Of a stretch of 64,000 nucleotides of DNA, positions 1 through 64,000 are shown piece after piece (positions within the stretch are counted from its first letter, which is position 1; the number at the start of each line of letters is the position of its first letter). Origin of the DNA: Bdellovibrionales bacterium (lineage in GTDB: Bacteria; Bdellovibrionota; UBA1018; CAIMNF01); the NCBI GenBank assembly GCA_947502835.1, contig CANNBJ010000006.1:62001-126000 (forward strand). Reading direction: 5' to 3'. Under the pieces are notes generated by a model. It did not search any database, was not told the DNA's origin, and saw only the letters and a program-made list of their open reading frames with translations. The translations under genes and the position numbers were made by a program.

Positions 1-1038
1 AAAGGATGCAGAATCCATACTTCGAACCTGGATTCTTCTCATTCCGAGTTCAAGGTCCCCGGGCGAGACTGCGTCAGCATCATCCAGCAGCTGAAGGGCA
101 GCAGCCACGTTCTTGCCTTCCATTTCGGCGTCGATTTTCAACTTCATCGACTTGACCAGTGCTTCCCGCTGGGTCGCAATGCGCTCCTCCAGACTCATGG
201 CCTGAAGGGAGAGGAATTCTCCGATCTCGGAGACGAGCTCGGCCTCAGGACGAAATCCAACCACGCGTCCGATCTCACTGAGGGATTCCATTCCCCTCGC
301 TTTCGAATCAATCGAGATTCCTGTTCCTCCCGGTTTTGCGAGAATGAGAGTAGGATACCCACCCACTTTGAGATGCGACTTCAACGCAAACGAACTCTCG
401 CGATCCGCATCCATTTTCAGAAGTACCAGGTTTTTTGAGAGGTTCCGGAATTTTCGACCGTTGAACACCCTCTCGTCGTATTGATTGCACGGGGGACACC
501 ACACCCCGAAAAAATCAATGAGGATCGTCTTGCCTGTGCGTGCCGCCTCGGAAAGGGCAGCATCCGGATTTCCGACCCAAAACCCGTTCTGGTCCTTCCC
601 TCCCGACGTGGATGTGCTTTTGATTGTGGATTCGCTTTTGATTGCGGATCCCCCCCCGCCCTGGACTCCCGTTTTGATTTCCTGCAATGAGGGATCGGGC
701 TTCATGGCCGCGGACACGCTCTTCTTCACACAGTAGGTTTTCGCATCATCACACAAAAAAGCGCTCGTCTCGAGGCGATCCGTTTCCTTGAGTTCCAAAC
801 TGCTTGCGGCAAACCCGAGAATCCGGTCTTTTTTGATGAGGGGTTTGAACACCACCGTCCCGGACTCCACTTTCAAGGGAGCCGACACATTGAAATGATG
901 ACCTGCAGGAGGCGTGAGTTCCACAAGCCATCTTGGAATTTTGGAGGCGGGCTCGAGTCCGACACGAACCAGATACGGGGGAGCTTCAATTCCGAAGGCA
1001 GGAATGGAGACCAGACACGCAAGAAGAAAGGCTTTCAT
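1..1038 (-). CDS. Periplasmic thioredoxin-like protein with DsbD-alpha-like N-terminus (3' end beyond window)
   Basis: The reading frame is open from an ATG at 1038 to the window edge, about 346 codons without a stop. Residues 1-16 form a signal peptide (hydrophobic run ending PAFG). Residues 20-130 resemble the N-terminal periplasmic domain of DsbD, including a cysteine pair CDDAKTYC. A glycine/serine linker follows, then a thioredoxin domain with the redox motif WCPPC at residues 180-184. The likely job is thiol-disulfide exchange in the periplasm. The eight-helix membrane part that separates these two domains in DsbD is absent between them. The gene follows the SpoIID-family gene on the same strand, and TAAGCT lies 9 bases before the ATG, so it may have its own promoter. 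The domain calls are inferred from motifs; the end is not visible. Confidence 0.75.
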   Translation of the reverse strand, partial: MKAFLLACLVSIPAFGIEAPPYLVRVGLEPASKIPRWLVELTPPAGHHFNVSAPLKVESGTVVFKPLIKKDRILGFAASSLELKETDRLETSAFLCDDAKTYCVKKSVSAAMKPDPSLQEIKTGVQGGGGSAIKSESTIKSTSTSGGKDQNGFWVGNPDAALSEAARTGKTILIDFFGVWCPPCNQYDERVFNGRKFRNLSKNLVLLKMDADRESSFALKSHLKVGGYPTLILAKPGGTGISIDSKARGMESLSEIGRVVGFRPEAELVSEIGEFLSLQAMSLEERIATQREALVKSMKLKIDAEMEGKNVAAALQLLDDADAVSPGDLELGMRRIQVRSMDSASF

Positions 1039-1060
1039 GGTTCCGGAAGCTTAATCTCAA

Positions 1061-2437
1061 TCAGGGTGAAATTCGAGCGATTTTCACTCCGGGATAATAA
1101 TGAAGAAGGATCTGCTCACGGGTGAACCCCTTTTCGCCCATGTTTTTCGCGCCCCATTGGCACATTCCCACTCCATGACCCGATCCCTTGCCCCTAAAGA
1201 AAACAGCCCTCCCGCGGGTCACAAGCTCATACCACGTGCTCTTCAATCGCGATGGATCAATCCAATTGCGGGCCGCATAGGCATCCATTTTGACTTTCAG
1301 TGCATTCTCCGGATCATCCCGATCCACAAACTCGAATTGCAACTCCTTGATGTGTCCCTGATCCCGTTCATCGGCACGGCCGGCCCTCGCCTCCGGAATC
1401 AATGCTCCAAGCGGCATTCGAACACTCTTGGGAGCTTCGCCGCGGGCCACAATCCCTCTCAAGTACCAACGATTTGGATCGTCGCGGTACGACTTGGGCC
1501 AGTTCTTGCCGTTTGCGGGATCCTTCTGGATTCCATTCCAGATTTTTTTTTCCAGTTCATGGAAACTGAGCCGGTAATCCCAGGAATAGGATGGTGAACC
1601 ATAGCAGTAGGGGCAACGAACCCCTTTCCCGAACCCTTTGAAGGAGGCCCCCCAGACTTTCTCGGGCGTGATCGTGCGACCACCACAGCTTGCGTGGTAA
1701 AAGGCCTTGATGGGCGATGACTTTCCAAATCGGGGGACGAGGACCAGACCCTTGGTTTTGGCCACAAGCTCGGCGGCCTTCGAATCCACCCGGTCAAGTC
1801 CGAGATACACCTGGTCCTTCTGCGTGGACTCCACATCAAACACCCGCCCGCGATCCTTTCTCATTTCCCCCATCTGAAAAAGCGCATAGGTGCGTGCCGC
1901 GATGATTTGCGCTTCCACTGCCGACTCGGCCCACTGGGAGTTGAACTCTCCATTCACGACGGACTCCAGATACATCTCCAGATCAATGTGATTCACAACG
2001 AGGCACTCGGAGTTGCTTCGAACGGACTCATCGTAGGGCGACAACAACTCCTTCGGGTACACCACGAGTTGATCCCTGAAGTTTCGTTGATTCAGGGAAA
2101 GCACACCGCTGAGACTCTCAATCAGGATTCCGGACCGGGGAATTTGTCTTGATTTTTGGGTGGAGGGATCAAAGATCAGACTGCGTTTGCAATCGATGAT
2201 CCACTCTTCTGATTGAACATTTCCAAGATCAGGGCGTTTTGCAAGCGAAAGGGCCAAATGGTCGCCTTTGATCGTGATCACCCGCCCAAACCCTGAGAGT
2301 TTTACCCGAATCGTCCGGGAATTCATCTTCAGCTCGCGTGCAAGCTTTCCCGGCTCAAGGGGCAAAGCAAAAACAGTCCCTGCCATCAGGGCACCAAAAA
2401 ACGGCAGCACTCCTTGCTTGAATCCAACCCAACGCAT
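1061..2437 (-). CDS. SpoIID/LytB-domain secreted protein, probable peptidoglycan lytic transglycosylase
   Basis: The product is 458 residues with an N-terminal signal peptide (FFGALMAGTVFA). SpoIID-family signatures are clear: LEMYLESVVNGEF, holding the glutamate equivalent to the catalytic Glu of SpoIID; AVEAQIIAARTYAL; YHASCGGRT; and the C-terminal GHGVGMCQWGAKNMG. SpoIID proteins cleave peptidoglycan glycan chains lacking stem peptides. Outside spore formers the family is thought to remodel the wall during division or growth. An upstream start at 2572 would add 45 residues without signal-peptide character and would run up to the tRNA gene, so the ATG at 2437 is preferred. TATCAT ends 4 bases before that ATG. 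Confidence 0.85.
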   Translation of the reverse strand: MRWVGFKQGVLPFFGALMAGTVFALPLEPGKLARELKMNSRTIRVKLSGFGRVITIKGDHLALSLAKRPDLGNVQSEEWIIDCKRSLIFDPSTQKSRQIPRSGILIESLSGVLSLNQRNFRDQLVVYPKELLSPYDESVRSNSECLVVNHIDLEMYLESVVNGEFNSQWAESAVEAQIIAARTYALFQMGEMRKDRGRVFDVESTQKDQVYLGLDRVDSKAAELVAKTKGLVLVPRFGKSSPIKAFYHASCGGRTITPEKVWGASFKGFGKGVRCPYCYGSPSYSWDYRLSFHELEKKIWNGIQKDPANGKNWPKSYRDDPNRWYLRGIVARGEAPKSVRMPLGALIPEARAGRADERDQGHIKELQFEFVDRDDPENALKVKMDAYAARNWIDPSRLKSTWYELVTRGRAVFFRGKGSGHGVGMCQWGAKNMGEKGFTREQILLHYYPGVKIARISP

Positions 2438-2529
2438 CCTGATGATAGGGCCTCGTCCCAGATCCGATTCTGACTGGCTTTGAGCGCATAGGTAAGAGGT
2501 ATCATTTTGACGCCATTCAGCCCTATGGA

Positions 2530-2559
2530 TTGACAAAGGACCAAAGGGATTGATACCTC
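2530..2559 (+). promoter_or_regulatory. Candidate promoter of tRNA-Cys
   Basis: TTGACA (2530-2535) and TACCTC (2554-2559) are 18 bases apart and lie 24 bases before the tRNA. The -35 is perfect and the -10 is weak. The -10 is also one arm of a perfect 9-bp inverted repeat, GAGGTATCA at 2496-2504 with TGATACCTC at 2551-2559, between the tRNA and the divergent SpoIID-family gene. Confidence 0.45.
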
Positions 2560-2583
2560 TGAAGGGGTCCATTCAAATTCAGG

Positions 2584-2659
2584 GGTGACGTACCAGAATG
2601 GCTAATGGCACGGTTTGCAAAACCGTTGTTTGTCGGTTCGATTCCGACCGTCACCTCCA
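2584..2659 (+). tRNA. tRNA-Cys (anticodon GCA)
   Basis: A full cloverleaf can be folded by hand. The acceptor stem is GGTGACG (2584-2590) with CGTCACC (2649-2655). The anticodon stem is ACGGT/ACCGT around the loop TTGCAAA, with anticodon GCA at 2617-2619. The T arm is GTCGG-TTCGATT-CCGAC. The discriminator base is T (2656), the U73 typical of tRNA-Cys, and CCA is encoded at 2657-2659. The D stem is short (CCA/TGG). A T-rich stretch follows. Confidence 0.95.
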
Positions 2660-2766
2660 ATCATTTCTTTTTCAGGTTTGGAAATCTTAATTCGTAAATT
2701 CTATTCCGCTTCCTCTACACTTGAAGCACCACAAGAATCAGCTTTCCCACCTGAAAGGAATCCCCA

Positions 2767-3627
2767 ATGATCCGCACGCTCCCTCTCTTTGCCTTGACCC
2801 TCCTCCCTGCTCTCGCGTTGGCCGATGAGCCCACACGGGCAGACAAGGGTTCCTTTCATCTGTTCAATCCCACACCAAAAGAACTCATGCGTGAATTTTC
2901 AACCGATCGACCGGACAAAACCGAGAGCGCCTACAGCGTCGATGCCGGACATTTCCAGCTTGAAACCGACATCCTGATTTTCTCCTCTGACAAGACAAGT
3001 GACGCAGGAGTGGAAACCAAGACATCAGGACTCGGGATCATGGCATCGAACCTGAAGATCGGGTTGACCAATGATATCGATTTTCAAGCCATCATCACCC
3101 CCTATGCCACGAAAAAGGACCAGACAAACGGGGCTTCAGCCCAGGAGTTCAAGGGATTCGGCGACACCGTACTTCGGCTTAAGACCAATCTTTTTGGAAA
3201 TGACGGAGGAGTTGCAGCCCTCGCGGTGATGCCCTTTGTGAATCTTCCCACAAACTCTGGCGGGCTCAGCCACAAGCTTCTGGAAGGCGGCATCATCGTG
3301 CCTTTCGCAATCTCCTTGCCTTCAGATTGGAACATGGGGGCAATGCTGCAATGGAATCGGGCCAAAAACGAGGGGGACGACGCATTTCATCATGAATGGG
3401 TCTCTTCAATCACGTTTGGCCATGACCTGATCGGAGATCTCGCTGGTTATGCGGAATTCTGGAACCTCTCCTCGACCGAGTCCGGAAGCACCTGGACTGC
3501 GACACTCGATTTCGGTCTTACCTATGAGGTCGTAAAGAACGTGCAGCTCGATGCCGGAATGAACGTGGGCATCACGGAATCCGCAGATGACCTGAACCCG
3601 TTTCTCGGGATTTCCGCGCTATTCTGA
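2767..3627 (+). CDS. Outer-membrane beta-barrel protein, phenol-degradation MetA-like family
   Basis: The product is 286 residues with a signal peptide (LFALTLLPALALA). The mature part opens with a short segment containing FSTDRPDKTESAYSVDAGHF, typical of the MetA-like transporter family (PF13557), followed by alternating amphipathic strands and a C-terminal aromatic residue (ISALF) as in outer-membrane barrels. These proteins are usually annotated as putative transporters and the substrate is unknown. AAAGGA precedes the ATG at a normal distance. It stands alone between tRNA-Cys and a convergent lipoprotein gene. Confidence 0.7.
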   Translation: MIRTLPLFALTLLPALALADEPTRADKGSFHLFNPTPKELMREFSTDRPDKTESAYSVDAGHFQLETDILIFSSDKTSDAGVETKTSGLGIMASNLKIGLTNDIDFQAIITPYATKKDQTNGASAQEFKGFGDTVLRLKTNLFGNDGGVAALAVMPFVNLPTNSGGLSHKLLEGGIIVPFAISLPSDWNMGAMLQWNRAKNEGDDAFHHEWVSSITFGHDLIGDLAGYAEFWNLSSTESGSTWTATLDFGLTYEVVKNVQLDAGMNVGITESADDLNPFLGISALF

Positions 3628-3639
3628 ACCAAGCCCGGA

Positions 3640-4914
3640 TCACCATTCCTTCTTGAATTGCAAATGATCAAGATACCATTTCCCCGTAGGCGAACAGGAG
3701 GGAAATGCAAGAATGGCATCCACCTCCTTTGCCCATTCCACCGGAGACCCTCCCCCCTCGAGGAACGCACGACTTCTCTGGAACAAGGGAACCCATCGCT
3801 TCGCTCTTTGGGCAAGAGAGCCCATGGGAATCAGGGCAGGTTCACGAAGCCCCTGAAAGAGAACCTGAACCGGAGACTCGTTTCCCTCGATCGCGATTTT
3901 TCGGGGCGGCTTCGTCCGCGCGATCACCTCGCCCTTCACAGGAACGGTGGCAACGGTGTACATCTCTTTCCCGAATTTCGCCTTCAAGGCACCTCCAAGG
4001 GTTTGAGGAGTATTGCGAAGGACATCGAACTCCCCGAGGAGCAACACCCTTCCCGACTTTGACCATTTGGCTTGGGTCTGCACCAGAGACCGCACTTCAA
4101 GCTCAATGCGGGCTTTGGGGAGTGCTTTTGTCCGACACAACTCGAGAACTGCGCTGAAATGCGAGGGCAATGCCTGCAAGACAGAGGCATGCGGATGAGC
4201 CGGAAACCGCTCAGCCACGGTTGTTGCGACCCCCTTCACCAGGGATTCAAGATTTGCGATCGATTTCTTTACGGACTCAACCTCTTCCTCATTTCGCGGG
4301 AAACCGGTCTCGCCGCACTTCTTCAGCAGCAACAAGGGATTCAATCCCGCCTCCATCACGGGAATGGATTCCCCGGCCCCGTACCGCTTCAGGGTCTCGG
4401 CAAAGGTCCTGATCAGGAACTGATTCCGCCACCCGTAGGAGGATGCGACCTCGTGGCCCAATCCAACCACATAAAACGGGTTGCCACGATCGCGTGTTTC
4501 CCGAACCCATGAAAAAAAACGCTCCATCTCGAGAGTCTGATACCCGATCGGCATTCCGCGGAGCCTGGCTTGCCGGATCGACTCTTCGTCCTCCTGATTC
4601 AAAATCAAATCCATCGCAAGCCACACATCAAATCCGGAGCCGAGGGTTGCAAGCACATCAAACTCCCGCTCAAGGTAGAGAACCGACATCCATTCCTGCT
4701 GTGTGCCCGGAATTTCCTTGGTCAGGGTAAAGGTGTCGGCGAATCCAACCACCTTCACTCCCGGCAGTGTTTCGAAAATCCTGTACTGCTCCTGAACAGG
4801 GATCGGAGTGAATTCGCCGGGTTTGATCTTCTTGGCTGCACATCCGTGGAGTGCCAAACCAAGCGCGGTAAACGAAATTCCCCTTGCCAGCAATCCGAAG
4901 AACGTCCGTGCCAT
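3640..4914 (-). CDS. Lipoprotein, possible erythromycin-esterase/ChaN-like fold
   Basis: The product is 424 residues. A signal peptide ends in the lipobox LHGC, so the mature protein is lipid-anchored. The body has stretches that recall the erythromycin-esterase/TIKI-ChaN superfamily: a helix plus YVVGLGHE around residue 170, and the later block RVLLLGEFDVLRNTPQTLGG followed by a strand ending YTVATV. I cannot confirm the catalytic His/Glu set, so activity is uncertain. No Shine-Dalgarno is visible; TATGCT sits exactly 6 bases before the ATG, suggesting a leaderless mRNA. It is divergent from ung across 63 bp. Confidence 0.75.
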   Translation of the reverse strand: MARTFFGLLARGISFTALGLALHGCAAKKIKPGEFTPIPVQEQYRIFETLPGVKVVGFADTFTLTKEIPGTQQEWMSVLYLEREFDVLATLGSGFDVWLAMDLILNQEDEESIRQARLRGMPIGYQTLEMERFFSWVRETRDRGNPFYVVGLGHEVASSYGWRNQFLIRTFAETLKRYGAGESIPVMEAGLNPLLLLKKCGETGFPRNEEEVESVKKSIANLESLVKGVATTVAERFPAHPHASVLQALPSHFSAVLELCRTKALPKARIELEVRSLVQTQAKWSKSGRVLLLGEFDVLRNTPQTLGGALKAKFGKEMYTVATVPVKGEVIARTKPPRKIAIEGNESPVQVLFQGLREPALIPMGSLAQRAKRWVPLFQRSRAFLEGGGSPVEWAKEVDAILAFPSCSPTGKWYLDHLQFKKEW

Positions 4915-4977
4915 GGAGAAAGCATACCCGATTCACCCCTTCCCCGAGACCACAAATTCGGATAAAATCCAGCCCCG

Positions 4978-5667
4978 ATGGACCACCTCATCCCCGCCTC
5001 CTGGCGCTTTGTACTGAAGGAATTCCTTGATTCCGATTCCTGCCGGGGACTGAGTGAATTCCTTTCCCGGGAGCGTGCCCTGGGCCGAACCATTTTTCCC
5101 GCGGAAAAGAACTGGTTTCGCGCTTTTTTCGAGGTCCCCCCAGAACGTGTTCGAGTGGTCATCCTCGGTCAAGACCCCTACCATGGCGAGAATCAGGCGA
5201 TGGGATTGAGCTTTGCCGTGCCGAACGGATTGAAGCCAAAGCCCCCAAGCCTGAAAAACATCTTAAAGGAACTCAAGACCGACTTGGGCGTGGAATTTGA
5301 TGAAGGTCTCTCGGATCTGACCGGATGGGCAAAGCAAGGGGTGCTCCTTTTGAACACCGTGCTCACCGTGCGCGCACACGAACCCCTCTCCCACCAAAAC
5401 CAAGGCTGGGAGGAACTGACAGACCAAATCCTTCAACACCTGAACGGAAGAAAACAAAAAATCGTCTTTGTCCTCTGGGGGGCATACGCGGGGAAGAAGA
5501 AGTCGCTTTTGACAGCCGCTCACCATGAAATCATCGAGACGCCGCACCCCTCACCGCTTTCCGCATATCGGGGATTTTTCGGATCGAAACCATTTTCGAG
5601 AATCAACTCGATTCTCCGGCAATCGGACCTTGAGCAGATCGACTGGATCAGGATCACAGAGCCTTGA
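4978..5667 (+). CDS. ung: Uracil-DNA glycosylase, family 1
   Basis: The product is 229 residues, the normal length for the family. It removes uracil from DNA at the start of base-excision repair. The water-activating loop GQDPYH is at residues 64-69 (Asp66), the uracil-binding segment follows, and the DNA-intercalation loop HPSPLSAYRGFFG is near the C-terminus. There is no Shine-Dalgarno; TAAAAT (4963-4968) lies 9 bases before the ATG, consistent with a leaderless or nearly leaderless transcript. The 3' end overlaps convergent pntB by 14 bp. Confidence 0.97.
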   Translation: MDHLIPASWRFVLKEFLDSDSCRGLSEFLSRERALGRTIFPAEKNWFRAFFEVPPERVRVVILGQDPYHGENQAMGLSFAVPNGLKPKPPSLKNILKELKTDLGVEFDEGLSDLTGWAKQGVLLLNTVLTVRAHEPLSHQNQGWEELTDQILQHLNGRKQKIVFVLWGAYAGKKKSLLTAAHHEIIETPHPSPLSAYRGFFGSKPFSRINSILRQSDLEQIDWIRITEP

Positions 5668-7063
5668 TTTCGTTGACCAGCTTCTGGAGACTGTCTTTCG
5701 CATCTCCAAAGAGCATTCCGCACTTCGGGTTGAAGAACAGCTCATTGTCGATCCCTGCATACCCGGACTTCATGCTTCGCTTGAGAACAACGATCTGCTT
5801 TGACTGATCCACATCAAGGATCGGCATGCCATAGATCGGACTTGCGGGATCGGTTTTTGCAGCAGGATTCACCACATCATTCGCACCCACAATCAGAACC
5901 GTGTCTGTGGTTCCGAACTCGGGATTGATGTGTTCCATTTCCACAAGCTTGTCGTAACTCACATTGCTTTCCGCAAGAAGAACGTTCATGTGCCCCGGCA
6001 TCCGGCCTGCCACAGGGTGGATGGCGTACTTCACATCGACACCTTCAGACTCGAGCAGGGACTCGAGCTCATGGCACACATGCTGGGCTTGCGCCACCGC
6101 GAGCCCATAGCCGGGAACGATCACCACTTTGGCTGCATATTTCATCATGATTGCAACATCTGTGGCCTGCACCTCCCGTACCGATCCACCCTTGCCTCCG
6201 CTTGTGGCGGCCGCCCCGGAGGATGCACCCACGGCTCCGATGAGAACGTTGGTCAGGGACCGATTCATTGCCTGACACATGACAATCGTCAAAATGGTTC
6301 CCGCGCTCCCGACCAGAACTCCGCCCATCAACATGACGTTGTTGTGATACAGGAATCCGCCACAGGCAGCAGCTACCCCGGTGAAGGAGTTCAGAAGCGA
6401 AATCACCACTGGCATGTCAGCGCCCCCAATGGGGAACACAAACAAGAGCCCATAGACCACAGAGAGTCCGAATGTCGTGAAGAAGCCGAGAGTGGCGAGG
6501 CCCGAAGTAAGGGAATTGAAGGTGAAGAATCCCGCTCCCAGAATCAAGGCGAGAGCCAGGAGATTGATGAACTGCTGCCCCTTGAAGCGGAAGTCGCCGA
6601 CCGAGCCGTTCAGCTTGCCCCATGCAACCATGCTCCCCACAAAGGATACCGTCCCGATCACAAGCCCGGCAACCACCGGAAGAAAATGCGCAAACCCGAG
6701 AGCCTGAAGCTCACCCGAGCCGGAAAGTGCGCGCCACTCGATCATTGAAATGAGCGCCGCACACAGGCCCCCCATTCCGTTGAAGAGGGAAACCATTTCG
6801 GGCATCGAGGTCATTTGTACCCTCTTTGCCATCACTGTTCCGACCACAACCCCAAGGGCGATGGCGGCAAGAATCAATCCGAGGTGCGGGATCACGTTGA
6901 ACCCGTCCCCGTTCAGGAAAAGCGTTCCGAAAACGGAAATCCCCATCCCGAATGCAGCCACCAAATTTCCTTTTCTTGCAGTATCAGGCTGACCCATCAT
7001 CTTGAGTCCAAGAACAAACGAGATTGAACCGATCAAATAGACGATCTCAAGAACGTGATTCAT
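5654..7063 (-). CDS. pntB: NAD(P) transhydrogenase subunit beta
   Basis: The product is 469 residues. The first roughly 270 form the membrane domain, with about nine hydrophobic helices. After a GAAATSGGKGG linker, the NADP(H)-binding domain III carries VVIVPGYGLAVAQAQ, GRMPGHMNVLLAE and GANDVVNPAA. With PntA it couples hydride transfer between NADH and NADP+ to proton flow and supplies NADPH. The ATG overlaps the stop of the preceding gene by 4 bp (ATGA), so translation is probably coupled. Confidence 0.96.
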   Translation of the reverse strand: MNHVLEIVYLIGSISFVLGLKMMGQPDTARKGNLVAAFGMGISVFGTLFLNGDGFNVIPHLGLILAAIALGVVVGTVMAKRVQMTSMPEMVSLFNGMGGLCAALISMIEWRALSGSGELQALGFAHFLPVVAGLVIGTVSFVGSMVAWGKLNGSVGDFRFKGQQFINLLALALILGAGFFTFNSLTSGLATLGFFTTFGLSVVYGLLFVFPIGGADMPVVISLLNSFTGVAAACGGFLYHNNVMLMGGVLVGSAGTILTIVMCQAMNRSLTNVLIGAVGASSGAAATSGGKGGSVREVQATDVAIMMKYAAKVVIVPGYGLAVAQAQHVCHELESLLESEGVDVKYAIHPVAGRMPGHMNVLLAESNVSYDKLVEMEHINPEFGTTDTVLIVGANDVVNPAAKTDPASPIYGMPILDVDQSKQIVVLKRSMKSGYAGIDNELFFNPKCGMLFGDAKDSLQKLVNEIKAL

Positions 7064-7389
7064 GACTTGCTCCCCGGAGCTTTAGGTTTTTTCTTGAACA
7101 TTTCGAGCATCCGGTCCGTGACCACAAAACCGCCCATGACGTTGAGCGTGCCCACCAGCACGCCAAGAAAGCCAAGAATCAAACTGAAATAATCCTCATC
7201 TCCTGCCTTTCCAAGAACGATGATCGCCCCGATCAACACGACTCCGTGAATCGCATTCGCTCCGCTCATCAAGGGAGTGTGCAAGACACTCGGCACATGG
7301 GAAATGAGCTCGATCCCCACGAAGATCATGAGGACCATCAAATAGACGAAATTGATATTTTCTCCAAGAAACTGGATGATTTCAATCAT
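7060..7389 (-). CDS. pntAB: NAD(P) transhydrogenase subunit alpha part 2 (membrane segment)
   Basis: The product is 109 residues with three or four hydrophobic helices (NFVYLMVLMIFVGIELI and later GVVLIGAIIVLG, LILGFLGVLVGTLNVMGGF). It corresponds to the membrane part of the alpha subunit, which is fused to the nucleotide-binding part in E. coli but separate in organisms such as Rhodospirillum rubrum. GGAG lies a few bases before the ATG. It is the middle gene of a three-gene operon, 9 bp after the first gene and overlapping pntB by 4 bp. Confidence 0.93.
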   Translation of the reverse strand: MIEIIQFLGENINFVYLMVLMIFVGIELISHVPSVLHTPLMSGANAIHGVVLIGAIIVLGKAGDEDYFSLILGFLGVLVGTLNVMGGFVVTDRMLEMFKKKPKAPGSKS

Positions 7390-7398
7390 GTTGTTCTC

Positions 7399-8505
7399 CT
7401 AGGCTCCGGCATGACGGATCTCACCCTGATGACAAATCAGGCATCCGGCAATGATTTCATCTTTCAGATCAAATACCATCTCGCCTTTCGGCGACACGAG
7501 CTTGAAAAACTCGAGAAGGTTTCTTGCAAAAAGTTCGCTCGCATTGGCTGCCAGCTTTGAAGGAAGGTTCATCGCCCCGAAAATGCGGACGCCATCAATC
7601 TCAACCGTCTCACCGGGCTTGGTCCCGTGACAATTCCCGCCCTGCTCGGCGGCCATATCCACCACCACCGCACCCTTTTTCATGAGCGCGAGCTGCTCCT
7701 GATCAATCAGGACAGGGGCTTTTCTCCCGGGCACGAGCGCTGTGGTGATCACCAGGTCGGCCTGAGCTAGTGATTTGTTGACCGCAGCCCGTTGCGCTGC
7801 CCGATACTCGGCACTTGCCTCTTTCGCATACCCGCCTTCACTCGCAACACTTGCTCCTGTCACTTCGATGAACTTACCCCCGAGACTCTGGACCTGCTCT
7901 TTGGTCTCGGGCCGGACATCGGTGGCCTCTACGATCGCACCGAGGCGCTTGGCGGTTGCAATGGCCTGAAGTCCTGCAACACCCGCTCCAAAAATCAAAA
8001 CCTTCGAGGGTGACACCGTGCCCGCGGCAGTCATGAGAAGGGGGAAAATCCGGTCCAAAAGGGAAGCCCCGTCCATCACCGCACGGTATCCGGCAAGATT
8101 TGCCTGCGAACTGAGCACATCCATGCTCTGGGCCCGTGAAATTCTCGGGATCGCATCCAAAGAAAACGCGGAAATCCCCTTTCGATTTAGGGACTCAATG
8201 CAGGCTTTCTCCGTGCGATGATACAAAAGGGACACCCATGTCGACTTTTCAGGAAGTTTTTGGATTCGCGCATCCGTGGGAGGATTGATTTGGATGAACA
8301 CCTGCCCGGACCCGAGGAGATCCGACTCCTGACACACTTTCGCGCCAGCCGCCTCGAATGCCGAGTCCGGTATGTGCGCCCGCTCCCCTGCTCCTTTTTC
8401 TACCAGGACCTCGACGCCCATTTTCTTCAACTGCCCGACCATTTGGGGGGTCAGTGCAACTCGATTTTCGTCCGGACGGACCTCTTTCAGGATTGCGATT
8501 CTCAC
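7399..8505 (-). CDS. pntAA: NAD(P) transhydrogenase subunit alpha part 1 (NAD-binding)
   Basis: The product is 368 residues when started at the GTG at 8505. It is related to alanine dehydrogenase: KEVRPDENRVALTP at the N-terminus, the nucleotide-binding loop GAGVAGLQAIATAKRLGA and the mobile-loop region MAAEQGGNCHGTKPG. It forms soluble domain I of the transhydrogenase. The GTG start is chosen because GGAG lies 8 bases upstream and homologues begin with M-R-I-A; the ATG at 8532 has no ribosome-binding site. A promoter at 8528-8555 serves the operon. Confidence 0.94.
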   Translation of the reverse strand: MRIAILKEVRPDENRVALTPQMVGQLKKMGVEVLVEKGAGERAHIPDSAFEAAGAKVCQESDLLGSGQVFIQINPPTDARIQKLPEKSTWVSLLYHRTEKACIESLNRKGISAFSLDAIPRISRAQSMDVLSSQANLAGYRAVMDGASLLDRIFPLLMTAAGTVSPSKVLIFGAGVAGLQAIATAKRLGAIVEATDVRPETKEQVQSLGGKFIEVTGASVASEGGYAKEASAEYRAAQRAAVNKSLAQADLVITTALVPGRKAPVLIDQEQLALMKKGAVVVDMAAEQGGNCHGTKPGETVEIDGVRIFGAMNLPSKLAANASELFARNLLEFFKLVSPKGEMVFDLKDEIIAGCLICHQGEIRHAGA

Positions 8506-8527
8506 AAAGGTGTCTCCATGGTGGCTC

Positions 8528-8555
8528 AGCATAACCCAAAGGAATCACTTTGCAA
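8528..8555 (-). promoter_or_regulatory. Promoter of the pnt operon
   Basis: On the minus strand TTGCAA (8550-8555) and TATGCT (8528-8533) are 16 bases apart. The -10 lies 22 bases before the pntAA GTG start with GGAG in between. The promoter starts directly after the T-run of an upstream terminator, so the operon is insulated from transcription arriving from the right. Confidence 0.6.
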
Positions 8556-8588
8556 AAAAAAAGCCCGGACATTTCTGCCCGGGCTTGG
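8552..8588 (-). terminator. Intrinsic terminator for a minus-strand transcript upstream of pnt
   Basis: The stem AAGCCCGG (8561-8568) pairs with CCGGGCTT (8579-8586). On the minus strand it runs into about eight T residues (the A-run at 8554-8562 on the plus strand). It ends whatever is transcribed leftward from about 8850, which is the short ORF at 8719-8802. Confidence 0.75.
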
Positions 8589-8718
8589 TTTCGTTTCTTC
8601 GAAACCTTGATTCGATTCATTCAAACATTCCATTGCCAGGTTCAGGTTCAATCCGGCCAGATCGTTCCTCCCGGTTCATGAGCCTCGCCGACGTCGTGGC
8701 GCCTCACTCATGCGAACC

Positions 8719-8802
8719 TTACCGTGGGGGCCCCGAGAGGTGGATGATGTGTTGATCGTGCTTGGTGGGATCGTGGAGCGTTCGTGCTGCCGCTTGATTC
8801 AT
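8719..8802 (-). CDS. Short ORF, 27 residues, strong ribosome-binding site, unknown function
   Basis: The ORF has an ATG at 8802 and TAA at 8719-8721. Its product is rich in histidine (four in 13 residues, TLHDPTKHDQHIIHL) and ends LSGPPR. The case for it being real is the very strong Shine-Dalgarno (ATCGGAGGACAGAT before the ATG), an AT-rich upstream region with TTGACT, and an intrinsic terminator about 130 bases downstream. Together these outline a small independent transcript of roughly 250-300 nt. Two still shorter ORFs of 11 and 20 codons follow before the terminator. It may be a small protein or merely part of a small RNA. No family is recognised. Confidence 0.4.
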   Translation of the reverse strand: MNQAAARTLHDPTKHDQHIIHLSGPPR

Positions 8803-8917
8803 ATCTGTCCTCCGATACTTTCAAGTTTCCTATTTCCGATTATTTTAGTCAACAAAATATTTTTTAAAGATTCCCACAGCATGTGTCACAAAAACCGAGC
8901 TCGTCAAAGCTCTGTGA

Positions 8918-8947
8918 TTGAGCAAATCCCGATGCGAAGGATAGAAT
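8918..8947 (+). promoter_or_regulatory. Promoter giving a leaderless response-regulator mRNA
   Basis: TTGAGC (8918-8923) and TAGAAT (8942-8947) are 18 bases apart, and the -10 is followed after exactly 6 bases by the ATG at 8954. Transcription would start at or next to the ATG. Confidence 0.6.
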
Positions 8948-8953
8948 GGGGTT

Positions 8954-9694
8954 ATGAGTCGTAACGCAAAAATTCTTTTGATCGAAGATTCCAAAGACTA
9001 CCAGATTCTGATTTCAGAAACCCTCTCCCCTCACTCGGTGCGGATTGCCGGAAGCGCGAAAGATGCGCTCCATGAACTGCACCAAACTTCCTTTGACCTG
9101 ATTTTGCTTGATATCGGACTGCCGGACAAAAGCGGATTCACGCTCCTTTCTGAAATCCAATCGAACCCTTCCTCGGCATCCATCCCCATCATCTGCATCA
9201 CGGGAAAAAACGGGGTCTCGGACAAGGTCACCGCGTTTTCGCTCGGTGCGGACGATTATCTTCCGAAACCCTTTGATTTGGCGGAACTGAAGGCGCGCGT
9301 GGATTCAAAACTCATGAAGTACTTTCGGCAAAATGAATCCACCCACGTGATCCGGATCGGCAACCTGAAACTGGATCTGAACTCCCACTTGGTGACCATT
9401 TCAGGCCAGGGAGAAAGCGGAGAGGAAATCCTCCTCACTCAAACGGAATTCAAACTCCTCGTGCTTTTCTCAAAGCACCCGTCCCGACTGTTCACCAGGC
9501 AAAAGATCCTTCAGGAAATCAGAGGGAACTCCATCAAAGTCAGTGACCGGGTGATCGATGTCCACCTCTGCTCGCTCAGAAAAAAAATCAAGGATTCAAA
9601 CCTGAGAATCACGCCGGTCACAGGAGAAGGATACAGACTCACGATTTCTTCTCTTCCGGATCAGAGCGCCTTGCCTCCTCTGTCAGCAACTTGA
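8954..9694 (+). CDS. OmpR/PhoB-family response regulator
   Basis: The product is 246 residues. The receiver domain (about 5-120) has the acidic pair E11-D12, the phosphoacceptor Asp53 in LILLDIGLPDKSG, the ICITGK switch region and the conserved lysine in YLPKPF. The C-terminal winged helix (about 135-235) shows TEFKLLVLFSKHPSRLFTR and VIDVHLCSLRKKI. It is a DNA-binding transcription regulator driven by phosphorylation. No full histidine kinase is adjacent. The 3' end overlaps by 56 bp a convergent gene for a DHp-like mini protein, a possible partner. Confidence 0.92.
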   Translation: MSRNAKILLIEDSKDYQILISETLSPHSVRIAGSAKDALHELHQTSFDLILLDIGLPDKSGFTLLSEIQSNPSSASIPIICITGKNGVSDKVTAFSLGADDYLPKPFDLAELKARVDSKLMKYFRQNESTHVIRIGNLKLDLNSHLVTISGQGESGEEILLTQTEFKLLVLFSKHPSRLFTRQKILQEIRGNSIKVSDRVIDVHLCSLRKKIKDSNLRITPVTGEGYRLTISSLPDQSALPPLSAT

Positions 9695-9854
9695 GCCGGG
9701 CAAGGGCCACACCCGCCTTTTCAAGATAACCGCACACCTGACCCGCTTCCGTCTGGAGATCCGCTTTCTGGATCTTCATGAGAGCGAGCTGAACCATGCC
9801 CATGGCGATTCCAAGCTCATTCGCAATCTGATGATCACGCTCCCGTTGACTCAT
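9639..9854 (-). CDS. Small DHp-like protein (histidine-kinase H-box without ATPase domain)
   Basis: The product is 71 residues. The start at 9854 overlaps the stop of the upstream gene by 4 bp (ATGA), which argues for real, coupled translation. Near the N-terminus, RERDHQIANELGIAMGMVQL matches the H-box of histidine kinases (His-x-Ile-x-Asn-x-Leu), followed by a second helix (VCGYLEKAGVALARLKLL) as in a DHp hairpin. No catalytic ATP-binding domain follows. It could act as a phosphotransfer protein or competitor for the response regulator encoded tail-to-tail with it, but this is inference from a short sequence. Confidence 0.65.
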   Translation of the reverse strand: MSQRERDHQIANELGIAMGMVQLALMKIQKADLQTEAGQVCGYLEKAGVALARLKLLTEEARRSDPEEKKS

Positions 9855-10336
9855 TCCAGATAAAACCTCGCTCCCACGCCGCCTTGGAAGAATCCATAGG
9901 TTCCGGGGACAAGACCGATCCCGGGCACCAGTTCCGCAAAGATTCCAAAGGGGGCATCCGGAACAAACCACTCCGCCCCGAGGGGGATCCTCACTCCGAG
10001 TCCGATGCCGCCGTCTTTTTCATCAAAGTACTTCCCCTTTTTGCCGCCGCTTGAGATCAGCAACCCTCCCCCGATTCCTGCGTAGGGCCTGATTCCGGAG
10101 ATGCTTTTGAAGTGAAAGAGATAATCCGAATACAGAAACACGAACTCATCAAAGGAGAACGCGATCCCGGCGTCAATTGCGCGATCCTGCGAAGTCCACA
10201 TCTTGCCCGTGATCCCGGTGGGCTCTCCCAGGATCAATCCAAGCCCTTTGCTTCTGGACACAGCCGCCTCCGCCTCTAATGTGCCGAAACCCGCGAGCAT
10301 TCCCAAAAGAGCAATCCATCCTCGACGAAATCCCAT
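9851..10336 (-). CDS. Secreted protein, small beta-barrel/outer-membrane type, unknown function
   Basis: The product is 161 residues with a signal peptide (ALLGMLAGFGTLEAEA). The mature part is rich in glycine and aromatic residues, in alternating strands (GLGLILGEPTGITGKMW, GIRPYAGIGGGLLISSGG, GLGVRIPLGAEWF), and ends in an aromatic strand (GVGARFYLE), like small eight-stranded barrels. GGGAG precedes the ATG at 10336. It sits between the transglutaminase-elicitor-like gene (31 bp gap) and the DHp-like gene (4 bp overlap), apparently in one operon. Confidence 0.7.
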   Translation of the reverse strand: MGFRRGWIALLGMLAGFGTLEAEAAVSRSKGLGLILGEPTGITGKMWTSQDRAIDAGIAFSFDEFVFLYSDYLFHFKSISGIRPYAGIGGGLLISSGGKKGKYFDEKDGGIGLGVRIPLGAEWFVPDAPFGIFAELVPGIGLVPGTYGFFQGGVGARFYLE

Positions 10337-10367
10337 CCCGTTCTCCCTTTCTTTTCCTGAATCCGGG

Positions 10368-11408
10368 TCACGGATCCACCGGTTCATAAATTTCCGGCAG
10401 AGTAGCAAATTCGCCGCTGAACTCAATCCCTTTTGTCGGTCTCCAAAAGACATCCGGGTGGGAGAACCGGGTCAACCAAACCCCGCCTGTGATCCGCCCC
10501 TCAGAGTCGAGTTCAAGGACATATTCCGAGTTCTGAACCGAAGAAACCCAGTGCCCGGTTCCTGAAACCGGTTCCCAACGGGATTGCTCGAGCTCATCCA
10601 CATAGATCAATTTCGATTGAATCCGGATCGCACTCCCCCCGGTTTCGGATCGAGCGCTCCCGAGCGGGGTGAACTCATACCCGATGACAGGCTGGTTCCA
10701 TGCCTCCTTGCCCGGCTCAACATCCGCGGGAAAGGATTGTTTCCGGATTCCGATCTCATTTGCCAGGATGACGTGGTAGGTGCCCGGATTGATATCCCGA
10801 CAATTCCGGAACGAGAGACTCAGTCCAAAGGGACAATATCGACCCACCACAATGGAATTGAGCTTCTGGCGAGCAGCCGTGTAGGAGATCAACCCCTTCA
10901 CATCGGAGGATCCAAATGGAATCGCCACTCCGTCGGGATTGAAGCGTACCACGGCCTTGGGTTCGGGAAACTCGATCGAAGCGGCGCTCCAGCCGTCGCA
11001 AATCCCCGCCCAATCGGGCGCGCGCGGATTGGCCTCGGCACGACTGATGAGTCCCTTCAAAGGATAATCATAGCGCCCGCGGTAGAGATCGTACTTCTCG
11101 GTAGGGGCCAAGGATTTCAATTCCTCAAGCGACATTCGCAACACCTCTTCGCGGGAGGGGGATCGATAGCCGAATCCGACCCGGGGATTGGCATTCCACC
11201 GGAGATTGATGCTCCCTTGATTCCTCGGCCAATAACTCTCCGACCAGGGAAGTCGCGCGGTACCGAGATCCCCTTTCAAGGGCAGATGCTCATACCTGAA
11301 TTCATACCCGTCCCTGAACCGGTTCGGATCATTATACCCATCCCAACGCGCAGCACTTGCGCTCTGGGACAAAAAAACCGCACTCAAGATAATCCAGGAA
11401 CTTCTCAC
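10368..11408 (-). CDS. Secreted transglutaminase-elicitor-like protein
   Basis: The product is 346 residues from a GTG at 11408. That start is chosen because GAGG lies 5 bases upstream and it begins a clean signal peptide (IILSAVFLSQSASA). Motifs recall the transglutaminase-elicitor family (GP42-like, PF16683): GICDGWSAASIEFPEP with a candidate cysteine, PFGSSDVKGLISY, HVILANEIG and DVEPGKEAWNQPV. Known relatives are calcium-dependent protein cross-linking enzymes of oomycetes and bacterial homologues. A divergent relative lies at 22115-23890. The catalytic triad is not proven here. Confidence 0.7.
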   Translation of the reverse strand: MRSSWIILSAVFLSQSASAARWDGYNDPNRFRDGYEFRYEHLPLKGDLGTARLPWSESYWPRNQGSINLRWNANPRVGFGYRSPSREEVLRMSLEELKSLAPTEKYDLYRGRYDYPLKGLISRAEANPRAPDWAGICDGWSAASIEFPEPKAVVRFNPDGVAIPFGSSDVKGLISYTAARQKLNSIVVGRYCPFGLSLSFRNCRDINPGTYHVILANEIGIRKQSFPADVEPGKEAWNQPVIGYEFTPLGSARSETGGSAIRIQSKLIYVDELEQSRWEPVSGTGHWVSSVQNSEYVLELDSEGRITGGVWLTRFSHPDVFWRPTKGIEFSGEFATLPEIYEPVDP

Positions 11409-11476
11409 AGACACCTCGTTTTCATCGAGGAACAGAGGCAAGGACCGGGCCATTCGAAGGAATCAGGAACTCCCTT

Positions 11477-12286
11477 TCATGATTCCGTGCCTGACGCCTT
11501 CGGGCGAAACACTCCCGAGCGCCAAAGCAGGAAAACCCCAAGCCCCACAAAGGGCAGACTCAGGATTTGGCCCAGATCCAGGGGAAGTGCGGCCTCGGTT
11601 TGGATCTGAAACTCTTTCACAAACTCGATCAAAAACCGCGCAAGGAAGACGAAAACGAAAAAGATCCCGGTCAGGAATCCATCCCCGAACCTTCGATGAT
11701 GCCCCCTCTCCAGTAGCCACATCATGAAACCGAAAATCATCAAGTACGAGACGCTTTCATAGAGCATCGCAGGATGACGGGGCAGTTCGTCCACTCTTTT
11801 GAACACAATCGCCCAAGAAACATCCGAGGGGCGACCGAGGATTTCGGAGTTGAAGAAGTTCCCAAGCCGGATCAGTCCGCCCACCATGGTGCTTGGCACC
11901 GAGAGATAATCCAGCAATCGAATCACAGGACCATCGTAATGCTTCCGCTTCCAGAGAAACACCGACACGATGACTCCGATGACTCCTCCATGACTTGCCA
12001 GACCTCCCTCCCAGACCTTGAGAATCCGAACCGGATCGGAGAGAAAGACTCCGGGCTCATAGAAAAAAACATGCCCGAGCCGGGCGCCTACCACCGTGCC
12101 CAGGATCACATACGAAAGCATCGAATCAAATCCCGCGGGAACAATCCCTTCCCTGCTCGTGATCCGGTTCAGGATCCGAAGCCCCAGAAAAAACCCGAGC
12201 GCAAACAAAGCTCCGTACCAGCGGATGGAAAAGAAACCAAGGTTCACAATCTCCGGCGATCCGTTCCAGACCAAATGATGTTCCAT
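11477..12286 (-). CDS. lgt: Prolipoprotein diacylglyceryl transferase
   Basis: The product is 269 residues with seven hydrophobic segments. It transfers diacylglycerol to the lipobox cysteine of prolipoproteins in the inner membrane, the first step in making the several lipoproteins encoded here. Signature features include FFSIRWYGALFALGF near the N-terminus, ARLGHVFFYEP and the Lgt motif GGLIRLGNFFNSEILGRP. The ATG at 12286 is preferred to the GTG at 12304. TAGGGT ends 8 bases before it, and AGGG could serve as a weak ribosome-binding site. It is divergent from the DUF900 gene. Confidence 0.96.
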   Translation of the reverse strand: MEHHLVWNGSPEIVNLGFFSIRWYGALFALGFFLGLRILNRITSREGIVPAGFDSMLSYVILGTVVGARLGHVFFYEPGVFLSDPVRILKVWEGGLASHGGVIGVIVSVFLWKRKHYDGPVIRLLDYLSVPSTMVGGLIRLGNFFNSEILGRPSDVSWAIVFKRVDELPRHPAMLYESVSYLMIFGFMMWLLERGHHRRFGDGFLTGIFFVFVFLARFLIEFVKEFQIQTEAALPLDLGQILSLPFVGLGVFLLWRSGVFRPKASGTES

Positions 12287-12330
12287 TCTTTTGAACCCTA
12301 GCACGTTTCCCGTTCCGGCTCACCGACGGT

Positions 12331-12359
12331 TTGACAATCCCCGAACAATTTTCTAGCCT
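12331..12359 (+). promoter_or_regulatory. Near-consensus promoter giving a leaderless DUF900 mRNA
   Basis: A perfect TTGACA (12331-12336), a 17-base spacer and TAGCCT (12354-12359) are followed after 7 bases by the ATG at 12367. No ribosome-binding site fits between. The same string TAGCCTCCGGCCC also precedes the gene starting at 36603. Confidence 0.7.
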
Positions 12360-12366
12360 CCGGCCC

Positions 12367-13428
12367 ATGCCATCCCGGATCTTCGCCCTTCTTTTTACGG
12401 GCTTTCTCTTTGCGTGCTCGAGCGCACCAAAACCTCCCGAAGCACCTCCCCCCTTCCTGTCCCTCGCTCGTGATGCCGTCCAAAGGGATCTGGGGCTTCT
12501 TTTCAGGGACCCTTTTTCCGGGGACCGCCGCATTCCGATCCGATACGCTACAAATCGCGATCAAGAGAGCGCCCGGCCGGGCTCGGCCCTTGTTTTTGGA
12601 GAGGTCGAAATTGCGGTGCCGGAATCCCATGCGATCGGCACCATCGCCTCCACTTTCACTCGGGGAGAGAACAAGACCCTTTCTCTTGAGGAGTGGAAGG
12701 CGACCCTTCTGGCAAACCGGGAATGGGGCGCTCTTGTTTTCATTCATGGCTTCAATGTGGACTTCACCGAGGCACTCTTTCGGGCCGCCCAAATCGCCTA
12801 TGATCTGAAATTCCAAGGTTCGGTCATCCTGCTCTCCTGGCCCGCAGGAAAGGAAGGTGGGTTTCTTGAGAAGACCCTCCTCAACCGGACCTATGAGTCG
12901 AACCAAAGGAATGCGCAAGCCAGCGTCACTGCATTCGCCACCATCTTCCGGGAGCTCGCAGCACTTCCTGTTCCCTACCAGATGATCGTTCATTCCATGG
13001 GCCACCAGGTCGCGCTCCCCGCTCTTCGTGAGGCCTCCCGAACGCTCGAATCCGGATTTCTCCAAGAACTTGTGTTGAACGCTCCCGACTATGATCCGGA
13101 GGAGTTTGCCGCGGGACTTCAGGACCTCGCAAGAATCGCAAAGAGAATCACCTTGTATTGCTCCCAAAAAGACAACGCACTCCTTGCCTCCAAAGCCCTG
13201 AACGGAAAAAAAAGGCTTGGCGCCTGCACACGATACGAGGGTGTGGACGTGGTGAACGTAAGCGAGGTGGATGCCCCCGGAATCACGGGACTCGGTCACG
13301 GGTATTACTCCTCCCGCCCCATCCTTACGGACCTTGCTCAGGTGTTTCTCGGAGTTGAGGCCGAAAAGCGCCTCTTCATCCGGAAATCCCGGGACTCCAA
13401 CTCCGAGCACTACTTTCTCCGGCGGTAA
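12367..13428 (+). CDS. Lipoprotein alpha/beta hydrolase, DUF900 family
   Basis: The product is 353 residues with signal peptide and lipobox (GFLFAC, then SSAPKPPEAPPP). The body matches the DUF900 (PF05990) alpha/beta-hydrolase family: IRYATNRD, VFIHGFNVDFTEALFRAAQ forming the oxyanion segment, the nucleophile elbow HSMGH, LNAPDYDPEEF, and a late histidine in GLGHGYY. It is probably an esterase or lipase held in the envelope; the substrate is unknown. The start at 12367 rather than 12331 is set by the signal peptide and by the promoter directly upstream. A 380-residue ORF on the opposite strand is a shadow. Confidence 0.85.
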   Translation: MPSRIFALLFTGFLFACSSAPKPPEAPPPFLSLARDAVQRDLGLLFRDPFSGDRRIPIRYATNRDQESARPGSALVFGEVEIAVPESHAIGTIASTFTRGENKTLSLEEWKATLLANREWGALVFIHGFNVDFTEALFRAAQIAYDLKFQGSVILLSWPAGKEGGFLEKTLLNRTYESNQRNAQASVTAFATIFRELAALPVPYQMIVHSMGHQVALPALREASRTLESGFLQELVLNAPDYDPEEFAAGLQDLARIAKRITLYCSQKDNALLASKALNGKKRLGACTRYEGVDVVNVSEVDAPGITGLGHGYYSSRPILTDLAQVFLGVEAEKRLFIRKSRDSNSEHYFLRR

Positions 13429-13519
13429 TGCCCTGCTCAATGAAAATCATTTCCGGATTCTCAATATTTCGGGCTGAATCGATGAAAATGAAGTAGAATC
13501 AAAAGAAGGAGTTCCCCCC

Positions 13520-13744
13520 ATGTTTGGAATATCTTTCGAGCACATCCTGATCATCGGCGTCGTCTTGCTGCTTTTTGGTCCCAAACGCCTTCCGGAACTT
13601 GGCAAATCCCTCGGAAAATCCATCAAGAACTTCAAAGACAGCTTCAACGGAATGGAGGACGACTCCAAGTCCCGGGGAGAACGCATCGAGAAATTCGCCG
13701 AAACTGAAAAGGAACCGGACGATCATCCGGAGAACAAATCATGA
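13520..13744 (+). CDS. tatA: Sec-independent protein translocase TatA/E
   Basis: The product is 74 residues: one N-terminal membrane helix (HILIIGVVLLLFG), the hinge PKRLPELGKSLGKSIKNF and an acidic tail, as in TatA. It forms the pore for folded proteins carrying twin-arginine signals. GAAGGAG precedes the ATG and TAGAAT (13494-13499) may be the -10. No tatB or tatC is nearby. It overlaps the next gene by 4 bp, so the three genes tatA, HbpS-like and histidine kinase appear to form one operon. Confidence 0.93.
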   Translation: MFGISFEHILIIGVVLLLFGPKRLPELGKSLGKSIKNFKDSFNGMEDDSKSRGERIEKFAETEKEPDDHPENKS

Positions 13745-14175
13745 AAACCAGCTTTGATCAGCCCACCGTCTCAAGAGAGGCAGCCCAACTCTTGATTGAA
13801 ACCGCCATTGAAGCCGCTCAGGCAATCTCGCTCAACATCAGCGTCTGCGTACTCGACTCCTCCGGACGGATGAAGGCCTTCTCCTCCATGGATGGGGCCC
13901 CTGCCGTAAGTCTTGAAACCTGCGTCAAGAAGGCAAAAACCGCCGTGGGATTCGGAATTCCCACAGGGAGATCCTGGCACGAGTTCATCAAGAATGACCC
14001 GATTCTGCTTCAGGGAGCGCAACACTTGCCCGACTTCATCCTTCTCGGGGGAGGGTCCCCGATCCTTCACGGGGACCGGTTGATCGGAGCCATTGGCGTC
14101 AGCGGCGGACACTATGAGCAGGATGAAAAATGCGTGGCTGCCGCACTCGAAACACTGAAGTCCAAAAACAGCTGA
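13741..14175 (+). CDS. HbpS/GlcG-like (DUF336) haem-sensor-type protein
   Basis: The product is 144 residues and matches PF03928: AAQAISLNISVCVLDSSGRM, KKAKTAVGFG, and the C-terminal IGAIGVSGGHYEQDEKCVAAAL. In Streptomyces, HbpS binds haem and modulates the sensor kinase SenS. Here the gene is followed 3 bases later by a histidine kinase and overlaps tatA by 4 bp. No signal peptide is visible, so it is probably cytoplasmic, unlike exported HbpS. Haem binding and kinase control are inferred from family and context. Confidence 0.85.
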   Translation: MKTSFDQPTVSREAAQLLIETAIEAAQAISLNISVCVLDSSGRMKAFSSMDGAPAVSLETCVKKAKTAVGFGIPTGRSWHEFIKNDPILLQGAQHLPDFILLGGGSPILHGDRLIGAIGVSGGHYEQDEKCVAAALETLKSKNS

Positions 14176-14178
14176 GCC

Positions 14179-15774
14179 ATGACCTTGGGAGCCGGCACAT
14201 TTGATTCCGTCTCGGTGGCTCTCGCACAGCTGGAGCCTCTTCTTGCGAAGATCACGCAAGCATCATCCCTTGAGGAGTTGGTGGCCTCGATCTATGAGAT
14301 TCTGAAGCGGGATTTTGCGTTCAAGTCCACCGGCTTCTATTTCATGAATCCGGACAGTGGAAAACTGGAGCTTCTTTTGGCGGACGGACTCACCAAAGAG
14401 GAAATCGCTCACGCCGAATCGACGGCAATGGAGCGTCACCCGGGCTGGGTGATCCGCAACCAAAAAACCTATCTTGCCAACCTTGAAACCAGCGAACCCA
14501 CCGATTTCCAAAAAAGATTGCACCTCGTATCAAGACTTTACTGTCCGGTCATCTTCCGCGGAGAGTGCATTGGAACCATCGGGGTCGCATCCGGCGAGGC
14601 GAACGCCTTCACGGAGAACCATATCGCGTTCATCGAATTCATCTGCAGGATCGCCGCCATCACCTATGAGAACATCATTCACTCCATCGAAGTGAAGAAA
14701 AGCCGGGAGCGACTCGATCAGTCGGTCGAGGCATTGAAATTCGGGATTTGGGATTGGGACCTGGTGCAAAACCACCTCTACTGGGATGACTACATGTATG
14801 TCCTCTTCGAACAGTCCAAGACACAGTTTTCGGGAAGTTACGATGCTTTCGAAAAAACCCTTCACCCAGACGACCGTGAAAAGGTTCGGGATGCCCTTCG
14901 GGAATGTGCGGATCAAAAAAAGGATTTTGCAGTCGAGTTCCGCGTGGTGACACAGAATGGAACCTCGAAACTGATCGCGGCACGGGCAAAAAGTACGTTC
15001 TCCGAATCAGGGGCCCTCATCCGTTTGGTCGGTGCAAATTGGGATGTGACGGAAATCCGTGAAAAAGAACTCAAGATGATCCAGGCATCCAAAATGTCGA
15101 GTCTCGGGGAAATGTCCTCCGGGATCGCGCATGAGATCAACAACCCGCTCGCCATCCTCCAGGGAAGAAATCACCAGATCAGGATGCTTCTCGAGAGAGA
15201 CCCCCTTGATCGCGAGACCTTGAAAAAAATCACGGGGGACATTGACCAAACCGTTCAGCGAATTTCACGGATCATCAAGGGGCTTCAAAGCTTTTCCCGG
15301 GACGGGAGCCAGGATCCCTACGAGAGAAAACCGCTCAAGGCGATTCTCGAAGACACCCTCTCCTTCTGCTCCACACGCTTCAAGCACCATGACATCCGGA
15401 TTGAAATGGACTCCATCGGGGAGGATCTCGCAGTCGAATGCAGGCCGTCCCAGGTATCCCAAGTGTTCCTGAATCTCCTGAACAATGCCTTTGATGCAGT
15501 TCAATGCCTGCCGGAACGCTGGGTGAAAATCGACGCTCTGGCAAACGAGAGCCGAATCACCGTCCGAATCACGGACAGCGGCAACGGGATTCCAGAATCC
15601 ATCCGGGAAAAAATCCTGCAGCCCTTTTTCACCACAAAGGAAGTTGGAAAAGGCACGGGTCTTGGTCTCAGCATCTCGCTTGGAATCCTGAAATCCCACG
15701 GGGGCACCCTGGAGGTCGACTCCCAGTGCAAAAACACAAGATTCCTGATTCATTTGCCTCGCGCAAATTCCTAA
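14179..15774 (+). CDS. Soluble GAF-PAS sensor histidine kinase
   Basis: The product is 531 residues with no membrane segment. An N-terminal GAF-like domain covers about 15-170. A PAS domain covers about 185-295 (GIWDWDLVQNHLYWDD, PDDREKVRDAL). The dimerisation/phosphoacceptor region has IAHEINNPLAILQG with His318. The HATPase domain shows NLLNNAFDA, DSGNGIP and GTGLGLSI. Autophosphorylation at His318 is expected, but no response regulator lies within the operon. The HbpS-like protein encoded directly upstream may be its input. The 3' end overlaps the convergent M14 gene by 4 bp. Confidence 0.92.
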   Translation: MTLGAGTFDSVSVALAQLEPLLAKITQASSLEELVASIYEILKRDFAFKSTGFYFMNPDSGKLELLLADGLTKEEIAHAESTAMERHPGWVIRNQKTYLANLETSEPTDFQKRLHLVSRLYCPVIFRGECIGTIGVASGEANAFTENHIAFIEFICRIAAITYENIIHSIEVKKSRERLDQSVEALKFGIWDWDLVQNHLYWDDYMYVLFEQSKTQFSGSYDAFEKTLHPDDREKVRDALRECADQKKDFAVEFRVVTQNGTSKLIAARAKSTFSESGALIRLVGANWDVTEIREKELKMIQASKMSSLGEMSSGIAHEINNPLAILQGRNHQIRMLLERDPLDRETLKKITGDIDQTVQRISRIIKGLQSFSRDGSQDPYERKPLKAILEDTLSFCSTRFKHHDIRIEMDSIGEDLAVECRPSQVSQVFLNLLNNAFDAVQCLPERWVKIDALANESRITVRITDSGNGIPESIREKILQPFFTTKEVGKGTGLGLSISLGILKSHGGTLEVDSQCKNTRFLIHLPRANS

Positions 15775-17183
15775 ATTTTTCGAAGCACCGGCTCAAACGG
15801 GGTTCGGAGATCTCCGACTTTGACTTGCCGAGGTTCGGAGGAATATCCGGTCGCCTCCACTTGAACCCGATAAATCCCGGGATTCAGGATCACATGGAAG
15901 TGACCGCTCGGCCCCACCTGCAGCTCTTGAGAGAACGCACCTCCCTCTGCACGGATTCTGATTCTTGCCTGCGGGGGGACACGTCCGTCAGAGCCCTTGA
16001 TTCTGCCGAAGATGGAAGCCCCATCCATGCGAGAAAGCAAGTACCTCCAGCCCTCCCTCTGAGCCTCAACCGTTCGATCCCTCCACCTGGGGTAGTTTGG
16101 CTGAAAGCCCTGCGAGCTCGCATTGACCTCAATCACAAATGGAATGACCTGGCCAACCGCATAGAGCCAATCAAGATCCCCGCCGTCCACCGAATACAGC
16201 AATTCAGGGGCGGTTCCGGCAGTGTAAGTTCCTTTTCCATCATCCTTCTTCAATCGGGAGGCAAGCTCCTTCCCGATCTTCTCCACCACTTCGCGAGTCT
16301 CGGTTCTTTGCCCCTCGCATCCGTAGGGATAGATCACGATTTCACTGTAAGAATGATACGAAATCGACATGACCGGACGGATGGACCGGACATATTCCAT
16401 CATGAGCCGGGTCTCGGGTTCGGATGCCGCACTCTCACCTCGATAGTCCTGCGCGTACTTCGAACCGCTTGATCCGCGACATGAATTCCATGCATAGGGA
16501 TAGTTCCTGTTGATGTCCACCCCGTACCCGCCACGTGCATTCTTCCTCCACATGGAATCCTGACTCCACACGAGGTTGTTTCCATCCACGTTGAACATGG
16601 GAACCACATCGATGACATAAGCATCAAGCCAGTGGGTGATTTGCGGATCCTTCCCGTACCCGTTGAGCAAGGTTTCCACAATGTCCAAGCCAATCTCGGA
16701 AGTCATCACCTCTCTCGCATGGTGCATGGCATTGAAAAACACATGGGGGCGCGAGGGGTGCTCCTGCTTCACATTCTTGGTCAACCGAACGGCCCAAACA
16801 TCCCGTCCCTCGAGGGACTTTCCGATGGACTTCACCTCGGCAAGATCAGGATGGATTGCGGCAAATTGCTTGAGAGCCGCCTCGATTTTTTCCGGATTCT
16901 GATACCGGCTGTCAGGGGCGGCCGCAACCCTGGATGCGGATACGACCATCGGGGAGTATCCTTCAGCCTTCAGCCACTGGAGCTCCCGGGAATCCACAAT
17001 CAGATCGACCTTCTTTTGGTCCAGGTCCACACCAGCCACATCCAGAGACCTGGCTTGGATTTTTTTCATTTCCGCGCGGTAATCCCCCAAAGCAATCCGG
17101 ACCAGGCTTCTGCTCCCGGACTGTGCGAAGGAGTTTCCCCCCGAAAGAACGAACAAAACACACAAAAGAATCTTTGTCGCCAT
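15771..17183 (-). CDS. Secreted M14 zinc carboxypeptidase
   Basis: The product is 470 residues with a signal peptide (LLCVLFVLSGGNSFA). The peptidase domain has the zinc ligands HxxE in NAMHHAREVMTSE, a third ligand in ISYHSYSEIVIYPYG and the catalytic glutamate in IPFVIEVNASS. A C-terminal carboxypeptidase regulatory-like beta domain follows (last 85 residues). It removes C-terminal residues from extracellular or periplasmic peptides. A very strong ribosome-binding site (GGAGGGGAAG) precedes the ATG at 17183, 18 residues inside the longest frame. It is convergent with the histidine kinase gene. Confidence 0.92.
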   Translation of the reverse strand: MATKILLCVLFVLSGGNSFAQSGSRSLVRIALGDYRAEMKKIQARSLDVAGVDLDQKKVDLIVDSRELQWLKAEGYSPMVVSASRVAAAPDSRYQNPEKIEAALKQFAAIHPDLAEVKSIGKSLEGRDVWAVRLTKNVKQEHPSRPHVFFNAMHHAREVMTSEIGLDIVETLLNGYGKDPQITHWLDAYVIDVVPMFNVDGNNLVWSQDSMWRKNARGGYGVDINRNYPYAWNSCRGSSGSKYAQDYRGESAASEPETRLMMEYVRSIRPVMSISYHSYSEIVIYPYGCEGQRTETREVVEKIGKELASRLKKDDGKGTYTAGTAPELLYSVDGGDLDWLYAVGQVIPFVIEVNASSQGFQPNYPRWRDRTVEAQREGWRYLLSRMDGASIFGRIKGSDGRVPPQARIRIRAEGGAFSQELQVGPSGHFHVILNPGIYRVQVEATGYSSEPRQVKVGDLRTPFEPVLRKI

Positions 17184-17393
17184 CTTCCCCTCCAAAGGTT
17201 TGACCTGGAGTGTCTCTGGAATCGAACTCGAGAGCAACTGTTTTTCTCACGGATTTTTTCACGAGGATTCCTCAAAAAGCGGATTTCCCGACTTGTGCCA
17301 AAAGGTCCCGGAACATCACTCGTTCGAAAGCAAAACTCCTGTCGGGATGGCGCGATTTTTGCTCAAAGTCGCAACGAGAAACAGAGGTAACTG

Positions 17394-17891
17394 ATGAGAA
17401 CACAATCCGGCAATTATTTCCGAAACCAAGTCCACTCGAAGGCGCCCCCCCGCACCTGGTACGTTCTGGCGAATCGCACGGACGCAGTCTTTTACGAAGA
17501 CTTCGGGGATCAAAAGTTCAGATTCAAGGAACGCATGAAGAACAAGAAAGGCCACCTAACAGAGGGACAACTCGACTCCGATCGGCCCGGCAGTGGCGTT
17601 TCAAGCGCTGCCTCGGGGAGCATTCGACACAGCCTTGATCGAACCTTCCATCACCACGAACAGGTTGCCTCACGCTTTGCAACCGGAATTGCCAGATTTC
17701 TCTCACGGAAACAAAGAGCAGGCCTTTTTGATTCCTTGATCCTTGTGGCCGAACCGCACTTTCTGGGCCTCATGCGACTGGCGCTCCCGCCTGAACTCAA
17801 ACGCCTGATCCGTCATGAGATCCCGCGGGAGTACCTTGAGGGATCGGATGAGGATTTGAAACTCTCCATTCAAACAGCACTTCAAAAATAG
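17394..17891 (+). CDS. Host-attachment-family protein (PF10116)
   Basis: The product is 165 residues. It opens with TWYVLANRTDAVFYED, continues with RPGSGVSSAASGSIRHSL and HHEQVASRFATGIARFL, and has the core DSLILVAEPHFLGLMR, all typical of the family named 'protein required for attachment to host cells'. The fold is related to the bacterial eRF1/baeRF group; despite the name the biochemical role is not settled. GAGG precedes the ATG. It is transcribed alone and ends at a strong bidirectional terminator. Confidence 0.85.
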   Translation: MRTQSGNYFRNQVHSKAPPRTWYVLANRTDAVFYEDFGDQKFRFKERMKNKKGHLTEGQLDSDRPGSGVSSAASGSIRHSLDRTFHHHEQVASRFATGIARFLSRKQRAGLFDSLILVAEPHFLGLMRLALPPELKRLIRHEIPREYLEGSDEDLKLSIQTALQK

Positions 17892-17901
17892 ATATTCCTG
17901 A

Positions 17902-17936
17902 ACGAACGGGGACCCCGTGCGGGTCCCCGTTCGTTT
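17902..17936. terminator. Bidirectional intrinsic terminator
   Basis: A perfect 14-bp stem (17902-17915 with 17921-17934) encloses a 5-base loop between two convergent genes. The plus side is followed by TTT. It probably ends both the host-attachment-family gene and the CBS gene. Confidence 0.8.
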
Positions 17937-17943
17937 CCCGACC

Positions 17944-18402
17944 TCATCCGAGCTTCGGTCTCCGGTCGGATTCCACTTGGTGCTGTCGGTCGGTGACCTG
18001 GACCAGGACATTCAACTCGTCCGACAAAACCCTCATCATTTCATGGGTGGTGATAATCCCCGCAAGGACTCCTTCCGAATCGACGATCGGAATCCTCTTT
18101 ACCCCGTGTTCCTTCATGAGCATCAGGATGTGATTGAAGGAATCGCTCTTGCGTGCTGTCACCAGAGTTGCAGACATCACGTCCCTCACGTAAACCGTAT
18201 TCGGGGAGATTCCGAATGCACTGGTCGACACCACGATGTCACGATCGGTGACCATACCGACGGGTATTTTCCGCGTTCCTTTTTCCTCAACCACCACCAC
18301 ACACCCCACATGCCGTTCCCTCATGGCCTTTGCGGCCATCTCCATGGTTGCTCCCTCGGGAATGGTGACTACGTTTCGATTTGCAATTTTCTCAAGAATC
18401 AT
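17944..18402 (-). CDS. CBS-domain pair protein
   Basis: The product is 152 residues consisting of two CBS motifs. The first is around NVVTIPEGATMEMAAKAM and GMVTDRDIVV, the second around ATLVTARKSDSFNHIL and GIITTHEMMRV. Such stand-alone CBS pairs bind adenine nucleotides and regulate partner proteins; the partner is unknown. AAGGAG precedes the ATG. The hairpin at 18422-18458 lies only 20 bases before the start, leaving no room for a promoter after it, so expression may depend on read-through. Confidence 0.9.
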   Translation of the reverse strand: MILEKIANRNVVTIPEGATMEMAAKAMRERHVGCVVVVEEKGTRKIPVGMVTDRDIVVSTSAFGISPNTVYVRDVMSATLVTARKSDSFNHILMLMKEHGVKRIPIVDSEGVLAGIITTHEMMRVLSDELNVLVQVTDRQHQVESDRRPKLG

Positions 18403-18421
18403 TTCGGCTCCTTTTGGTGTT

Positions 18422-18458
18422 CAAATAAAAAGAGCCCGGAGTCTGGACCTCCGGGCTC
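18422..18458 (-). terminator. Intrinsic terminator between small ORF and CBS gene
   Basis: A 10-bp stem (18432-18441 with 18449-18458) and a 7-base loop are followed on the minus strand by TTTTTATTTG. The stop codon of the upstream small gene lies in the stem. Because the CBS gene starts 20 bases later, it could also act as an attenuator. Confidence 0.7.
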
Positions 18459-18747
18459 AGGGAAGACTGTGAAACACCTCACAGCAATCCCGGGTTATCT
18501 GACATAACCCCTTCAGATTTTCATCTGTCACATGGTTCCAAGCTGCGGTTGACTTCGGAGAACTCCATAAGGACCACCCACCTTCCAGCACCTCGTGCCG
18601 TACTTCTTGGAGCAAGACCGATGCCATACAGAAATCCCCGCTCAACACAGCTTTCCCTGCAAGGATAGACTTCTCCGCTCCTCCACGGGTCCGGATGTCC
18701 CAAGCCTCTGAGTCAGCCCGCGTTTTTTCTTGGGTTCGATTTTGCAT
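18457..18747 (-). CDS. Hypothetical protein, 96 residues
   Basis: The frame is open on the minus strand and ends exactly at a terminator hairpin, which supports its being real. The C-terminal half reads like a globular protein (ASVLLQEVRHEVLEGGWSLW and NLKGLCQITRDCCEVFHSLP); the N-terminal 25 residues are charged. No ribosome-binding site is visible before the ATG at 18747, and another ATG at 18771 is possible. It is divergent from the hydrolase gene, with starts 23 bp apart. No family is recognised. Confidence 0.45.
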   Translation of the reverse strand: MQNRTQEKTRADSEAWDIRTRGGAEKSILAGKAVLSGDFCMASVLLQEVRHEVLEGGWSLWSSPKSTAAWNHVTDENLKGLCQITRDCCEVFHSLP

Positions 18748-18769
18748 GGTTTTTGCTCGAAATCCGCAC

Positions 18770-19471
18770 ATGAAAATCGATGTTCCCGAAACCGATCTAA
18801 AAACCCTGGAAGTCGCTCTCGAGGATCCCGCGACAGGTGCACACCTTCCCGGGATCCTTCGAATCCCTCCCGCACCCGTGGGCTGGGTGATCTTTGCCCA
18901 TGGCAGCGGAAGCAGCCGATTCAGCCCTCGCAATCTTCAGGTTGCAACAGCCCTGAACCGCCGGCGGATCGCCACCCTTTTATTCGATCTGCTAACTTCG
19001 GCGGAATCGCAAGACAGGACCCAAGGGTTCAACATCCCTCTCCTTGCCAAACGCCTTCTGTTTTCCCTGAAGTGGGTCGAGGCTCGCCACGAGTACAACG
19101 GCACTCCTTTCTGCTTTTTCGGGGCCAGCACGGGTTCCGCTGCCGCCCTGCAAGCCGCAAGCATCGCCGGGAGCAGGCTCGGCTCCGTGATCTCCCGGGG
19201 TGGACGGGTGGATCTGGCGCGGAGCTTTGCTCCCGAGGTCTCCTGCCCCGTTCTTTTGATTGTCGGCGGATGGGACGAGCCCGTTTTGACGTGGAATCGG
19301 GAGACATTGCCTCTTTTGAAACGCGGACAACTGAAAGTCATCCCGAAAGCAACGCATCTTTTTGAGGAGCCGCACGCCTTGTCGGCCGTGATCGAGGCTG
19401 TGAGCGAGTTCCTCGAGAGGCAATTTCCGCTCCACCGGAAATCCCGCCCTCCTCCTGCCCCCTTCCCATGA
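18770..19471 (+). CDS. Alpha/beta hydrolase, dienelactone-hydrolase-like
   Basis: The product is 233 residues. The oxyanion segment VIFAHGSGSSRFSPRN, the nucleophile elbow FGASTGSAAALQAA, an Asp-containing VGGWDEPV and a late histidine in PKATHLFEEP give a complete Ser-Asp-His set. Proteins of this type hydrolyse small esters or lactones; several relatives sit next to phosphoribosyltransferase genes, but none is here. The ATG at 18770 is chosen over upstream starts because the conserved part begins with KIDVPETD. It overlaps the next predicted frame, whose true start is at 19498. Confidence 0.8.
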   Translation: MKIDVPETDLKTLEVALEDPATGAHLPGILRIPPAPVGWVIFAHGSGSSRFSPRNLQVATALNRRRIATLLFDLLTSAESQDRTQGFNIPLLAKRLLFSLKWVEARHEYNGTPFCFFGASTGSAAALQAASIAGSRLGSVISRGGRVDLARSFAPEVSCPVLLIVGGWDEPVLTWNRETLPLLKRGQLKVIPKATHLFEEPHALSAVIEAVSEFLERQFPLHRKSRPPPAPFP

Positions 19472-19497
19472 GACGCCACTTCCCGTACGATGGGACC

Positions 19498-19866
19498 ATG
19501 AAATCCGCATTCGCACTTTTCCTTGCAAGTTGCTTTGCCCTGTCCTCCGCGTGGGCACGTCCGTGGAGTGAAATCGAGACGGGAACCATTCTCCGGCTGA
19601 AGGAAGATCTTCCGGTGATCCCCGGGCTGATGATTCCGAAGGATTCTCAATTCGCGGTGAATGCCTTGGATTTTTTTGGTCCTCCCTACCTTGCCGTTTT
19701 TTCCCTGCGCCTGTTCCCGTGCTCAGAGGAGATGGCCGCGCGGAAACAGGATTTGGTGATCCTCGAGGACAAGTATGGTTTTGAAATGAGCTGGAACTGC
19801 CGGATCTCGATGTTTCTTGAGCTCAGGGACTTCTACCGGGAGAGCTACTTTGAAACCCTGGAGTGA
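19498..19866 (+). CDS. Small secreted protein, unknown function
   Basis: The product is 122 residues with a signal peptide (ALFLASCFALSSAWA). The mature part has a cysteine pair (FPCSEEM and SWNCRISMF) that could form a disulfide, and ends in an acidic helix. No Shine-Dalgarno is seen; TACGAT (19486-19491) lies exactly 6 bases before the ATG, with TTCCCA 17 bases further up, so a leaderless mRNA is likely. No family is recognised. Confidence 0.7.
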   Translation: MKSAFALFLASCFALSSAWARPWSEIETGTILRLKEDLPVIPGLMIPKDSQFAVNALDFFGPPYLAVFSLRLFPCSEEMAARKQDLVILEDKYGFEMSWNCRISMFLELRDFYRESYFETLE

Positions 19867-20329
19867 ACTCGATCCTGAAGACTCCACACCCGTCACCCCG
19901 TCGTTTCCGCGCTGGGAAAAAAGCTTTGTTTCCGGTCCCGGGAGCACTTTGTTCCGCGTTGAGCATTCGGTTTCAAGGAAAGACCCGCAGGTCCTGTTCA
20001 CGAAGGTCCGTTTTCTGCCACATGCGGAAGGCCCGCCCGGGCATGTGCACGGAGGGGCAACCGCCGCACTCCTCGACGAAGTCATGGGCATTGTGGTCTG
20101 GCACCATGGCCATGCCTCATTGACCCAAAACATCAAGATAGAATTCAAGCGGGCCATTCCTCTTGCCGAGGCGTGCCTAGTCGTGACCCGCATCGAGTCC
20201 ATCAGCGGGCGAAAGGTCGAAGTTTCGTCGATTGTTTTCGATTCCCCGGGACGCTCCCTTGTCACCGGAACGGGAACCTTCCACAGGCTCTCCCCGGAAC
20301 AACTTTCCCGGTTCAAATCCTCGCCCTGA
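19850..20329 (+). CDS. PaaI-like hotdog thioesterase
   Basis: The product is 159 residues from a TTG at 19850, chosen because GGGAG lies 8 bases upstream; another TTG at 19817 is possible. The hotdog-fold signature GHVHGGATAALLDEVMGIVVW is followed by TQNIKIEFKRAIPL and a C-terminal beta sheet. Members hydrolyse acyl-CoA thioesters. It overlaps the end of the preceding gene by 17 bp, suggesting coupled translation, and is convergent with motB. Confidence 0.85.
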   Translation: MKPWSELDPEDSTPVTPSFPRWEKSFVSGPGSTLFRVEHSVSRKDPQVLFTKVRFLPHAEGPPGHVHGGATAALLDEVMGIVVWHHGHASLTQNIKIEFKRAIPLAEACLVVTRIESISGRKVEVSSIVFDSPGRSLVTGTGTFHRLSPEQLSRFKSSP

Positions 20330-20345
20330 GGGGAACCTCAGCGGA

Positions 20346-21128
20346 TCAATCCGAGCATATGTTTTTTAGGGAAACCGTGAATTCCACCCGCCGGTTTCTG
20401 ACATCATCGGAGGCAAGGCCACGGGTGTTCATGCTCCATGCTCTTCGAGATGCGATGCCGCGGGGACAAAAGCGCTCCTCATCCATTTTCTGATTCTTTA
20501 CGAAGTAGTGCATCACCGAGATCGCCCGCTCGGTTGAAAACAGGTAGGGATCCTCTCCACTGATCGGGGGCTTCTTGTCGAGGTGCCCTTCAATCAGAAC
20601 GTTCCCCTGTACTTTCTTGAAGATTCCCGCAAGCTGATCCAGGCGTTTGTAGGCATCCTTCCGGATCTCCACTCCACCTGCAACAAAGAGTTCGTCGCCC
20701 GGAATCGAGAACTTCAGGACATCCACATCCGAATCGAGCTCAAGCCCGAAGGTGATGTCTCCGAGCTTGGACTCCACCTCTTCCTTCAAATCCCGAAGTG
20801 GTTTCTGCACGAGATCCTCGGGAACCTGCCCCTCCGCCCCATTGGAAACGGAATCGCCTTGCCCGAGCTTTTCGCCGAGCGGAATCGCCTCGGTCGACTT
20901 TTCATCCCGACCCTTGTTGTAAGGCGTGTTCGGGTGATTGAAATAATGGGACACCACAGCCTTGGTTTCCTCATCCGCACTGGTGAGCCAGAGAACCAGG
21001 AAGAATGCCATCATTGCGGTCACGAAGTCGGCGTAGGCCACCTTCCACGCACCCCCGTGGCCGCCCCCATGTCCGGCTTGGACTTTCTTGATTACGATCG
21101 TGACGCCTTTTTCCTTGTCCTTGGCCAC
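20346..21128 (-). CDS. motB: Flagellar motor protein MotB
   Basis: The product is 260 residues from a GTG start with GAGG 6 bases upstream. A single membrane helix contains the proton-carrying aspartate (Asp34 in AYADFVTAMMAFF). A linker of about 80 residues follows, then an OmpA-like peptidoglycan-binding domain (IEGHLDKKPP, SDDVRNRRVEF). It anchors the stator to the wall and conducts protons with MotA. It is the second gene of the motAB operon, 14 bp after motA. Confidence 0.96.
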   Translation of the reverse strand: MAKDKEKGVTIVIKKVQAGHGGGHGGAWKVAYADFVTAMMAFFLVLWLTSADEETKAVVSHYFNHPNTPYNKGRDEKSTEAIPLGEKLGQGDSVSNGAEGQVPEDLVQKPLRDLKEEVESKLGDITFGLELDSDVDVLKFSIPGDELFVAGGVEIRKDAYKRLDQLAGIFKKVQGNVLIEGHLDKKPPISGEDPYLFSTERAISVMHYFVKNQKMDEERFCPRGIASRRAWSMNTRGLASDDVRNRRVEFTVSLKNICSD

Positions 21129-21142
21129 TGTCTACCTCGGGG

Positions 21143-22000
21143 TTATGCTGCTGCTTTTTGACCGGATGTCGCTTTGTCGACTTCATCGAAACTCGGACGA
21201 CAGCCCGGCGGCACGGTTCTTCTTCCAAATTCGACACACACTTTCGGAGCGCACTCCTTGGCAAGGGCAAGAATCGCGGAGCGGATCACATCGATGTACT
21301 TTCCTGCTTCATGAATGTCGGCTTCAATCTTTGTCGCAAGCGGTTGCATGAATCCATAGGAAGCGAGAATCCCGATGAAGGTTCCGACCAGTGCGGCCGC
21401 AACGTTCCGACCGATGGCTTCCTTCCCTTCCGAAAGTGCGCCCATCGTGATCACGACCCCGAGAACCGCCGCCACGATCCCAAGACCCGGCATCGCATCC
21501 CCGAGCTTCGAAATGTATCCGGGAGCATGCAGTTCCTCTTCATGCGCGGCCTTGATGTCCTTGTCCATCAGATCCTCAAGATCATACGGACTCATGGGAG
21601 ATGAAATTTGAACCTTGAGCGTGTCGCAAATGAAGTGCAGTGCATGGTGATTTGCAAGCACGCCCGGATATCGTTTGAAAATTTCGGAAGCTTCCGGCTT
21701 TTCCACATGGGGTTCGAGAGAGAGCGGATTGGTTTTCACGACCTTGCAAAGCTCGTAGAGGCACATCAAAAGCTCCAGATACTGGGCCTTGGTTGTGGGT
21801 TTCGACTTGATCGCATGAAGCACGGAATGAATGATCGCCTTCAACTGGTTGGTGGAATTGGCCATTACTGCCGCTCCCGCTGCCGCTCCAAAGATGATCA
21901 AAAACTCGGTGGGCTGGTTCAAAACCATGATGTTCCCGTGGTGGGCCACATAGCCCCCGAGAACACACCCAATCACAATGATCGCGCCGACAATAACCAT
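21143..22000 (-). CDS. motA: Flagellar motor protein MotA
   Basis: The product is 285 residues with four membrane helices (residues 1-23, 30-50, about 170-195 and 200-225) and a large cytoplasmic loop that contacts the rotor. Features typical of MotA include GGYVAHHGN near the start, PGLGIVAAVLGVVITM and GRNVAAALVGTFIGIL. With MotB it forms the proton-driven stator. GAGG precedes the ATG, and a sigma-28-like promoter lies 19-46 bases upstream. Confidence 0.96.
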   Translation of the reverse strand: MVIVGAIIVIGCVLGGYVAHHGNIMVLNQPTEFLIIFGAAAGAAVMANSTNQLKAIIHSVLHAIKSKPTTKAQYLELLMCLYELCKVVKTNPLSLEPHVEKPEASEIFKRYPGVLANHHALHFICDTLKVQISSPMSPYDLEDLMDKDIKAAHEEELHAPGYISKLGDAMPGLGIVAAVLGVVITMGALSEGKEAIGRNVAAALVGTFIGILASYGFMQPLATKIEADIHEAGKYIDVIRSAILALAKECAPKVCVEFGRRTVPPGCRPSFDEVDKATSGQKAAA

Positions 22001-22018
22001 AGTTTTTCCTCAAATACC

Positions 22019-22046
22019 GTTTCGGCAGATTCGGAGGAAAACTTGA
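22019..22046 (-). promoter_or_regulatory. Sigma-28-like flagellar promoter of motAB
   Basis: On the minus strand TCAAGTTT (22039-22046) and GCCGAAAC (22019-22026) are 12 bases apart. The enterobacterial FliA consensus is TAAAGTTT-N11-GCCGATAA. Matches are 7 of 8 and 6 of 8, with spacing one longer. The cheA operon has a similar element with the same spacing. Confidence 0.55.
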
Positions 22047-22114
22047 CTGCTCCCTCCGATACAAGAAGGCTCAATGCTGGAATATCGCTAAACCATCAAA
22101 TTCATGAATGAATT

Positions 22115-23890
22115 CTAATCAGCGGAAAGTCCATTGAGGAGCTCCTGAAACCCGGGCGCCCACCCATCGGAAAGCTTCCTCCTGACTCGATTCCGGAAAT
22201 AGGAGGGATCAAGAAAGGACTGCTCTTCCTTGAAGCGATTCAGGAGAAACTCGACCCGGCTTTGAGAAACACCGCTTCGGGACAGGGTCAGATCAAAATC
22301 CCGCTGAAATTGTGCGGCAGATCCGGCCCCCTGACACCGCTCAAGCAAACGATGAAAACTCCGGTAGGCACGCAGACGCAGAGTCTCGCCCGTATTCGGC
22401 ACCGCCCGGAACACTTCAATCTTGCCCGGCGGAAGGGACCCGAGGAACAGGTTTCGGTCCGCGCCGGGATTCCCCTCTTTCAAGCGGGCACACATTTCCG
22501 GAATGCTTTGCCCCCGGAACAAACTGTTTCGGTCATCCCTTCCCGGGTCTCCCGCTCCCGATCCATTTTCACAAATGACACTCAGTCGCCCACTTCTGGG
22601 AGACCAGTAGGAATCCGCTCCAATGCGGGTGTACTCAAGAATCTTGATCCGCGATGGCTCATCCTCATTCCTCGCGAACGCTCCTTCTGTCCCGTATTGA
22701 ACCACGATCGCATGACGCTCCACCGGAGCTCCCGAATACACGAGAAGCCCCCTCTCAAGCCCGACTCTCTGATAACGTCTCAGGAGTTCAACTTGATCGC
22801 TGAGCCAAAGAGGCCCACCAGGACAGGGTTCCCCGAGAATCTCCCCCGCCTCACACAGCAGGGGCTGACTCGCCTGGCGTCCCGTTCTCGCGCTCGAGAT
22901 CAGAGCGGTCTCAAGCGAGACCAATTTTTCGCGAAGAATCACCGCATTCGGGCCTGCCGCGGAATAGTGTTTCATCCCGGGCTCAACGGCGTGCGGAAGT
23001 GCGGGATCAAGAATCGTGAGATCCGCCATCGACTCGACGGGATGATTCCAAACCTCATCGCCCGGGTCCATGTCGAAAATCAGATTTCTTCCCGTCGACT
23101 TGGCCTCGGTTGCGAGATCAAGGAGGCGTTCCGGCGAAAAATCACTCTTCTCCCCGAAAGCCCCGAGTTTCACCAATGCAAGGTTCGCATCCTCGAAGGC
23201 CGCTCCATACACCCCCGAGGCCCCCTCAAAAATCCCCTTGAGCTTCAAGCGGCGCTCAATGTCGGAGCGCGAATACAACACCGTGACAAGCTCCTTCAAT
23301 TCCCCCCTCGTGAAGGGCACATCGTGGCACACAACCGCGTTTCCATTCCGGTCGAGAGCCTGTCTCACTTCGGGGTCGATGCTCCATGCCGCCCAAATGT
23401 CGCATCGACCTTCCCACGAAAGTCGATAGGGATCCGGGGTCAGCTCGAACAGCAATCCCGACTCCGGGTCACGAATCCAATCCATCATCCCTGAATCGCG
23501 CCGGAGTTCCGGATCGCGCAGCAATGCGAGGTTGAATTTGTACAACAGGCTGTGCCCTCGAAAGGAGAGTGTGGATGGATCAACCCAAGGACCCGTGATC
23601 GGATTGTAGCGCAAGGAATTGCGGAAGCCGGGAATCTCATTGATGTAGGCGAAACGCGAAGCGCCGCCGTCCCTTTCCCTCGACTTCACGCGATCCGGAT
23701 AGATGCTCACCGGTTCTGTTTGGCGTTTTTGATAATCGGCGGAGATCGCCCGCACTCCGAAATCGACCTCTTTGCAGGAAAGAACTTCCCTTCCGGCCCC
23801 CATCCGATTTGCGCTTTCTTGCTCACACAAACCGGCTGAAGCAACAGATGAGAATGCCGCACACAGGAATACAACCACGAGAATCTTCAC
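22115..23890 (-). CDS. Large secreted protein, divergent transglutaminase-elicitor-like
   Basis: The product is 591 residues from a GTG with a strong GGAGG site. The signal peptide is VVVFLCAAFSSVASAG. Two blocks parallel the protein encoded at 10368-11408: GRCDIWAAWSI (there ICDGWSAASI) and FDMDPGDEVWNHPV (there ADVEPGKEAWNQPV), in the same order and separated by a long insert. This points to a distant transglutaminase-elicitor-like fold. Pairs of cysteines in the mature part suggest disulfides. It may modify proteins outside the cell, but activity is unproven. Confidence 0.65.
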   Translation of the reverse strand: MKILVVVFLCAAFSSVASAGLCEQESANRMGAGREVLSCKEVDFGVRAISADYQKRQTEPVSIYPDRVKSRERDGGASRFAYINEIPGFRNSLRYNPITGPWVDPSTLSFRGHSLLYKFNLALLRDPELRRDSGMMDWIRDPESGLLFELTPDPYRLSWEGRCDIWAAWSIDPEVRQALDRNGNAVVCHDVPFTRGELKELVTVLYSRSDIERRLKLKGIFEGASGVYGAAFEDANLALVKLGAFGEKSDFSPERLLDLATEAKSTGRNLIFDMDPGDEVWNHPVESMADLTILDPALPHAVEPGMKHYSAAGPNAVILREKLVSLETALISSARTGRQASQPLLCEAGEILGEPCPGGPLWLSDQVELLRRYQRVGLERGLLVYSGAPVERHAIVVQYGTEGAFARNEDEPSRIKILEYTRIGADSYWSPRSGRLSVICENGSGAGDPGRDDRNSLFRGQSIPEMCARLKEGNPGADRNLFLGSLPPGKIEVFRAVPNTGETLRLRAYRSFHRLLERCQGAGSAAQFQRDFDLTLSRSGVSQSRVEFLLNRFKEEQSFLDPSYFRNRVRRKLSDGWAPGFQELLNGLSAD

Positions 23891-23967
23891 TGCAGACCTC
23901 CGCTCCCCCCGTTCGCCCGCCCCAATTTGCTCCCTCTTTCGGCAATTTGATAGCGGAAAATCAGGTG

Positions 23968-23981
23968 AAAAATCGATTTTT
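23968..23981. promoter_or_regulatory. Perfect 14-bp palindrome between divergent genes (possible operator)
   Basis: AAAAATCGATTTTT is a perfect palindrome in the 187-bp region between hmgA and the divergent secreted-protein gene, 62 bases upstream of the hmgA -35. Homogentisate genes are often controlled by a repressor bound near the promoter, but no regulator gene is adjacent here. Confidence 0.3.
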
Positions 23982-24042
23982 GTTATTCAACATGAATGAT
24001 TGACTCCTTTCCCTCCTCTTGCCCATCCCCGGCCAAAAACCA

Positions 24043-24071
24043 TTGCGGCACTTTTTTGATTTCGTTACAGT
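24043..24071 (+). promoter_or_regulatory. Promoter giving a leaderless hmgA mRNA
   Basis: TTGCGG (24043-24048), a 17-base spacer and TACAGT (24066-24071) are followed after exactly 6 bases by the hmgA ATG. There is no ribosome-binding site. Confidence 0.6.
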
Positions 24072-24077
24072 CCGGAC

Positions 24078-25367
24078 ATGAAATATCTCCACGGTTTCGG
24101 GAATCATTTCGAATCGGAAGCACGAAACGGGATCCTGCCGGTGGGCCGCAACTCACCCCAGAACGTCGAGGGCGGACTTTATGCCGAACAAGTGAGCGGA
24201 ACTCCCTTCACCGCTCCAAGGCACCGGAATCTGAAGACCTGGCTCTACAAGATCAGCCCATCCGTGGTCCAGGGTCGATTTACCGAGGTCGGCCATCCCA
24301 CCTGGATCAGCGAGTCCTCAAGGGGACGCTTTCAAAAGACGCCCGAGGCTTTGCGCTTCCACCCCTATCCCGAGAACTCCTCACCCATGGACTTCCTCGA
24401 TTCGATCTTCACCTATGCAATCAACGGTGATCTCTACCGGAATAGCGGGATGGCCATCCATCTCTTTTCTTTCAATCAGGGAATGGAGGCTCGTTACCTC
24501 TACAACGCCGATGCCGAAATGATGCTGGTCCTTGAGCGCGGGGAAATCGAGATCCATACGGAGCTCGGGGTGATGGAGCTTTCCCCTCTTTTCATCGGGG
24601 TGATCCCTCGAGGAATCAAATTCCGGATCACAATGAAACCCGGCTCTTCCCCGGTCCGAGGCTACCTTGCCGAAAATTTCGGATCTCCCTTCCAACTTCC
24701 GGAACTTGGACCGATCGGCGCCAATGGACTTGCAAATCCACGCGATTTTGAAGTTCCTTGCGCTGGTTTCGAGTCGAAGGCGGGTGACTTCGAACTGTAT
24801 GCCCGGTACCAGGGATCCCTCTGGAAAGCGCCGCTTTCCCATTCACCGCTCGACACCGTTGCTTGGCACGGGAATTATGTTCCCTACCGATACGACCTGC
24901 GCAAGTTCAATACGATCAATACGGTAAGCTACGACCATCCGGACCCTTCGATTTTCACCGTTCTCACATCCACAAGCCCCGTTCCGGGAACGGCAAACAT
25001 TGATTTTGTCATTTTCCCGCCTCGATGGATGGTCGCCGAAAACACTTTCAGACCCCCCTATTACCACCGCAACGTGATGAACGAATTCATGGGCCTGATC
25101 GAGGGTGCCTATGATGCAAAGGAATCAGGCTTCAAGCCTGCGGGGGCAAGCATTCACAACGCCTTCACCGGGCACGGACCGGATGCAGAGGGATTCAAGA
25201 AAGCGGTCGGGATGAAACTCGACCCTGTCCGCTACGAAAACACCATGGCCTTCATGTGGGAGTCGAGCTTCCCGTTCTGGCCCGCCGAGCAGGCAATGAA
25301 GCGGCCCGGCTTGCTGGACCAAAATTACGCGGATTGCTGGCAATCCCTTCCCCGGACCTTTCGTTGA
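24078..25367 (+). CDS. hmgA: Homogentisate 1,2-dioxygenase
   Basis: The product is 429 residues, the usual family length. It opens the aromatic ring of homogentisate to maleylacetoacetate in tyrosine/phenylalanine catabolism, using Fe(II). Recognisable segments are YLHGFGNHFESEA, LYAEQVSGTPFTAPR, the iron-site region FPPRWMVAENTFRPPYYHRN with NEFMGLIEGAYDAK, and GPDAEGFKKA. No maleylacetoacetate isomerase follows; nth starts 2 bases after the stop. A FAH-family gene that could act later in the pathway lies at the far right of the window. Confidence 0.96.
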   Translation: MKYLHGFGNHFESEARNGILPVGRNSPQNVEGGLYAEQVSGTPFTAPRHRNLKTWLYKISPSVVQGRFTEVGHPTWISESSRGRFQKTPEALRFHPYPENSSPMDFLDSIFTYAINGDLYRNSGMAIHLFSFNQGMEARYLYNADAEMMLVLERGEIEIHTELGVMELSPLFIGVIPRGIKFRITMKPGSSPVRGYLAENFGSPFQLPELGPIGANGLANPRDFEVPCAGFESKAGDFELYARYQGSLWKAPLSHSPLDTVAWHGNYVPYRYDLRKFNTINTVSYDHPDPSIFTVLTSTSPVPGTANIDFVIFPPRWMVAENTFRPPYYHRNVMNEFMGLIEGAYDAKESGFKPAGASIHNAFTGHGPDAEGFKKAVGMKLDPVRYENTMAFMWESSFPFWPAEQAMKRPGLLDQNYADCWQSLPRTFR

Positions 25368-25369
25368 CC

Positions 25370-26077
25370 ATGCTCTCACTTGACGAACGGAAGCGGCGCG
25401 CACTAACGATCCAGAGCTGGCTTCAAAATCAGTACCCGGATCCCAAGCCCCCCTTGGACCATTCGAATGCCTACACATTTCTTGTCGCGGTCGCACTCTC
25501 CGCGCAAACCACGGATGCACGAGTGAACCTTGTGACGCCTTCCCTCTTTGCTGAGGCTTCGACGCCCAAGGCGATGGAGCGTTTGGGTGCAGCAAGGATT
25601 CTTCATCACATCAAGACCTGTGGCCTCGCGCCGACGAAAGCCAAGAATCTTGAAAAAATGGCAAAAATCCTGAACGAGCGGTACTCCGGGCAGGTCCCGG
25701 ATACGTTTGAAGCACTGGAGAGCCTTCCCGGAGTTGGTCACAAAACAGCGAGTGTTGTGATGAGCCAGATTTTTAATGTCCCCGCCTTCCCCGTTGACAC
25801 ACATGTATTCCGCCTCGCAAAACGATGGAAACTCGCCTCAGGAAAGTCCGTGGAAGAAACAGAAACACGCCTCAAGCAAGTCTTTCCGGAGGAGGAATGG
25901 AGCCGCACTTCACTCAGGATCATCTTTTACGGAAGGGAGTTCTGCTCTGCGCGCGGTTGTGACGGGCGAACCTGCCCGCTCTGTGTAGAGCTCAACGGCA
26001 GGAAGGAACCTCGAGCCTCGTCCCGTCTTCCGAAGAAAAAGACCCAGCCCCGGAAACGTCCGTCTCCTTCAAACTGA
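25370..26077 (+). CDS. nth: Endonuclease III (DNA glycosylase/AP lyase)
   Basis: The product is 235 residues from the ATG at 25370. It excises oxidised pyrimidines. The helix-hairpin-helix LPGVGHKTASVVM holds the catalytic lysine (a MutY would lack it), and the catalytic aspartate is in FPVDTHVFRLAKR. Four cysteines near the C-terminus should bind a 4Fe-4S cluster, but their spacing is C-x4-C-x4-C-x2-C rather than the C-x6-C-x2-C-x5-C of E. coli Nth. A basic tail of about 25 residues follows. The 3' end overlaps the convergent protease gene by 86 bp. Confidence 0.95.
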   Translation: MLSLDERKRRALTIQSWLQNQYPDPKPPLDHSNAYTFLVAVALSAQTTDARVNLVTPSLFAEASTPKAMERLGAARILHHIKTCGLAPTKAKNLEKMAKILNERYSGQVPDTFEALESLPGVGHKTASVVMSQIFNVPAFPVDTHVFRLAKRWKLASGKSVEETETRLKQVFPEEEWSRTSLRIIFYGREFCSARGCDGRTCPLCVELNGRKEPRASSRLPKKKTQPRKRPSPSN

Positions 26078-27284
26078 ACGGAACTTTTCCGGAAGCAATC
26101 GCGGACTCGGCACGCCACTCCGCCCGAAGTTCGTGGTTGACTCCTTTTCTGAAATTCGCCTCGGTCGCCTCAAACCGCTCCCCTTTTTTGCACATGGGTG
26201 CGGAAAAATAGCGTTTCCGGAGGGATGTCATCGTCGGCACGGGGGACCAGATCTCCTCCGGCCCGGCACCGGGAAGAAGGGATTCGCGAAACTCCCCGAT
26301 CATTTCGAGGTAGGACTTGGGCGAAAAATGGGTAAACGGGGGAATTGAGTGACAAGAGGGTGCTTCCGCAGGGTTGATTTGAAACATGCACCGGGTTTGA
26401 CTTCCGATTCCCACAAGTCCGTAGGAATCATCCAACAGAAACTCGCGAAGCTCCCGCTCCACATCAAAGTCCTGCTTGAACGTGAGATAGCCTTGAACGA
26501 TTCCCGCAACTTCGCCGTCCTCATTGAGAATGGCAGCCCCGGAATTTCCGGGTTGAATGTTGCAATCACCAAAGGTCATGAGCGGGGTGTCGGAGGAATT
26601 GAGCATGGGATAAAGGAAGGTGGCATGACTGGCCCTGCACTGGAGAAAATTCTGGATTCCGCCGTAAACACCGGAAATGCCTTGATCCATCTGGACTCTG
26701 AGAATCCGTACCTTCTCCTGATCGGAAAAACCGCGCTTTGAAACCTTCAAAGGCTTTCGATCGGTAATGGGATGATCCAGCTTCAGGATCGCATAGTCCT
26801 GACTGCTGATCCCGCTTTCTCCGGACCGATACTCGATCTCAAAACACCCCGCATGCCGGGACGGGCGCTCTCCATCCCCGGAGAAGTGAACAAAGACCGA
26901 GCCCTTGCAGGGAAGCGACTTGAGCCTCGAGGACCAACCCATCAGGGAAAGACTTTTGTCGACACAGTGATCATTCGTAAGGACGCGATCCTCGGAGATC
27001 AGCACCCCGGTACATCGCTCAAGTCCCTGATCCGTTGCCACTGCAATCAAAGCCACGGCTGGCTCACACTCTCCTTCGATCGTGCAGTGAAGAGCGCCGG
27101 ACCGCGCAGCCGCCCGTGCCTTGCTTCTTCTCTCGGCTGCCTCGCCGGAAAAGGGATCGATCCGGTTCGGATGAACTCCCCGCGCGAGGTCCACAGTCCT
27201 CGGCCCGCAAGAGCCAAGAAGCCAGGAGAGGAGGATGATCCCCATCAACGCAACACCTGAATGTCCGAGCGGCTTTCTGATCAC
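25992..27284 (-). CDS. Trypsin-like serine protease lipoprotein
   Basis: The product is 430 residues from a GTG. A signal peptide ends in the lipobox LLGSC. The chymotrypsin-fold triad is visible: His in VLTNDHCVDKS, Asp in DYAILKLDHPI and Ser in NIQPGNSGAAI. Several cysteine pairs suggest disulfides. After the catalytic domain an extra region of about 130 residues of unknown role extends to the end and is encoded opposite the nth tail. It is probably an envelope protease; the target is unknown. Confidence 0.88.
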   Translation of the reverse strand: MIRKPLGHSGVALMGIILLSWLLGSCGPRTVDLARGVHPNRIDPFSGEAAERRSKARAAARSGALHCTIEGECEPAVALIAVATDQGLERCTGVLISEDRVLTNDHCVDKSLSLMGWSSRLKSLPCKGSVFVHFSGDGERPSRHAGCFEIEYRSGESGISSQDYAILKLDHPITDRKPLKVSKRGFSDQEKVRILRVQMDQGISGVYGGIQNFLQCRASHATFLYPMLNSSDTPLMTFGDCNIQPGNSGAAILNEDGEVAGIVQGYLTFKQDFDVERELREFLLDDSYGLVGIGSQTRCMFQINPAEAPSCHSIPPFTHFSPKSYLEMIGEFRESLLPGAGPEEIWSPVPTMTSLRKRYFSAPMCKKGERFEATEANFRKGVNHELRAEWRAESAIASGKVPFSLKETDVSGAGSFSSEDGTRLEVPSCR

Positions 27285-27354
27285 AGGAAACGGGGTAGCA
27301 CGGCACGGATTAAATGAAAAGGATTTATTAAATTAATTTGATTGAGTCAGGGGA

Positions 27355-28323
27355 TCAAACGGATTCATCCTGGGGTGCCCCGGGGCTTGAAATCCTTGAG
27401 CTGATCGGTCCAAGATTGTGAAGGCTTTGGACGGTCTTCACCTTTGGCTGATACCCGAATGTCTTTCGGAATAAATCATCGGACAGGATGGTCGGGTATT
27501 TGAAGAACTCAAGGAGATAGGGAGGAAAGGGAATCTTGCCGATCTCCGCAAGCAGCCGGACCAGTGAGGCGGTAATCAACGGAGGTACGGGCACTGCAAC
27601 CGCCTGTGCGTGTCGAATGGCGTGGCTCAGCGCGATCACGCCCTCGCCTGCCACATTGAAGATCCCGGGAACCGGATTCTCTAACGCCAGAATCAATGCG
27701 CGCGCGAGATCCTTCTCGTCAATGAACTGCATGAGTGGATCAAATCCGAATACGCGTGGGCAAATCCCGGAACGCAGAAGGGAACAAATCGTGTTTCGGA
27801 CATGCTTTCCGATCACATTCGTGGGCCTTAGAATGGTGGTGCGAACCTCACGCACTTTCCACATGAAATGAGTCGCTGCATGGTCCATTTCAACGGCATC
27901 GGAGAGCTCCGGAAAACCCTGGGATGCCCTGAGTGGAGCATCCTCCCCGATCACGAGTGGATTCAAGCGATGAGCCCCATACACATGGTAAGTGCTCAAA
28001 ATCACCAAGTTCTTCACGCCATGGGTCCGGCAAAGCTCAAGGAGCTTTTGGGTACCGATCACGTTCATCTGGAAGCGGTAGTGTGGTGAGTACTTTTGGC
28101 TCTCGCGAATTCGTCCAAGATGCAGAACTGCATCGAATTGATGCCTCTTGAACACCTCATCCAGTTTTCGACTGTGGTAATCGGCAACAATGAACTCGCC
28201 CGGAAAATGGGTTTCACTCGGGCAGGGCCTCGGATCCACCCCCACCCACTCGTATTTCGGCGAAAGCGCACTGGCAACAAGCCGTGCGATCGCTCCGGAA
28301 GCCCCCGTCACAAGAACCTTCAT
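27355..28323 (-). CDS. NAD-dependent epimerase/dehydratase (extended SDR)
   Basis: The product is 322 residues. The Rossmann loop VTGASGAIARLVASAL is at the N-terminus, with FDAVLHLGR and YRFQMNVIGTQKLLELCR following. The usual Y-x-x-x-K catalytic pair is altered: STYHVYGAHRLNP has a tyrosine but no lysine at the expected place. The substrate may be a sugar nucleotide or lipid-linked sugar. The start overlaps the stop of the acyltransferase gene by 4 bp, so the two are co-translated and may act on one envelope lipid. Confidence 0.85.
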   Translation of the reverse strand: MKVLVTGASGAIARLVASALSPKYEWVGVDPRPCPSETHFPGEFIVADYHSRKLDEVFKRHQFDAVLHLGRIRESQKYSPHYRFQMNVIGTQKLLELCRTHGVKNLVILSTYHVYGAHRLNPLVIGEDAPLRASQGFPELSDAVEMDHAATHFMWKVREVRTTILRPTNVIGKHVRNTICSLLRSGICPRVFGFDPLMQFIDEKDLARALILALENPVPGIFNVAGEGVIALSHAIRHAQAVAVPVPPLITASLVRLLAEIGKIPFPPYLLEFFKYPTILSDDLFRKTFGYQPKVKTVQSLHNLGPISSRISSPGAPQDESV

Positions 28324-29276
28324 TTTGCAGCCCCCGTAAAAATATGTTCTCCCCTGATCTTGAGACCCTCATTGATTTCTCCCTGAAGGGCTTCCTTCAC
28401 TCTTTGGACCTTCTCACGGATCTGGTCTTCATCCTCCTTGGCATCGCCCTCAAAATAAAGCGGCTCACCAAATCGCACGGTCACCTTGGAAGGGAGAGGG
28501 ATCAGACCCAAGGGGCCAAGAAGCGGAAAGAAGGGAGTAATGGGGAAATACGGTGCTCCGAGAAGCTTCGCAAGCACCTCGAAATTGTAAACGCTTGGAT
28601 AGGTTTCTTCGGTTCCGATGATTGCAACCGGAACGATGGGGCTCTTGGTTTCAAGAGCAAGCCTCATGAAGCCAGTCCCGAATCTCTGCAATTGATATCT
28701 GTCCTTGAATAGTTTTCCAGAGCCCCTCACTCCTTCCGGAAACACAAGAACCGACTGGTCATGATCCAAAAGCTCCCGGCAGTTCATCGGGTCCCCGACC
28801 ATGGCTCCGATCCGGGTGAACAGGGAGCTGACAAACGGTACCGTCGGAACCCACCTCTCCACCATGGCTCGAGCAACCCGCGGCGGTTCACCGTCCATGA
28901 AAAGGGCCAGCCCCGCCATCATCGCATCAAGAGGGATTTGCCCCCCGTGATTTCCGATGAAAAGCGCCCTGCCTTGGGGCACGCGGTTCACACCGGAGGT
29001 CTCAACGCGGAAATACTTGTGATACAGAAGGTAAAGAACGGGCGCGAATTTTCGAAGAGTCTCGGGATGCAATCCCCAACGATCAAATCCCGCTGAATTG
29101 AGCTCCACATTCAGGCGACTCAGCCGATCTTCCAATCCGGGCACTTCGATCCACTCGAAGTGTTCCCACTTCTTGATGAAGTCCTTCACCTGCTCCAAAT
29201 CCGTTTCCATGAGTGCGCGTTTGATTCCCATCTTGACTCGAACAGGATAGCCCGTTCCGGGGAAAAGGGATAGCAT
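28320..29276 (-). CDS. PlsC-like lysophospholipid acyltransferase
   Basis: The product is 318 residues. The acyltransferase motifs are in order: NHGGQIPLD (NHx4D type), the FPEGVRG motif in SVLVFPEGVRGSGKLFK, and the proline-containing SPIVPVAIIGTEETYP. It transfers acyl chains to a glycerophospholipid or related acceptor at the inner membrane. The start is uncertain: the ATG at 29276 and the internal one at 29231 both lack a clear ribosome-binding site. It follows cheB by 24 bp on the same strand, so it may be on the tail of the che transcript. Confidence 0.85.
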   Translation of the reverse strand: MLSLFPGTGYPVRVKMGIKRALMETDLEQVKDFIKKWEHFEWIEVPGLEDRLSRLNVELNSAGFDRWGLHPETLRKFAPVLYLLYHKYFRVETSGVNRVPQGRALFIGNHGGQIPLDAMMAGLALFMDGEPPRVARAMVERWVPTVPFVSSLFTRIGAMVGDPMNCRELLDHDQSVLVFPEGVRGSGKLFKDRYQLQRFGTGFMRLALETKSPIVPVAIIGTEETYPSVYNFEVLAKLLGAPYFPITPFFPLLGPLGLIPLPSKVTVRFGEPLYFEGDAKEDEDQIREKVQRVKEALQGEINEGLKIRGEHIFTGAAK

Positions 29277-29300
29277 GGCGGCAAATTGTCGGAAAGAAGG

Positions 29301-30704
29301 TCATGCGGCTTTTCGTTGACTGAGCCACTGAATCAGTTTTGATGCAATCTCGCCCAGGGGCAAAATCTCTCCTGCTGCGCCCAGGCAAATCGCCTCTCGC
29401 GGCATGCCGAAGACCGCACAGCTGGCTTCATCTTGAGCAATGGTCCGGGCACCTGCTGTTTTCAACTTGAGCAGACCCTTGGCGCCATCACCCCCCATTC
29501 CCGTAAGGATGACGCCGATGCAATTCCCGCCGCAAGCAGCAACAACAGAATCGAAAAGGTAATCCACTGACGGCTTGTGCCGGTTTACCGGAGGGGAATC
29601 GTCGATTGAAATGAACATCCTCCCGTCATTTCTCTTGCGGATCTGCATTTGTCGCCCCCCGGGAGCGATGTACACATTTCCAGGAAGCACCTCGGCACCG
29701 TGAACCGCCTCCGAAACCCCAAAGGGACAAAGGGAATTCATCCGGTCGGCAAATGCCTTCGAGAAGACGGCGGGAATATGCTGTGTGATCACAATCGGGG
29801 GGATCATCGCCGGAAGTTCGGTAAGGACTTTCCGAAGCGCCTCGGTTCCACCCGTGGAGGATCCGATCGCAATCAAACATTTCGGGTCAAGTGCTCCGTG
29901 CGACATCACGGGATTCTTTCTCGGAACCCCGCCCGCCACGCCCAAAGGTCCGCTTTTTGCTGTGGTGGCGAGTTTCGCAGTGGCCGCTCCCTTGATTTTT
30001 TCCACAATCACCGGGGCCGCATCCTCAAGTTCAGACGCACTCGGCTTTTGCACATAATCAACCGCCCCTGCCTCAAGGGCCTGAAGCACACGACTTCCCT
30101 CTTCCATGCCGATGGAAGTGATCATCACCGTGGGAACAGGATGATGGGGCAGGTATTGCTTGAGAAAGGCAAGCCCGTCCACCTCAGGCATTTCTAGATC
30201 CAGAGTGATCACGTCCGGCTTCAGCTTTTGAATCATCGGAAGCGCGGTAGAAGGCCGATCCGCAGCTCCGACCACCTCGAGCTGGGGATCATCCCCCATG
30301 ATTTTCGCCAAAAGATTCCGGATGGTCTTGGAATCATCGACGATCAAAACCTTGATCTTCTTTGCGACGTGGATTTTTCCCTCCTTCGGGAAAAAGCGCA
30401 CTTCAAACGTGCCCTCCCGGATCGCAGTGTTGATGACACGGTACCGTTTCGAGGCCAAATATTCCGTTATTTTCTGGATCAATTTGGAGGAACCTACCAT
30501 CTTGAACCCTGCGGGAATCCCCACCGCACCCTTCAGGATTTCAAAGCCGGTCTCCAAATCCCCCTCGTGAAACCAGCGCGAGCTGACCCAAACAGCCGCG
30601 GATTCCTTGATGCCTTGCGCGACCCAGAACACACCGTCGAACAGGATGATCTTGTCCTGATCGGGGTGACTCGCGGAAAACAGGGTGAGATGTTTGAAGC
30701 CCAT
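29301..30704 (-). CDS. cheB: Chemotaxis methylesterase CheB with an extra N-terminal domain
   Basis: The product is 467 residues, about 110 longer than usual. Residues 117-235 are a receiver domain with Asp169 in VITLDLEMPEVDG. Residues 275-460 are the methylesterase with the intact triad Ser283 (GSSTGG), His309 (ITQHIPA) and Asp406 (TGMGGDG). It removes methyl groups from chemoreceptors when phosphorylated by CheA. The first 115 residues are extra; the part from VGSSKLIQKITEYL to VRFFPKEGKIHV recalls the end of CheD, but no CheD catalytic Cys-His pair is present. It starts 3 bp after the CheR-fusion gene. Confidence 0.92.
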   Translation of the reverse strand: MGFKHLTLFSASHPDQDKIILFDGVFWVAQGIKESAAVWVSSRWFHEGDLETGFEILKGAVGIPAGFKMVGSSKLIQKITEYLASKRYRVINTAIREGTFEVRFFPKEGKIHVAKKIKVLIVDDSKTIRNLLAKIMGDDPQLEVVGAADRPSTALPMIQKLKPDVITLDLEMPEVDGLAFLKQYLPHHPVPTVMITSIGMEEGSRVLQALEAGAVDYVQKPSASELEDAAPVIVEKIKGAATAKLATTAKSGPLGVAGGVPRKNPVMSHGALDPKCLIAIGSSTGGTEALRKVLTELPAMIPPIVITQHIPAVFSKAFADRMNSLCPFGVSEAVHGAEVLPGNVYIAPGGRQMQIRKRNDGRMFISIDDSPPVNRHKPSVDYLFDSVVAACGGNCIGVILTGMGGDGAKGLLKLKTAGARTIAQDEASCAVFGMPREAICLGAAGEILPLGEIASKLIQWLSQRKAA

Positions 30705-30707
30705 GTC

Positions 30708-32552
30708 CTAGTTCTTTCCGAAAAACTCGGTTCCCATGAATGCAAAACTGGTATAGGGAAAGACATCCGTCGCATACAACTGGAGACTCTCCGTACCCTT
30801 GCCCTCGCCCAGATCCTCCAGCAACAACTGCCCGAAATGCCAGGTCTTCAAAAGCTGGGAGGCTGATCGACCCAGTTCGCCCAAGACCCCGACCCCGACC
30901 CGGTCCGATCCGTGCAGGGATGGCAGAACGGCAAGAGCCTTGTGATAGTCGAGAACCCAAATCTCGCCCGGTTTCGCTTTGGCAACAACCGAATCCGGTG
31001 CCGATACCGCACGGCCCGACATCTTGCTCAATTGGGCGGCGATTGCGGGAAGATTCCCCTCGACCCCCTCGAACAGCAGGTACACCGGAGGTTGAACCCC
31101 CTCAAGTTCCTTCAAAAAAGAGGCAGTTTTCCTCATCTGCCCCATTCCCGTGACGAGGACCCTGGCCTTCGACTCGGGATTTGCGATCTCTAGTTTTTTC
31201 TTGAATTGGGAATCCAGATCCACCGGCTTGCTGCCGCCGGCACGCTTGAGAAGGATTGCGGACTTCAGCTTTGCCCGGATCTCCTCGCCCCTCTCCTGGA
31301 GTTTGTTCAGCGCCGGCTTCTCGATAAAGTCGGATGCTCCGAGCTCAAGAGTCCTCATCGCAAGATCCGATTGGTCCCGTGAAACCGAACTCACCATGAC
31401 AACGGGAGGATGATGAAGGGAGAAATTCTTCTCCAGATACTCCACCCCGTTTTGCTCGGGCATGTGAATGTCCAGAGTGACCACATCAACATTCTCGAGC
31501 TTCTTCAGCTTTTCCGCAGCATCGATTCCGTTCACAGCGCTTCCCGCGATTTCAAAACCGTGCTCGCTTTTCAGGATCTGTTTCATCAAGGAATGAACAC
31601 TCGGTGAATCATCAATACAGAAAACCCGGATCGCACGCGTTCCGCTTTCCGGCACCTGAATGCCTTCCCGGATGGGAATCACAGGGGTTTTCTGAGCCTC
31701 TTTCTCGCGGGCCCGGTAAATGGAAGGACCCTCGCTCTTCAAATCGAACCCAAGGCCATTCAGGGTCTCGGAAATCCCGATGAAAAAGTATCCCTGCGGC
31801 TCAAGATGCCTGAGAAGCATGGCCGTGCTCGTCCGGATCTGCTCCGGGGTGAAGTAAATGAAAACATTCCTGCAAAAGATAATGTCGAATTTCTGCCCCT
31901 CGAAACGATCCTTGAAATCGAGCAGGTTTGCCTGCTCGAATCTCACCGCATCCCTGATGGAACCCTTTGCCTTCACGAACTCGGCGATGTCACCCGTCCC
32001 GCGCGCCCAATGGTTTCCGAGATACGCAAGAGGGACTTCACGGATTTCCCGTCGCGGATACACGCCGTTTCGAGCGATCCTGATGGACTGTTCATCGACA
32101 TCGGTCCCGAGGATCCGGAACTTCAAATCGGCTCCGTAACTCTGCAGGTGATATTTCAGATACATGGCAAGGGAGTACACTTCCTGCCCCCGCGAGGCTG
32201 CTGCAGACCACACATTCAGGGTTTTGTCGGCGCGCTTCCGGATTTCCGGCACCAGGGCGGGGAGCGCCTTCTCGGACAGGAACTCGAAATGACTGAACTC
32301 GCGGAAGAAGTACGTATAGTGCGTGGTCAGCAGGGAGACAATGTGCTGAATCTCGGCCTTTTCATTGCCCTCGTAATACACTTGATAGTCATCGAGGGTC
32401 CGGTAGCCCAGATCCTGCACCCGTTTCGTCAATCGGGTCTGGACCATCGACCGCTGCTTGTCGCCAAGCTGAACTCCTGTCATCTTGGTGACCTCAAGTG
32501 CGAGGTGCTCACAAAGATCGGGGTATTTGAGTTTTCTGACCGCTGTGCTCAT
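30708..32552 (-). CDS. cheR: CheR methyltransferase fused to a receiver and a degenerate CheB-like domain
   Basis: The product is 614 residues. Residues 1-285 are CheR: TTHYTYFFRE, NVWSAAASRGQEVYSLAM for SAM binding, RILGTDVDEQSI and FDIIFCRNVFIYF. Residues 308-430 are a receiver with Asp361 in VVTLDIHMPEQNG and a lysine in FIEKPAL. Residues 463-585 can be aligned by eye to the CheB methylesterase, but the three catalytic positions read Gly471, Glu495 and Arg562 instead of Ser, His and Asp. The last 25 residues are unassigned. It methylates chemoreceptor glutamates; the dead domain may bind receptors or regulate CheB. Confidence 0.9.
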   Translation of the reverse strand: MSTAVRKLKYPDLCEHLALEVTKMTGVQLGDKQRSMVQTRLTKRVQDLGYRTLDDYQVYYEGNEKAEIQHIVSLLTTHYTYFFREFSHFEFLSEKALPALVPEIRKRADKTLNVWSAAASRGQEVYSLAMYLKYHLQSYGADLKFRILGTDVDEQSIRIARNGVYPRREIREVPLAYLGNHWARGTGDIAEFVKAKGSIRDAVRFEQANLLDFKDRFEGQKFDIIFCRNVFIYFTPEQIRTSTAMLLRHLEPQGYFFIGISETLNGLGFDLKSEGPSIYRAREKEAQKTPVIPIREGIQVPESGTRAIRVFCIDDSPSVHSLMKQILKSEHGFEIAGSAVNGIDAAEKLKKLENVDVVTLDIHMPEQNGVEYLEKNFSLHHPPVVMVSSVSRDQSDLAMRTLELGASDFIEKPALNKLQERGEEIRAKLKSAILLKRAGGSKPVDLDSQFKKKLEIANPESKARVLVTGMGQMRKTASFLKELEGVQPPVYLLFEGVEGNLPAIAAQLSKMSGRAVSAPDSVVAKAKPGEIWVLDYHKALAVLPSLHGSDRVGVGVLGELGRSASQLLKTWHFGQLLLEDLGEGKGTESLQLYATDVFPYTSFAFMGTEFFGKN

Positions 32553-32560
32553 GTGATTTC

Positions 32561-33058
32561 CTATGCTGCGGATTTGTTCCCTGATTGTTGGTTTCTTTGG
32601 ATGGCGCTTTGATCCTCGAGATTCAGGCTTTTGGCAATGTCGAGAAACAAAATCAGCTTGTTTTCCTTGCGATACACACCCGTGATGAAATCAGTCGCCC
32701 GGGACGACTGGATGTCGGGCTTGGGGGCGATCTCGCCCGCATCGGGACTCAGAACCGTATTCACCGAATCCACCACCACCCCGATCGAGACGCCGCCGAG
32801 ATCACAGATGATGACCGTGGTCTCCTCGCTTTTTACGGCTTTCACACCGAGTTTCTGGCGCATATCCATGACCGAAATCACCTGACCCCGCAGATTCATG
32901 ATTCCAAGAAAGTACGGCGGTGTGTAAGGCACGGGTGTGTACTCGGGCATCGCAATCACTTCTCTCACCGCGAGCAGCGGAACCGCATACTCCTCCGATC
33001 CCAGGGAAAAACTCAGGAACCTCTCGCGTCCGTTCATTGATGCCTTGCTCTCGCCCAT
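32561..33058 (-). CDS. cheW: Chemotaxis coupling protein CheW
   Basis: The product is 165 residues. The CheW SH3-like double barrel is clear: FSLGSEEYAVPLLAVREVI, PPYFLGIMNLRGQVISVMDM and IGVVVDSVNTVL. It links chemoreceptors to CheA. AGGAG lies 9 bases before the ATG at 33058, inside the end of cheA; an internal ATG at 33037 is an alternative. The cheA stop overlaps the region just before the start, as expected for a tight operon. Confidence 0.95.
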   Translation of the reverse strand: MGESKASMNGRERFLSFSLGSEEYAVPLLAVREVIAMPEYTPVPYTPPYFLGIMNLRGQVISVMDMRQKLGVKAVKSEETTVIICDLGGVSIGVVVDSVNTVLSPDAGEIAPKPDIQSSRATDFITGVYRKENKLILFLDIAKSLNLEDQSAIQRNQQSGNKSAA

Positions 33059-33059
33059 A

Positions 33060-34973
33060 TCAAGCCACTCCTCTGCCTTCCGGCTTTACCAATTCGTTCA
33101 TCTCCAGGATGATTGCGGGTTTTCCATCTCCGAGGATCGCGCTTCCGCTCATCCAGCGAAGGGCCCGGATCTCGGGTCCCACTTCCTTGATCACCACCTG
33201 CTGTTGCCCCAGGATGTCATCCACCATGACCGCGAATGGCTGGGAAGAATACCGGATCACCATCGCAATCTGCTCGCGCGCAACCGTCTCTGCAGCTCTC
33301 CTTTGACCCAAAAGCCCGCTCAACCGGAACAGCGGAAGATTCTCGCCTCTCAGCATGAGCATCTCTCCCATGCCCGTGGACGAGTGGATGTCTCCCGCAG
33401 TAGGTCGAAGGGTTTCGTGGACATGGGAAAGAGGGACCACAAATCGACTCGACCCGTTTTTCACGACCATGCCATCGATGATCGCGAGAGTGAGAGGGAG
33501 AAACACCTTGAAGGTTGTACCCGCTCCGAGTTCGGTCTCGACGAGAACCTCTCCCTGCAGAGCCTCAATGTTGGTTTTTACAACATCCATTCCAACACCC
33601 CGCCCGGAAACTTCCGTCACCTGTGCTTTGGTGGAGAATCCCGGGTGGAAGATCAGGTGGATCTGTTCCTGGTGCGTAAGCTTCGCGTCGGGTTTCAGGA
33701 TTCCCTTCTCGATCGCTTTTTTCATCAGGCGATCCCCGTCGATTCCCCCGCCATCATCCTTCACTTCGATCACAAGCTTCCCGCTTTGGTGATAGGCGTT
33801 CAGCATCACGTTCCCGGTTTCGCTTTTTCCCGCCTTGACCCGTTCTTCCGGACGTTCGATTCCATGATCGCACGCGTTTCGAATCAGGTGAACCAGTGGA
33901 TCACTGATGTTCTCGAGGACCGTTTTGTCCAATTCCGTGTCGTCGCCCGTGGTGTTCAGACTCACGCGCTTATCGAGCATGTTGGATGTGTCCCGGACGA
34001 TTCTTTGCATCTTTTGAAAGGTCTGGCGGAGAGGCACCATCCTGAGACTCATCGAGATGTCCTGCACCTCTTTTGTGACCTTCCCCATTTGATGAATGGT
34101 CTTCCTGAGCAGATGGGACCCTCCGCTCAAGGATTGCTCACGAAGCACGGTTTGGAGAATCACAAGTTCCCCGACCGAGTTGATGAGCTTTTCAAGCCTC
34201 CCAAGGGAAACCCTGATGGATTCTTCCTGGGCCGTGGCGTTCGCACTGGACTTGCGCGTTTCTTTTGGCTTCAATTCCAAGACCGGAGCCGGCATTGCAA
34301 GGACCACAGGGACAATGGGCTCGGGTTCCGGAATGACCAGATTTTCTTCTTCCTTTGTCACTTCGAGAACCGGATTCGGGAGATCATCGAGGGAATCGTT
34401 CACAAGCTTCAGAAGCTCGAGTTCCTCTTTGCTCGGAGGGGGTTCGCCCTCAAACCCGCCTTGAAATCCAGCGGGCAGGGAGTCCGCAAAGGGGGGATCG
34501 GAAAGGGCGGCATCGAAGGCTTCCTCGGAGAATGCCTCCGGAGCAGGAACAACCGGCACTTCGGGCACGACATTTGCACTCACTGCCTGGCCCGCGATCC
34601 TTGAATCAAGCTTCGAGAGCAACTCGGAGCTGTCTGTTCTTGCCTCAAGATCCTGCTTCAGCGCATCCACCATGTTCCTGACATGGTCATTGCAAACCAA
34701 GAGGAGATTGATGACCTCCGAGTCCACGGCAGTCTCGCCATTCTTCAATTTCAAAAGGAAGCTTTCCCAGCGATGGGTGAATACGCCGATGTCGTCGAAT
34801 CCGACCGCTTTGGAACTCCCCTTCAAGTTGTGTGCAATTCGAAAGATTTTATCGAGGGTGGGCCCGTCTCCCGGATTGGATTCCAAGACAAGAAAGCACT
34901 GCTCTGCATCGCTCAAAAGTTGGCTTGCTTCTTCGAGAAATCCGGCTTTTAACTCCCGCTCGAAATCATCCAT
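33060..34973 (-). CDS. cheA: Chemotaxis histidine kinase CheA
   Basis: The product is 637 residues. The HPt domain carries His48 in IFRIAHNLKGSSKAVG. Residues 120-250 form a proline/acid-rich linker in place of a recognisable P2 CheY-binding domain. Dimerisation helices begin at SIRVSLGRLEKLINSVGELV. The ATPase domain has HLIRNACDHGIE, DDGGGID and GRGVGMDVV, and a CheW-like regulatory domain is C-terminal. It phosphorylates CheY and CheB according to receptor state. GAGG precedes the ATG, and a sigma-28-like element lies upstream at 34992-35019. Confidence 0.96.
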   Translation of the reverse strand: MDDFERELKAGFLEEASQLLSDAEQCFLVLESNPGDGPTLDKIFRIAHNLKGSSKAVGFDDIGVFTHRWESFLLKLKNGETAVDSEVINLLLVCNDHVRNMVDALKQDLEARTDSSELLSKLDSRIAGQAVSANVVPEVPVVPAPEAFSEEAFDAALSDPPFADSLPAGFQGGFEGEPPPSKEELELLKLVNDSLDDLPNPVLEVTKEEENLVIPEPEPIVPVVLAMPAPVLELKPKETRKSSANATAQEESIRVSLGRLEKLINSVGELVILQTVLREQSLSGGSHLLRKTIHQMGKVTKEVQDISMSLRMVPLRQTFQKMQRIVRDTSNMLDKRVSLNTTGDDTELDKTVLENISDPLVHLIRNACDHGIERPEERVKAGKSETGNVMLNAYHQSGKLVIEVKDDGGGIDGDRLMKKAIEKGILKPDAKLTHQEQIHLIFHPGFSTKAQVTEVSGRGVGMDVVKTNIEALQGEVLVETELGAGTTFKVFLPLTLAIIDGMVVKNGSSRFVVPLSHVHETLRPTAGDIHSSTGMGEMLMLRGENLPLFRLSGLLGQRRAAETVAREQIAMVIRYSSQPFAVMVDDILGQQQVVIKEVGPEIRALRWMSGSAILGDGKPAIILEMNELVKPEGRGVA

Positions 34974-34991
34974 GGTGAATCCTCAGGGAAC

Positions 34992-35019
34992 CTGTCGGAA
35001 ACACCATCACCAATCTTTA
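34992..35019 (-). promoter_or_regulatory. Sigma-28-like flagellar promoter of the cheA operon
   Basis: On the minus strand TAAAGATT (35012-35019), a 12-base spacer and TCCGACAG (34992-34999) resemble the FliA consensus TAAAGTTT-N11-GCCGATAA (7 of 8 and 5 of 8). The spacing is the same as in the motAB element. It ends 18 bases before the cheA ATG. Confidence 0.45.
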
Positions 35020-35079
35020 GGTAGAATCATGGAATCAAAGAGGAATTTTGAAAAATGGAATTAAGGAATCCAAATTCCG

Positions 35080-36468
35080 TCAGTGCGCGCTTGCGGCGGA
35101 ACCCTGAATGTCCTCGAATTCACTGGAGACTTCAGGTTTCGGCTCGGCTGACTCGTCCGCAGATGGCGCAGGCCCAAGAAGTTCCTCCATGATCTTGTTT
35201 CGCTCGGTGGCACTTTCCTCGATCAGGGGCACGAATTTGACACTGATCCCGACAGCGTTTCCCGCCCCCTCTTCCACCTTTTCCACCACGATCACTTTGC
35301 TCGCGGAAAAGCCTGCCTTTACAAGATCCTGTTTCAACTCCTCGGCCAACTCGAGGGTGTCTTTTCCGCTGGCGAGGGCCACCACCCGTACCGACTCGAT
35401 CTTTTGCTCAAATTCCGCAAGTTTGGAACTCAATTTTGCAGCCGATCCGTCCTTCAGATCATTTCGTCCGAGAATCTGAATGTACTCGGATTCCGCACGA
35501 CCCCGGATGTTCCTGATCACGCGTCTCTCCTTGGATTCAAAATTGACCATGTCTCTTGCGCCGTGTTTCAGCCGAGGCACTCGTTTTTCGTATCCTTCCG
35601 GCACAGCCTTTGCGTTCGTTTCGAACTCCAGGATCAACTCTCCCCCGTCGGCGAGAACCCGATCACCGAGGGCAAACCGGAACTTTCGGAAACCCGATTC
35701 TTCCGAGGAATATGCCTCGGAATGCTTGAAAAGGAAATCGACGGCCGACGTGCCACGGGCAAGATGAAACACCTCCATGAGGTCGATTTCCAACTCTTTC
35801 CCGGCTGAGTAAACCACTCCATCCTCGGAGCTTGAGATCTCGGACAGCCGGGAGGATTTGAAAAAGTCCCCCGGATACACCATTGCATCAGACCAGAACT
35901 TCGGATTCGTCCCGGACTCCCCTTCTTTCGACGCCTGATTCGATTCAGGTCGCGACCCGGCGCAAACCTTCCCGTCCAACAGACACAGGACTTGCCCCTC
36001 CTCGGGTTTTTGGTCCTTTTTTGCATGAACCACAACCCCGGAGAGCCGGAGTTTGAATGCGGTCACATCCAGAATGGCAGCCCGCGGAGGAAGCTGGCGA
36101 ATCGCTCGAAACACGAGATTGGAATGAAGCGAATAAGAAATCTCCCCTTGTTTTTCACTTCTGACCTTTGCAGTGCCGTTTTTCCTGTGCTTGAAGGTGG
36201 AAAATGATTTTTCAACACCACCCTTGTCGAGGAATGGCAGGCCTGATTCCTTGATGACGGCATCATCCTTGAGATCATAATCGGAAAGCGGACCAAGTGT
36301 ACCGTCCGTCAACGTCGCCGACTCCATTCCGGGATTTTCCATCACGGAAAGGATCCCGGCCCCGCTTTGTTTACCCGACTCCCCCGACACTGCCTCAACC
36401 TGGCTCTTCCCGCACGCAACGAGGGAGAACACAGACATCAAAACAATGATCTCTTTTTTGGACATCAT
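35080..36468 (-). CDS. Lipoprotein of unknown function
   Basis: The product is 462 residues. A signal peptide ends in the lipobox SLVAC, followed by a Ser/Gly/Glu-rich linker. The middle part (GTAKVRSEKQGEISYSL to LILEFETNAK) is a beta-rich domain with the look of DNRLRE-type carbohydrate-binding modules. The last 150 residues contain a charged helical segment (EFEQKIESVRVVALASGKDTLEL) followed by a strand-helix unit vaguely like OmpA. The ATG at 36468 is preferred to the GTG at 36486. No family is recognised with confidence. Confidence 0.75.
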   Translation of the reverse strand: MMSKKEIIVLMSVFSLVACGKSQVEAVSGESGKQSGAGILSVMENPGMESATLTDGTLGPLSDYDLKDDAVIKESGLPFLDKGGVEKSFSTFKHRKNGTAKVRSEKQGEISYSLHSNLVFRAIRQLPPRAAILDVTAFKLRLSGVVVHAKKDQKPEEGQVLCLLDGKVCAGSRPESNQASKEGESGTNPKFWSDAMVYPGDFFKSSRLSEISSSEDGVVYSAGKELEIDLMEVFHLARGTSAVDFLFKHSEAYSSEESGFRKFRFALGDRVLADGGELILEFETNAKAVPEGYEKRVPRLKHGARDMVNFESKERRVIRNIRGRAESEYIQILGRNDLKDGSAAKLSSKLAEFEQKIESVRVVALASGKDTLELAEELKQDLVKAGFSASKVIVVEKVEEGAGNAVGISVKFVPLIEESATERNKIMEELLGPAPSADESAEPKPEVSSEFEDIQGSAASAH

Positions 36469-36602
36469 GAGGGCGGAGGGTATCACATAATACTAGACAA
36501 AACAAGTCAATTTTTACTCCGAAGAGCGCGCCGATCAATGCTTTCAGTGGAACTTCGGCGGAGGATGCGCATGCGAATGGGAGTGTGCTAGCCTCCGGCC
36601 CC

Positions 36603-37541
36603 ATGAGTTCCAAAACTCCCCCGATCCGTCACGCCCCCGGCTTCCAGGACTTTTCCCGGATTGAGCCAGATTTCTTTCCCGGCGCAAAGTCCATGCGGAG
36701 GGCATTTGATGAGGTCTTCCAAAACCCTTTCTCCTCGAATTCAAAGCGGTTTTGCTGGGATTTTTGGAGCGTGCCGGACCAGTACCGCCTTTTGCGAACC
36801 CCGGCGGAATCCTTTTTCCCGAAACCGGTTACCTCCAAGTTTCTCACTCATCTTCTTGCGTGGGGAAGAACGCACCTTGGGTGTCAGATGATCTCCCATC
36901 CCTGGCTCAGCGCGTATTCGGATGGGTGCCATCAAGCCTTTCACTCGGATGTGCCCCACGGCCCCTTCAGCTTTGTCTTCTCACTCACCCGCTGGAAGGA
37001 GCGCCGTTTCCAGGGAGGCGAAACCCTGATCGCTCAACCGAGGCTTCTTCGTTATTTTTCAGAAATGCAAAAGGGCGCATCCCATGAGGAACGCGATTTA
37101 GTGCAAAAAATCCCGCCTCGCTTCAACCAACTCACCGTCTTCGATCCCCGCTTCCCGCACGGAGTGGCAAAGGTTCACGGTGTTGATTCCATTTTGGATT
37201 CCCGCCTGGTGATCCATGGTTGGTTTACGGATCCACGCCCCATGCTTGAGGGCGGTCTTTCCTTCAAGCAAGTCATGAAGCCCATGGATGCCTTTGCTTC
37301 CGCGGTCATGAGCCGGATTTCATCCATCATGACACTTTCAGGACTGCTCTCGTTGCGTCTTCACATTGAACCCTCGGGGAGAATCGGAAGCATCGAAGTC
37401 CTCATTTCAAATCTCGTAGATTCCGCGGGAACCCTGCTCCCCGGAAGGATTTTGAATTCCGTTCTTCAATCCTGCGAGGTCGGATTTCCCGCCTCCCGGT
37501 CCGGGACGCAAATCACCCTCCCTCTCCTTTTTCAGGGATGA
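36603..37541 (+). CDS. 2-oxoglutarate/Fe(II)-dependent oxygenase superfamily protein
   Basis: The product is 312 residues. The iron triad is visible as His114 and Asp116 (FHSDVPHG) with distal His186 (FPHGV), and Arg201 (SRLVIHGWF) fits as the 2-oxoglutarate ligand; GGETLI lies between as in prolyl-hydroxylase-like folds. The C-terminal 95 residues form an additional domain. The substrate is unknown. TAGCCT lies 8 bases before the ATG with no ribosome-binding site, within the string shared with the DUF900 gene. The DMT-family gene follows 3 bp later. Confidence 0.8.
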   Translation: MSSKTPPIRHAPGFQDFSRIEPDFFPGAKSMRRAFDEVFQNPFSSNSKRFCWDFWSVPDQYRLLRTPAESFFPKPVTSKFLTHLLAWGRTHLGCQMISHPWLSAYSDGCHQAFHSDVPHGPFSFVFSLTRWKERRFQGGETLIAQPRLLRYFSEMQKGASHEERDLVQKIPPRFNQLTVFDPRFPHGVAKVHGVDSILDSRLVIHGWFTDPRPMLEGGLSFKQVMKPMDAFASAVMSRISSIMTLSGLLSLRLHIEPSGRIGSIEVLISNLVDSAGTLLPGRILNSVLQSCEVGFPASRSGTQITLPLLFQG

Positions 37542-37544
37542 ACC

Positions 37545-37886
37545 ATGATCAAGCAACTCAGCCCCGTATTTCTCCTGATTCTGGCAAACCTCTTTATGAC
37601 CTTCGCATGGTACGGCCATCTCAAGAACATGAGGGATCGCCCCCTGCTGTACGCGATTCTCACCAGCTGGGCGATCGCTTTTTTTGAGTATTGCATTCAA
37701 GTTCCCGCGAACCGGATCGGTGTCGAGAGCTACACCCTGCCGCAACTCAAGATCATCCAAGAGATCATCACCATGGCGGTGTTCGCCGGATTTACAATCC
37801 TCTACATGAAAACACCGGTCACGCGAAATTACCTGTACGCCTCGATTTGCATGATGGGTGCGGCGTGGTTCATCTTCCGGGACTGA
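37545..37886 (+). CDS. DMT-family membrane protein (DUF486)
   Basis: The product is 113 residues with four hydrophobic helices. FAWYGHLK near residue 20, LLYAILTSWAIAFFEYCIQVPANRIG and the block QLKIIQEIITMAVFAGF are typical of DUF486 (PF04342), a short group in the drug/metabolite transporter superfamily. The transported compound is not known. It is co-transcribed with the 2OG-oxygenase gene and convergent with the PilZ gene 3 bp away. Confidence 0.88.
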   Translation: MIKQLSPVFLLILANLFMTFAWYGHLKNMRDRPLLYAILTSWAIAFFEYCIQVPANRIGVESYTLPQLKIIQEIITMAVFAGFTILYMKTPVTRNYLYASICMMGAAWFIFRD

Positions 37887-37889
37887 CGA

Positions 37890-38387
37890 TCAGCTCCTGC
37901 GCGCCTTCTTTTTTGATGTTTTTTTCGGGGCGGACTTCTTGGCAACTTTCTTGGATGCCTTCTTCGTCGTCTTCTTTTTTGTCGCCTTCTTTTTTGCCTT
38001 GGACTTTCTTCCAACGCCCTTCCCTGCATCCCCGGAATTCAACCCTTGAATCAATTTGTTCAAGTGACCGAGCATCTTACGCTTGTGTACGGGATCCACG
38101 GCCACGAGCTCCGCTCCCACTTGAAACAGGCCATTCGGAAGATGTTTCACCCAAGCAACACACACGAGGAGTTTCAAGGCCTCTTCGGCAAAAAGAACCT
38201 CGAGCAGAATCAACGCGCCTTTTTGGTATTCCCGGGCGGTCTCAAACGAAATCCCATTGCTGGAAAGATCCACCGAGGAGTTTTCCTCGAATACCGGGGT
38301 GCCGAGCACCTGGTAAAAAGAGTGCTTGATGCGGCTTTTCACGGGAACCCGAAGACGTTTTCTGCGATCAGAAGCTTTTTGTGCCAT
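37890..38387 (-). CDS. PilZ-domain protein with lysine-rich histone-H1-like tail
   Basis: The product is 165 residues from the ATG at 38387. An N-terminal PilZ domain (about 8-110) shows RRKRLRVPVKSRI, matching the RxxxR c-di-GMP motif, and SVDLSSNGISFET, matching D/NxSxxG. The C-terminal roughly 35 residues are almost entirely Lys, Ala, Thr and Ser with repeating KKxTKK and KKASKK units, as in bacterial histone-H1-like proteins. It probably binds c-di-GMP, and the tail could bind nucleic acid or another polyanion. It is divergent from the cheY-like gene. Confidence 0.85.
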   Translation of the reverse strand: MAQKASDRRKRLRVPVKSRIKHSFYQVLGTPVFEENSSVDLSSNGISFETAREYQKGALILLEVLFAEEALKLLVCVAWVKHLPNGLFQVGAELVAVDPVHKRKMLGHLNKLIQGLNSGDAGKGVGRKSKAKKKATKKKTTKKASKKVAKKSAPKKTSKKKARRS

Positions 38388-38531
38388 AGTATGATTTTGA
38401 CAAAACACACAGCGAAATGCGATGGCATTGTTTTGACGTGTCGGGCGCTAAAACATCGTGATCAGGATCAAATGTGGATACAAATTTCCCTCTTTCCCGT
38501 ACACTGGAATTCCAAAGGAGCACACGAAACC

Positions 38532-38927
38532 ATGTTCGATCCGGGCACAAAAGTTTTGATCGTCGATGACATGATGACCATGCGGAAGTTGGTGGGAAAG
38601 GTATGCAAGGAACTCGGCTTCACCAATCTGGTCGAGGCGGGAGATGGCATTCAGGCTTGGGAGGTGATTCAAAACTCGAATCCTCCGATCGGCCTCATCA
38701 TCTCCGATTGGAATATGCCCAATTGCTCTGGCCTGGATCTCTGCAAGCGCCTCCGGGGCGACAGCCGCTTTGGAAACACCCCTTTCCTGATGGTCACCGC
38801 AGAGGCGGAACAACATCAGGTTGTGGAAGCACTGAAAGCGGGCGTCGACAATTATGTTGTGAAACCGTTTACGGGCCCGATTCTCACTGAAAAGCTGGAA
38901 GCGATCCACAAAAAACGAAGCGGTTGA
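38532..38927 (+). CDS. cheY: CheY-like single-domain response regulator
   Basis: The product is 131 residues, a stand-alone receiver. The acidic pair is Asp12-Asp13, the phosphoacceptor is Asp59 in IISDWNMPNCSG, the switch threonine is in LMVTAEAE and the lysine is in YVVKPFTG. NWNMP-like sequence around the phosphorylation site is close to genuine chemotaxis CheY, so it may bind the flagellar switch. AAGGAG lies 11 bases before the ATG; longer upstream starts are not supported. It is followed 5 bp later by the HD-GYP gene and divergent from the PilZ gene. Confidence 0.92.
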   Translation: MFDPGTKVLIVDDMMTMRKLVGKVCKELGFTNLVEAGDGIQAWEVIQNSNPPIGLIISDWNMPNCSGLDLCKRLRGDSRFGNTPFLMVTAEAEQHQVVEALKAGVDNYVVKPFTGPILTEKLEAIHKKRSG

Positions 38928-38932
38928 ACTGA

Positions 38933-40291
38933 ATGGGCATCACCCCTCCTCCCGTACTTGCTGTTGGATTGCCCCCGGAGATCGAGGCGATGATCGCAGA
39001 TCTCCTGAAGAATGCGTCCGTTTCCCGAATTCCACTCGAAATGGACGCACTGATTGCTGAGGTGAATCCAAAGCCCTGCCTTGTCATCTCGGGCCCCCCG
39101 AGGAGCGACCTGCCCGCAAACGAGATCGCGCAGTCTTTACGGATGCAGTTCCAGGAAATTCCCGTATTTCTCTGCATTACCCAAAAAGAGGGATTCGAGC
39201 GAAAATCCTTCATTAAAAACGGGTTCACAGATGCGTTTTTGCTCCCCATGGATCTATCCAATCTGCGTGCCGGGATCAGCGATCGCCTGGCCGAGGCATC
39301 CAAAGGCGAGATCCGGACCTTCCGCCCTGTCAAGATCATCGATCTTGAGCCGGGAACCGCCCTGGATTTCGAAACCCACATTTTTCTTCCTGCAAACAAA
39401 CGCCACATCAAGCTGAGTGCATCGGGAGATTCACTCGAGGGTGACAGGATCGACAAGATCAAAAAAAGCAAATTCAGCACCATCCAGGTGCCTGCCGAAC
39501 AGATGAAACATTTCTACTCCTACTCGGCAAAGCGACTGCGCGACCTGGGCACCTCCGCCCTCTCTGTCACCGAGAAACGGGAAAAGCTCTCGGGCGCGGT
39601 TCGCGATCTGATCAGCGGATTGTTCAGCGAACAAACCTCCTCGTTCGAATCCGGCCAGAGCATGATGAAGGATTGCGGAGAAATCGTGAAGACCTACATC
39701 ATCGAGGGAGCCGAGAGCGAGTGGTATTCCAGGATCCAGTCCGTGCTCGGCGAGCGCGGGGACAGCTATTCCCATTCCGCAAACGTCTCCACCCTGTCCG
39801 CCCTGTTTTCCATGGGTCTTGGAATCGGTAAACCCGAAGACCTTGCCCTTGCGGGACTTCTGCATGACATCGGGATCGCAGAACTCCCCCACGAGATCCA
39901 GGTGCTCGAGCCCGAGCAAATGAAGCCGGAACAATTGGAGATCTATAAAAAGCACCCGGAAATGTCGATCAATCTCATCAAGAGTCGCAAACTCATTGTT
40001 CCCGACATAGTCTCAAAAGCAATTCTGCAGCACCATGAGCTCTACAACGGCTCGGGCTACCCGAGCGGCCTCTTTGGGGACCGGATCTGCAAAGAAGCCC
40101 AAATCATCGCTCTTGCCGATCGCTTTGATTACCTGACACGCGTGCGGGAAGGACGTCCACTCATGACACCTTCGCAGGCGGTCGACCATCTGAAAGGCTT
40201 GCAGGTCAATGATCCATCCCGCATCCACTATGAACCTGAGCTTTTGAAAAAGCTCCTGAACTTGTTCCCGGGCAGCAAACCGGAAGCCTGA
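38933..40291 (+). CDS. HD-GYP-domain protein with CheY-like N-terminal region
   Basis: The product is 452 residues. The first 115 have the pattern of a receiver domain without the usual acidic pocket. A middle segment is about 90 residues. The C-terminal HD-GYP domain has GDSYSHSANVS, LAGLLHDIGIAELP, ILQHHELYNGSGYPSG and IALADRFDYL. HD-GYP proteins hydrolyse cyclic di-GMP; here the GYP motif is complete. Together with the neighbouring PilZ and CheY genes it suggests a locus linking c-di-GMP to motility. Confidence 0.9.
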   Translation: MGITPPPVLAVGLPPEIEAMIADLLKNASVSRIPLEMDALIAEVNPKPCLVISGPPRSDLPANEIAQSLRMQFQEIPVFLCITQKEGFERKSFIKNGFTDAFLLPMDLSNLRAGISDRLAEASKGEIRTFRPVKIIDLEPGTALDFETHIFLPANKRHIKLSASGDSLEGDRIDKIKKSKFSTIQVPAEQMKHFYSYSAKRLRDLGTSALSVTEKREKLSGAVRDLISGLFSEQTSSFESGQSMMKDCGEIVKTYIIEGAESEWYSRIQSVLGERGDSYSHSANVSTLSALFSMGLGIGKPEDLALAGLLHDIGIAELPHEIQVLEPEQMKPEQLEIYKKHPEMSINLIKSRKLIVPDIVSKAILQHHELYNGSGYPSGLFGDRICKEAQIIALADRFDYLTRVREGRPLMTPSQAVDHLKGLQVNDPSRIHYEPELLKKLLNLFPGSKPEA

Positions 40292-40293
40292 CC

Positions 40294-40956
40294 CTACTCC
40301 CTGAAATCAGCCTTGAGCCGCAGGGAAGCAGATCTCCTGACAATCCTCTTTACCTGATCTTCCGAATAAATCGCGGCATCCCGCCTCACCTTTTCGGTGC
40401 AGTTTGAGCAAAACCGCGAAATATTGTTCAGAAGAACGGATGCCGAACCATAGGATCCGTATTCCGTTCGATCACACGCGAAGTGCCAACGAAGATCGCT
40501 CCCCGTCCAGATGCTCTTGTGCTTGAAGAACGGGGAACATCTTGAATGGGGCCAGTTTCTTCGATGTCCCTCGGTATGGCGGGCCTCATGGAACAAGGTC
40601 ATGACCCGTGCCACCTGGGGATGCTCAATTTCAACGTAGTTTCGGGTCACCCAGATCTTCCGGTCATTCCGGCCTTGAACGCAGGCAACGGCAGTCGCGG
40701 ATCCGCCGCAATCGCCGTATCCGAAATACGAGACCCTTGAGTCAAACCAACGCAAAGCCTCACCTTGACCTGCGCTCCCGAAGATCTCGCGATGGAGTTT
40801 CGAAACCCTTGTGTTCCGCACGGAATCTGCAAACTGCAAATCTCCCTCAACCTGCTCTTTCAAAAAGAATGGAACTCCCGGATCGAACTCGAGACCCATG
40901 GATTGAGTTGAAGAAACGCAAAAAAGAAAAACCAAGACCCCCGTGAACACCCTCAT
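40294..40956 (-). CDS. Secreted protein with HExxHxxGH motif, candidate metalloprotease
   Basis: The product is 220 residues with a signal peptide (GVLVFLFCVSSTQS). The central motif LFHEARHTEGH is HExxH followed by a further His, as in zinc metalloproteases. Six or more cysteines (FGYGDCGG, AVACVQG, SRCSPF, HFACDR, RFCSNCTE) imply a disulfide-stabilised extracytoplasmic protein. No known family is recognised. The ATG at 40956 lies exactly 6 bases after TAAACT on the minus strand with no ribosome-binding site, so a leaderless mRNA is likely. It is convergent with the HD-GYP gene, 2 bp apart. Confidence 0.75.
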   Translation of the reverse strand: MRVFTGVLVFLFCVSSTQSMGLEFDPGVPFFLKEQVEGDLQFADSVRNTRVSKLHREIFGSAGQGEALRWFDSRVSYFGYGDCGGSATAVACVQGRNDRKIWVTRNYVEIEHPQVARVMTLFHEARHTEGHRRNWPHSRCSPFFKHKSIWTGSDLRWHFACDRTEYGSYGSASVLLNNISRFCSNCTEKVRRDAAIYSEDQVKRIVRRSASLRLKADFRE

Positions 40957-40987
40957 GTTCACAGTTTAAATGACCCGGGAAGAAAAA

Positions 40988-42796
40988 CTAGTCCCGAAAG
41001 GGGGCCCGCGGCTTGTCGTTCCATTCTTTCATTTGTGCCAGAATTTCGTCAATCTTCAGAGTCTGGGAATCCTTGGCTCCGTAATTCCGCACAGCAAAGG
41101 CCCCCTCGCTCATCTCCCGATCGCCCGCCACCAGCATGAGGGGAATCTTCGCCATTTGTGCCTCACGGGTTTTGAGACCCATTTTTTCATTCCGGGAATC
41201 CATCTCAAAGCGGATCCCGAGTTCCTTCAGCCTTTTCCCCATTTCCTCGCAAAACGGAATGTGAGCCTCGGTGATCGGAATCAGGCGACACTGGACCGGC
41301 GCAAGCCAGAAGGGAAACGCCCCTGCACAGTGTTCGATGAATACACCCAAAAATCGCTCAAGCGATCCCAATACCGCCTTGTGGATCACAACTGGCCTGT
41401 GAGCAATGTTGTCGGACCCCACATAGGAACAATCAAATCGCTCCGGAAGGTTGAAGTCGAGCTGAACAGTCGCAAGCTGCCACTTCCTCCGCAATGCATC
41501 CTTCACTTTGATGTCGATCTTCGGGCCGTAAAAAGCCCCACCGCCTTCATCGAGCCCGTAGGGACGCCCGAGATTGTCGAGAATGTTCTTGAGGGCGCCC
41601 TCCGCGCGATCCCAAACCTCATCCGAACCGATTCTTTTTTCCGGCCTCGTGGAGAGAAACAGTTCGAGTTCATCCACCTTGAAGTCAAAGAGTGTGTAGC
41701 TCTTCACCACCATGTCCATGATCTTTCCAATCTCGGACTCGATCTGGTCCATGGTGCAATACACATGGGCATCATCCTGACAAAACGTCCGGACCCGTGT
41801 GAGCCCTGCCGTCACGCCCGAGAGCTCGTTGCGGTGCAGTCGACCGAAATCCGCAAGTCGCAACGGAAGATCACGGTATGAACGCTTGTGGGCGGAAAAG
41901 ATATAGGTGGAAGCAGGACAATTCATCGGCTTGACCGCAAACTCCCGATCCTGCGCATCCGCGTCCTTGCCCTTGGCCACAAAGAACATGTCATCCTTGT
42001 AATTTTCATAATGACCCGAGGTTTTCCAGAGAACCGTATCGAAAATCTGCGGCGTGATCACCTCGTCATAACCATAGTATGCGTACATGTCCCGCACATA
42101 CTGGACCAGACGGTTGTACACGATTGTGCCCTTCGGATGGAAAAAAGGACTTGCTGGCGCCTCCGGATGAAATGCAAACAAATCGAGCTCCTTGCCAAGT
42201 TTGCGATGATCCCTGCGCTTTGCTTCTTCCAGAAGATTCAAATGCTCATCAAGGGCCTCCTGAGTCGAGAAAGCCGTGCCATAGATTCTCTGGAGCATGG
42301 GGTTTTTCTCGCTCCCCCTCCAGTAGGCACCGGCAAGAGACATGAGCTTGAAAGCCTTGATCTTCGAGGCGCGCTCCACATGGGGGCCCCTGCAAAGATC
42401 CGTGAACTCACCCTCCGAATAGGTGCTCACCGAAGTGGCGCCAAACTGATCCCGGAGGGTTTCGATGATTTCAACCTTGAAGGGTTGGTTCATGGCCTTG
42501 AATTTTCCAAGCGCCTCCTCGATGGTGTGCTCGCGACGGACGAATTCCTGACCCGAGCCGATGATCCGGTTCATTTCCTTTTCGATTTTCTTGAGATCCT
42601 CCGGGACGAGCTTCACGGGGAGATCGACATCATAGTAAAATCCATCCTCCACGGTTGGTCCGATTCCAAATTTGGCCTCAGGCCACAACCGGCTGATGGC
42701 ATGTGCCATGACATGCGCGCAAGAGTGTCGCATGGTTTCAAGCTCACTCAGGGACGTTGGCTCTGTGATTTCATTCAAGACATTTTGTTCACTCAT
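40988..42796 (-). CDS. thrS: Threonyl-tRNA synthetase lacking the TGS domain
   Basis: The product is 602 residues. It charges tRNA-Thr with threonine. The editing domain (RHSCAHVMAHAISRLWPEAKFG, RREHTIEEALGKF), class II core (MNCPASTYIF with the zinc cysteine, RNELSGVTAGLTRVRTF) and anticodon-binding domain (LMLVAGDREMSEG) are all present. The N-terminal TGS domain of about 60 residues found in E. coli ThrS is missing: the protein starts about 28 residues before the editing domain. The start at 42796 overlaps the end of the peptide-binding-protein gene by 8 bp. Confidence 0.95.
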   Translation of the reverse strand: MSEQNVLNEITEPTSLSELETMRHSCAHVMAHAISRLWPEAKFGIGPTVEDGFYYDVDLPVKLVPEDLKKIEKEMNRIIGSGQEFVRREHTIEEALGKFKAMNQPFKVEIIETLRDQFGATSVSTYSEGEFTDLCRGPHVERASKIKAFKLMSLAGAYWRGSEKNPMLQRIYGTAFSTQEALDEHLNLLEEAKRRDHRKLGKELDLFAFHPEAPASPFFHPKGTIVYNRLVQYVRDMYAYYGYDEVITPQIFDTVLWKTSGHYENYKDDMFFVAKGKDADAQDREFAVKPMNCPASTYIFSAHKRSYRDLPLRLADFGRLHRNELSGVTAGLTRVRTFCQDDAHVYCTMDQIESEIGKIMDMVVKSYTLFDFKVDELELFLSTRPEKRIGSDEVWDRAEGALKNILDNLGRPYGLDEGGGAFYGPKIDIKVKDALRRKWQLATVQLDFNLPERFDCSYVGSDNIAHRPVVIHKAVLGSLERFLGVFIEHCAGAFPFWLAPVQCRLIPITEAHIPFCEEMGKRLKELGIRFEMDSRNEKMGLKTREAQMAKIPLMLVAGDREMSEGAFAVRNYGAKDSQTLKIDEILAQMKEWNDKPRAPFRD

Positions 42797-44453
42797 AAAA
42801 AAGATCCTTTGCAAGGTCTGTCCCGTATTTCCTGATCCACTTCCCGGATTGAATTCGCGAATGGAGGGCTGCGAGCACGAAATCCCGCTCCATCAAGAAC
42901 ACATAGGGAACCTGCTCGTACAGGATGTCCCCAATTTTTTGCAACAGCTTCTCGCGCTTTCCCTCGTTGAATTCGACATTGGCCTGCCGAATCATCTCAT
43001 CCACACTCGCGTTGAGAAACGAGGTGTAATTCGATCCACCCTCGATCGAGGAGCTTGCCCAAAGCTGTCTCGGATCCGGCTGAACCCCCCCGGCTCCCCA
43101 TCCGGAAAACGCAAGTTCAAACTCCTTTTTATGAAGAGACTGGAACATCACTCCAGGATCTTCGGGCCTCAACTCAAGATCGATTCCGGCCTTCTTGAAT
43201 GACTCCTTCAAAATCTGGGCCACTCTTTGCTGGGCAGGGCTCTCATTCATGAATTTGAACACGAACCTGAGGGGCTGGACCTTTCCGTTCAGCTCCTTCA
43301 GGAAAAATGCCTGCCCCGGCTCCTGGCGGAATCCGTCTTGCAACAGAAGTTCCCTCGCTTTTTTCGGATCATAGGAATAACGGCTGGAGTTCGCTTTCAA
43401 ATGATCCGAAACATAAGGACCACTCGACCCGAAGGGAGAAACACAGCGTGAGGCGGTTCCCATAAATCCTTTCTGGATCACGTCCTCATAATTCACCAAA
43501 TGCGCAAGTGCCTTCCTCAGATTCAGGGACGAAAGCCATGGGTGTTTGAGATTGATGGCGATTCCCGCCCAGGAAAGGGCACGAGCAGTCTTGAACCGGT
43601 CGGCCCAGAGTGTTTTACCCGAATCCCTCGAGGTCCCGAACTTCCCTGAGTCGACTCCCTTCACCTGATTCACATATTGGTCGGAAGTCAGGGTCGACGT
43701 GTCGATCTCATTGCGGACCAATTTCTCATACCGGAGAGTCGGATCCGCGATGATCCGGAACACGAGCGTCTTGAAACGAAATCGATTCCGGAACGAAGGA
43801 AGCGTGTCGCCCCACCATCCCGGCAATCGCTCAAGCACAATGACCTGGTCCCGGGAGAGGGACTTCAGGACATAGGGAGAATTCCCGACAGGACGCATGC
43901 CTTCCTTGGACTTGTTCAGATCGGCTTCCTTCTCGAATTGCTTCTTTTGAACCGGGGTGAACCCGTTCAAAACCGAAAGTGTATTGAATTTCGGCTCTGC
44001 CACCTGAAAGGAGAACTTTCGTCCGTCGACCTTTCTGAAGGTGACTCCCTCAAAGAAACCCCGAAGAACCGCCGCGTCCACTTTCGGATCCATGATTTTC
44101 CGGAATGTGAACTCGACATCATCCGAGGTGACGGGCGTTCCATCGCTCCACCGGGCACCGGAATTCAACTCGTAAAAGGTTTCCTTTCTGTCCTTGGAAA
44201 CGACAACCTTCGAAGCAAGAACGGGAGAATCCTTGAGCGTGTCCCCATCCTTCTCAAAGAGGGGAAGATAAAACTGGGAAGCCATATCCATGGACTCGGC
44301 ATCGCGCGCAAGAAAGGGAACCAGAGTGAGCGGAGTCATTCCAAGGGAATCTGTAAACGCCCCGCCCCCGGACGCACCCGTCGGAGACTCCGCCCGGGTG
44401 AATGACCCCGGAACGATCAGGAATGAAAGAAGCAGAATCGGGATGAGTTTCAT
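42789..44453 (-). CDS. Peptide/oligopeptide ABC-transporter substrate-binding protein
   Basis: The product is 554 residues with a signal peptide (ILLLSFLIVPGSFTRA). It belongs to the SBP_bac_5 family: ARWSDGTPVTSDDVEFTF, SRYSYDPKKARELL and GWGAGGVQPDPRQLW are characteristic. It captures peptides in the periplasm for an ABC importer; no permease or ATPase genes are nearby, so it may serve a transporter encoded elsewhere. The ATG at 44453 is preferred to the longer frame because it starts the signal peptide. It is divergent from the M19 dipeptidase, 58 bp apart, and overlaps thrS. Confidence 0.9.
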   Translation of the reverse strand: MKLIPILLLSFLIVPGSFTRAESPTGASGGGAFTDSLGMTPLTLVPFLARDAESMDMASQFYLPLFEKDGDTLKDSPVLASKVVVSKDRKETFYELNSGARWSDGTPVTSDDVEFTFRKIMDPKVDAAVLRGFFEGVTFRKVDGRKFSFQVAEPKFNTLSVLNGFTPVQKKQFEKEADLNKSKEGMRPVGNSPYVLKSLSRDQVIVLERLPGWWGDTLPSFRNRFRFKTLVFRIIADPTLRYEKLVRNEIDTSTLTSDQYVNQVKGVDSGKFGTSRDSGKTLWADRFKTARALSWAGIAINLKHPWLSSLNLRKALAHLVNYEDVIQKGFMGTASRCVSPFGSSGPYVSDHLKANSSRYSYDPKKARELLLQDGFRQEPGQAFFLKELNGKVQPLRFVFKFMNESPAQQRVAQILKESFKKAGIDLELRPEDPGVMFQSLHKKEFELAFSGWGAGGVQPDPRQLWASSSIEGGSNYTSFLNASVDEMIRQANVEFNEGKREKLLQKIGDILYEQVPYVFLMERDFVLAALHSRIQSGKWIRKYGTDLAKDLFYE

Positions 44454-44511
44454 GCAACGATTTAACCTAAAGATTCGCCTCCTTGTCAAAACTAATGCTA
44501 CTCTGCAAGGA

Positions 44512-45720
44512 ATGCTGTTCCGGATTTTCATCGTAGTTGCGTCCACCCTTCCGATGGTCCCCGCCGCAATGGCCCAAGTTGACCTTCATGCACATCTTTA
44601 CATGAAAGCTGGCCTTGGGCCGCTGTTTCGGGGGGAGCCCGGGGAGGCTGTGCGCGCGCGAAATCCGAATTCCCGATTCGAATCAAAAGCCACGGAACTC
44701 ACCCTCCTTGAGCCGGGGTCTCCCAAAATCACGGTGGTCAGCCTTTATGCCCATCCTTGGCTCTCCAACCCGCTGAAACTGAATTTCCTCGAAAACGTGA
44801 CCAGAGGACTTGAAACGCAATACGCACGTCTCGCCTCATTTGTCGATTCCAGACGTGACCGGATCGCGCTTGTCAAAACCCCGGCCGAGGCAAGAGTTGC
44901 TCTGAGAAACGGAAAACAGGTTCTGGTCCTGTCGATTGAAGGAGCCTACGGGGCCTTTGAAACCAATGCGGATCTTGCCAAGTGGGTGGATGAGCGTGGA
45001 GTGGCCATTGCAGGCCCCTTTCACCTTACCGAAGACTATTTTGGCGGCACCGCCCTCTTCACACCCCTCCGCGCAATCCTCTTTTCACCTCTTGCCTTTC
45101 TGGAAAGCATTCTCCTGAGCGGGGGCAAATGCCTGAGCTCCTTTTGCATGTCTCCGATGGGATTGAAGCCGGCGGGGCGTGAACTGATCTCAACCCTTCT
45201 TGAGAAACGGGTCTGGGTGGACTTGGCCCATGCCAATGAGCTCGAGCGGGGTGAACTCCTGCCTGAATTCAAAAAACGGGGACTGCCGCTCATGGTCTCC
45301 CACACCTCGCTTCGAACCCATTTGCATGCGGAAGGAAGCCTGAGTGACCTTGAGATCGAATATCTCAGCAACACCGGAGGGATTGTTGGCCTGATCCCGA
45401 GTGATGATGCTCTCACGGACGGGGACACCGGGGGCTGCTTTTCCGGTTTGACTGAGTTCAAAAAACAGTTCGAGTGGCTCGAATCAAAAGTGGGAAAACA
45501 AAAGGTCATGATCGGGAGTGATTTCAACTCACCCATCAAAGGACTAAGCCCTTCTTGCAAAGCTCGCGAGGGGGAAATCCTCGGAGCATTTGAAACCACG
45601 GGCTTCTTCCGGCAGGAGCAATTCAAGGCCCTCTCGGATTTCGTCGCGACCGAGCCGGATTGGACAAAGTCGACGGAGGAGTCCTTTCTGGCCGCTTGGG
45701 AACGGATCAGGCCAGACTGA
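44512..45720 (+). CDS. Membrane dipeptidase-like peptidase M19
   Basis: The product is 402 residues with a signal peptide (IFIVVASTLPMVPAAMA). Metal-binding features of the M19 family are visible: DLHAHLY at the start of the mature protein, LSIEGAYG, the histidine in LMVSHTS and GSDFNSP near the end (GSDFDG in classic members). It probably hydrolyses dipeptides in the envelope and faces a peptide-binding protein, a natural functional pair. TACTCT lies 7 bases before the ATG and AAGGA is directly adjacent. The 3' end overlaps the convergent gene by 14 bp. Confidence 0.85.
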   Translation: MLFRIFIVVASTLPMVPAAMAQVDLHAHLYMKAGLGPLFRGEPGEAVRARNPNSRFESKATELTLLEPGSPKITVVSLYAHPWLSNPLKLNFLENVTRGLETQYARLASFVDSRRDRIALVKTPAEARVALRNGKQVLVLSIEGAYGAFETNADLAKWVDERGVAIAGPFHLTEDYFGGTALFTPLRAILFSPLAFLESILLSGGKCLSSFCMSPMGLKPAGRELISTLLEKRVWVDLAHANELERGELLPEFKKRGLPLMVSHTSLRTHLHAEGSLSDLEIEYLSNTGGIVGLIPSDDALTDGDTGGCFSGLTEFKKQFEWLESKVGKQKVMIGSDFNSPIKGLSPSCKAREGEILGAFETTGFFRQEQFKALSDFVATEPDWTKSTEESFLAAWERIRPD

Positions 45721-46561
45721 TCCTGCGCCACAGTGCGCGCACGCCCTCTTCCGTTTCTCTCGGGTAGGCGGAATCGAATTCGATCCTTTGCGCGGCCCCC
45801 CCTGTTTCACTCCAGGCCTCGTCATCAAGAATGCACTCGGAGGTTCCCGGAGCCAAGCTTTCGAGCCACTTCCACGCAAGTTCCATATCGGGAGTGGAAT
45901 ACAGGATTCCGTTGCTTTCATCCGAAGCCCATGATCTGCCATCCAAAAACACGCGGAACAAGGAAACACGCCGATCGGTTCGGGCCCCCCCCACGAGCTC
46001 CTTTGGAGCATACACCGACCGGATCCAAGCAGCGGGAACCACGCCCTTGCCTGACGCGAGATTCAAAAAATGGGCGCCGAATTCTGCACAACCCGAGCCC
46101 TCTCCCTTCAAAATCCGGTGTCCTCCCCCATAATGGCGATGACAGCCATGTTTGAGCCACAAGTCGAGCTCTTCGAGCAACAAGGCGGCACGGGATTCAT
46201 CAAGTGGCACCACCACTGTTTTCAAACGATTGAGCCCACTAGCCCACTCAAGCTTTTTCAGGGAATCAAGACCGTGGTCAACCATTCCCGGAAAATCATA
46301 AAAAAAAGTTCCAAGACCCACCTGATCCCGGATCACCCTCAGCGTGGAACGATTGCGATGCGCACGGGACATTCCTGTCAACACGTGGCGCACGCCAAAG
46401 GGTCCGGGGATCCCGGATTTGATTTCAATATAAAAATGCCCGATCGGAGCCGGATCCTGAATCACATGATGGATCAGTGTGTCCCGCAAGAGCCCGCGGG
46501 GCGAACCCCAATCCAGCGGCTTTGGCGGAGGGACCACATGAAGTTTGAAAAACGACTCCAC
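45707..46561 (-). CDS. Conserved-looking protein of unknown function, possible permuted papain-like fold
   Basis: The product is 284 residues from a GTG placed directly after the prmA stop, with GGAAGGG upstream. There is no signal peptide. IGHFYIEIKSG near residue 42 supplies a His in a strand, and GSGCAEFGAHFLNLA near residue 155 supplies a Cys at a helix start. This His-before-Cys order is that of circularly permuted NlpC/LRAT/DUF4105-type enzymes. The middle region has a His/Gly cluster (GCHRHYGGGHR). The fold assignment is only a suggestion. It is translated with rng and prmA. Confidence 0.75.
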   Translation of the reverse strand: MESFFKLHVVPPPKPLDWGSPRGLLRDTLIHHVIQDPAPIGHFYIEIKSGIPGPFGVRHVLTGMSRAHRNRSTLRVIRDQVGLGTFFYDFPGMVDHGLDSLKKLEWASGLNRLKTVVVPLDESRAALLLEELDLWLKHGCHRHYGGGHRILKGEGSGCAEFGAHFLNLASGKGVVPAAWIRSVYAPKELVGGARTDRRVSLFRVFLDGRSWASDESNGILYSTPDMELAWKWLESLAPGTSECILDDEAWSETGGAAQRIEFDSAYPRETEEGVRALWRRISLA

Positions 46562-47587
46562 TCACCCTTCCCTTCTTCTGAGCCAGAGAGATCTCCATTC
46601 ATTTTTCCCGTCTTGGGTGATTGTGAAAGGACGACCTCCCGCCTGATAGGCATCAATCACCTGATCGAGGTCCGATTCGATCAGGCCGGACAAAACCAAC
46701 TCCGCATTCGGGCTCAGGCATCTTTTGATCTCACCCGAAAAGCGAATCAAGATCGGCCGAAGGATGTTGGCAAGCAGAACGTCCGCGCCTCCTTTTTTGA
46801 GCTCCTCAGGAATGGTCTCTGAAAAACTGACCCGGTCTGTGACTCCATTCAATGCCGCATTCTCACGGGCATTTTCATTGGCAAGCGGATCAACCTCGAC
46901 ACAGTACACCCTCGCCCCCTGGAGCGCGGCCGCGATGCCGAGAATCCCGGATCCCGATCCGAAATCCAACACGGTTTTCCCGGTAAGGTCCCCCAGTCCA
47001 ACAAGAATCTTGAGACAAAGCTGAGTGGTCTCATGAGTGCCGGTGCCGAATCCAGCCCCAGGGTTGATGGCAATGATCCCTTTGGTCTTTCCAGAATCAC
47101 ATGCCGCAATCCACTCCTCGCTCCACGGCGGCAATACCTTCAGTCGTTCATCCACCTCGATCCCTGTGAAAGAGGCCTTCCAGGTTGCATTCCAGTCCTG
47201 CTCTTCCTCTGCATTGACCTGAGGGGGAAAGGGGGTGATGTACTCCCTCAAAAGCCAGGACATTGCCGATCTCGCGGAGTCCGCATCCTTGAAATACGCG
47301 ATCATGCGCAAACAGGATTCCTGTCCCAGCCAGTCGCGCTCATGGGGTGCCAGTCCTTCATCCAAAACCCACGACTCGGTTTCATATCCACGTTCGTGGG
47401 CTTCCTCGGCCAAAAGGACGCCTTCCGTCACTCCGAGAAAGGAGGACTCCTTGGAATCCGGGGTGACAAGATCGCCGCAAAAGTCATTGAAACGCGCAAG
47501 GACAACTTCGCGCGCATGCATGGCACCGGTGGGATCGGAGGTCCGTGCCACTTGGGCGTTCAGCTCAAATGACAGCGCATGGATCAT
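46562..47587 (-). CDS. prmA: Ribosomal protein L11 methyltransferase
   Basis: The product is 341 residues, slightly longer than the typical 290-310. It trimethylates ribosomal protein L11. The PrmA signature GAGFGTGTHETTQLCL is followed by the SAM loop VLDFGSGSGILGIAAAL and the substrate motif LLANILRPIL. The N-terminal substrate-recognition domain covers about 1-140. The ATG overlaps the rng stop by 4 bp (ATGA), so rng, prmA and the following gene are coupled. Confidence 0.93.
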   Translation of the reverse strand: MIHALSFELNAQVARTSDPTGAMHAREVVLARFNDFCGDLVTPDSKESSFLGVTEGVLLAEEAHERGYETESWVLDEGLAPHERDWLGQESCLRMIAYFKDADSARSAMSWLLREYITPFPPQVNAEEEQDWNATWKASFTGIEVDERLKVLPPWSEEWIAACDSGKTKGIIAINPGAGFGTGTHETTQLCLKILVGLGDLTGKTVLDFGSGSGILGIAAALQGARVYCVEVDPLANENARENAALNGVTDRVSFSETIPEELKKGGADVLLANILRPILIRFSGEIKRCLSPNAELVLSGLIESDLDQVIDAYQAGGRPFTITQDGKNEWRSLWLRRREG

Positions 47588-50550
47588 GATTCTGATCCGT
47601 CACCGCTTCGAGACACTCCTTCGTAGTCCTGAACCACCACTTCGGAAGCAGTCTCGAGGCTCCGCGGCCTCGCATCCATCGCCTGTGCATTCAGATTCCC
47701 GCCCTGAGGGCGAAAGCGTCCACCACGGTTCCCGGGATTTCCGTTTCCTTGGCTTCCTTGATTCTGATTCCGGTTCCGATTGCGGTTCCGTCCGTTCCGA
47801 TGGTTTCCTTGTTGATTACCCTGGTTCTGCTGCCCGCGAAAATTCTGGCCGCGGGACGAGCGGGCGTTTCCGCCTCCTGAGCCCGGCACTCCGCTTGCGG
47901 ATCCAATCCCTGCAATCGCAGCATCCTGTGCAGCCTGCGCTCGCAGATACGCCAACTGATCCTCATCATCCATTTCGCTGAAATCGGGCGCGGAATCCAC
48001 CTGTGGACTCAAGGCTCCGAAATCCGGCTGCCGATCCTCGTCTTGATTCACGGGGGCCACTGATGCGTGCGGGGCTGACTGGTCAGCTCCTGATTCCGCC
48101 TCAGGCTTCTTGGGTTGAATCGCAGCGGGTTTTGCGGCAATGAAGGAACCGCTGGGACGAACCACGGGAACCTTGGGAGCCTCGTTTTGCTGGCTCTGTG
48201 GTTCATTCGAATCACTTCTTGATCCTGCATGCCGCTCTCCGCGCTCAGGGCGATCCGGCCTTCTTTGCTTGTTCTTCTCCTTGCGATCACTTCTCTCGCG
48301 CTCGATCCTGAGCTGGCGTGCGATGTCCTGGTTGGGCTTCTTCGCGGGCATGCGGTCGGAAACCACTTCAAACTGCTCCCCGTGGAAATCCTGCATCGCC
48401 TGCAAATAAACCGACTTGTTGTAACGTCGCTCAAGCTGATCGAGGGCATCCCGAAGTTCGATGGCAAGAATGTTGATCACAGCCTCATGAGCCGATACCA
48501 GGATCTTTTTTGATTCCCGGTCCACACTCAGGCGCTCCACTTCCCTCAAGATCTCGTACGCAACGGTGGAATGGGTCTTCGTATACCCGCGCCCTTCGCA
48601 ATGGGTGCACGGCTCGCACAAGGTCCGTACCAGCGTGTCGCGGGTTCGCTTCCGGGTCATCTCCACCAACCCGAGCTCGGAAATCTTCTGGATCGTGGGC
48701 CGGGCGCGGTCCTTCTTCAGCGCCTCATCGAGTGCGCGGTAGACACGCATCTTGTTGTCTTCGCGCTCCATGTCGATGAAATCGACAATGATGATCCCCC
48801 CGCAGTTCCGCAAACGGAGCTGGTAGGCGATTTCTTCGGCAGCCTCAAGGTTCGTCTTCAGGATGGTATCCTCGAGATTTTTCTTGCCGACGAATCGGCC
48901 GGTATTCACATCAATGGCGACCAAAGCCTCCGCCTGATCGATCACAATGTAGCCACCGCTCTTCAGCCAAACCTTTCGTTCCATGGAACGATGGAGCTCG
49001 CTTGAGAGTCCGTAGGCATCGAAGATCGGGATGTCGCCCTGATAGAACTCAATCTTTTCAATGAGGGTCGGCATGAAGCGTTCGGCAAAACTGATGAGCT
49101 CGTTGTAGTGATACCGGGTATCCACCACGATATGATCCACATCCTCATTCACCCAGTCCCGGATCGCGCGGAGGGTTGAGTTCAAATCCTCGTACACCAG
49201 GGCTGGGGCGGAGACATCATCCGCCTTCGTGCGGATTCCCGTCCACAGCTTGGAGAGATAGTCGATGTCCTGCTTGATCCAGGATTCCGGATCCTTTCCG
49301 CCGCTCGCGGTACGAACAATGAACCCCATTTTGCGGGGGCGGTTCTTTTCGACAAAATCGCGGAGCCTTCGGCGTTCATCTTCCCGCTCGATCCTTCGGC
49401 TCACTCCGACATGGTCAATGGAGGGCATACACACCAGATGGCGCCCCGGAAGGCTTACGTGGCAAGTGAGCCGCGCACCCTTGGTTGCGATCGGATCCTT
49501 CGCAACCTGAACAATCACTTCCTGGCCCTCTTTCAAAAGATCCGAGATATTTGCCTGTGTCCGCGGACGAAGCGACTTTGACTTGATACGCCGGTCACGC
49601 CCTCTCTGTTCCCTGAACTCCGGACGGGCCTTTCGCCCTTTGTTCGCTCCCTGGGAGACCGTCGCGGTTTCTCCGGCGATGGCTGCGCGGTCGCTCTGGA
49701 GCTCCCCGCTGTCGTTCAAATTTTCATTCACGGCGCTTGGAATGAGATTCGGATCCTCATGGGACTCGCCGCCTGCGAACTGATTGCGTCCCTCGCCTCC
49801 GCGACCCCGCCTGCGCCGATTGCGATTGCGTCCCCGACGGCCTCTGCGTCCGCCCTGCCCTTGCAACCCCTGCAGGCTGCCTTGATTTCCGCTCGCCTCC
49901 TGAGCTGCATCTTCGCCTGCGGGTCCGCCATCGGCACTCAGCGCGACGGATTCATCCTGCAGTTCATTCTGTGATTCATCTTGTGAATCATCCTGGCCTT
50001 CGTCCATCCCCTCCTCGAGGTCCTCCTCGAGGTCCTCTTCGAGATCCTCATCGGATTCATCCTCAAGATCGGATTCTCCGGCCTCAAACTGGAGCTCATC
50101 CCCGGCAGCAGTTTCCTCATCCGAAGAAGCTTCCAAGGAGTCCGAGTCATCAGGCAGCTCACCTTTTCCGGTAAGCTCTTCACCGATCGAGCCTTCCTCA
50201 AAGGCATTCGAGGCTTCCACCATGCCCGGCTGAACCGAATCCGAATCAGAAGAGTCTTCTTCGGATTCGCCAGTTTCAGATTCATCCGGAGTCACTTCGG
50301 TTTCCTCGCCCATCACTTCGGGATGGACATAAATGTCATCCACATACAGAAATGCGGCCTTATCCAGACCCACATCCACAAATGCAGCCTGCATCCCCGG
50401 GAGCACCCGGGTAACACGACCTTTGTAGATGTTTCCTACGATTCCTTTTTCACTGTCTCGTTCGATGAGCAATTCCTGGATTTGCCCATCATCCATCAAA
50501 GCGATGCGGACTTCCGGAAGGGTTGCATTAATAATGAGTTCTTTTGCCAT
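47584..50550 (-). CDS. rng: Ribonuclease E/G with a large insert in the S1 domain
   Basis: The product is 988 residues. The N-terminal RNase G-like catalytic part includes IVGNIYKGRVTRVLPGMQAAFVDVG, the 5'-sensor region, AIDVNTGRFVGKKNLEDTILKTN with the catalytic Asp, IIIVDFIDM and the zinc link CEPCTHC. The S1 domain is interrupted: residues about 75-330 are inserted between DDIYVHPE and TQANISDLL, first very acidic, then an Arg/Gly-rich RNA-binding-like stretch. The C-terminal roughly 240 residues are also disordered, with RNRNRN and QNQGNQQGN repeats. It initiates mRNA decay and rRNA processing. GGGGAG precedes the ATG. Confidence 0.93.
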   Translation of the reverse strand: MAKELIINATLPEVRIALMDDGQIQELLIERDSEKGIVGNIYKGRVTRVLPGMQAAFVDVGLDKAAFLYVDDIYVHPEVMGEETEVTPDESETGESEEDSSDSDSVQPGMVEASNAFEEGSIGEELTGKGELPDDSDSLEASSDEETAAGDELQFEAGESDLEDESDEDLEEDLEEDLEEGMDEGQDDSQDESQNELQDESVALSADGGPAGEDAAQEASGNQGSLQGLQGQGGRRGRRGRNRNRRRRGRGGEGRNQFAGGESHEDPNLIPSAVNENLNDSGELQSDRAAIAGETATVSQGANKGRKARPEFREQRGRDRRIKSKSLRPRTQANISDLLKEGQEVIVQVAKDPIATKGARLTCHVSLPGRHLVCMPSIDHVGVSRRIEREDERRRLRDFVEKNRPRKMGFIVRTASGGKDPESWIKQDIDYLSKLWTGIRTKADDVSAPALVYEDLNSTLRAIRDWVNEDVDHIVVDTRYHYNELISFAERFMPTLIEKIEFYQGDIPIFDAYGLSSELHRSMERKVWLKSGGYIVIDQAEALVAIDVNTGRFVGKKNLEDTILKTNLEAAEEIAYQLRLRNCGGIIIVDFIDMEREDNKMRVYRALDEALKKDRARPTIQKISELGLVEMTRKRTRDTLVRTLCEPCTHCEGRGYTKTHSTVAYEILREVERLSVDRESKKILVSAHEAVINILAIELRDALDQLERRYNKSVYLQAMQDFHGEQFEVVSDRMPAKKPNQDIARQLRIERERSDRKEKNKQRRPDRPERGERHAGSRSDSNEPQSQQNEAPKVPVVRPSGSFIAAKPAAIQPKKPEAESGADQSAPHASVAPVNQDEDRQPDFGALSPQVDSAPDFSEMDDEDQLAYLRAQAAQDAAIAGIGSASGVPGSGGGNARSSRGQNFRGQQNQGNQQGNHRNGRNRNRNRNQNQGSQGNGNPGNRGGRFRPQGGNLNAQAMDARPRSLETASEVVVQDYEGVSRSGDGSES

Positions 50551-50904
50551 ACGCTCCCCGCGTTCCCCGCCGTCCTACGGCAGGCCTTTCTGGCAAGAAA
50601 AGAAGAGGTCAACTAAGGCTTCAGTTTGAGGAGGCCATGCAAAAACAAACGATCCCGACGCCCTTCAGGGCATCGACTCAGGAGCGTTTGGAATCTCGGG
50701 ATGATTTCTGTTTTCATGGCTTTTCTAAACTTGTTCTTAACCTTCTGCTGAACATGATCGTCTTAACTTCTCGAACTTGCTTCACTTACCGCAATACACC
50801 GAGGATCGACGACGACTTTTCTTTTCCTGCGTTTGGTTTACCAATCACTGTCTGGGACTCCCGGTCCCGGACACTACTAAAACTTTCCTAATAAATTCTT
50901 TTCA
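50551..50904. other. Gene-free stretch between rng and deoC with RNA-like structure
   Basis: No convincing gene is present; a frame of 115 codons on the plus strand (50544-50891) has no family resemblance. The stretch probably holds a long rng leader. It contains a stem-loop system at 50652-50702: ATCCCGA pairs with TCGGGAT, enclosing or competing with a hairpin GCCCTTCAGGGC flanked by CGA and TCG. A further hairpin GGGAC-TCCCG-GTCCC lies at 50854-50868. In E. coli the rne leader folds and mediates autoregulation; a similar role here is inference. Confidence 0.4.
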
Positions 50905-50941
50905 GTCCAATCTTCACTTGGACGCTCAACCAGAGTATAGC
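50905..50941 (+). promoter_or_regulatory. deo operon promoter with overlapping inverted repeat
   Basis: TTCACT (50913-50918), a 17-base spacer and TATAGC (50936-50941) form a promoter about 35 bases before the deoC ATG. The inverted repeat GTCCAA-N7-TTGGAC (50905-50910 and 50918-50923) straddles the -35 and could be an operator for nucleoside-controlled repression. Confidence 0.5.
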
Positions 50942-50974
50942 ATGGTGGTCGGAACATCAACCCTAAAAAAAACT

Positions 50975-51673
50975 ATGACTTACCCCGAACTCTCCAAGTA
51001 CGAGTTGGCTCAAAAAATTGATCATACCCTGTTAAAACCAACTCTTACCTTTGCAGATCTGGAACGCACGTGCGAAGAAGCGAGGAAGTACCAGTTCAAA
51101 ACAGTCTGCATTCCTCCAGCCTGGGTCGAAGAGTGCGTCAAACTTCTTCAAGGCAGCGGAGTGGAAACGATTACCGTTGTGGGGTTTCCTTTGGGATACT
51201 CCACTTCCGAAGCCAAGGCCTTCGAGGCCCGCCAAGCCATGGATCGGGGCGCATCCGAAATCGACATGGTGATCAATCTTGGATTCCTGAAAAGCCGGAA
51301 ACTCGACCTTCTTGCGTTCGATGTTGAGTCCGTCGCAAGAACCTGTGGCGGGACCCCTTTGAAGGTCATTCTTGAGACCGCATACCTGACCGCTGCGGAA
51401 AAGGACGAGGCTGCTCTTGTCTGCGAGAAGGCGGGAGCAAGCTTCATCAAAACCTCCACCGGATTCGCAAGCGGAGTTCCGGAAACCGGAGCAACCCTGG
51501 AGGACATCGCACGGTTTCGGAAGATCCTGAAGCCCTCCACCCGAATCAAGGCTTCGGGCGGGATCCGCGATGCCGCTTCCGCCCTGGCCTTTTTGGCGGC
51601 TGGAGCGGATCGCCTCGGTACCTCCAGTGGCGTCGCCATTCTCCATGAAACAAAATCAGAAGGAGCCTATTAG
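50975..51673 (+). CDS. deoC: Deoxyribose-phosphate aldolase
   Basis: The product is 232 residues. It cleaves 2-deoxyribose 5-phosphate to glyceraldehyde 3-phosphate and acetaldehyde. Signatures: KIDHTLLKPTLT, the DMVINLG segment, ILETAYL, the Schiff-base lysine in SFIKTSTGF and KASGGIRD. The ATG at 50975 begins at the usual position; an ATG at 50942 overlaps the promoter. It is the first gene of deoC-deoB-deoA-cdd; its stop is immediately followed by the deoB ATG. Confidence 0.96.
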   Translation: MTYPELSKYELAQKIDHTLLKPTLTFADLERTCEEARKYQFKTVCIPPAWVEECVKLLQGSGVETITVVGFPLGYSTSEAKAFEARQAMDRGASEIDMVINLGFLKSRKLDLLAFDVESVARTCGGTPLKVILETAYLTAAEKDEAALVCEKAGASFIKTSTGFASGVPETGATLEDIARFRKILKPSTRIKASGGIRDAASALAFLAAGADRLGTSSGVAILHETKSEGAY

Positions 51674-52864
51674 ATGAAGCGTGCATTCTGGATCGTAATG
51701 GACGGCATGGGAGTGGGAGCGTCCCCGGACGCACGCGAATTCGGTGACATCGGTTCGAATACGCTTTCGAATCTCGCAGCTGCAACCTTGAAACATCGAG
51801 GCTCCCCGCTTCAGATTCCGAATCTCATGCGACTCGGGATCCACGAAGTCACACCGGTGGCGGGCACTCCCCCGCCCGACCGGATTTCTGGTGCATTTGG
51901 CCGGGCAGCAGAGCAATCCCAGGGGAAAGACACAACCTCCGGCCACTGGGAAATGGCTGGACTTCCGGTTGCAAAAGCATTTCCGGTTTACGAGTCGGGT
52001 TTTCCCCATGAGATCGTCGAGAGGTGGGTTCGCGAAAACAATCTTCCCGGCGTGCTGGGAAATTGCGCTGCCAGCGGCACCGAAATCATTGAATCGCTCG
52101 GAGAGGAACACATGCGCTCGGGAAAGCCGATCCTATATACCTCTGCCGACAGCGTCTGGCAGGTTGCAGCCCATGAGGAAACTTTCGGACTCGATCGTCT
52201 GTATGCCGTCTGCAAATCAGCAAGAACCCTTGTGGATGAGCTCAATCTCGGACGTGTGATTGCGCGACCCTTTGTCGGAAATCCTGAAAAAGGCCTTCCC
52301 TTCAAACGCACCTACAATCGCAAAGACTACGCCCAATTGCCTTTTGGCCCGACGATCCTTGATCACCTGGTGTCTCATGGGATCCCGGTGCTCGGAGTTG
52401 GAAAGATCTCCAACATCTTTGCAGGGCAAGGGGTTCCCGAAAACATCGATACCGCCGGCAACACAGATGGTCTCAAAGTGACGCTTGATTGCCTGAAGAC
52501 GCGGGAATCGGGATTGATCTACGTCAACCTCATCGACTTCGACATGCTCTACGGGCACCGAAGGGATGTAGCAGGCTTCGCATCGGCACTTGAGGAATTC
52601 GACACGGCTCTCGGAACCCTGATTCGGGAGTGCAGCGACTCCGACCTCATCCTGCTCACTGCGGATCACGGAAACGACCCCACCTTCCGTGGCACCGACC
52701 ACACCCGCGAATTCGTGCCCGTTCTGGCCTATCACAAAGGCATTCAGCGCCCCATCCCCCTCGGGACGCGGAGCAGTTTTTCGGACATGGGCTCCACGCT
52801 GGTCCAGTTCTTCACCGGAACCCCGCACTCTTGCGGAAAATCCTTTTTTTCCGAACTCAATTGA
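51674..52864 (+). CDS. deoB: Phosphopentomutase
   Basis: The product is 396 residues. It interconverts (deoxy)ribose 1-phosphate and 5-phosphate, linking nucleoside phosphorylase to DeoC. It belongs to the alkaline-phosphatase superfamily: metal-binding IVMDGMGVGASPDA, the phosphothreonine region KDTTSGHWEM, DFDMLYGHRRD and TADHGNDPTFRGTDHTRE are all present. AAGGAG lies within the deoC end, directly before the ATG. Confidence 0.97.
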   Translation: MKRAFWIVMDGMGVGASPDAREFGDIGSNTLSNLAAATLKHRGSPLQIPNLMRLGIHEVTPVAGTPPPDRISGAFGRAAEQSQGKDTTSGHWEMAGLPVAKAFPVYESGFPHEIVERWVRENNLPGVLGNCAASGTEIIESLGEEHMRSGKPILYTSADSVWQVAAHEETFGLDRLYAVCKSARTLVDELNLGRVIARPFVGNPEKGLPFKRTYNRKDYAQLPFGPTILDHLVSHGIPVLGVGKISNIFAGQGVPENIDTAGNTDGLKVTLDCLKTRESGLIYVNLIDFDMLYGHRRDVAGFASALEEFDTALGTLIRECSDSDLILLTADHGNDPTFRGTDHTREFVPVLAYHKGIQRPIPLGTRSSFSDMGSTLVQFFTGTPHSCGKSFFSELN

Positions 52865-52880
52865 AGGAAGCTCGCCTGAC

Positions 52881-54218
52881 ATGAACAACACCTCCATTCC
52901 CCAGATCATCCAAAAAAAGCGCGACTCCTCCGTCCTGAGCCCGACCGAACTGGACCGCGTGGTCCGGGGAGCCGTGGACGGCAAGATTCCCGACTATCAG
53001 CTGAGCGCTTTCTTGATGGCAACCTACTTCACAGGAATGACCTTCGAGGAAACCGCAAGCTTCACCCGCTCCATGATCGACTCAGGCGAAACCTATGATC
53101 TGTCAAAAGTGAAGGGCCCCAAGGTAGACAAGCACTCGACGGGAGGCCTCGGCGACAAAGTGTCGATCATCCTCGCCCCCTTGGCTGCAGCCTGCGGTCT
53201 GAAGGTCCCGATGATGGCCGGACGCGGACTCGGTCACACCGGGGGGACCATTGACAAACTGGAGGCGATCCCGGGGTTTCGCGTGGTTCTGACAAAAGAG
53301 GAATTCACTCGAATCCTAAATGACGTGGGCTGCGCGATCATCTCGCAAAGTGCATCCATTGCGCCGGCCGACCGGATCTTCTATTCGCTTCGCGATGTCA
53401 CCGCGACCATCGAATGCATTCCCCTCATCACAGCATCCATCCTCTCGAAGAAAATCGCCGAAGGGGCGAACAGCCTCGTGATGGACATCAAAGTCGGAAA
53501 CGGGGCTTTCCTCAAGAGAAAAACCGACGCACTGGCACTCGCGAAAACCATGCGAGCCGTCGCCAAACGCTCGAAGATGGAGTTGAGAGCAACCCTGAGC
53601 AACATGGATCAGCCTCTTGGCTATGCAGTTGGAAATGCGCTTGAGATTTACGAATGTCTCGAGGTGCTGCAAAACGCAGACTTCAACCCCTACTCGCTGA
53701 GTTCAACGGATCTTCGCGAACTCACCCTTCACCTCTGCGCCCAGATGCTTGAGGCCGGCAAGGTGGTGAAGAACCTGGCCGAGGGACGGAAGCTTGCGAT
53801 CCAGAACCTGCAGGATGGATCCGCTTGGAGGAAATTCCAGGAGATGGTGAAGGCCCAGGGCGGGGACGTCTCGAGCCTCTCCGAACCATGGCGCTACATG
53901 AAGGCGGACCGGATTGTGGAAATCCAGTGCAAGAAAAAAGGCTACATCAGTGAAATGCAGAGCGAGGGGCTCGGGAGACTCCTGATCGCGCTCGGTGGCG
54001 GACGGGATCAGGTGGGCCAATCCATCGATCACAGCGTGGGCTTCTTTTTCCATAAAAAGTTGGGTTCAATGGTTCGCGCAGAGGACCCCCTGGTCACGAT
54101 CTTCGGGAACGAAAAAACTGATTTTGCTGCAATCGAAGCGCAGATCCATTCGATGATCAAGATCACCACAAGCAAAAAAACCGCTCCCAAACTGATCCTC
54201 GAGGCGAATGTAAAATGA
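52881..54218 (+). CDS. deoA: Thymidine/pyrimidine-nucleoside phosphorylase
   Basis: The product is 445 residues. It splits pyrimidine (deoxy)nucleosides with phosphate to base and (deoxy)ribose 1-phosphate. The family signature is in DKHSTGGLGDKVSI, with AGRGLGHTGGTIDKLEAIPG next and SLVMDIKVGNGAF holding substrate-binding residues. Whether it prefers thymidine only (DeoA) or also uridine (Pdp) cannot be told from sequence. GAAGGAAG precedes the ATG at 52881. It overlaps cdd by 4 bp. Confidence 0.95.
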   Translation: MNNTSIPQIIQKKRDSSVLSPTELDRVVRGAVDGKIPDYQLSAFLMATYFTGMTFEETASFTRSMIDSGETYDLSKVKGPKVDKHSTGGLGDKVSIILAPLAAACGLKVPMMAGRGLGHTGGTIDKLEAIPGFRVVLTKEEFTRILNDVGCAIISQSASIAPADRIFYSLRDVTATIECIPLITASILSKKIAEGANSLVMDIKVGNGAFLKRKTDALALAKTMRAVAKRSKMELRATLSNMDQPLGYAVGNALEIYECLEVLQNADFNPYSLSSTDLRELTLHLCAQMLEAGKVVKNLAEGRKLAIQNLQDGSAWRKFQEMVKAQGGDVSSLSEPWRYMKADRIVEIQCKKKGYISEMQSEGLGRLLIALGGGRDQVGQSIDHSVGFFFHKKLGSMVRAEDPLVTIFGNEKTDFAAIEAQIHSMIKITTSKKTAPKLILEANVK

Positions 54219-54619
54219 TGAACGAAACGCTGAAGACACTTGCGCTCGCTGCGATGGAAAAGTCCTACTCCCCTTACAGCACCAAGAAGGTTGGAGCGGT
54301 CATCGAACTTGTGGATGGCACCACCTTTACCGGATGCAATGTCGAGAACTCCTCCTTTGGCGGAACCGTATGTGCTGAGCGAGTCGCGATCTGGAAGGCG
54401 GTCAGCGAAATCGGTCCAACTGTGTCTGTGAAAACCGTGGTGGTCGCAACGGATGCAAGCCCCCCTTGGGTTCCCTGCGGGATTTGCAGACAGGTGATCA
54501 ATGAATTCGCGTCAGCGGAATGTGAGATTCACCTCGTGAACAAGACCGGGGACGTCAAAAGCTTTACGCACAAGCAACTCCTTCCCCATGGCTTTGATCG
54601 TTCCGCACTGATGGAGTGA
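54215..54619 (+). CDS. cdd: Cytidine deaminase
   Basis: The product is 134 residues, the size of the homotetrameric type. It converts (deoxy)cytidine to (deoxy)uridine, feeding the phosphorylase encoded upstream. The zinc site has three cysteines: GTVCAERVA with the catalytic glutamate, and PCGICRQV. SYSPYSTKKVGA and CNVENSSFGG bind substrate. It is the last gene of the deo operon, with start codon overlapping the deoA stop. Confidence 0.97.
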   Translation: MMNETLKTLALAAMEKSYSPYSTKKVGAVIELVDGTTFTGCNVENSSFGGTVCAERVAIWKAVSEIGPTVSVKTVVVATDASPPWVPCGICRQVINEFASAECEIHLVNKTGDVKSFTHKQLLPHGFDRSALME

Positions 54620-54802
54620 CCGCCGGGTCCCCGAAAGCCGATCGAGCACCCATCAGTAAAGATAATCCACGGGGAAAATTTTTCCTGATTAAAGATTGCC
54701 CATCCTCGCCCTCGCGTGTCAGACTAAAAAAACGCATGCTGTAGCGGGTTCATGATGAATCCAAAAATGCCGAACTCAAACGAATTCAACGGAGGAATTC
54801 AT

Positions 54803-55987
54803 ATGTTTCGCAGTCTTTTCGCAGTTTCATTCCTACTTCTCGCACTGTTTCAAGTTCCAATGGCAAAGGCAGAATCCCAACCAAAGGAATGGACCTTTCT
54901 CATTTTCCTGAACGGCAACAACAATCTCGACTCCTTCGGGGCACTCAACATCAATCAGATGGAAAAAATCGGCTCGAACGCGAAAATCAACATCGTGGTC
55001 CAATGGGCGAGCCTTGAAAACGGGACTGTGAAGCGCCTGTACGTAAAGAAAGACAATGACAGCTCGAAGGTGACCTCCCCGGTAATTGAAAACATGGGCC
55101 GCGTCGATATGGGCGATTGGCGCTCCCTTGTGGATTTCGTTCGCTGGGGCTCTGAAAAATATCCCGCAGAACGCTATTTTGTGGATGTCTGGAATCACGG
55201 GAGCGGTTGGCATGACAAAAAAGGTGGCATCGGCGGACCAAGCCCGATGGACATCAGCTATGACGACTTGAGCGGGAATCACATGACCACAAAACAACTT
55301 GCGCTCGCACTGAATGAATCGGCAAAGATCATCGGCCACAAGATCGATCTCTACGCCTCCGACGCATGCCTCATGGCGATGGTCGAGATTGCTAATGAAG
55401 TAAAAGACTCGGTGGATGTGTTTGCCGGGTCTGAAGAAGTGGAGCCGGGAGCAGGCTGGCCTTACGATACCTTTCTTGCCCGATGGAACGCACTTCCGGA
55501 CGCAAGTCCTCAGAATGTGGCAAAAGTCCTGTCCGAGGAGTACGCGAAATCGTACCAGGGAACCTCAAACGAGGTCACATTCTCGGCTTTCGACCTGAGC
55601 CAACTCCCCGCATTGAACGCGTCCATCCGGAGGTTCAGTGAATCATTTCAGAGTTTGAGCACAAGCGCTGCACGGCAGGTGCTTCAGGCAGCCTCCCGCT
55701 CCCAGAACTTCACCAACAGTGATTACGTGGATTTCATCGACTTCATGGACAATCTGAGGTCCTCGCAGATCTCCTCGTTGAACATGGGCGCTCTCTCCGA
55801 CATGAAGGCTGCCACCAAGGCGGTGATCATCGCAAACGACACCGTTCGCTTTCCAAAGGCCCACGGGATGGCGATCTGGATTCCGACCTCCTCGTATCAG
55901 TATCAACAGTATTCGGATTTGTATTCAAGACTGCTCTTCGACCAGGAAACCCGATGGGGCGATGTCCTGAAGAAGATGATTCGCTAA
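54803..55987 (+). CDS. Secreted clostripain-family (C11) cysteine peptidase
   Basis: The product is 394 residues with a signal peptide (FAVSFLLLALFQVPMAKA). The C11 fold is shown by WTFLIFLNGNNNLDSFG at the start, the catalytic His in DVWNHGSGW and the catalytic Cys in YASDACLMAMVE, followed by SEEVEPGAGWPYD. C11 enzymes usually cleave after Arg or Lys and are often self-activating. A perfect GGAGG site precedes the ATG at 54803, ruling out the upstream ATG at 54752. It is monocistronic with its own terminator. Confidence 0.92.
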   Translation: MFRSLFAVSFLLLALFQVPMAKAESQPKEWTFLIFLNGNNNLDSFGALNINQMEKIGSNAKINIVVQWASLENGTVKRLYVKKDNDSSKVTSPVIENMGRVDMGDWRSLVDFVRWGSEKYPAERYFVDVWNHGSGWHDKKGGIGGPSPMDISYDDLSGNHMTTKQLALALNESAKIIGHKIDLYASDACLMAMVEIANEVKDSVDVFAGSEEVEPGAGWPYDTFLARWNALPDASPQNVAKVLSEEYAKSYQGTSNEVTFSAFDLSQLPALNASIRRFSESFQSLSTSAARQVLQAASRSQNFTNSDYVDFIDFMDNLRSSQISSLNMGALSDMKAATKAVIIANDTVRFPKAHGMAIWIPTSSYQYQQYSDLYSRLLFDQETRWGDVLKKMIR

Positions 55988-55992
55988 GGAAT

Positions 55993-56027
55993 CAAAAAGG
56001 CCCCGGGAGCAATTCCCGGGGCCTTTT
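55993..56027. terminator. Bidirectional intrinsic terminator
   Basis: GGCCCCGGGA (55998-56007) pairs with TCCCGGGGCC (56013-56022), flanked by A5 on the left and T5 on the right. It therefore works on both strands, ending the C11 peptidase gene and the convergent GcvH-like gene. Confidence 0.9.
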
Positions 56028-56048
56028 TCATTTCAAATTCGCTCACCT

Positions 56049-56390
56049 TTATTCTTCGTCGTCTGAATCCTCTTCCTCATCTTCCTTCAGGATCTTGAGT
56101 TTCAGGATCCAGCCCTCATCCAAGGGATCTCCCTGCAAAGACTCGAAGTCTTCGCTCAGAACCTCGTTCACAGCAACCACGCTTCCATCCAAGGGAGAAA
56201 TCAATTCGAAATTCTGCTTGGAGCCTTCGATTTCGCACACCACATCATCCTGCGAAATCTCATCCCCCTCCACAGGAAGCTGAACGGCCTGAACCGAACC
56301 GATCTCCTCAAGCGCCTTCTCCGTAAGGCCCACCGTGATCAGACCCGCCTTCTTTTTGAACCAGATTCTGCCTTCGTCGTATTCGTTCAT
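56049..56390 (-). CDS. GcvH-like lipoyl-domain protein
   Basis: The product is 113 residues. A single barrel-type lipoyl domain is clear: ITVGLTEKALEEIGSV, LPVEGDEISQDDVVCEIEGSK and SPLDGSVVAVNEVL, with Lys58 at the position of the lipoylated lysine of glycine-cleavage H protein. The C-terminus is an acidic tail (EDEEEDSDDEE) not typical of GcvH. No gcvT or gcvP lies nearby, so it may serve a distant system or another lipoyl-dependent process. It follows the HEAT-protein gene by 10 bp. Confidence 0.85.
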   Translation of the reverse strand: MNEYDEGRIWFKKKAGLITVGLTEKALEEIGSVQAVQLPVEGDEISQDDVVCEIEGSKQNFELISPLDGSVVAVNEVLSEDFESLQGDPLDEGWILKLKILKEDEEEDSDDEE

Positions 56391-56400
56391 GGAGACAGTT

Positions 56401-57252
56401 CTAGTTCGCCTTGCGGCTGCCTGTAAAGACCGTATCCGTCTTTTTGACCGTGATCCGGATCCAGTGCGCGTGTTCCGTCTGAAAGTGTTGCAAATCCATC
56501 TCGGTAGCCTTCAGCTCAATCCGGCGCTTCTTCGAAAAGGAAAGCTCCACCTTCCAGCCGTCCTTCTCTTTCTTTAGAAACCCTTTTGCCGAACCGGAAC
56601 CGGAGGGAGAGAGATAGACACCTTTCCATTCGCCGGCCCATTTTTCCTCGGGCAGCGGCTCCAAATCCTTCCCCGGAAGTGCGGAGGCCTCCTTGGATGC
56701 CTCAATCCCGACCACCCGACCTGACGCCGTCCCGGGGGCCTTTGATCCAGCCTTCGCCACACGGTTTCGGATCCACTCATCCTTCTCATTTGCAAGATAC
56801 CGATTCAACCGCTCGGTGGCCCTCTCGGAGGACATGTGGGTTCGAATGCCACGGGCAACCTCAATCCGGATGTGGGGATCCGGGCTGGAAAGGTAGGGTT
56901 CGACAAAGTCAAATGCCTCGTTGCCCTGGGACTCGATCAAGGAACCCAGAAGTTTTTTCGTGAACACCTCGTTCTTGGATTCCTTGATCTTGGATTCCAG
57001 AATCCGACCTACTTCCGGATCGTGGAAATGGCCGAGACCATCGATAATCCAGGTACGCACCACGTTTCCGTTCTCTTCCCTGAGCATGGATTTCAACACC
57101 GGAAGAGCTTCAGGACCAAGATTGTTCCAAAAATCCGCAGGGGGCGCAGGGTGGCGATCCGAAGCCTGCGCATGTATGGCCGCGCGAATCTCCTCTGGCG
57201 TCATCGCGTGAGCACTGGGGCACAGCTGAAGGATCAAAGAGAGAATCATCAT
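56401..57252 (-). CDS. Secreted HEAT-repeat protein
   Basis: The product is 283 residues with a signal peptide (MMILSLILQLCPSAHA). Residues 45-170 contain three to four HEAT-like helical repeats (LPVLKSMLREENGNVVRTW, DPEVGRILESKI and HIRIEVARGI). The last 90 residues are a beta-rich domain (WAGEWKGVYLSPSGSG and onward). It is probably a scaffold or binding protein in the envelope. Its ATG overlaps the stop of the metzincin-like gene (ATGA), so the two are produced together. The exact role is unknown. Confidence 0.75.
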   Translation of the reverse strand: MMILSLILQLCPSAHAMTPEEIRAAIHAQASDRHPAPPADFWNNLGPEALPVLKSMLREENGNVVRTWIIDGLGHFHDPEVGRILESKIKESKNEVFTKKLLGSLIESQGNEAFDFVEPYLSSPDPHIRIEVARGIRTHMSSERATERLNRYLANEKDEWIRNRVAKAGSKAPGTASGRVVGIEASKEASALPGKDLEPLPEEKWAGEWKGVYLSPSGSGSAKGFLKKEKDGWKVELSFSKKRRIELKATEMDLQHFQTEHAHWIRITVKKTDTVFTGSRKAN

Positions 57253-58961
57253 CTCAGGAGATAACTCCGCTGAAGAATGGCTGAAGATTGGGGAGAAACG
57301 AGGTTCCCGTCCTCTTTCCAAACACCACCCTCTTTTTTCCTGTTTTTGGTGGTGTACCACATGATGTGATTGAACTGGCACTCGGCAACCGCGGGACAAA
57401 AGCTCTGGGGTGTTGTACTGAAAAATCCACTCAAATAGACTGATGGACTGGTCACTGCATCGCACCGCTGTTTGCATGTTGCCCCAGCCAAGGGATAAGG
57501 GTGAATCTGCGGGTCCACGGCATAACAGGCCCTCTGATCGAGATAGTTTTGTGAAGTCACAGTGCGTGCAGAACAGAGGGGCGTATCCGTCAGCCCGTCG
57601 TGATCCTGATTCCCCGAAGCATCCGGCCTCTCACTTGGATGATTCAACCCGAGGTAGTGCCCAAGCTCGTGCGCAATGGTGCTTGCCATTTCAAGAAAAT
57701 CCTCATCCAGATCAGAGCGTCCGCAGGACAGTGAGGTACACGCCGAATTGAAACTCCCGAGAAGATTGAATGTGCTGAAGGCAACCCCGCTTGATTGGGT
57801 GCCATTCACAGGCGGACCGAGGATTCCGCCCGAAAGACCGAGAATCGTGAAGCTCGAATCATACACAATGTCGCTTACGAGGAATACATTCAACGCACCC
57901 TCATTTCCCCCGGACAAGAGACCCTTTGAGCCCGACTCGAACATATTGCCCAGAAGATCCAAATCTACATTGGAATACGGAGCACCGCCATTTTCATCGG
58001 TCCACTCAAAGACCCGGACCTCGTTCAAACTCATATCGAGGCCACTCTCCACTCGCAACAGACGATTCAACTCCTTGAGCAGGAGGTTCAAATTTCGCTT
58101 GCCTCCCTCGGTGCGGGACGCATTGACATTCGCATTTCCGACCAGAACCAAATTGAGGCTGATCCCTCCCTTCACAGGTGTGCTGTCCGTGTTTCCGGGT
58201 TCGGTGTCTTTTTTCACAAGTGTGCGGACCTCAAGACCAGCCCGATATGAATCAACGCTTCCGCCGGAGTTCGAGAGCAAAACATATTTTGCGAAATAGT
58301 GTCCCGAGGGCAGGCCCTCTGAAAAACAGCCTTCCCCTGCCACGCTAGGGTCACAGCGGGGAAAATCATTCGTAGTGACAAACCCAAACGAGGGAACCTG
58401 ATGCTGGTCCCAATCCTGGCGGCTTGCAAATGAACTTCCCGCCTCCACAGTGCAAGACGAGTTCGCGACGCAGGAGCTTCCGGAACAACTCCACATCCCG
58501 CTCGAAAAGCACCCGGACTTCAATGCCATGTAGTTGGTGATTCCGCTTCCGGTATCGACGTAGAAACCGGTCAGGACAGGGTATGCATCGCCACTCAAAG
58601 GATAATCGAAGCTTTTTGCCACAAGCGTGATCGAGCCATTCGGACCAAAATCATTGCCATGGTCGAACTCCCCAAGATCGACGAGGATCTCCTTTGAGGA
58701 GAATCCCTGATCAAAGCGGACCATTGGCTGATTGCTCATTCGAATGAGGGGCTTCTCCGAAACGCTGACGGTGCCCTTCTCAAGGGCCGCCCCCACTGCA
58801 GAGCGATCAGGAACATAACCCAGGTCAGGGTCTGTGACGGCGATCAATGAAGCGGCAGGAAGCCCGCTGCTCGACCTGAGCGAACCCTCCTCTTCCTTGG
58901 CGCAGCCCGAGCCCAAAGCAGCGGAAAAAATCAAAATTGCCGAGATTCGCAGCGCCCTCAT
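57249..58961 (-). CDS. Metzincin-type zinc metalloprotease lipoprotein
   Basis: The product is 570 residues from the ATG at 58961. A signal peptide ends in the lipobox ALGSGC. The catalytic motif STIAHELGHYLGLNHPSERPD is HExxHxxGxxH, the metzincin zinc site, in the C-terminal third. Numerous cysteines there suggest disulfides. The first 250 residues are a beta-rich region of unknown role. It is an envelope or surface protease. The long frame starting at 59018 lacks a signal peptide. The downstream HEAT protein is translationally coupled. Confidence 0.88.
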   Translation of the reverse strand: MRALRISAILIFSAALGSGCAKEEEGSLRSSSGLPAASLIAVTDPDLGYVPDRSAVGAALEKGTVSVSEKPLIRMSNQPMVRFDQGFSSKEILVDLGEFDHGNDFGPNGSITLVAKSFDYPLSGDAYPVLTGFYVDTGSGITNYMALKSGCFSSGMWSCSGSSCVANSSCTVEAGSSFASRQDWDQHQVPSFGFVTTNDFPRCDPSVAGEGCFSEGLPSGHYFAKYVLLSNSGGSVDSYRAGLEVRTLVKKDTEPGNTDSTPVKGGISLNLVLVGNANVNASRTEGGKRNLNLLLKELNRLLRVESGLDMSLNEVRVFEWTDENGGAPYSNVDLDLLGNMFESGSKGLLSGGNEGALNVFLVSDIVYDSSFTILGLSGGILGPPVNGTQSSGVAFSTFNLLGSFNSACTSLSCGRSDLDEDFLEMASTIAHELGHYLGLNHPSERPDASGNQDHDGLTDTPLCSARTVTSQNYLDQRACYAVDPQIHPYPLAGATCKQRCDAVTSPSVYLSGFFSTTPQSFCPAVAECQFNHIMWYTTKNRKKEGGVWKEDGNLVSPQSSAILQRSYLLR

Positions 58962-59079
58962 CGTACGTTCCACTCCGCAGAGAGCGTATCGACCGGACAC
59001 ACTCCCCCCTTGATTCATTTTACGTCCGGGAAGGTAATGCCGACTATTTTATTTTATTAATCAATGAAATCGGTAGCTT

Positions 59080-60198
59080 TCACGAGTGCGCTTGATACGG
59101 AGATCGGATTCCAAGCCATTGATTGAGCTCGGCTTTCACCTCACCGGGCTTCAGGCTCACCAAAACAAAGGTGCGGTGCATGGGTTCGCCAAAATACTTC
59201 CAGTCCAGGTAGACCATTTTTGTCCAAGTACCCGAATTCAAGTACTGTCGCCCTCCCGAATACACTCGATGCATCGGAAGATGGGTGTGGCCCATGATCA
59301 CCGTATGTACGGAAGGGTCCGCATCAAGAATGGAACGGGCCTGATCCTCGAGGTCCAAAAAATAGGACCGTTCCTGGGAAATGGTCTTGAGTGTTTTCCT
59401 GAACCCGAAAAGCGACGTCGATCGGCTCATCACCCGTGTTTTGATGAAATAAAACAAGGAGAGCAGGATGAATCTCAAGGTAAAGACCGGATCAAAGATG
59501 AGTCCCAAGAAGGCAAAAACCTTGATCGGGCGGATCTTGTCCAAATTGAAACGCTCCCACTTGAGGCGATTGATGATCTTCAGGATGTAAATACTGCCCC
59601 AAGGGATATTGAGAACCCTCATCCCGTTTCCAAGAGTGATGAAGGGATTCTCGAAATCCAGCTGATTGCTCGCCTCGAACTGATTTCCGTGGCGGATCTC
59701 GAGGCCCTCTTCGAATCTTAATCGATCCCGGTCCACAACGATTTCGATCCGCTCACTCTCCGTGCGACCATCCGGATCCCATTCCCGGAGGATCCGCTCC
59801 CGAACTTTCGGGAAGAAAAGCTCTGCATCATGATTGCCCACAAGGTAGGTGATCTTCTTGTTGGGACGGGAGGCAAAACGCCTGAGCCCCGCCATCACCT
59901 TGGGATGTCCTGCAAGGATGGCTTCGAGTTTTGCGAGCGCAATGGATTCTGTGATTCCCTCCTCGAACTCCCCAAGAAAAGGCACGTTCAGGAAATCAAA
60001 AAAATCACCATTCAAAACCAACTCCACCCGGACCGGACCAAAAGGTCCCTCTCCGTACATTCCGGTGGAAAAGAACTCGAAGAACTCGACCATCTCCTGG
60101 TCGAAAAAGAAGTCCTCGTGGGGATTGTATTTTCCCTCGAAAAAACGGCCCGCTGAAAGATGGCAATCGCTGATGATGACCTTGAAGTGCTCGTTCAG
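59080..60198 (-). CDS. Metallophosphatase, UDP-2,3-diacylglucosamine-hydrolase-like; start codon abnormal
   Basis: Conserved metallophosphatase motifs run in order: VIISDCHLSAG (D-x-H), VLNGDFFDF, VTYLVGNHD-type GNHD, and IMGHTHLPMHR. The first lies upstream of the first in-frame ATG (60093), so the true protein must begin earlier, about 372 residues from a CTG at 60198, with GGGGGAG just before it. Alternatively an ATG at about 60236 in another frame would join it if a G5 run had one more G. It is probably a lipid or nucleotide pyrophosphatase. The start is uncertain. Confidence 0.8.
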   Translation of the reverse strand: MNEHFKVIISDCHLSAGRFFEGKYNPHEDFFFDQEMVEFFEFFSTGMYGEGPFGPVRVELVLNGDFFDFLNVPFLGEFEEGITESIALAKLEAILAGHPKVMAGLRRFASRPNKKITYLVGNHDAELFFPKVRERILREWDPDGRTESERIEIVVDRDRLRFEEGLEIRHGNQFEASNQLDFENPFITLGNGMRVLNIPWGSIYILKIINRLKWERFNLDKIRPIKVFAFLGLIFDPVFTLRFILLSLFYFIKTRVMSRSTSLFGFRKTLKTISQERSYFLDLEDQARSILDADPSVHTVIMGHTHLPMHRVYSGGRQYLNSGTWTKMVYLDWKYFGEPMHRTFVLVSLKPGEVKAELNQWLGIRSPYQAHS

Positions 60199-60361
60199 AA
60201 ACTCCCCCTTTCTCCAAAGCCCAACCGCCCTGCTTTCATGCTACGGCGGAATCTTGCACCTCATCAAGGACAAAGGGATCAATAGAATTCATGGAAAGGG
60301 GGCATCACTTTACCGCAGGCCGCATTGACTTGAAACAGGAAGCGGGATAAACACCCATGCC

Positions 60362-60595
60362 ATGGCAGATTCAAAGAAAAAGTGGGGAGACAACGCAAAA
60401 GGCAAGTTCTACGTTGATGATCAATGCATCGACTGTGATGCTTGCCGCTCGGAAGCCCCGGACAACTTCACCCGCAATGACGAACACGGGTACTCCTACG
60501 TTTTCAAGCAGCCATCCACTCCTGAAGAAATGACGCGAGCTCAGGCAGCTCTTGAAGCCTGCCCTGTCGAAGCCATCGGAAAAGACGGCGAATAA
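60362..60595 (+). CDS. Small single-cluster 4Fe-4S ferredoxin
   Basis: The product is 77 residues. Four cysteines are arranged as CIDCDACRSEAP and, later, CPVEAIG, giving the C-x2-C-x2-C...C-P ligand set of one 4Fe-4S cluster. It carries electrons in the cytoplasm for an unknown partner. The first 15 residues are lysine-rich. The two genes beside it are on the opposite strand, so it is transcribed alone. No clear ribosome-binding site precedes the ATG. Confidence 0.9.
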   Translation: MADSKKKWGDNAKGKFYVDDQCIDCDACRSEAPDNFTRNDEHGYSYVFKQPSTPEEMTRAQAALEACPVEAIGKDGE

Positions 60596-60603
60596 GCCGG
60601 AGC

Positions 60604-61320
60604 TCAATACCCCAAGCGCTTGAGATAATCGTCCACTGTGGCGGCCCCTGAATTCGCAGTGGTGCGGATCGTGTGGGTTTCGGAAAACGAGTCGACCTCT
60701 TCCTGATCGACCTTCTCCGTGTTCAGCAACTTGGGATTCAAAAGACCGATCATGTTGGAGCGAATGTAATTGATCTCGCGCTCAAGCTTTTCCACCTTGG
60801 ACTCCGACTCCGAACGACGTTTGCTCATCTCGAGCAGCTCCGCGGACAAGCCCTCTTGAACCTTCTTTTCGGAAGCCAGTGTCTGTGAATGGCGCTTTTC
60901 ATATTCGGATTCCAGTTCCAAGAGGCGCTTGTTGTGGGTCGCAACAAGCTGCTCCTTCAAACGATTCTGGCCTTCCATCTCTTTTTTCAAGGCCTCGATG
61001 GAAAGATCCTTGTCCTTCAATGAATGCTTGAGCCCTTCCATTTCGTACTTGTGCATTTGGAGAGCGTCCGTGAGTTCCTGGATCTGAAACTGGAAGAGCT
61101 TTGCCTGCGCTTCTGTTTCCTTCCTGGCCTCAACCACGGACAACTCGAGCTTGGCCTTTTCCTCTTCGATTTTTTGCACATCATAGGCAAATGCATCCAA
61201 ACGGATCATGGCCTCTGTTTTTTGGTCCTGCCAATTCTGAAGGGATTGACGCGCTTCAGAAATCGCGGAAAGCAACTCGTTGAGTCTGTTTGTGGAAACC
61301 GAAACATTTGCATCCTGCAT
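60604..61320 (-). CDS. Coiled-coil protein of unknown function
   Basis: The product is 238 residues, cytoplasmic, and almost entirely heptad-repeat coiled coil from about residue 5 to 195 (for example IEEEKAKLELSVVEARKE and LKDKDLSIEALKKEME). The last 40 residues are non-helical and end VDDYLKRLGY. GGGAG precedes the ATG. It could be structural or a scaffold. No family is recognised. It is divergent from the outer-membrane protein gene at 61449. Confidence 0.8.
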   Translation of the reverse strand: MQDANVSVSTNRLNELLSAISEARQSLQNWQDQKTEAMIRLDAFAYDVQKIEEEKAKLELSVVEARKETEAQAKLFQFQIQELTDALQMHKYEMEGLKHSLKDKDLSIEALKKEMEGQNRLKEQLVATHNKRLLELESEYEKRHSQTLASEKKVQEGLSAELLEMSKRRSESESKVEKLEREINYIRSNMIGLLNPKLLNTEKVDQEEVDSFSETHTIRTTANSGAATVDDYLKRLGY

Positions 61321-61448
61321 TTGGTAAACTCCCCTCCTCGTATTTTGCGATGAATCGCCAAAATCCCCAAGAGGGAAATCAAAAAAATCTCTCGCGCGTC
61401 ACGCCATTGGCGCTGGATCGGTTCTCGAAACCCCCGTATGCTCGACCT

Positions 61449-62015
61449 ATGCGCATGATGGGTCTTTTCCTTGTTTTCGCACATTTTTTTTCAAACCCTT
61501 CCATGGCTGCAACGCTGAGCCTGCTTGGCGGTTTCAATTATGCGGCCCCGACAGACATCCAAGCCGGAGTAGATCAGCGCCCCACCGGATCCGCCGCTCC
61601 GGCGTTCGGAATGGCACTTGATCTGCCCTTTTCCGATCTTCCGTTCAGCTTTGAGAGCGGAGTTTTTCTCAAGTCATCACGAAGTGAATCCTCCGTGGGC
61701 GGATCAGGGGAGCGCACGGGCCAGTGGACGGACATTCCCCTCACAGTCCACTACCACTTCGATCCATCCGTAAGTCTTGGCGCTGGAGGATATTGGAGTT
61801 TTTTCCGGTCTGGAAACGCGATTCAAGGCTCGGAATCGCCTGACTCGGGGATCCTGCTCGACTTGCGCGCCCACATCCGGGTCACAGATGATTTGTTCTT
61901 TCTGGTGGACGGACGCTACCTGCATGGCCTGACCAATCTCTCTGCAGTGGCGGGAGACACTTACAACACCCGCTCCGTCCAGATCCTTGCCGGCGCATCC
62001 TACACACTTTTTTAA
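61449..62015 (+). CDS. Outer-membrane beta-barrel protein
   Basis: The product is 188 residues with a signal peptide (MMGLFLVFAHFFSNPSMA). The mature part has eight or so amphipathic strands (SLLGGFNYAAP, FSFESGVFLKSS, IPLTVHYHF, GAGGYWSFF) and ends with an aromatic residue (GASYTLF), as in OmpW/OMP_b-brl barrels. There is no ribosome-binding site; TATGCT (61437-61442) lies exactly 6 bases before the ATG, another candidate leaderless gene. The 3' end overlaps the convergent HAD gene by 4 bp. Confidence 0.8.
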   Translation: MRMMGLFLVFAHFFSNPSMAATLSLLGGFNYAAPTDIQAGVDQRPTGSAAPAFGMALDLPFSDLPFSFESGVFLKSSRSESSVGGSGERTGQWTDIPLTVHYHFDPSVSLGAGGYWSFFRSGNAIQGSESPDSGILLDLRAHIRVTDDLFFLVDGRYLHGLTNLSAVAGDTYNTRSVQILAGASYTLF

Positions 62016-62677
62016 GGAGTCGTGAACTCGGTCCAATCCCGGATCACCTTCAAGGACCGCGGATCGGGAATGCGGGCATGGTTTTCGTGGCTCACCTGAA
62101 TCCAACCAAGACCCGCCCGATAGGCCGACTCCATCCCTGCTGAGGAATCTTCGAACACGAGCACATCCGCAGGATCTGCTCCGATTTCCGCCAGTGCGGT
62201 GAGGTACGGCGAAGGATGGGGCTTACTCTCGGCATAATCCCCGAACCCCCAAATCCGGTCGAAAACCCCGTTGATTTGATGGGCCCCCAGGATGGCCTCC
62301 ACCTCGGACCTGTCGGAGCCTGTGACGATACCCATGAAACGGGCCCGTTTTCTGAATTCCGGAAGCCATTTCTCAAACCCGGGAATGAGGTTCACACCGC
62401 GATGGAATCTCTCCTGGTAGCGCGCCTTGAACTCGCGGATCAGAACATCGCTTGCCCCGAGGTGCAATCCGATTTGTGTGGCCTCCCGCTGCATTTCCTC
62501 AACGGCCAACTTCCATGTTTTTCCGACGATCAGATTCGCAAAGCGACTCCCTTCCGTGGAGTTCCGCTCCCGGAAATAGGTTTCGATCACTTCTCTTGCC
62601 AGGACTTCCGTTTCCACAATGGTCCCGTCAAAATCGAAAAGGAGGATTTTATCGTCAATCTGCACTGGTTTTTTCAT
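62012..62677 (-). CDS. HAD-superfamily phosphatase, beta-phosphoglucomutase-like
   Basis: The product is 221 residues. HAD motifs: I, LFDFDGTIVET; II, GIVTGSDRSEV; III, the lysine in ESKPHPSPYL; IV, VLVFEDSSAGMESA. The four-helix cap after motif I is of the phosphoglucomutase/phosphatase class. It probably hydrolyses a small phosphate ester; the substrate is unknown. AGGAAA precedes the ATG. It is divergent from the HU-like gene. Confidence 0.9.
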   Translation of the reverse strand: MKKPVQIDDKILLFDFDGTIVETEVLAREVIETYFRERNSTEGSRFANLIVGKTWKLAVEEMQREATQIGLHLGASDVLIREFKARYQERFHRGVNLIPGFEKWLPEFRKRARFMGIVTGSDRSEVEAILGAHQINGVFDRIWGFGDYAESKPHPSPYLTALAEIGADPADVLVFEDSSAGMESAYRAGLGWIQVSHENHARIPDPRSLKVIRDWTEFTTP

Positions 62678-62778
62678 GGTTTCCTGGAAATTCTGACAAA
62701 TTCTGGCCTTTTTTACGAATTTTTTCTTGCCGAATTCGGATTTAATTTATTAAGAAAGTATCCAAAGGAGATTTTCAA

Positions 62779-63138
62779 ATGGCAAAGAAAACTGCAAAGA
62801 AGAAGTATTCATTCATCAATGAACTCTACGAAGGCGTGATGGGAATCACTGAAGTGGCCAAGAACGGCAGCGTCAAGCTGAAGCGCTCCGACCTGAAAGA
62901 GCTGATCGAAACCACCTTCAACCGTGGTGCCAAACTCGCTGCAGGCGGCGAGCGCGTTCGCTTTCCGGTAATCGGTGCGCTGGTGCGCCGTGAAGTGAAG
63001 GCCCGCAAGGCCGGCAAAGGCGTCAATCCGTTCACCGGAGAGGCAATCGAAGTAAAGGCGCGTCCTGCTTCAAAGAAGCCTCGCTGGTCCTTCCCGAAGT
63101 CCTTGAAGGACACCTTCTCTGACAAGAAAAACTGGTAA
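62779..63138 (+). CDS. HU-like DNA-binding protein
   Basis: The product is 119 residues, longer than the usual 90. The C-terminal two thirds follow HU: KLKRSDLKELIETTFNRGAKLA for the helices and RKAGKGVNPFTGEAIEVKA for the DNA-binding arm with the Asn-Pro tip, ending ASKKPRWSFPKSLKDTF. The lysine-rich N-terminus is an extension. It probably bends and packs DNA. AAAGGAG lies before the ATG and a strong terminator follows, so it forms a single abundant transcript. Confidence 0.8.
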   Translation: MAKKTAKKKYSFINELYEGVMGITEVAKNGSVKLKRSDLKELIETTFNRGAKLAAGGERVRFPVIGALVRREVKARKAGKGVNPFTGEAIEVKARPASKKPRWSFPKSLKDTFSDKKNW

Positions 63139-63167
63139 TTCCAGTTCAAGATACAAATCAATCCTTG

Positions 63168-63203
63168 AAAAAGGAGCGGAAGATTTCCGCTCCTTTTTCT
63201 TTT
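63168..63203 (+). terminator. Intrinsic terminator of the HU-like gene
   Basis: A perfect 14-bp stem (63168-63181 with 63185-63198) and a 3-base loop are followed by a CTTTT tail. The A-rich left side makes it usable on the other strand too. Confidence 0.92.
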
Positions 63204-63230
63204 GATGCCGCCCCTCCCCCGAGTTAAGGT
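63202..63230 (+). promoter_or_regulatory. Promoter giving a leaderless FAH-family mRNA
   Basis: TTGATG (63202-63207), a 17-base spacer and TAAGGT (63225-63230) are followed after 8 bases by the ATG at 63239. No ribosome-binding site fits between. The -35 overlaps the tail of the preceding terminator. Confidence 0.55.
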
Positions 63231-63238
63231 CATGGCCT

Positions 63239-64000
63239 ATGAAATTGGTAAGCCTCATTGCAAAAGACCGCTCCATCCATGTGGGTGCCCTTCTCGAGGG
63301 AGCCACCCCGCTCGACAATTTGATTCTTGATTTTCATGTTCTTGATCCAAAGCCCCTGCACGAAACCATGAATGACTTCATCGCTGCCCAAAAGGAGACA
63401 CTTCCATGGGCGAGCGCCATGATGGAAAAAGCCCGGGCGGGCCTTGTTCCCAAGGAAGCGCTGTGCCGGGAGAGCGATGCGCTTCTGATTTCCCCTGTTC
63501 CCCACCCGGTTTCCTGCCGCGACGGCTATGCGTTCCGTCAGCACGTAGAGAGCGCACGAAAGGGCCGGGGCCTTCCCATGATCCCGGAGTTCGACCACTT
63601 TCCGATTTTTTATTTTACCAATCACCTTGCGATCACCGGACCGGGCGAGATCTATGTCAGGGAAAAGGCGCTTGAACGACTTGATTTCGAGCTCGAGGTG
63701 GCGATCGTGATCGGCAAGGAGGGACGCAACATCAAGGCAAGTGAGGCCGATGATCATATTTTCGGCTACATGATCATGAACGACTGGTCGGCACGCGAGC
63801 TTCAAACCCAGGAAATGAAGTTGAACCTGGGGCCTGCCAAAGGCAAAGACTTCGCGACCTCGCTTGGGCCCTACCTTGTGACCCGGGACGAGCTTGCATC
63901 CCGCAGGATTCCCGGTGCAGAAGGGGAACGATACGACCTGCGAATGACCGCATTCCACAATGGAAAACAGGTTTCCGACGGGAATCTCAAAGACATGAAC
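63239..64000 (+). CDS. Fumarylacetoacetate-hydrolase-family protein (3' end beyond window)
   Basis: The visible part is 254 codons without a stop, running off the right edge. The FAH-type metal site is present: FELEVAIVIGKEGRNIKASEADDHIFGYMIMNDWSAR matches the E-x-E/D region, and FRQHVESARKGRG with YFTNHLAITGPGE precedes it. The family cleaves C-C bonds in acylpyruvates, including fumarylacetoacetate, the last step of homogentisate breakdown. With hmgA elsewhere in the window that is an attractive role, but the family is broad. The promoter fits a leaderless start. Confidence 0.88.
   Translation, partial: MKLVSLIAKDRSIHVGALLEGATPLDNLILDFHVLDPKPLHETMNDFIAAQKETLPWASAMMEKARAGLVPKEALCRESDALLISPVPHPVSCRDGYAFRQHVESARKGRGLPMIPEFDHFPIFYFTNHLAITGPGEIYVREKALERLDFELEVAIVIGKEGRNIKASEADDHIFGYMIMNDWSARELQTQEMKLNLGPAKGKDFATSLGPYLVTRDELASRRIPGAEGERYDLRMTAFHNGKQVSDGNLKDMN

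Follow-up and report, generated by a model that had tools for sequence, protein, structure and literature searches.

The window analysed here, a stretch of 64,000 nucleotides from a Bdellovibrionales genome, carries on its forward strand three consecutive genes, of which the last encodes a kinase that begins with a GAF domain of a distinct type:

13520-13744, + strand: tatA (TatA_B_E, 65.2 bits; cut-off 21)
13741-14175, + strand: DUF336/HbpS-like gene, 144 amino acids (PF03928, 104.9 bits; cut-off 25)
14179-15774, + strand: soluble histidine kinase, 531 amino acids, GAF-PAS-HisKA-HATPase_c (Pfam, open frame)
14221-14688, + strand: RHPG-type GAF domain of the kinase (alignment A1, score gap and AF2 model)

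The tatA and DUF336 genes overlap by 4 bp (ATGA) and 3 nt separate the DUF336 gene from the kinase gene, so that the arrangement given in the first-pass annotation was confirmed in its coordinates, overlap, gap and gene families by open reading frames and Pfam. The kinase matches GAF_2 (44.4 bits), PAS_3 (60 bits), HisKA (35.9 bits) and HATPase_c (74.3 bits), and with both HisKA and HATPase_c present it classifies as a two-component histidine kinase. As the next gene downstream encodes an M14 carboxypeptidase on the opposite strand, no response regulator adjoins the kinase within the window, in agreement with what had been annotated before. This M14 carboxypeptidase gene and the Host_attach/baeRF and CBS genes of the window (15771-18402) also accompany the DUF336 and kinase genes at several related loci (L009, L010 and L013-L015). 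The host genome (2.73 Mb, 8 contigs) contains no PF03928 gene other than the DUF336 gene, and tatA is probably co-transcribed with it here; a promoter scan of positions 13350-15900, uninformative either way, found no sigma-70-like site.

Both the DUF336 protein and the kinase are predicted to be cytoplasmic. Within the first 30 residues of the DUF336 protein a twin arginine is absent, and the protein shows neither a hydrophobic stretch (highest 19-residue hydropathy 1.29) nor other features of a signal peptide; a 19-residue hydropathy scan of the kinase, with a maximum of 1.47, revealed no membrane segment. The earlier statements that the HbpS-like protein lacks a signal peptide and that the kinase lacks a membrane segment therefore hold.

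Scanning genome contigs with the DUF336 protein alone yielded 27 loci with relatives, at 15 of which a histidine kinase gene lies directly downstream (L009-L022 and L025); no kinase gene directly follows at the other 12 (L023, L024 and L026-L035). The 15 pair loci include metagenome-assembled genomes titled Bdellovibrionales, Bacteriovoracaceae, Myxococcales, delta proteobacterium and Chryseobacterium. L019, from a Myxococcales assembly, is 99.95% identical over 6.5 kb to L018, from an assembly titled Enhydrobacter aerosaccus, and one of the two titles is probably wrong, that of L018 being the doubtful one; L019 was left out of the alignments A1 and A2, the trees and the counts over 20 loci. 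These 20 pair loci comprise the 15 without L019 together with six that were found later, and make 21 with the window. The first possible start of the kinase lies between -8 and +12 nt from the end of the DUF336 gene in 17 of the 20; in two of the remaining three it lies at 195-198 nt and in one no start was found. Within the host genus the pair is patchy, being present in 6 of 12 genomes. At one pair locus, a FIST N/FIST C sensor protein is encoded just upstream on the other strand (L011:1426-2631), with a further kinase beside it.

Two profiles were built, A1 from the N-terminal GAF domains of 15 kinases (the window and 14 loci) and A2 from the DUF336 proteins of the pair loci. A1 has 17 invariant columns out of 164 over its 15 rows, the RHPG motif among them, and the AF2 model of the domain (pLDDT 91.4) has a GAF fold. 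Among 368 Bdellovibrionota genomes, A2 matches nine at 239 bits or more (next score 75) and A1 matches the same nine at 229 bits or more (next score 59.5). These nine genomes are the window and profile rows themselves, and the independent part of the result is the absence elsewhere: neither the GAF nor the DUF336 protein occurs alone in the other 359 Bdellovibrionota genomes. The nine next-best Bdellovibrionota GAF domains that were compared all lack RHPG. In the phylum of the genome that carries L021 (G104; Myxococcota by title), the GAF was found at 112 bits or more in 19 of 282 genomes and the DUF336 protein at 172 bits or more in ten, each time directly upstream of a GAF kinase. Six of these ten pairs are new and lie outside the profile (L102, L104, L105, L106, L110 and L115). 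When the four profile genomes are taken out, DUF336 is present in 6 of 278 genomes and in all six upstream of a GAF kinase (hypergeometric probability 8e-9, uncorrected for kinship). No pair-type DUF336 without the GAF was seen in this phylum; a DUF336 protein scoring 118 bits (L127) is encoded with a catechol-dioxygenase-like gene on one side and an aldehyde dehydrogenase gene on the other, and with no kinase. In nine of the 19 GAF-bearing genomes the GAF stands without DUF336; the wider flanks show no DUF336 gene at seven of these loci, the other two lie at contig ends, and RHPG is intact in eight of the nine domains. Among 218 genomes of the phylum to which the genome of L020 belongs (G103), one has the pair and one the GAF only. 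No natural fusion of DUF336 and GAF was seen in the loci searched. On plasmids, 364 records had a DUF336 match and none matched the GAF at 1e-5; in the four plasmid neighbourhoods examined, for which the gene tables are incomplete, no kinase was listed beside DUF336.

The tatA gene does not share in this conservation. It directly precedes the DUF336 gene in 3 of the 21 loci, namely the window and two loci of genomes of the same genus by coordinate match (L009, genome G011; L010, genome G008); in L013-L015 it lies about 1.4 kb upstream with another gene in between, and in the other 15 it was not found upstream, the sequence available upstream being no more than about 0.3-1.4 kb in eight of these. 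A tatC gene and two further TatA/B genes are located elsewhere in the host genome. We therefore rejected tatA as a component of the system, and its earlier inclusion as a working element finds no support in view of its adjacency in so few loci, the location of the other Tat genes and the lack of an export signal in the DUF336 protein. It falls outside the conserved unit as a neighbour whose position looks incidental. The order of the three genes as first described thus survives in part: the DUF336-kinase order is kept well outside the strain and far beyond chance, whereas the tatA-DUF336 order is kept in two very near relatives only. A gene order confined to this strain, which the first-pass annotation had named as a refutation, is thus not what was found for the DUF336-kinase pair. 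The durable unit is DUF336 with the N-terminal GAF of the kinase and not tatA-DUF336-kinase.

Behind the conserved GAF, the kinase part changes. GAF is followed by PAS and HisKA in the window, L011 and L021, by HisKA and receivers in L104-L106, and by PAS and HisKA_3 in L110 and L115, and the L017 kinase is a long PAS-GAF chain with HisKA_3; a response regulator gene adjoins the kinase in some relatives, e.g. L020 and L021. Of the nine GAF-only proteins six were scanned, three being kinases and the others ending in STAS, HD-GYP or GGDEF-EAL domains (L164, L167 and L170, none with a DUF336 gene nearby). From the varied kinase parts and the outputs of the GAF-only proteins we conclude that the RHPG-GAF serves generally as an input domain, and DUF336 of the pair type was seen only beside kinases that bear it. 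Pair and solo rows intermingle in the GAF tree, where the pair label needs seven changes; L017 and L102, both with DUF336, have as their sister L103, which lacks it. DUF336 was thus gained or lost several times. Since the GAF occurs without DUF336 it does not need it, and DUF336 looks like an optional rather than an essential accessory subunit. In a quick tree of DUF336 proteins a single change suffices for the 21 pair proteins; this grouping has support 0 and we make no claim of their monophyly. The distances between DUF336 proteins and between GAF domains correlate over 20 pairs (r 0.898, reached in 0 of 5000 permutations), which is also expected from plain co-inheritance.

The AF2 model of the DUF336 protein (pLDDT 90) has NahX (9jth, E 1.4e-12) as its best Foldseek match, among 23 chains of the DUF336 fold at E <= 0.001 of which five are yeast Ybr137w. 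Against solved structures the sequence profile gave 105 bits for NahX, 84.6 for EfgA, 77.2 for OrfY, 67.7 for 4nkp, 61.3 for PduOC and 53.1 for HbpS, which places pair-type DUF336, as judged by sequence, nearer to NahX and EfgA than to HbpS. In a quick tree of 87 rows, a group of 36 (support 81) holds the pair proteins and NahX without separating the two, and EfgA groups with other DUF336s and not with the pair proteins, on few columns and with modest support. K64, H124, Y125 and D128 are present in all 21 pair proteins and S121 in 20. The K-S-D pocket is family-wide, the lysine and the aspartate occurring in 48 of 48 distant DUF336s and the serine in 36, and is therefore uninformative as to the ligand. 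The SGGHY motif is found in 19 of 21 pair proteins and in 11 of 13 near relatives without a kinase, and in none of 48 far DUF336s. At 5 of the 12 kinase-less loci the DUF336 gene adjoins a gene of the PEP-mutase/isocitrate-lyase family, and two plasmid relatives are flanked by a catechol 2,3-dioxygenase and a (semi)aldehyde dehydrogenase gene, without a kinase. DUF336 also occurs within larger open frames, together with an aconitase-family domain beside a PEP-mutase/isocitrate-lyase-family gene (L034:137-1930) and as the C-terminal domain of a frame that also encodes an HgmA-like domain, of the homogentisate dioxygenase N-terminal type (L033:1518-3242).

We consider it reasonably probable that the DUF336 protein serves the downstream RHPG-GAF kinase as a cytoplasmic accessory sensor subunit, acting by docking and under control of a ligand. 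Gene order, spacing, the co-occurrence of both parts and a GAF that is kept while the kinase part behind it varies support this reading. DUF336 and kinase would be translated in a coupled manner from a single mRNA. We infer that an oligomer of DUF336 may bind a small ligand in the pocket formed by K64, S121 and D128 and dock on the N-terminal RHPG-type GAF of the kinase; the ligand state would alter this docking and hence autophosphorylation of the kinase, that being the proposed direction of control. The phosphate would pass here to a response regulator encoded elsewhere; its acceptor in some relatives would be a receiver within the kinase protein itself or one encoded beside it. Given the catabolic neighbours of near relatives, haem is a poorer guess for the ligand than small aldehydes, oxo acids or the iron of those enzymes: an aldehyde or oxo acid is possible, iron rather unlikely and haem less likely still. 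We tentatively suggest a widespread class of two-part cytoplasmic sensors, in which a DUF336 protein recruited from catabolic operons would capture a reactive aldehyde or oxo acid and report it to an RHPG-GAF, which would pass the signal to interchangeable kinases.

The pair had been proposed to be an intracellular haem or redox sensor. Its intracellular part stands, with a DUF336 protein predicted to be cytoplasmic beside a soluble GAF-PAS kinase and conserved beyond the strain, but haem finds no support in the sequence. That DUF336 binds haem and signals this to the kinase is suggested by the family name and by HbpS, which regulates the kinase SenS (PMC4991794, PMC3754957). The haem ligand of PduOC is His18 (PMC4923194); the corresponding position (Q16 here) is histidine in none of the 21 pair proteins, being Q, D, E, R, N, T, A, M or S. 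Of the HbpS iron motif E78xxE81, to which E81 belongs (PMC3754957), the first glutamate is present here (E59) but the second is replaced by V62, and none of the 21 pair proteins has it. HbpS itself has a threonine at the PduO histidine position and still binds haem, and some DUF336 proteins bind it weakly without a histidine ligand (PMC4923194), which speaks for haem; against it, HbpS is among the weaker profile matches. With no haem ligands found by sequence the link to haem looks incidental, and a haem-signalling pair is improbable.

DUF336 could also be an enzyme or scavenger of a metabolite that the GAF senses, the two proteins sharing a signal without contact. The GAF domains that do without DUF336, mostly with RHPG intact, and the near DUF336 relatives in catabolic clusters or in frame with aconitase and HgmA domains would fit this, but the DUF336 gene is tightly coupled to a kinase gene and not to an enzyme gene, and we know of no catalytic activity for near DUF336 relatives; we regard it as unlikely, if worth considering. 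Much less probable is a stress sensor for formaldehyde or other aldehydes of the EfgA type that acts indirectly on the kinase: K57, S114 and D121 of EfgA map to K64, S121 and D128, and EfgA is second best among the PDB structures, but the triad is shared by the whole family, R42 of EfgA is S49 here and EfgA falls in the tree with other DUF336s. Chance, or passive neighbours kept by shared descent, is very improbable, for although the Bdellovibrionota surroundings are partly kept too (M14, Host_attach and CBS), the pair persists while its surroundings change between loci whose titles name different phyla, and what follows the GAF in the kinase is swapped.

Our preferred reading, an accessory sensor subunit of the kinase, has its closest counterpart in HbpS-SenS-SenR of Streptomyces, where a DUF336 protein is likewise encoded with a sensor kinase; its action on the kinase is known for HbpS and proposed here. 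HbpS is secreted and SenS resides in the membrane, whereas the present pair is predicted to be cytoplasmic, with a GAF as kinase input, no HbpS iron motif and no adjacent regulator in the window. According to a passage in PMC4991794, clustering of hbpS-like genes with senS and senR is confined to actinobacteria, and our best reading is that the pair would work like HbpS-SenS but outside that system. EfgA of Methylobacterium extorquens is likewise a cytoplasmic DUF336 sensor, with K57, S114 and D121 reported for formaldehyde binding (PMC8153426), residues that are kept here without being diagnostic of EfgA; as described in a passage of the same source its gene lacks conserved neighbours and it exerts its effect on translation, unlike the present protein with its kinase partner gene. 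The NahX and meta-cleavage-operon DUF336s provide the best match in sequence and fold, but the two plasmid relatives have no kinase and NahX has no GGHY motif. With other soluble GAF-PAS histidine kinases the kinase shares domain order and soluble build, and differs from them in that its GAF belongs to the distinct RHPG group.

Kinases that work with an accessory sensor protein are an already known kind of system, and since no description of a DUF336-GAF kinase pair was found in the open-access PMC literature (titles, beginnings of abstracts and passages), the DUF336-RHPG-GAF pair is apparently undescribed. PMC12889525 concerns DUF3365, a family that resembles DUF336 in name only, and is unrelated. 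The usual annotation of DUF336 proteins is haem-binding or haem-degrading, and for few of them is a role known; where such a protein is conserved together with a particular kinase, autophosphorylation offers a direct readout by which the ligand of a DUF336 group could be found. The pair extends DUF336-linked kinases beyond the actinobacteria and into the cytoplasm and, if our reading is true, would be a second, intracellular case of DUF336 in signalling beside HbpS-SenS.

Follow-up and report, generated by a model that had tools for sequence, protein, structure and literature searches.

In the textbook design of sensory adaptation CheR has a fixed rate and kinase feedback acts on CheB alone, and robust-adaptation theory has been built on this pairing of a constant CheR with a feedback-regulated CheB; in enteric bacteria CheR is constitutive. 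The receiver of CheB covers the active site as long as it is unphosphorylated; phosphorylation uncovers that site and also forms one to which the tether binds (PMC8609364). Tethers of the NWETF type have the consensus xWxxF, a C-terminal pentapeptide whose second residue is Trp and whose fifth is Phe, and the Salmonella CheR structure 1bc5 contains bound NWETF (PMC7390727).

The protein considered here joins CheR to a receiver (REC) and to a dead CheB catalytic domain (psiCheB). Canonical CheB (1a2o, 1chd, 3sft and 6ymz) likewise has a receiver and then the CheB catalytic fold, with equal order and linker position, whereas psiCheB lacks the catalytic triad and the NRHxPSVD segment, is fused C-terminally to CheR and is somewhat shorter. 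The nearest known parallel is Treponema CheW-CheRlike, in which a dead adaptation-enzyme domain is also retained in the chemotaxis array, in a non-catalytic role, but there the dead domain is CheR, its partner is CheW, and there is no receiver (PMC7666581). FrzF and other CheR-TPR proteins carry CheR with an additional domain, and the TPR of FrzF restrains methylation; the TPR, however, stands in place of REC-psiCheB, and a phosphorylation site is absent (PMC3447774). Receiver-less CheB-CheR fusions, such as those at loci L089 and L030 of the genomes compared, are similar in placing both adaptation enzymes on a single chain, but no dead domain was recognised and no receiver detected in them, and the domain order of L089 differs. 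The open-access literature, to which the search was confined (subscription literature lay outside it), yielded no account of CheR joined to a receiver and a dead CheB, or of CheD joined to CheB, and novelty is thus provisional.

The gene cluster and its CheR fusion

The cluster lies on the minus strand of the window (the whole 64,000-nucleotide stretch of Bdellovibrionales DNA that was analysed), as do all window features given below, and its genes run cheA-cheW-[cheR-REC-psiCheB]-[psiCheD-REC-cheB], where psiCheD denotes a degenerate CheD. The CheA histidine kinase (33060..34973; Pfam Hpt, H-kinase_dim, HATPase_c and CheW) is the presumed phosphodonor to both receivers. It is followed by CheW (32561..33058; Pfam CheW, 1.7e-35) and by the ORF of the 614-residue CheR fusion (30708-32552). 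Scans for promoters and terminators gave no signal above shuffles. The cluster has no receptor gene of its own and, by Pfam, no CheY gene. Because the genome contains the flagellar motor gene fliG, chemotaxis is a plausible output. Elsewhere in the window (37890-38408) is a PilZ-domain protein whose C-terminal tail is long and rich in Lys and Ala (KKKATKKKTTKKASKK...). The same genome has a second chemosensory cluster (L081, G000:C1:280000-298000), which encodes a 992-residue CheA with a C-terminal receiver, CheW, a receptor, an ordinary CheB, a CheY-like protein and a stand-alone CheR.

Residues 1-285 of the fusion (31698..32552) form a SAM-binding CheR methyltransferase domain (Pfam PF01739, 5e-47) that aligns with Salmonella CheR 1bc5 at 2.5e-34, with the FFRE, CRNVxIYF and RGTG motifs matched and catalytic R84 and Y233 present. 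The RGTG of its β-subdomain loop (residues 184-187) aligns without a gap to that of 1bc5, and is thus of the Salmonella pentapeptide-binding type; in the fusion family the loop is kept as WxRGTGxIxxFVK. The receiver (residues 308-432, 31257..31631; Pfam Response_reg PF00072, 4.4e-19) has all of its phosphorylation residues: the acidic pair D314/D315, the phospho-acceptor D361, S388 and K412.

The third domain, psiCheB (residues 436-614, 30711..31247), was recognised by AlphaFold, Foldseek, hhalign and a table of its residues. Neither Pfam nor NCBIfam gives a match beyond residue ~440, and phmmer with residues 436-614 finds no relative in the PDB; single-sequence searches are blind to a CheB relation that profiles and structure detect. 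This silence, and a structurally aligned identity to CheB of only ~10%, would suit an unrelated Rossmann-like domain with a chance likeness to CheB, a reading that is most improbable and largely refuted by the other comparisons. Structure prediction had been set beforehand as the test that could refute the CheB relation, and it returned the CheB fold and no unrelated one. The AlphaFold model, built from an alignment of 30 relatives, has pLDDT 87.3 and pTM 0.84, and a Foldseek search of 350,542 PDB chains places CheB structures (1chd, 3sft, 6ymz and 1a2o) in all of the best eight positions (E from 7.2e-8 for 1chd, the best, to 1e-3; TM 0.61-0.68 on the query). There is then a clear gap to the ninth match, which is another fold with TM down to 0.39. 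Between psiCheB and CheB of the next gene the hhalign match is of modest strength (probability 52, P 1.4e-4) yet strictly colinear; run against CheR, receivers and CheD as controls, this profile stays below 1% each time. The family profile also matches ordinary CheBs at E ~1e-4 (G026, G165) and, among 177,635 entries, ranks Salmonella 1chd second, though with an E of only 0.26. The domain sits after REC exactly where the CheB catalytic domain does.

The catalytic triad is lost. At its positions the window protein has G469 (or G471) for Ser, E495 for His and R562 for Asp; among 30 relatives, Ser occurs at 469 in 4, His in 3 and Asp in none, with no two together in any protein. The NRHxPSVD segment of CheB is absent from 43 of 43 psiCheB proteins. 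Ser in some relatives (at 469 in the four just counted, at 471 in 10/30) was considered as a sign of activity and rejected, the Ser469 proteins being without His or Asp. Judged by these residues, psiCheB is a CheB relative almost certainly unable to hydrolyse, and hydrolysis of receptor glutamyl methyl esters by it is predicted to be absent; because the triad is lacking, it is not placed in the CheB enzyme family. An earlier note had described CheR, a receiver open to phosphorylation and a dead domain of CheB fold in a single polypeptide, and Pfam, the residues and AlphaFold/Foldseek all agree with it. Its G471, E495 and R562 are also as the residue table has them; Gly471 is indeed Gly, but the profile alignment puts the equivalent of the catalytic Ser two residues away, at G469. 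The CheB relation claimed for residues 463-585 likewise stands, although the domain extends to the C-terminus at 614, and its most conserved stretch, the P-x-T-S-F motif (residues 599-603, 30744..30758), had been overlooked. This motif is kept in 43/45 family proteins, eroded ones included, and near-invariant residues of the domain are R464, E579, P599, T601, S602 and F603.

Extra receivers acting as phosphate sinks are known from other chemotaxis systems, and REC-psiCheB might drain phosphate from CheA, with psiCheB stabilising the receiver and CheR fused for localisation. The intact receiver and the missing cheY of the cluster would both fit, but a sink requires neither the conserved P-x-T-S-F of the third domain nor a strict fusion to CheR, and we regard it as unlikely.

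The adjoining psiCheD-REC-CheB gene

Three base pairs separate the stop of the CheR fusion from the start of the next gene (TAG-GAC-ATG). The earlier claim of an apparently active CheB at this spacing is upheld by the intact triad (GSSTGG at 281, QHIP at 308 and GMGGDG at 402), but the product is not a plain CheB, since a degenerate CheD forms its N-terminus. After psiCheD (residues 1-115, 30360..30704) come a receiver (29985..30359; Pfam Response_reg, 7.5e-22) and a CheB methylesterase catalytic domain (29304..29912; Pfam CheB_methylest, 9.3e-63), which carries the segment NRHKPSVD. By hhalign, psiCheD matches true CheD with probability 95 and P 2.9e-8, colinear over 125 columns and the whole domain; the catalytic Cys (LGSC) of CheD is aligned to Gly, and the position of its His (NH) falls in a gap. 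The AlphaFold model is confident (pLDDT 93.9, pTM 0.87). Its Foldseek matches are weak, the best being NTAN1, CNF1 and YfiH, which we take to be structural relatives of CheD, and there is no CheD among the 50 matches listed; the identity of psiCheD thus rests on the profile match. Real CheD-REC-CheB fusions occur within the same order (L031, L034 and L035), and in the window genome no CheD exceeds the family cut-off. As its residues are read, then, the locus encodes two adaptation enzymes, each with an intact receiver and a predicted dead adaptation-enzyme domain.

In nearly all loci with a long enough contig the next gene adjoins the CheR fusion, at spacings of -34 to +15 bp. At L046 (1692-5012) a single ORF of 1107 residues encodes CheR-REC-psiCheB-psiCheD-REC-CheB, and at L123 (4278-7814) a single ORF of 1179 residues has the same domain series, with a weak psiCheD part. 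These one-chain forms are strong evidence that both proteins work together.

Distribution, descent and constraint

The CheR-REC-psiCheB architecture was found in 27/40 genomes sampled from genus up to order, and the psiCheB domain in 79/291 Bdellovibrionota genomes, four of which are cross-matches to other CheBs, leaving about 75/291. Close relatives are metagenome assemblies, labelled Bdellovibrionota for the most part. The search for the architecture in related genomes that the earlier note had proposed, with inspection of the triad, thus finds it recurring across the phylum with the triad lost. In a tree of CheR the domains of the fusion family form one clade (support 99), and in a tree of receivers those of the psi fusion do so as well (99/94); CheR-REC-psiCheB is of single origin in Bdellovibrionota. 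Origin of REC-psiCheB as a duplicate of the neighbouring CheB was rejected, the receiver tree keeping psi receivers outside the neighbour's clade.

A separate cluster of related Bdellovibrionota (L028, L075-L078, L132 and L133) has CheR-REC-CheB with an intact triad. These proteins share the domain order of the psi fusion, and their CheR is the sister clade of its CheR, with moderate support (86); they differ in a CheB that is active by its residues, in a CheR β-subdomain loop of GSGKTxGL and in receptors of their cluster, whose C-terminus is a version of DDDSFKK[IV]A. The intact form is probably ancestral, and the simplest reading is that the ancestor was a CheR-REC-CheB fusion and that its CheB died a single time, early on. 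At one locus, L076 (G004:C4:26000-45000), a few kb separate two chemosensory clusters; the active CheR-REC-CheB belongs to one and the dead form to the other, and each has receptor tails of its own type. At L134 (4082-5641; G264), the CheB of a CheD-REC-CheB fusion is without the Ser and His motifs and keeps GFGADG; it is possibly a second, independent dead CheB.

The active CheR-REC-CheB of the sister clusters, and members of the family at L124-L127 in which psiCheB is eroded to ~150 residues, could be taken to mean that psiCheB is a decaying leftover of the ancestral fusion, functionless now. This is very unlikely given its conservation across many families, the near-invariant residues named above and its rate of change: dN of psiCheB is 0.10 between the window and L002 and 0.13 between the window and L003, against 0.09 for the active CheB domain in each pair (0.09-0.11 over the closest genomes), which places it under constraint. 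Ratios of dN to dS are rough, with synonymous sites saturated.

In the eroded proteins the C-terminal P-x-T-S-F is still there, and outlasting erosion is what would be expected of a docking element. Together with genes that adjoin across the order and make one polypeptide at L046 and L123, this speaks for psiCheB as mainly a scaffold, pairing with the active CheB or psiCheD of the next gene in a hetero-complex that would bring methyltransferase and methylesterase together on one receptor, with phosphorylation secondary; Treponema CheW-CheRlike, whose dead CheR-like domain is required for array order (PMC7666581), is a precedent. The retention of all receiver phosphorylation residues would be left unexplained, and such a scaffold, though possible, seems doubtful.

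A feature earlier overlooked is the tail of receptors encoded beside psi-fusion clusters, which in ~25 genomes or records reads, with minor variation, ~P[SA][ED][DN]DPRF[EK][DE][IV] (overall DPRF[EKQT][DE][IVL]). Genes for such receptors are found at L141 (G000:C5), L008-L025, L043, L045, L076, L085-L088, L120-L139 and L171-L180. The window genome has one, L141, ending ...EDPRFTEL, on a contig separate from the window cluster. No DPRF tail occurs in the readable receptors of nine fusion-free genomes (19 loci, three of them unreadable). The β-subdomain loop of CheR is cluster-specific too: WxRGTGxIxxFVK in the psi fusion versus GSGKTxGL in the active one. The DPRF[EK][DE][IV] tails have no Trp and hence do not follow the xWxxF of NWETF-type tethers; from its sequence the DPRF tail may be a new kind of putative tether.

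A proposed switch on CheR

The reading we favour, at a probability of roughly 45%, is that the receiver and dead CheB constitute a switch, controlled by CheA, through which CheR is regulated and docked. REC-psiCheB would have lost hydrolysis and retained the conformational switch of CheB, with a closed state in which unphosphorylated REC is packed on psiCheB. Phosphorylation by CheA would open the pair, alter the reach of the attached CheR to the receptor and, as in genuine CheB, uncover a surface for receptor binding, so that the feedback from CheA that acts on CheB would govern CheR too. CheR-REC-psiCheB and psiCheD-REC-CheB are probably paired at the receptor, where the cluster-specific tail DPRF[EK][DE][IV] would recruit them. 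The phosphorylation-controlled docking or competition that the earlier note proposed fits, we infer, the domain anatomy; that account was incomplete in being without psiCheD, the one-chain forms, the receptor tail and the paralogues in which the CheB of CheR-REC-CheB is active.

The switch is favoured by a CheB fold that has lost its triad beside intact receiver and CheR catalytic residues; by a conserved fusion that falls in single clades, with dN of psiCheB near that of active CheB; and by a next gene that adjoins or is fused, the intact-triad paralogues and the genome-specific receptor tail. Counted against it are the ~150-residue psiCheB of L124-L127, where a full CheB-like closed interface is not needed, and the want of a receptor gene in the window cluster, with the matching tail on another contig; the moderate support for the CheR sister group also counts against this best explanation. 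A broader version, in which CheA would switch both methylation and demethylation through paired receivers and enzymes regulated by dead domains, on a non-NWETF tail and as a phylum-level variant, is tentative and somewhat doubtful.

Bdellovibrionota is a phylum of predatory bacteria, and the arrangement suggests that in it both halves of sensory adaptation are under the same kinase. A receiver-controlled CheR, if true, would be a different feedback design from that of the textbook. The two proteins are a clear example of dead enzymes retained as regulatory parts, and the receptor tail is a possible new tether in Bdellovibrionota. The architecture is conserved across the phylum, and the proposed mechanism is plausible and open to direct test.
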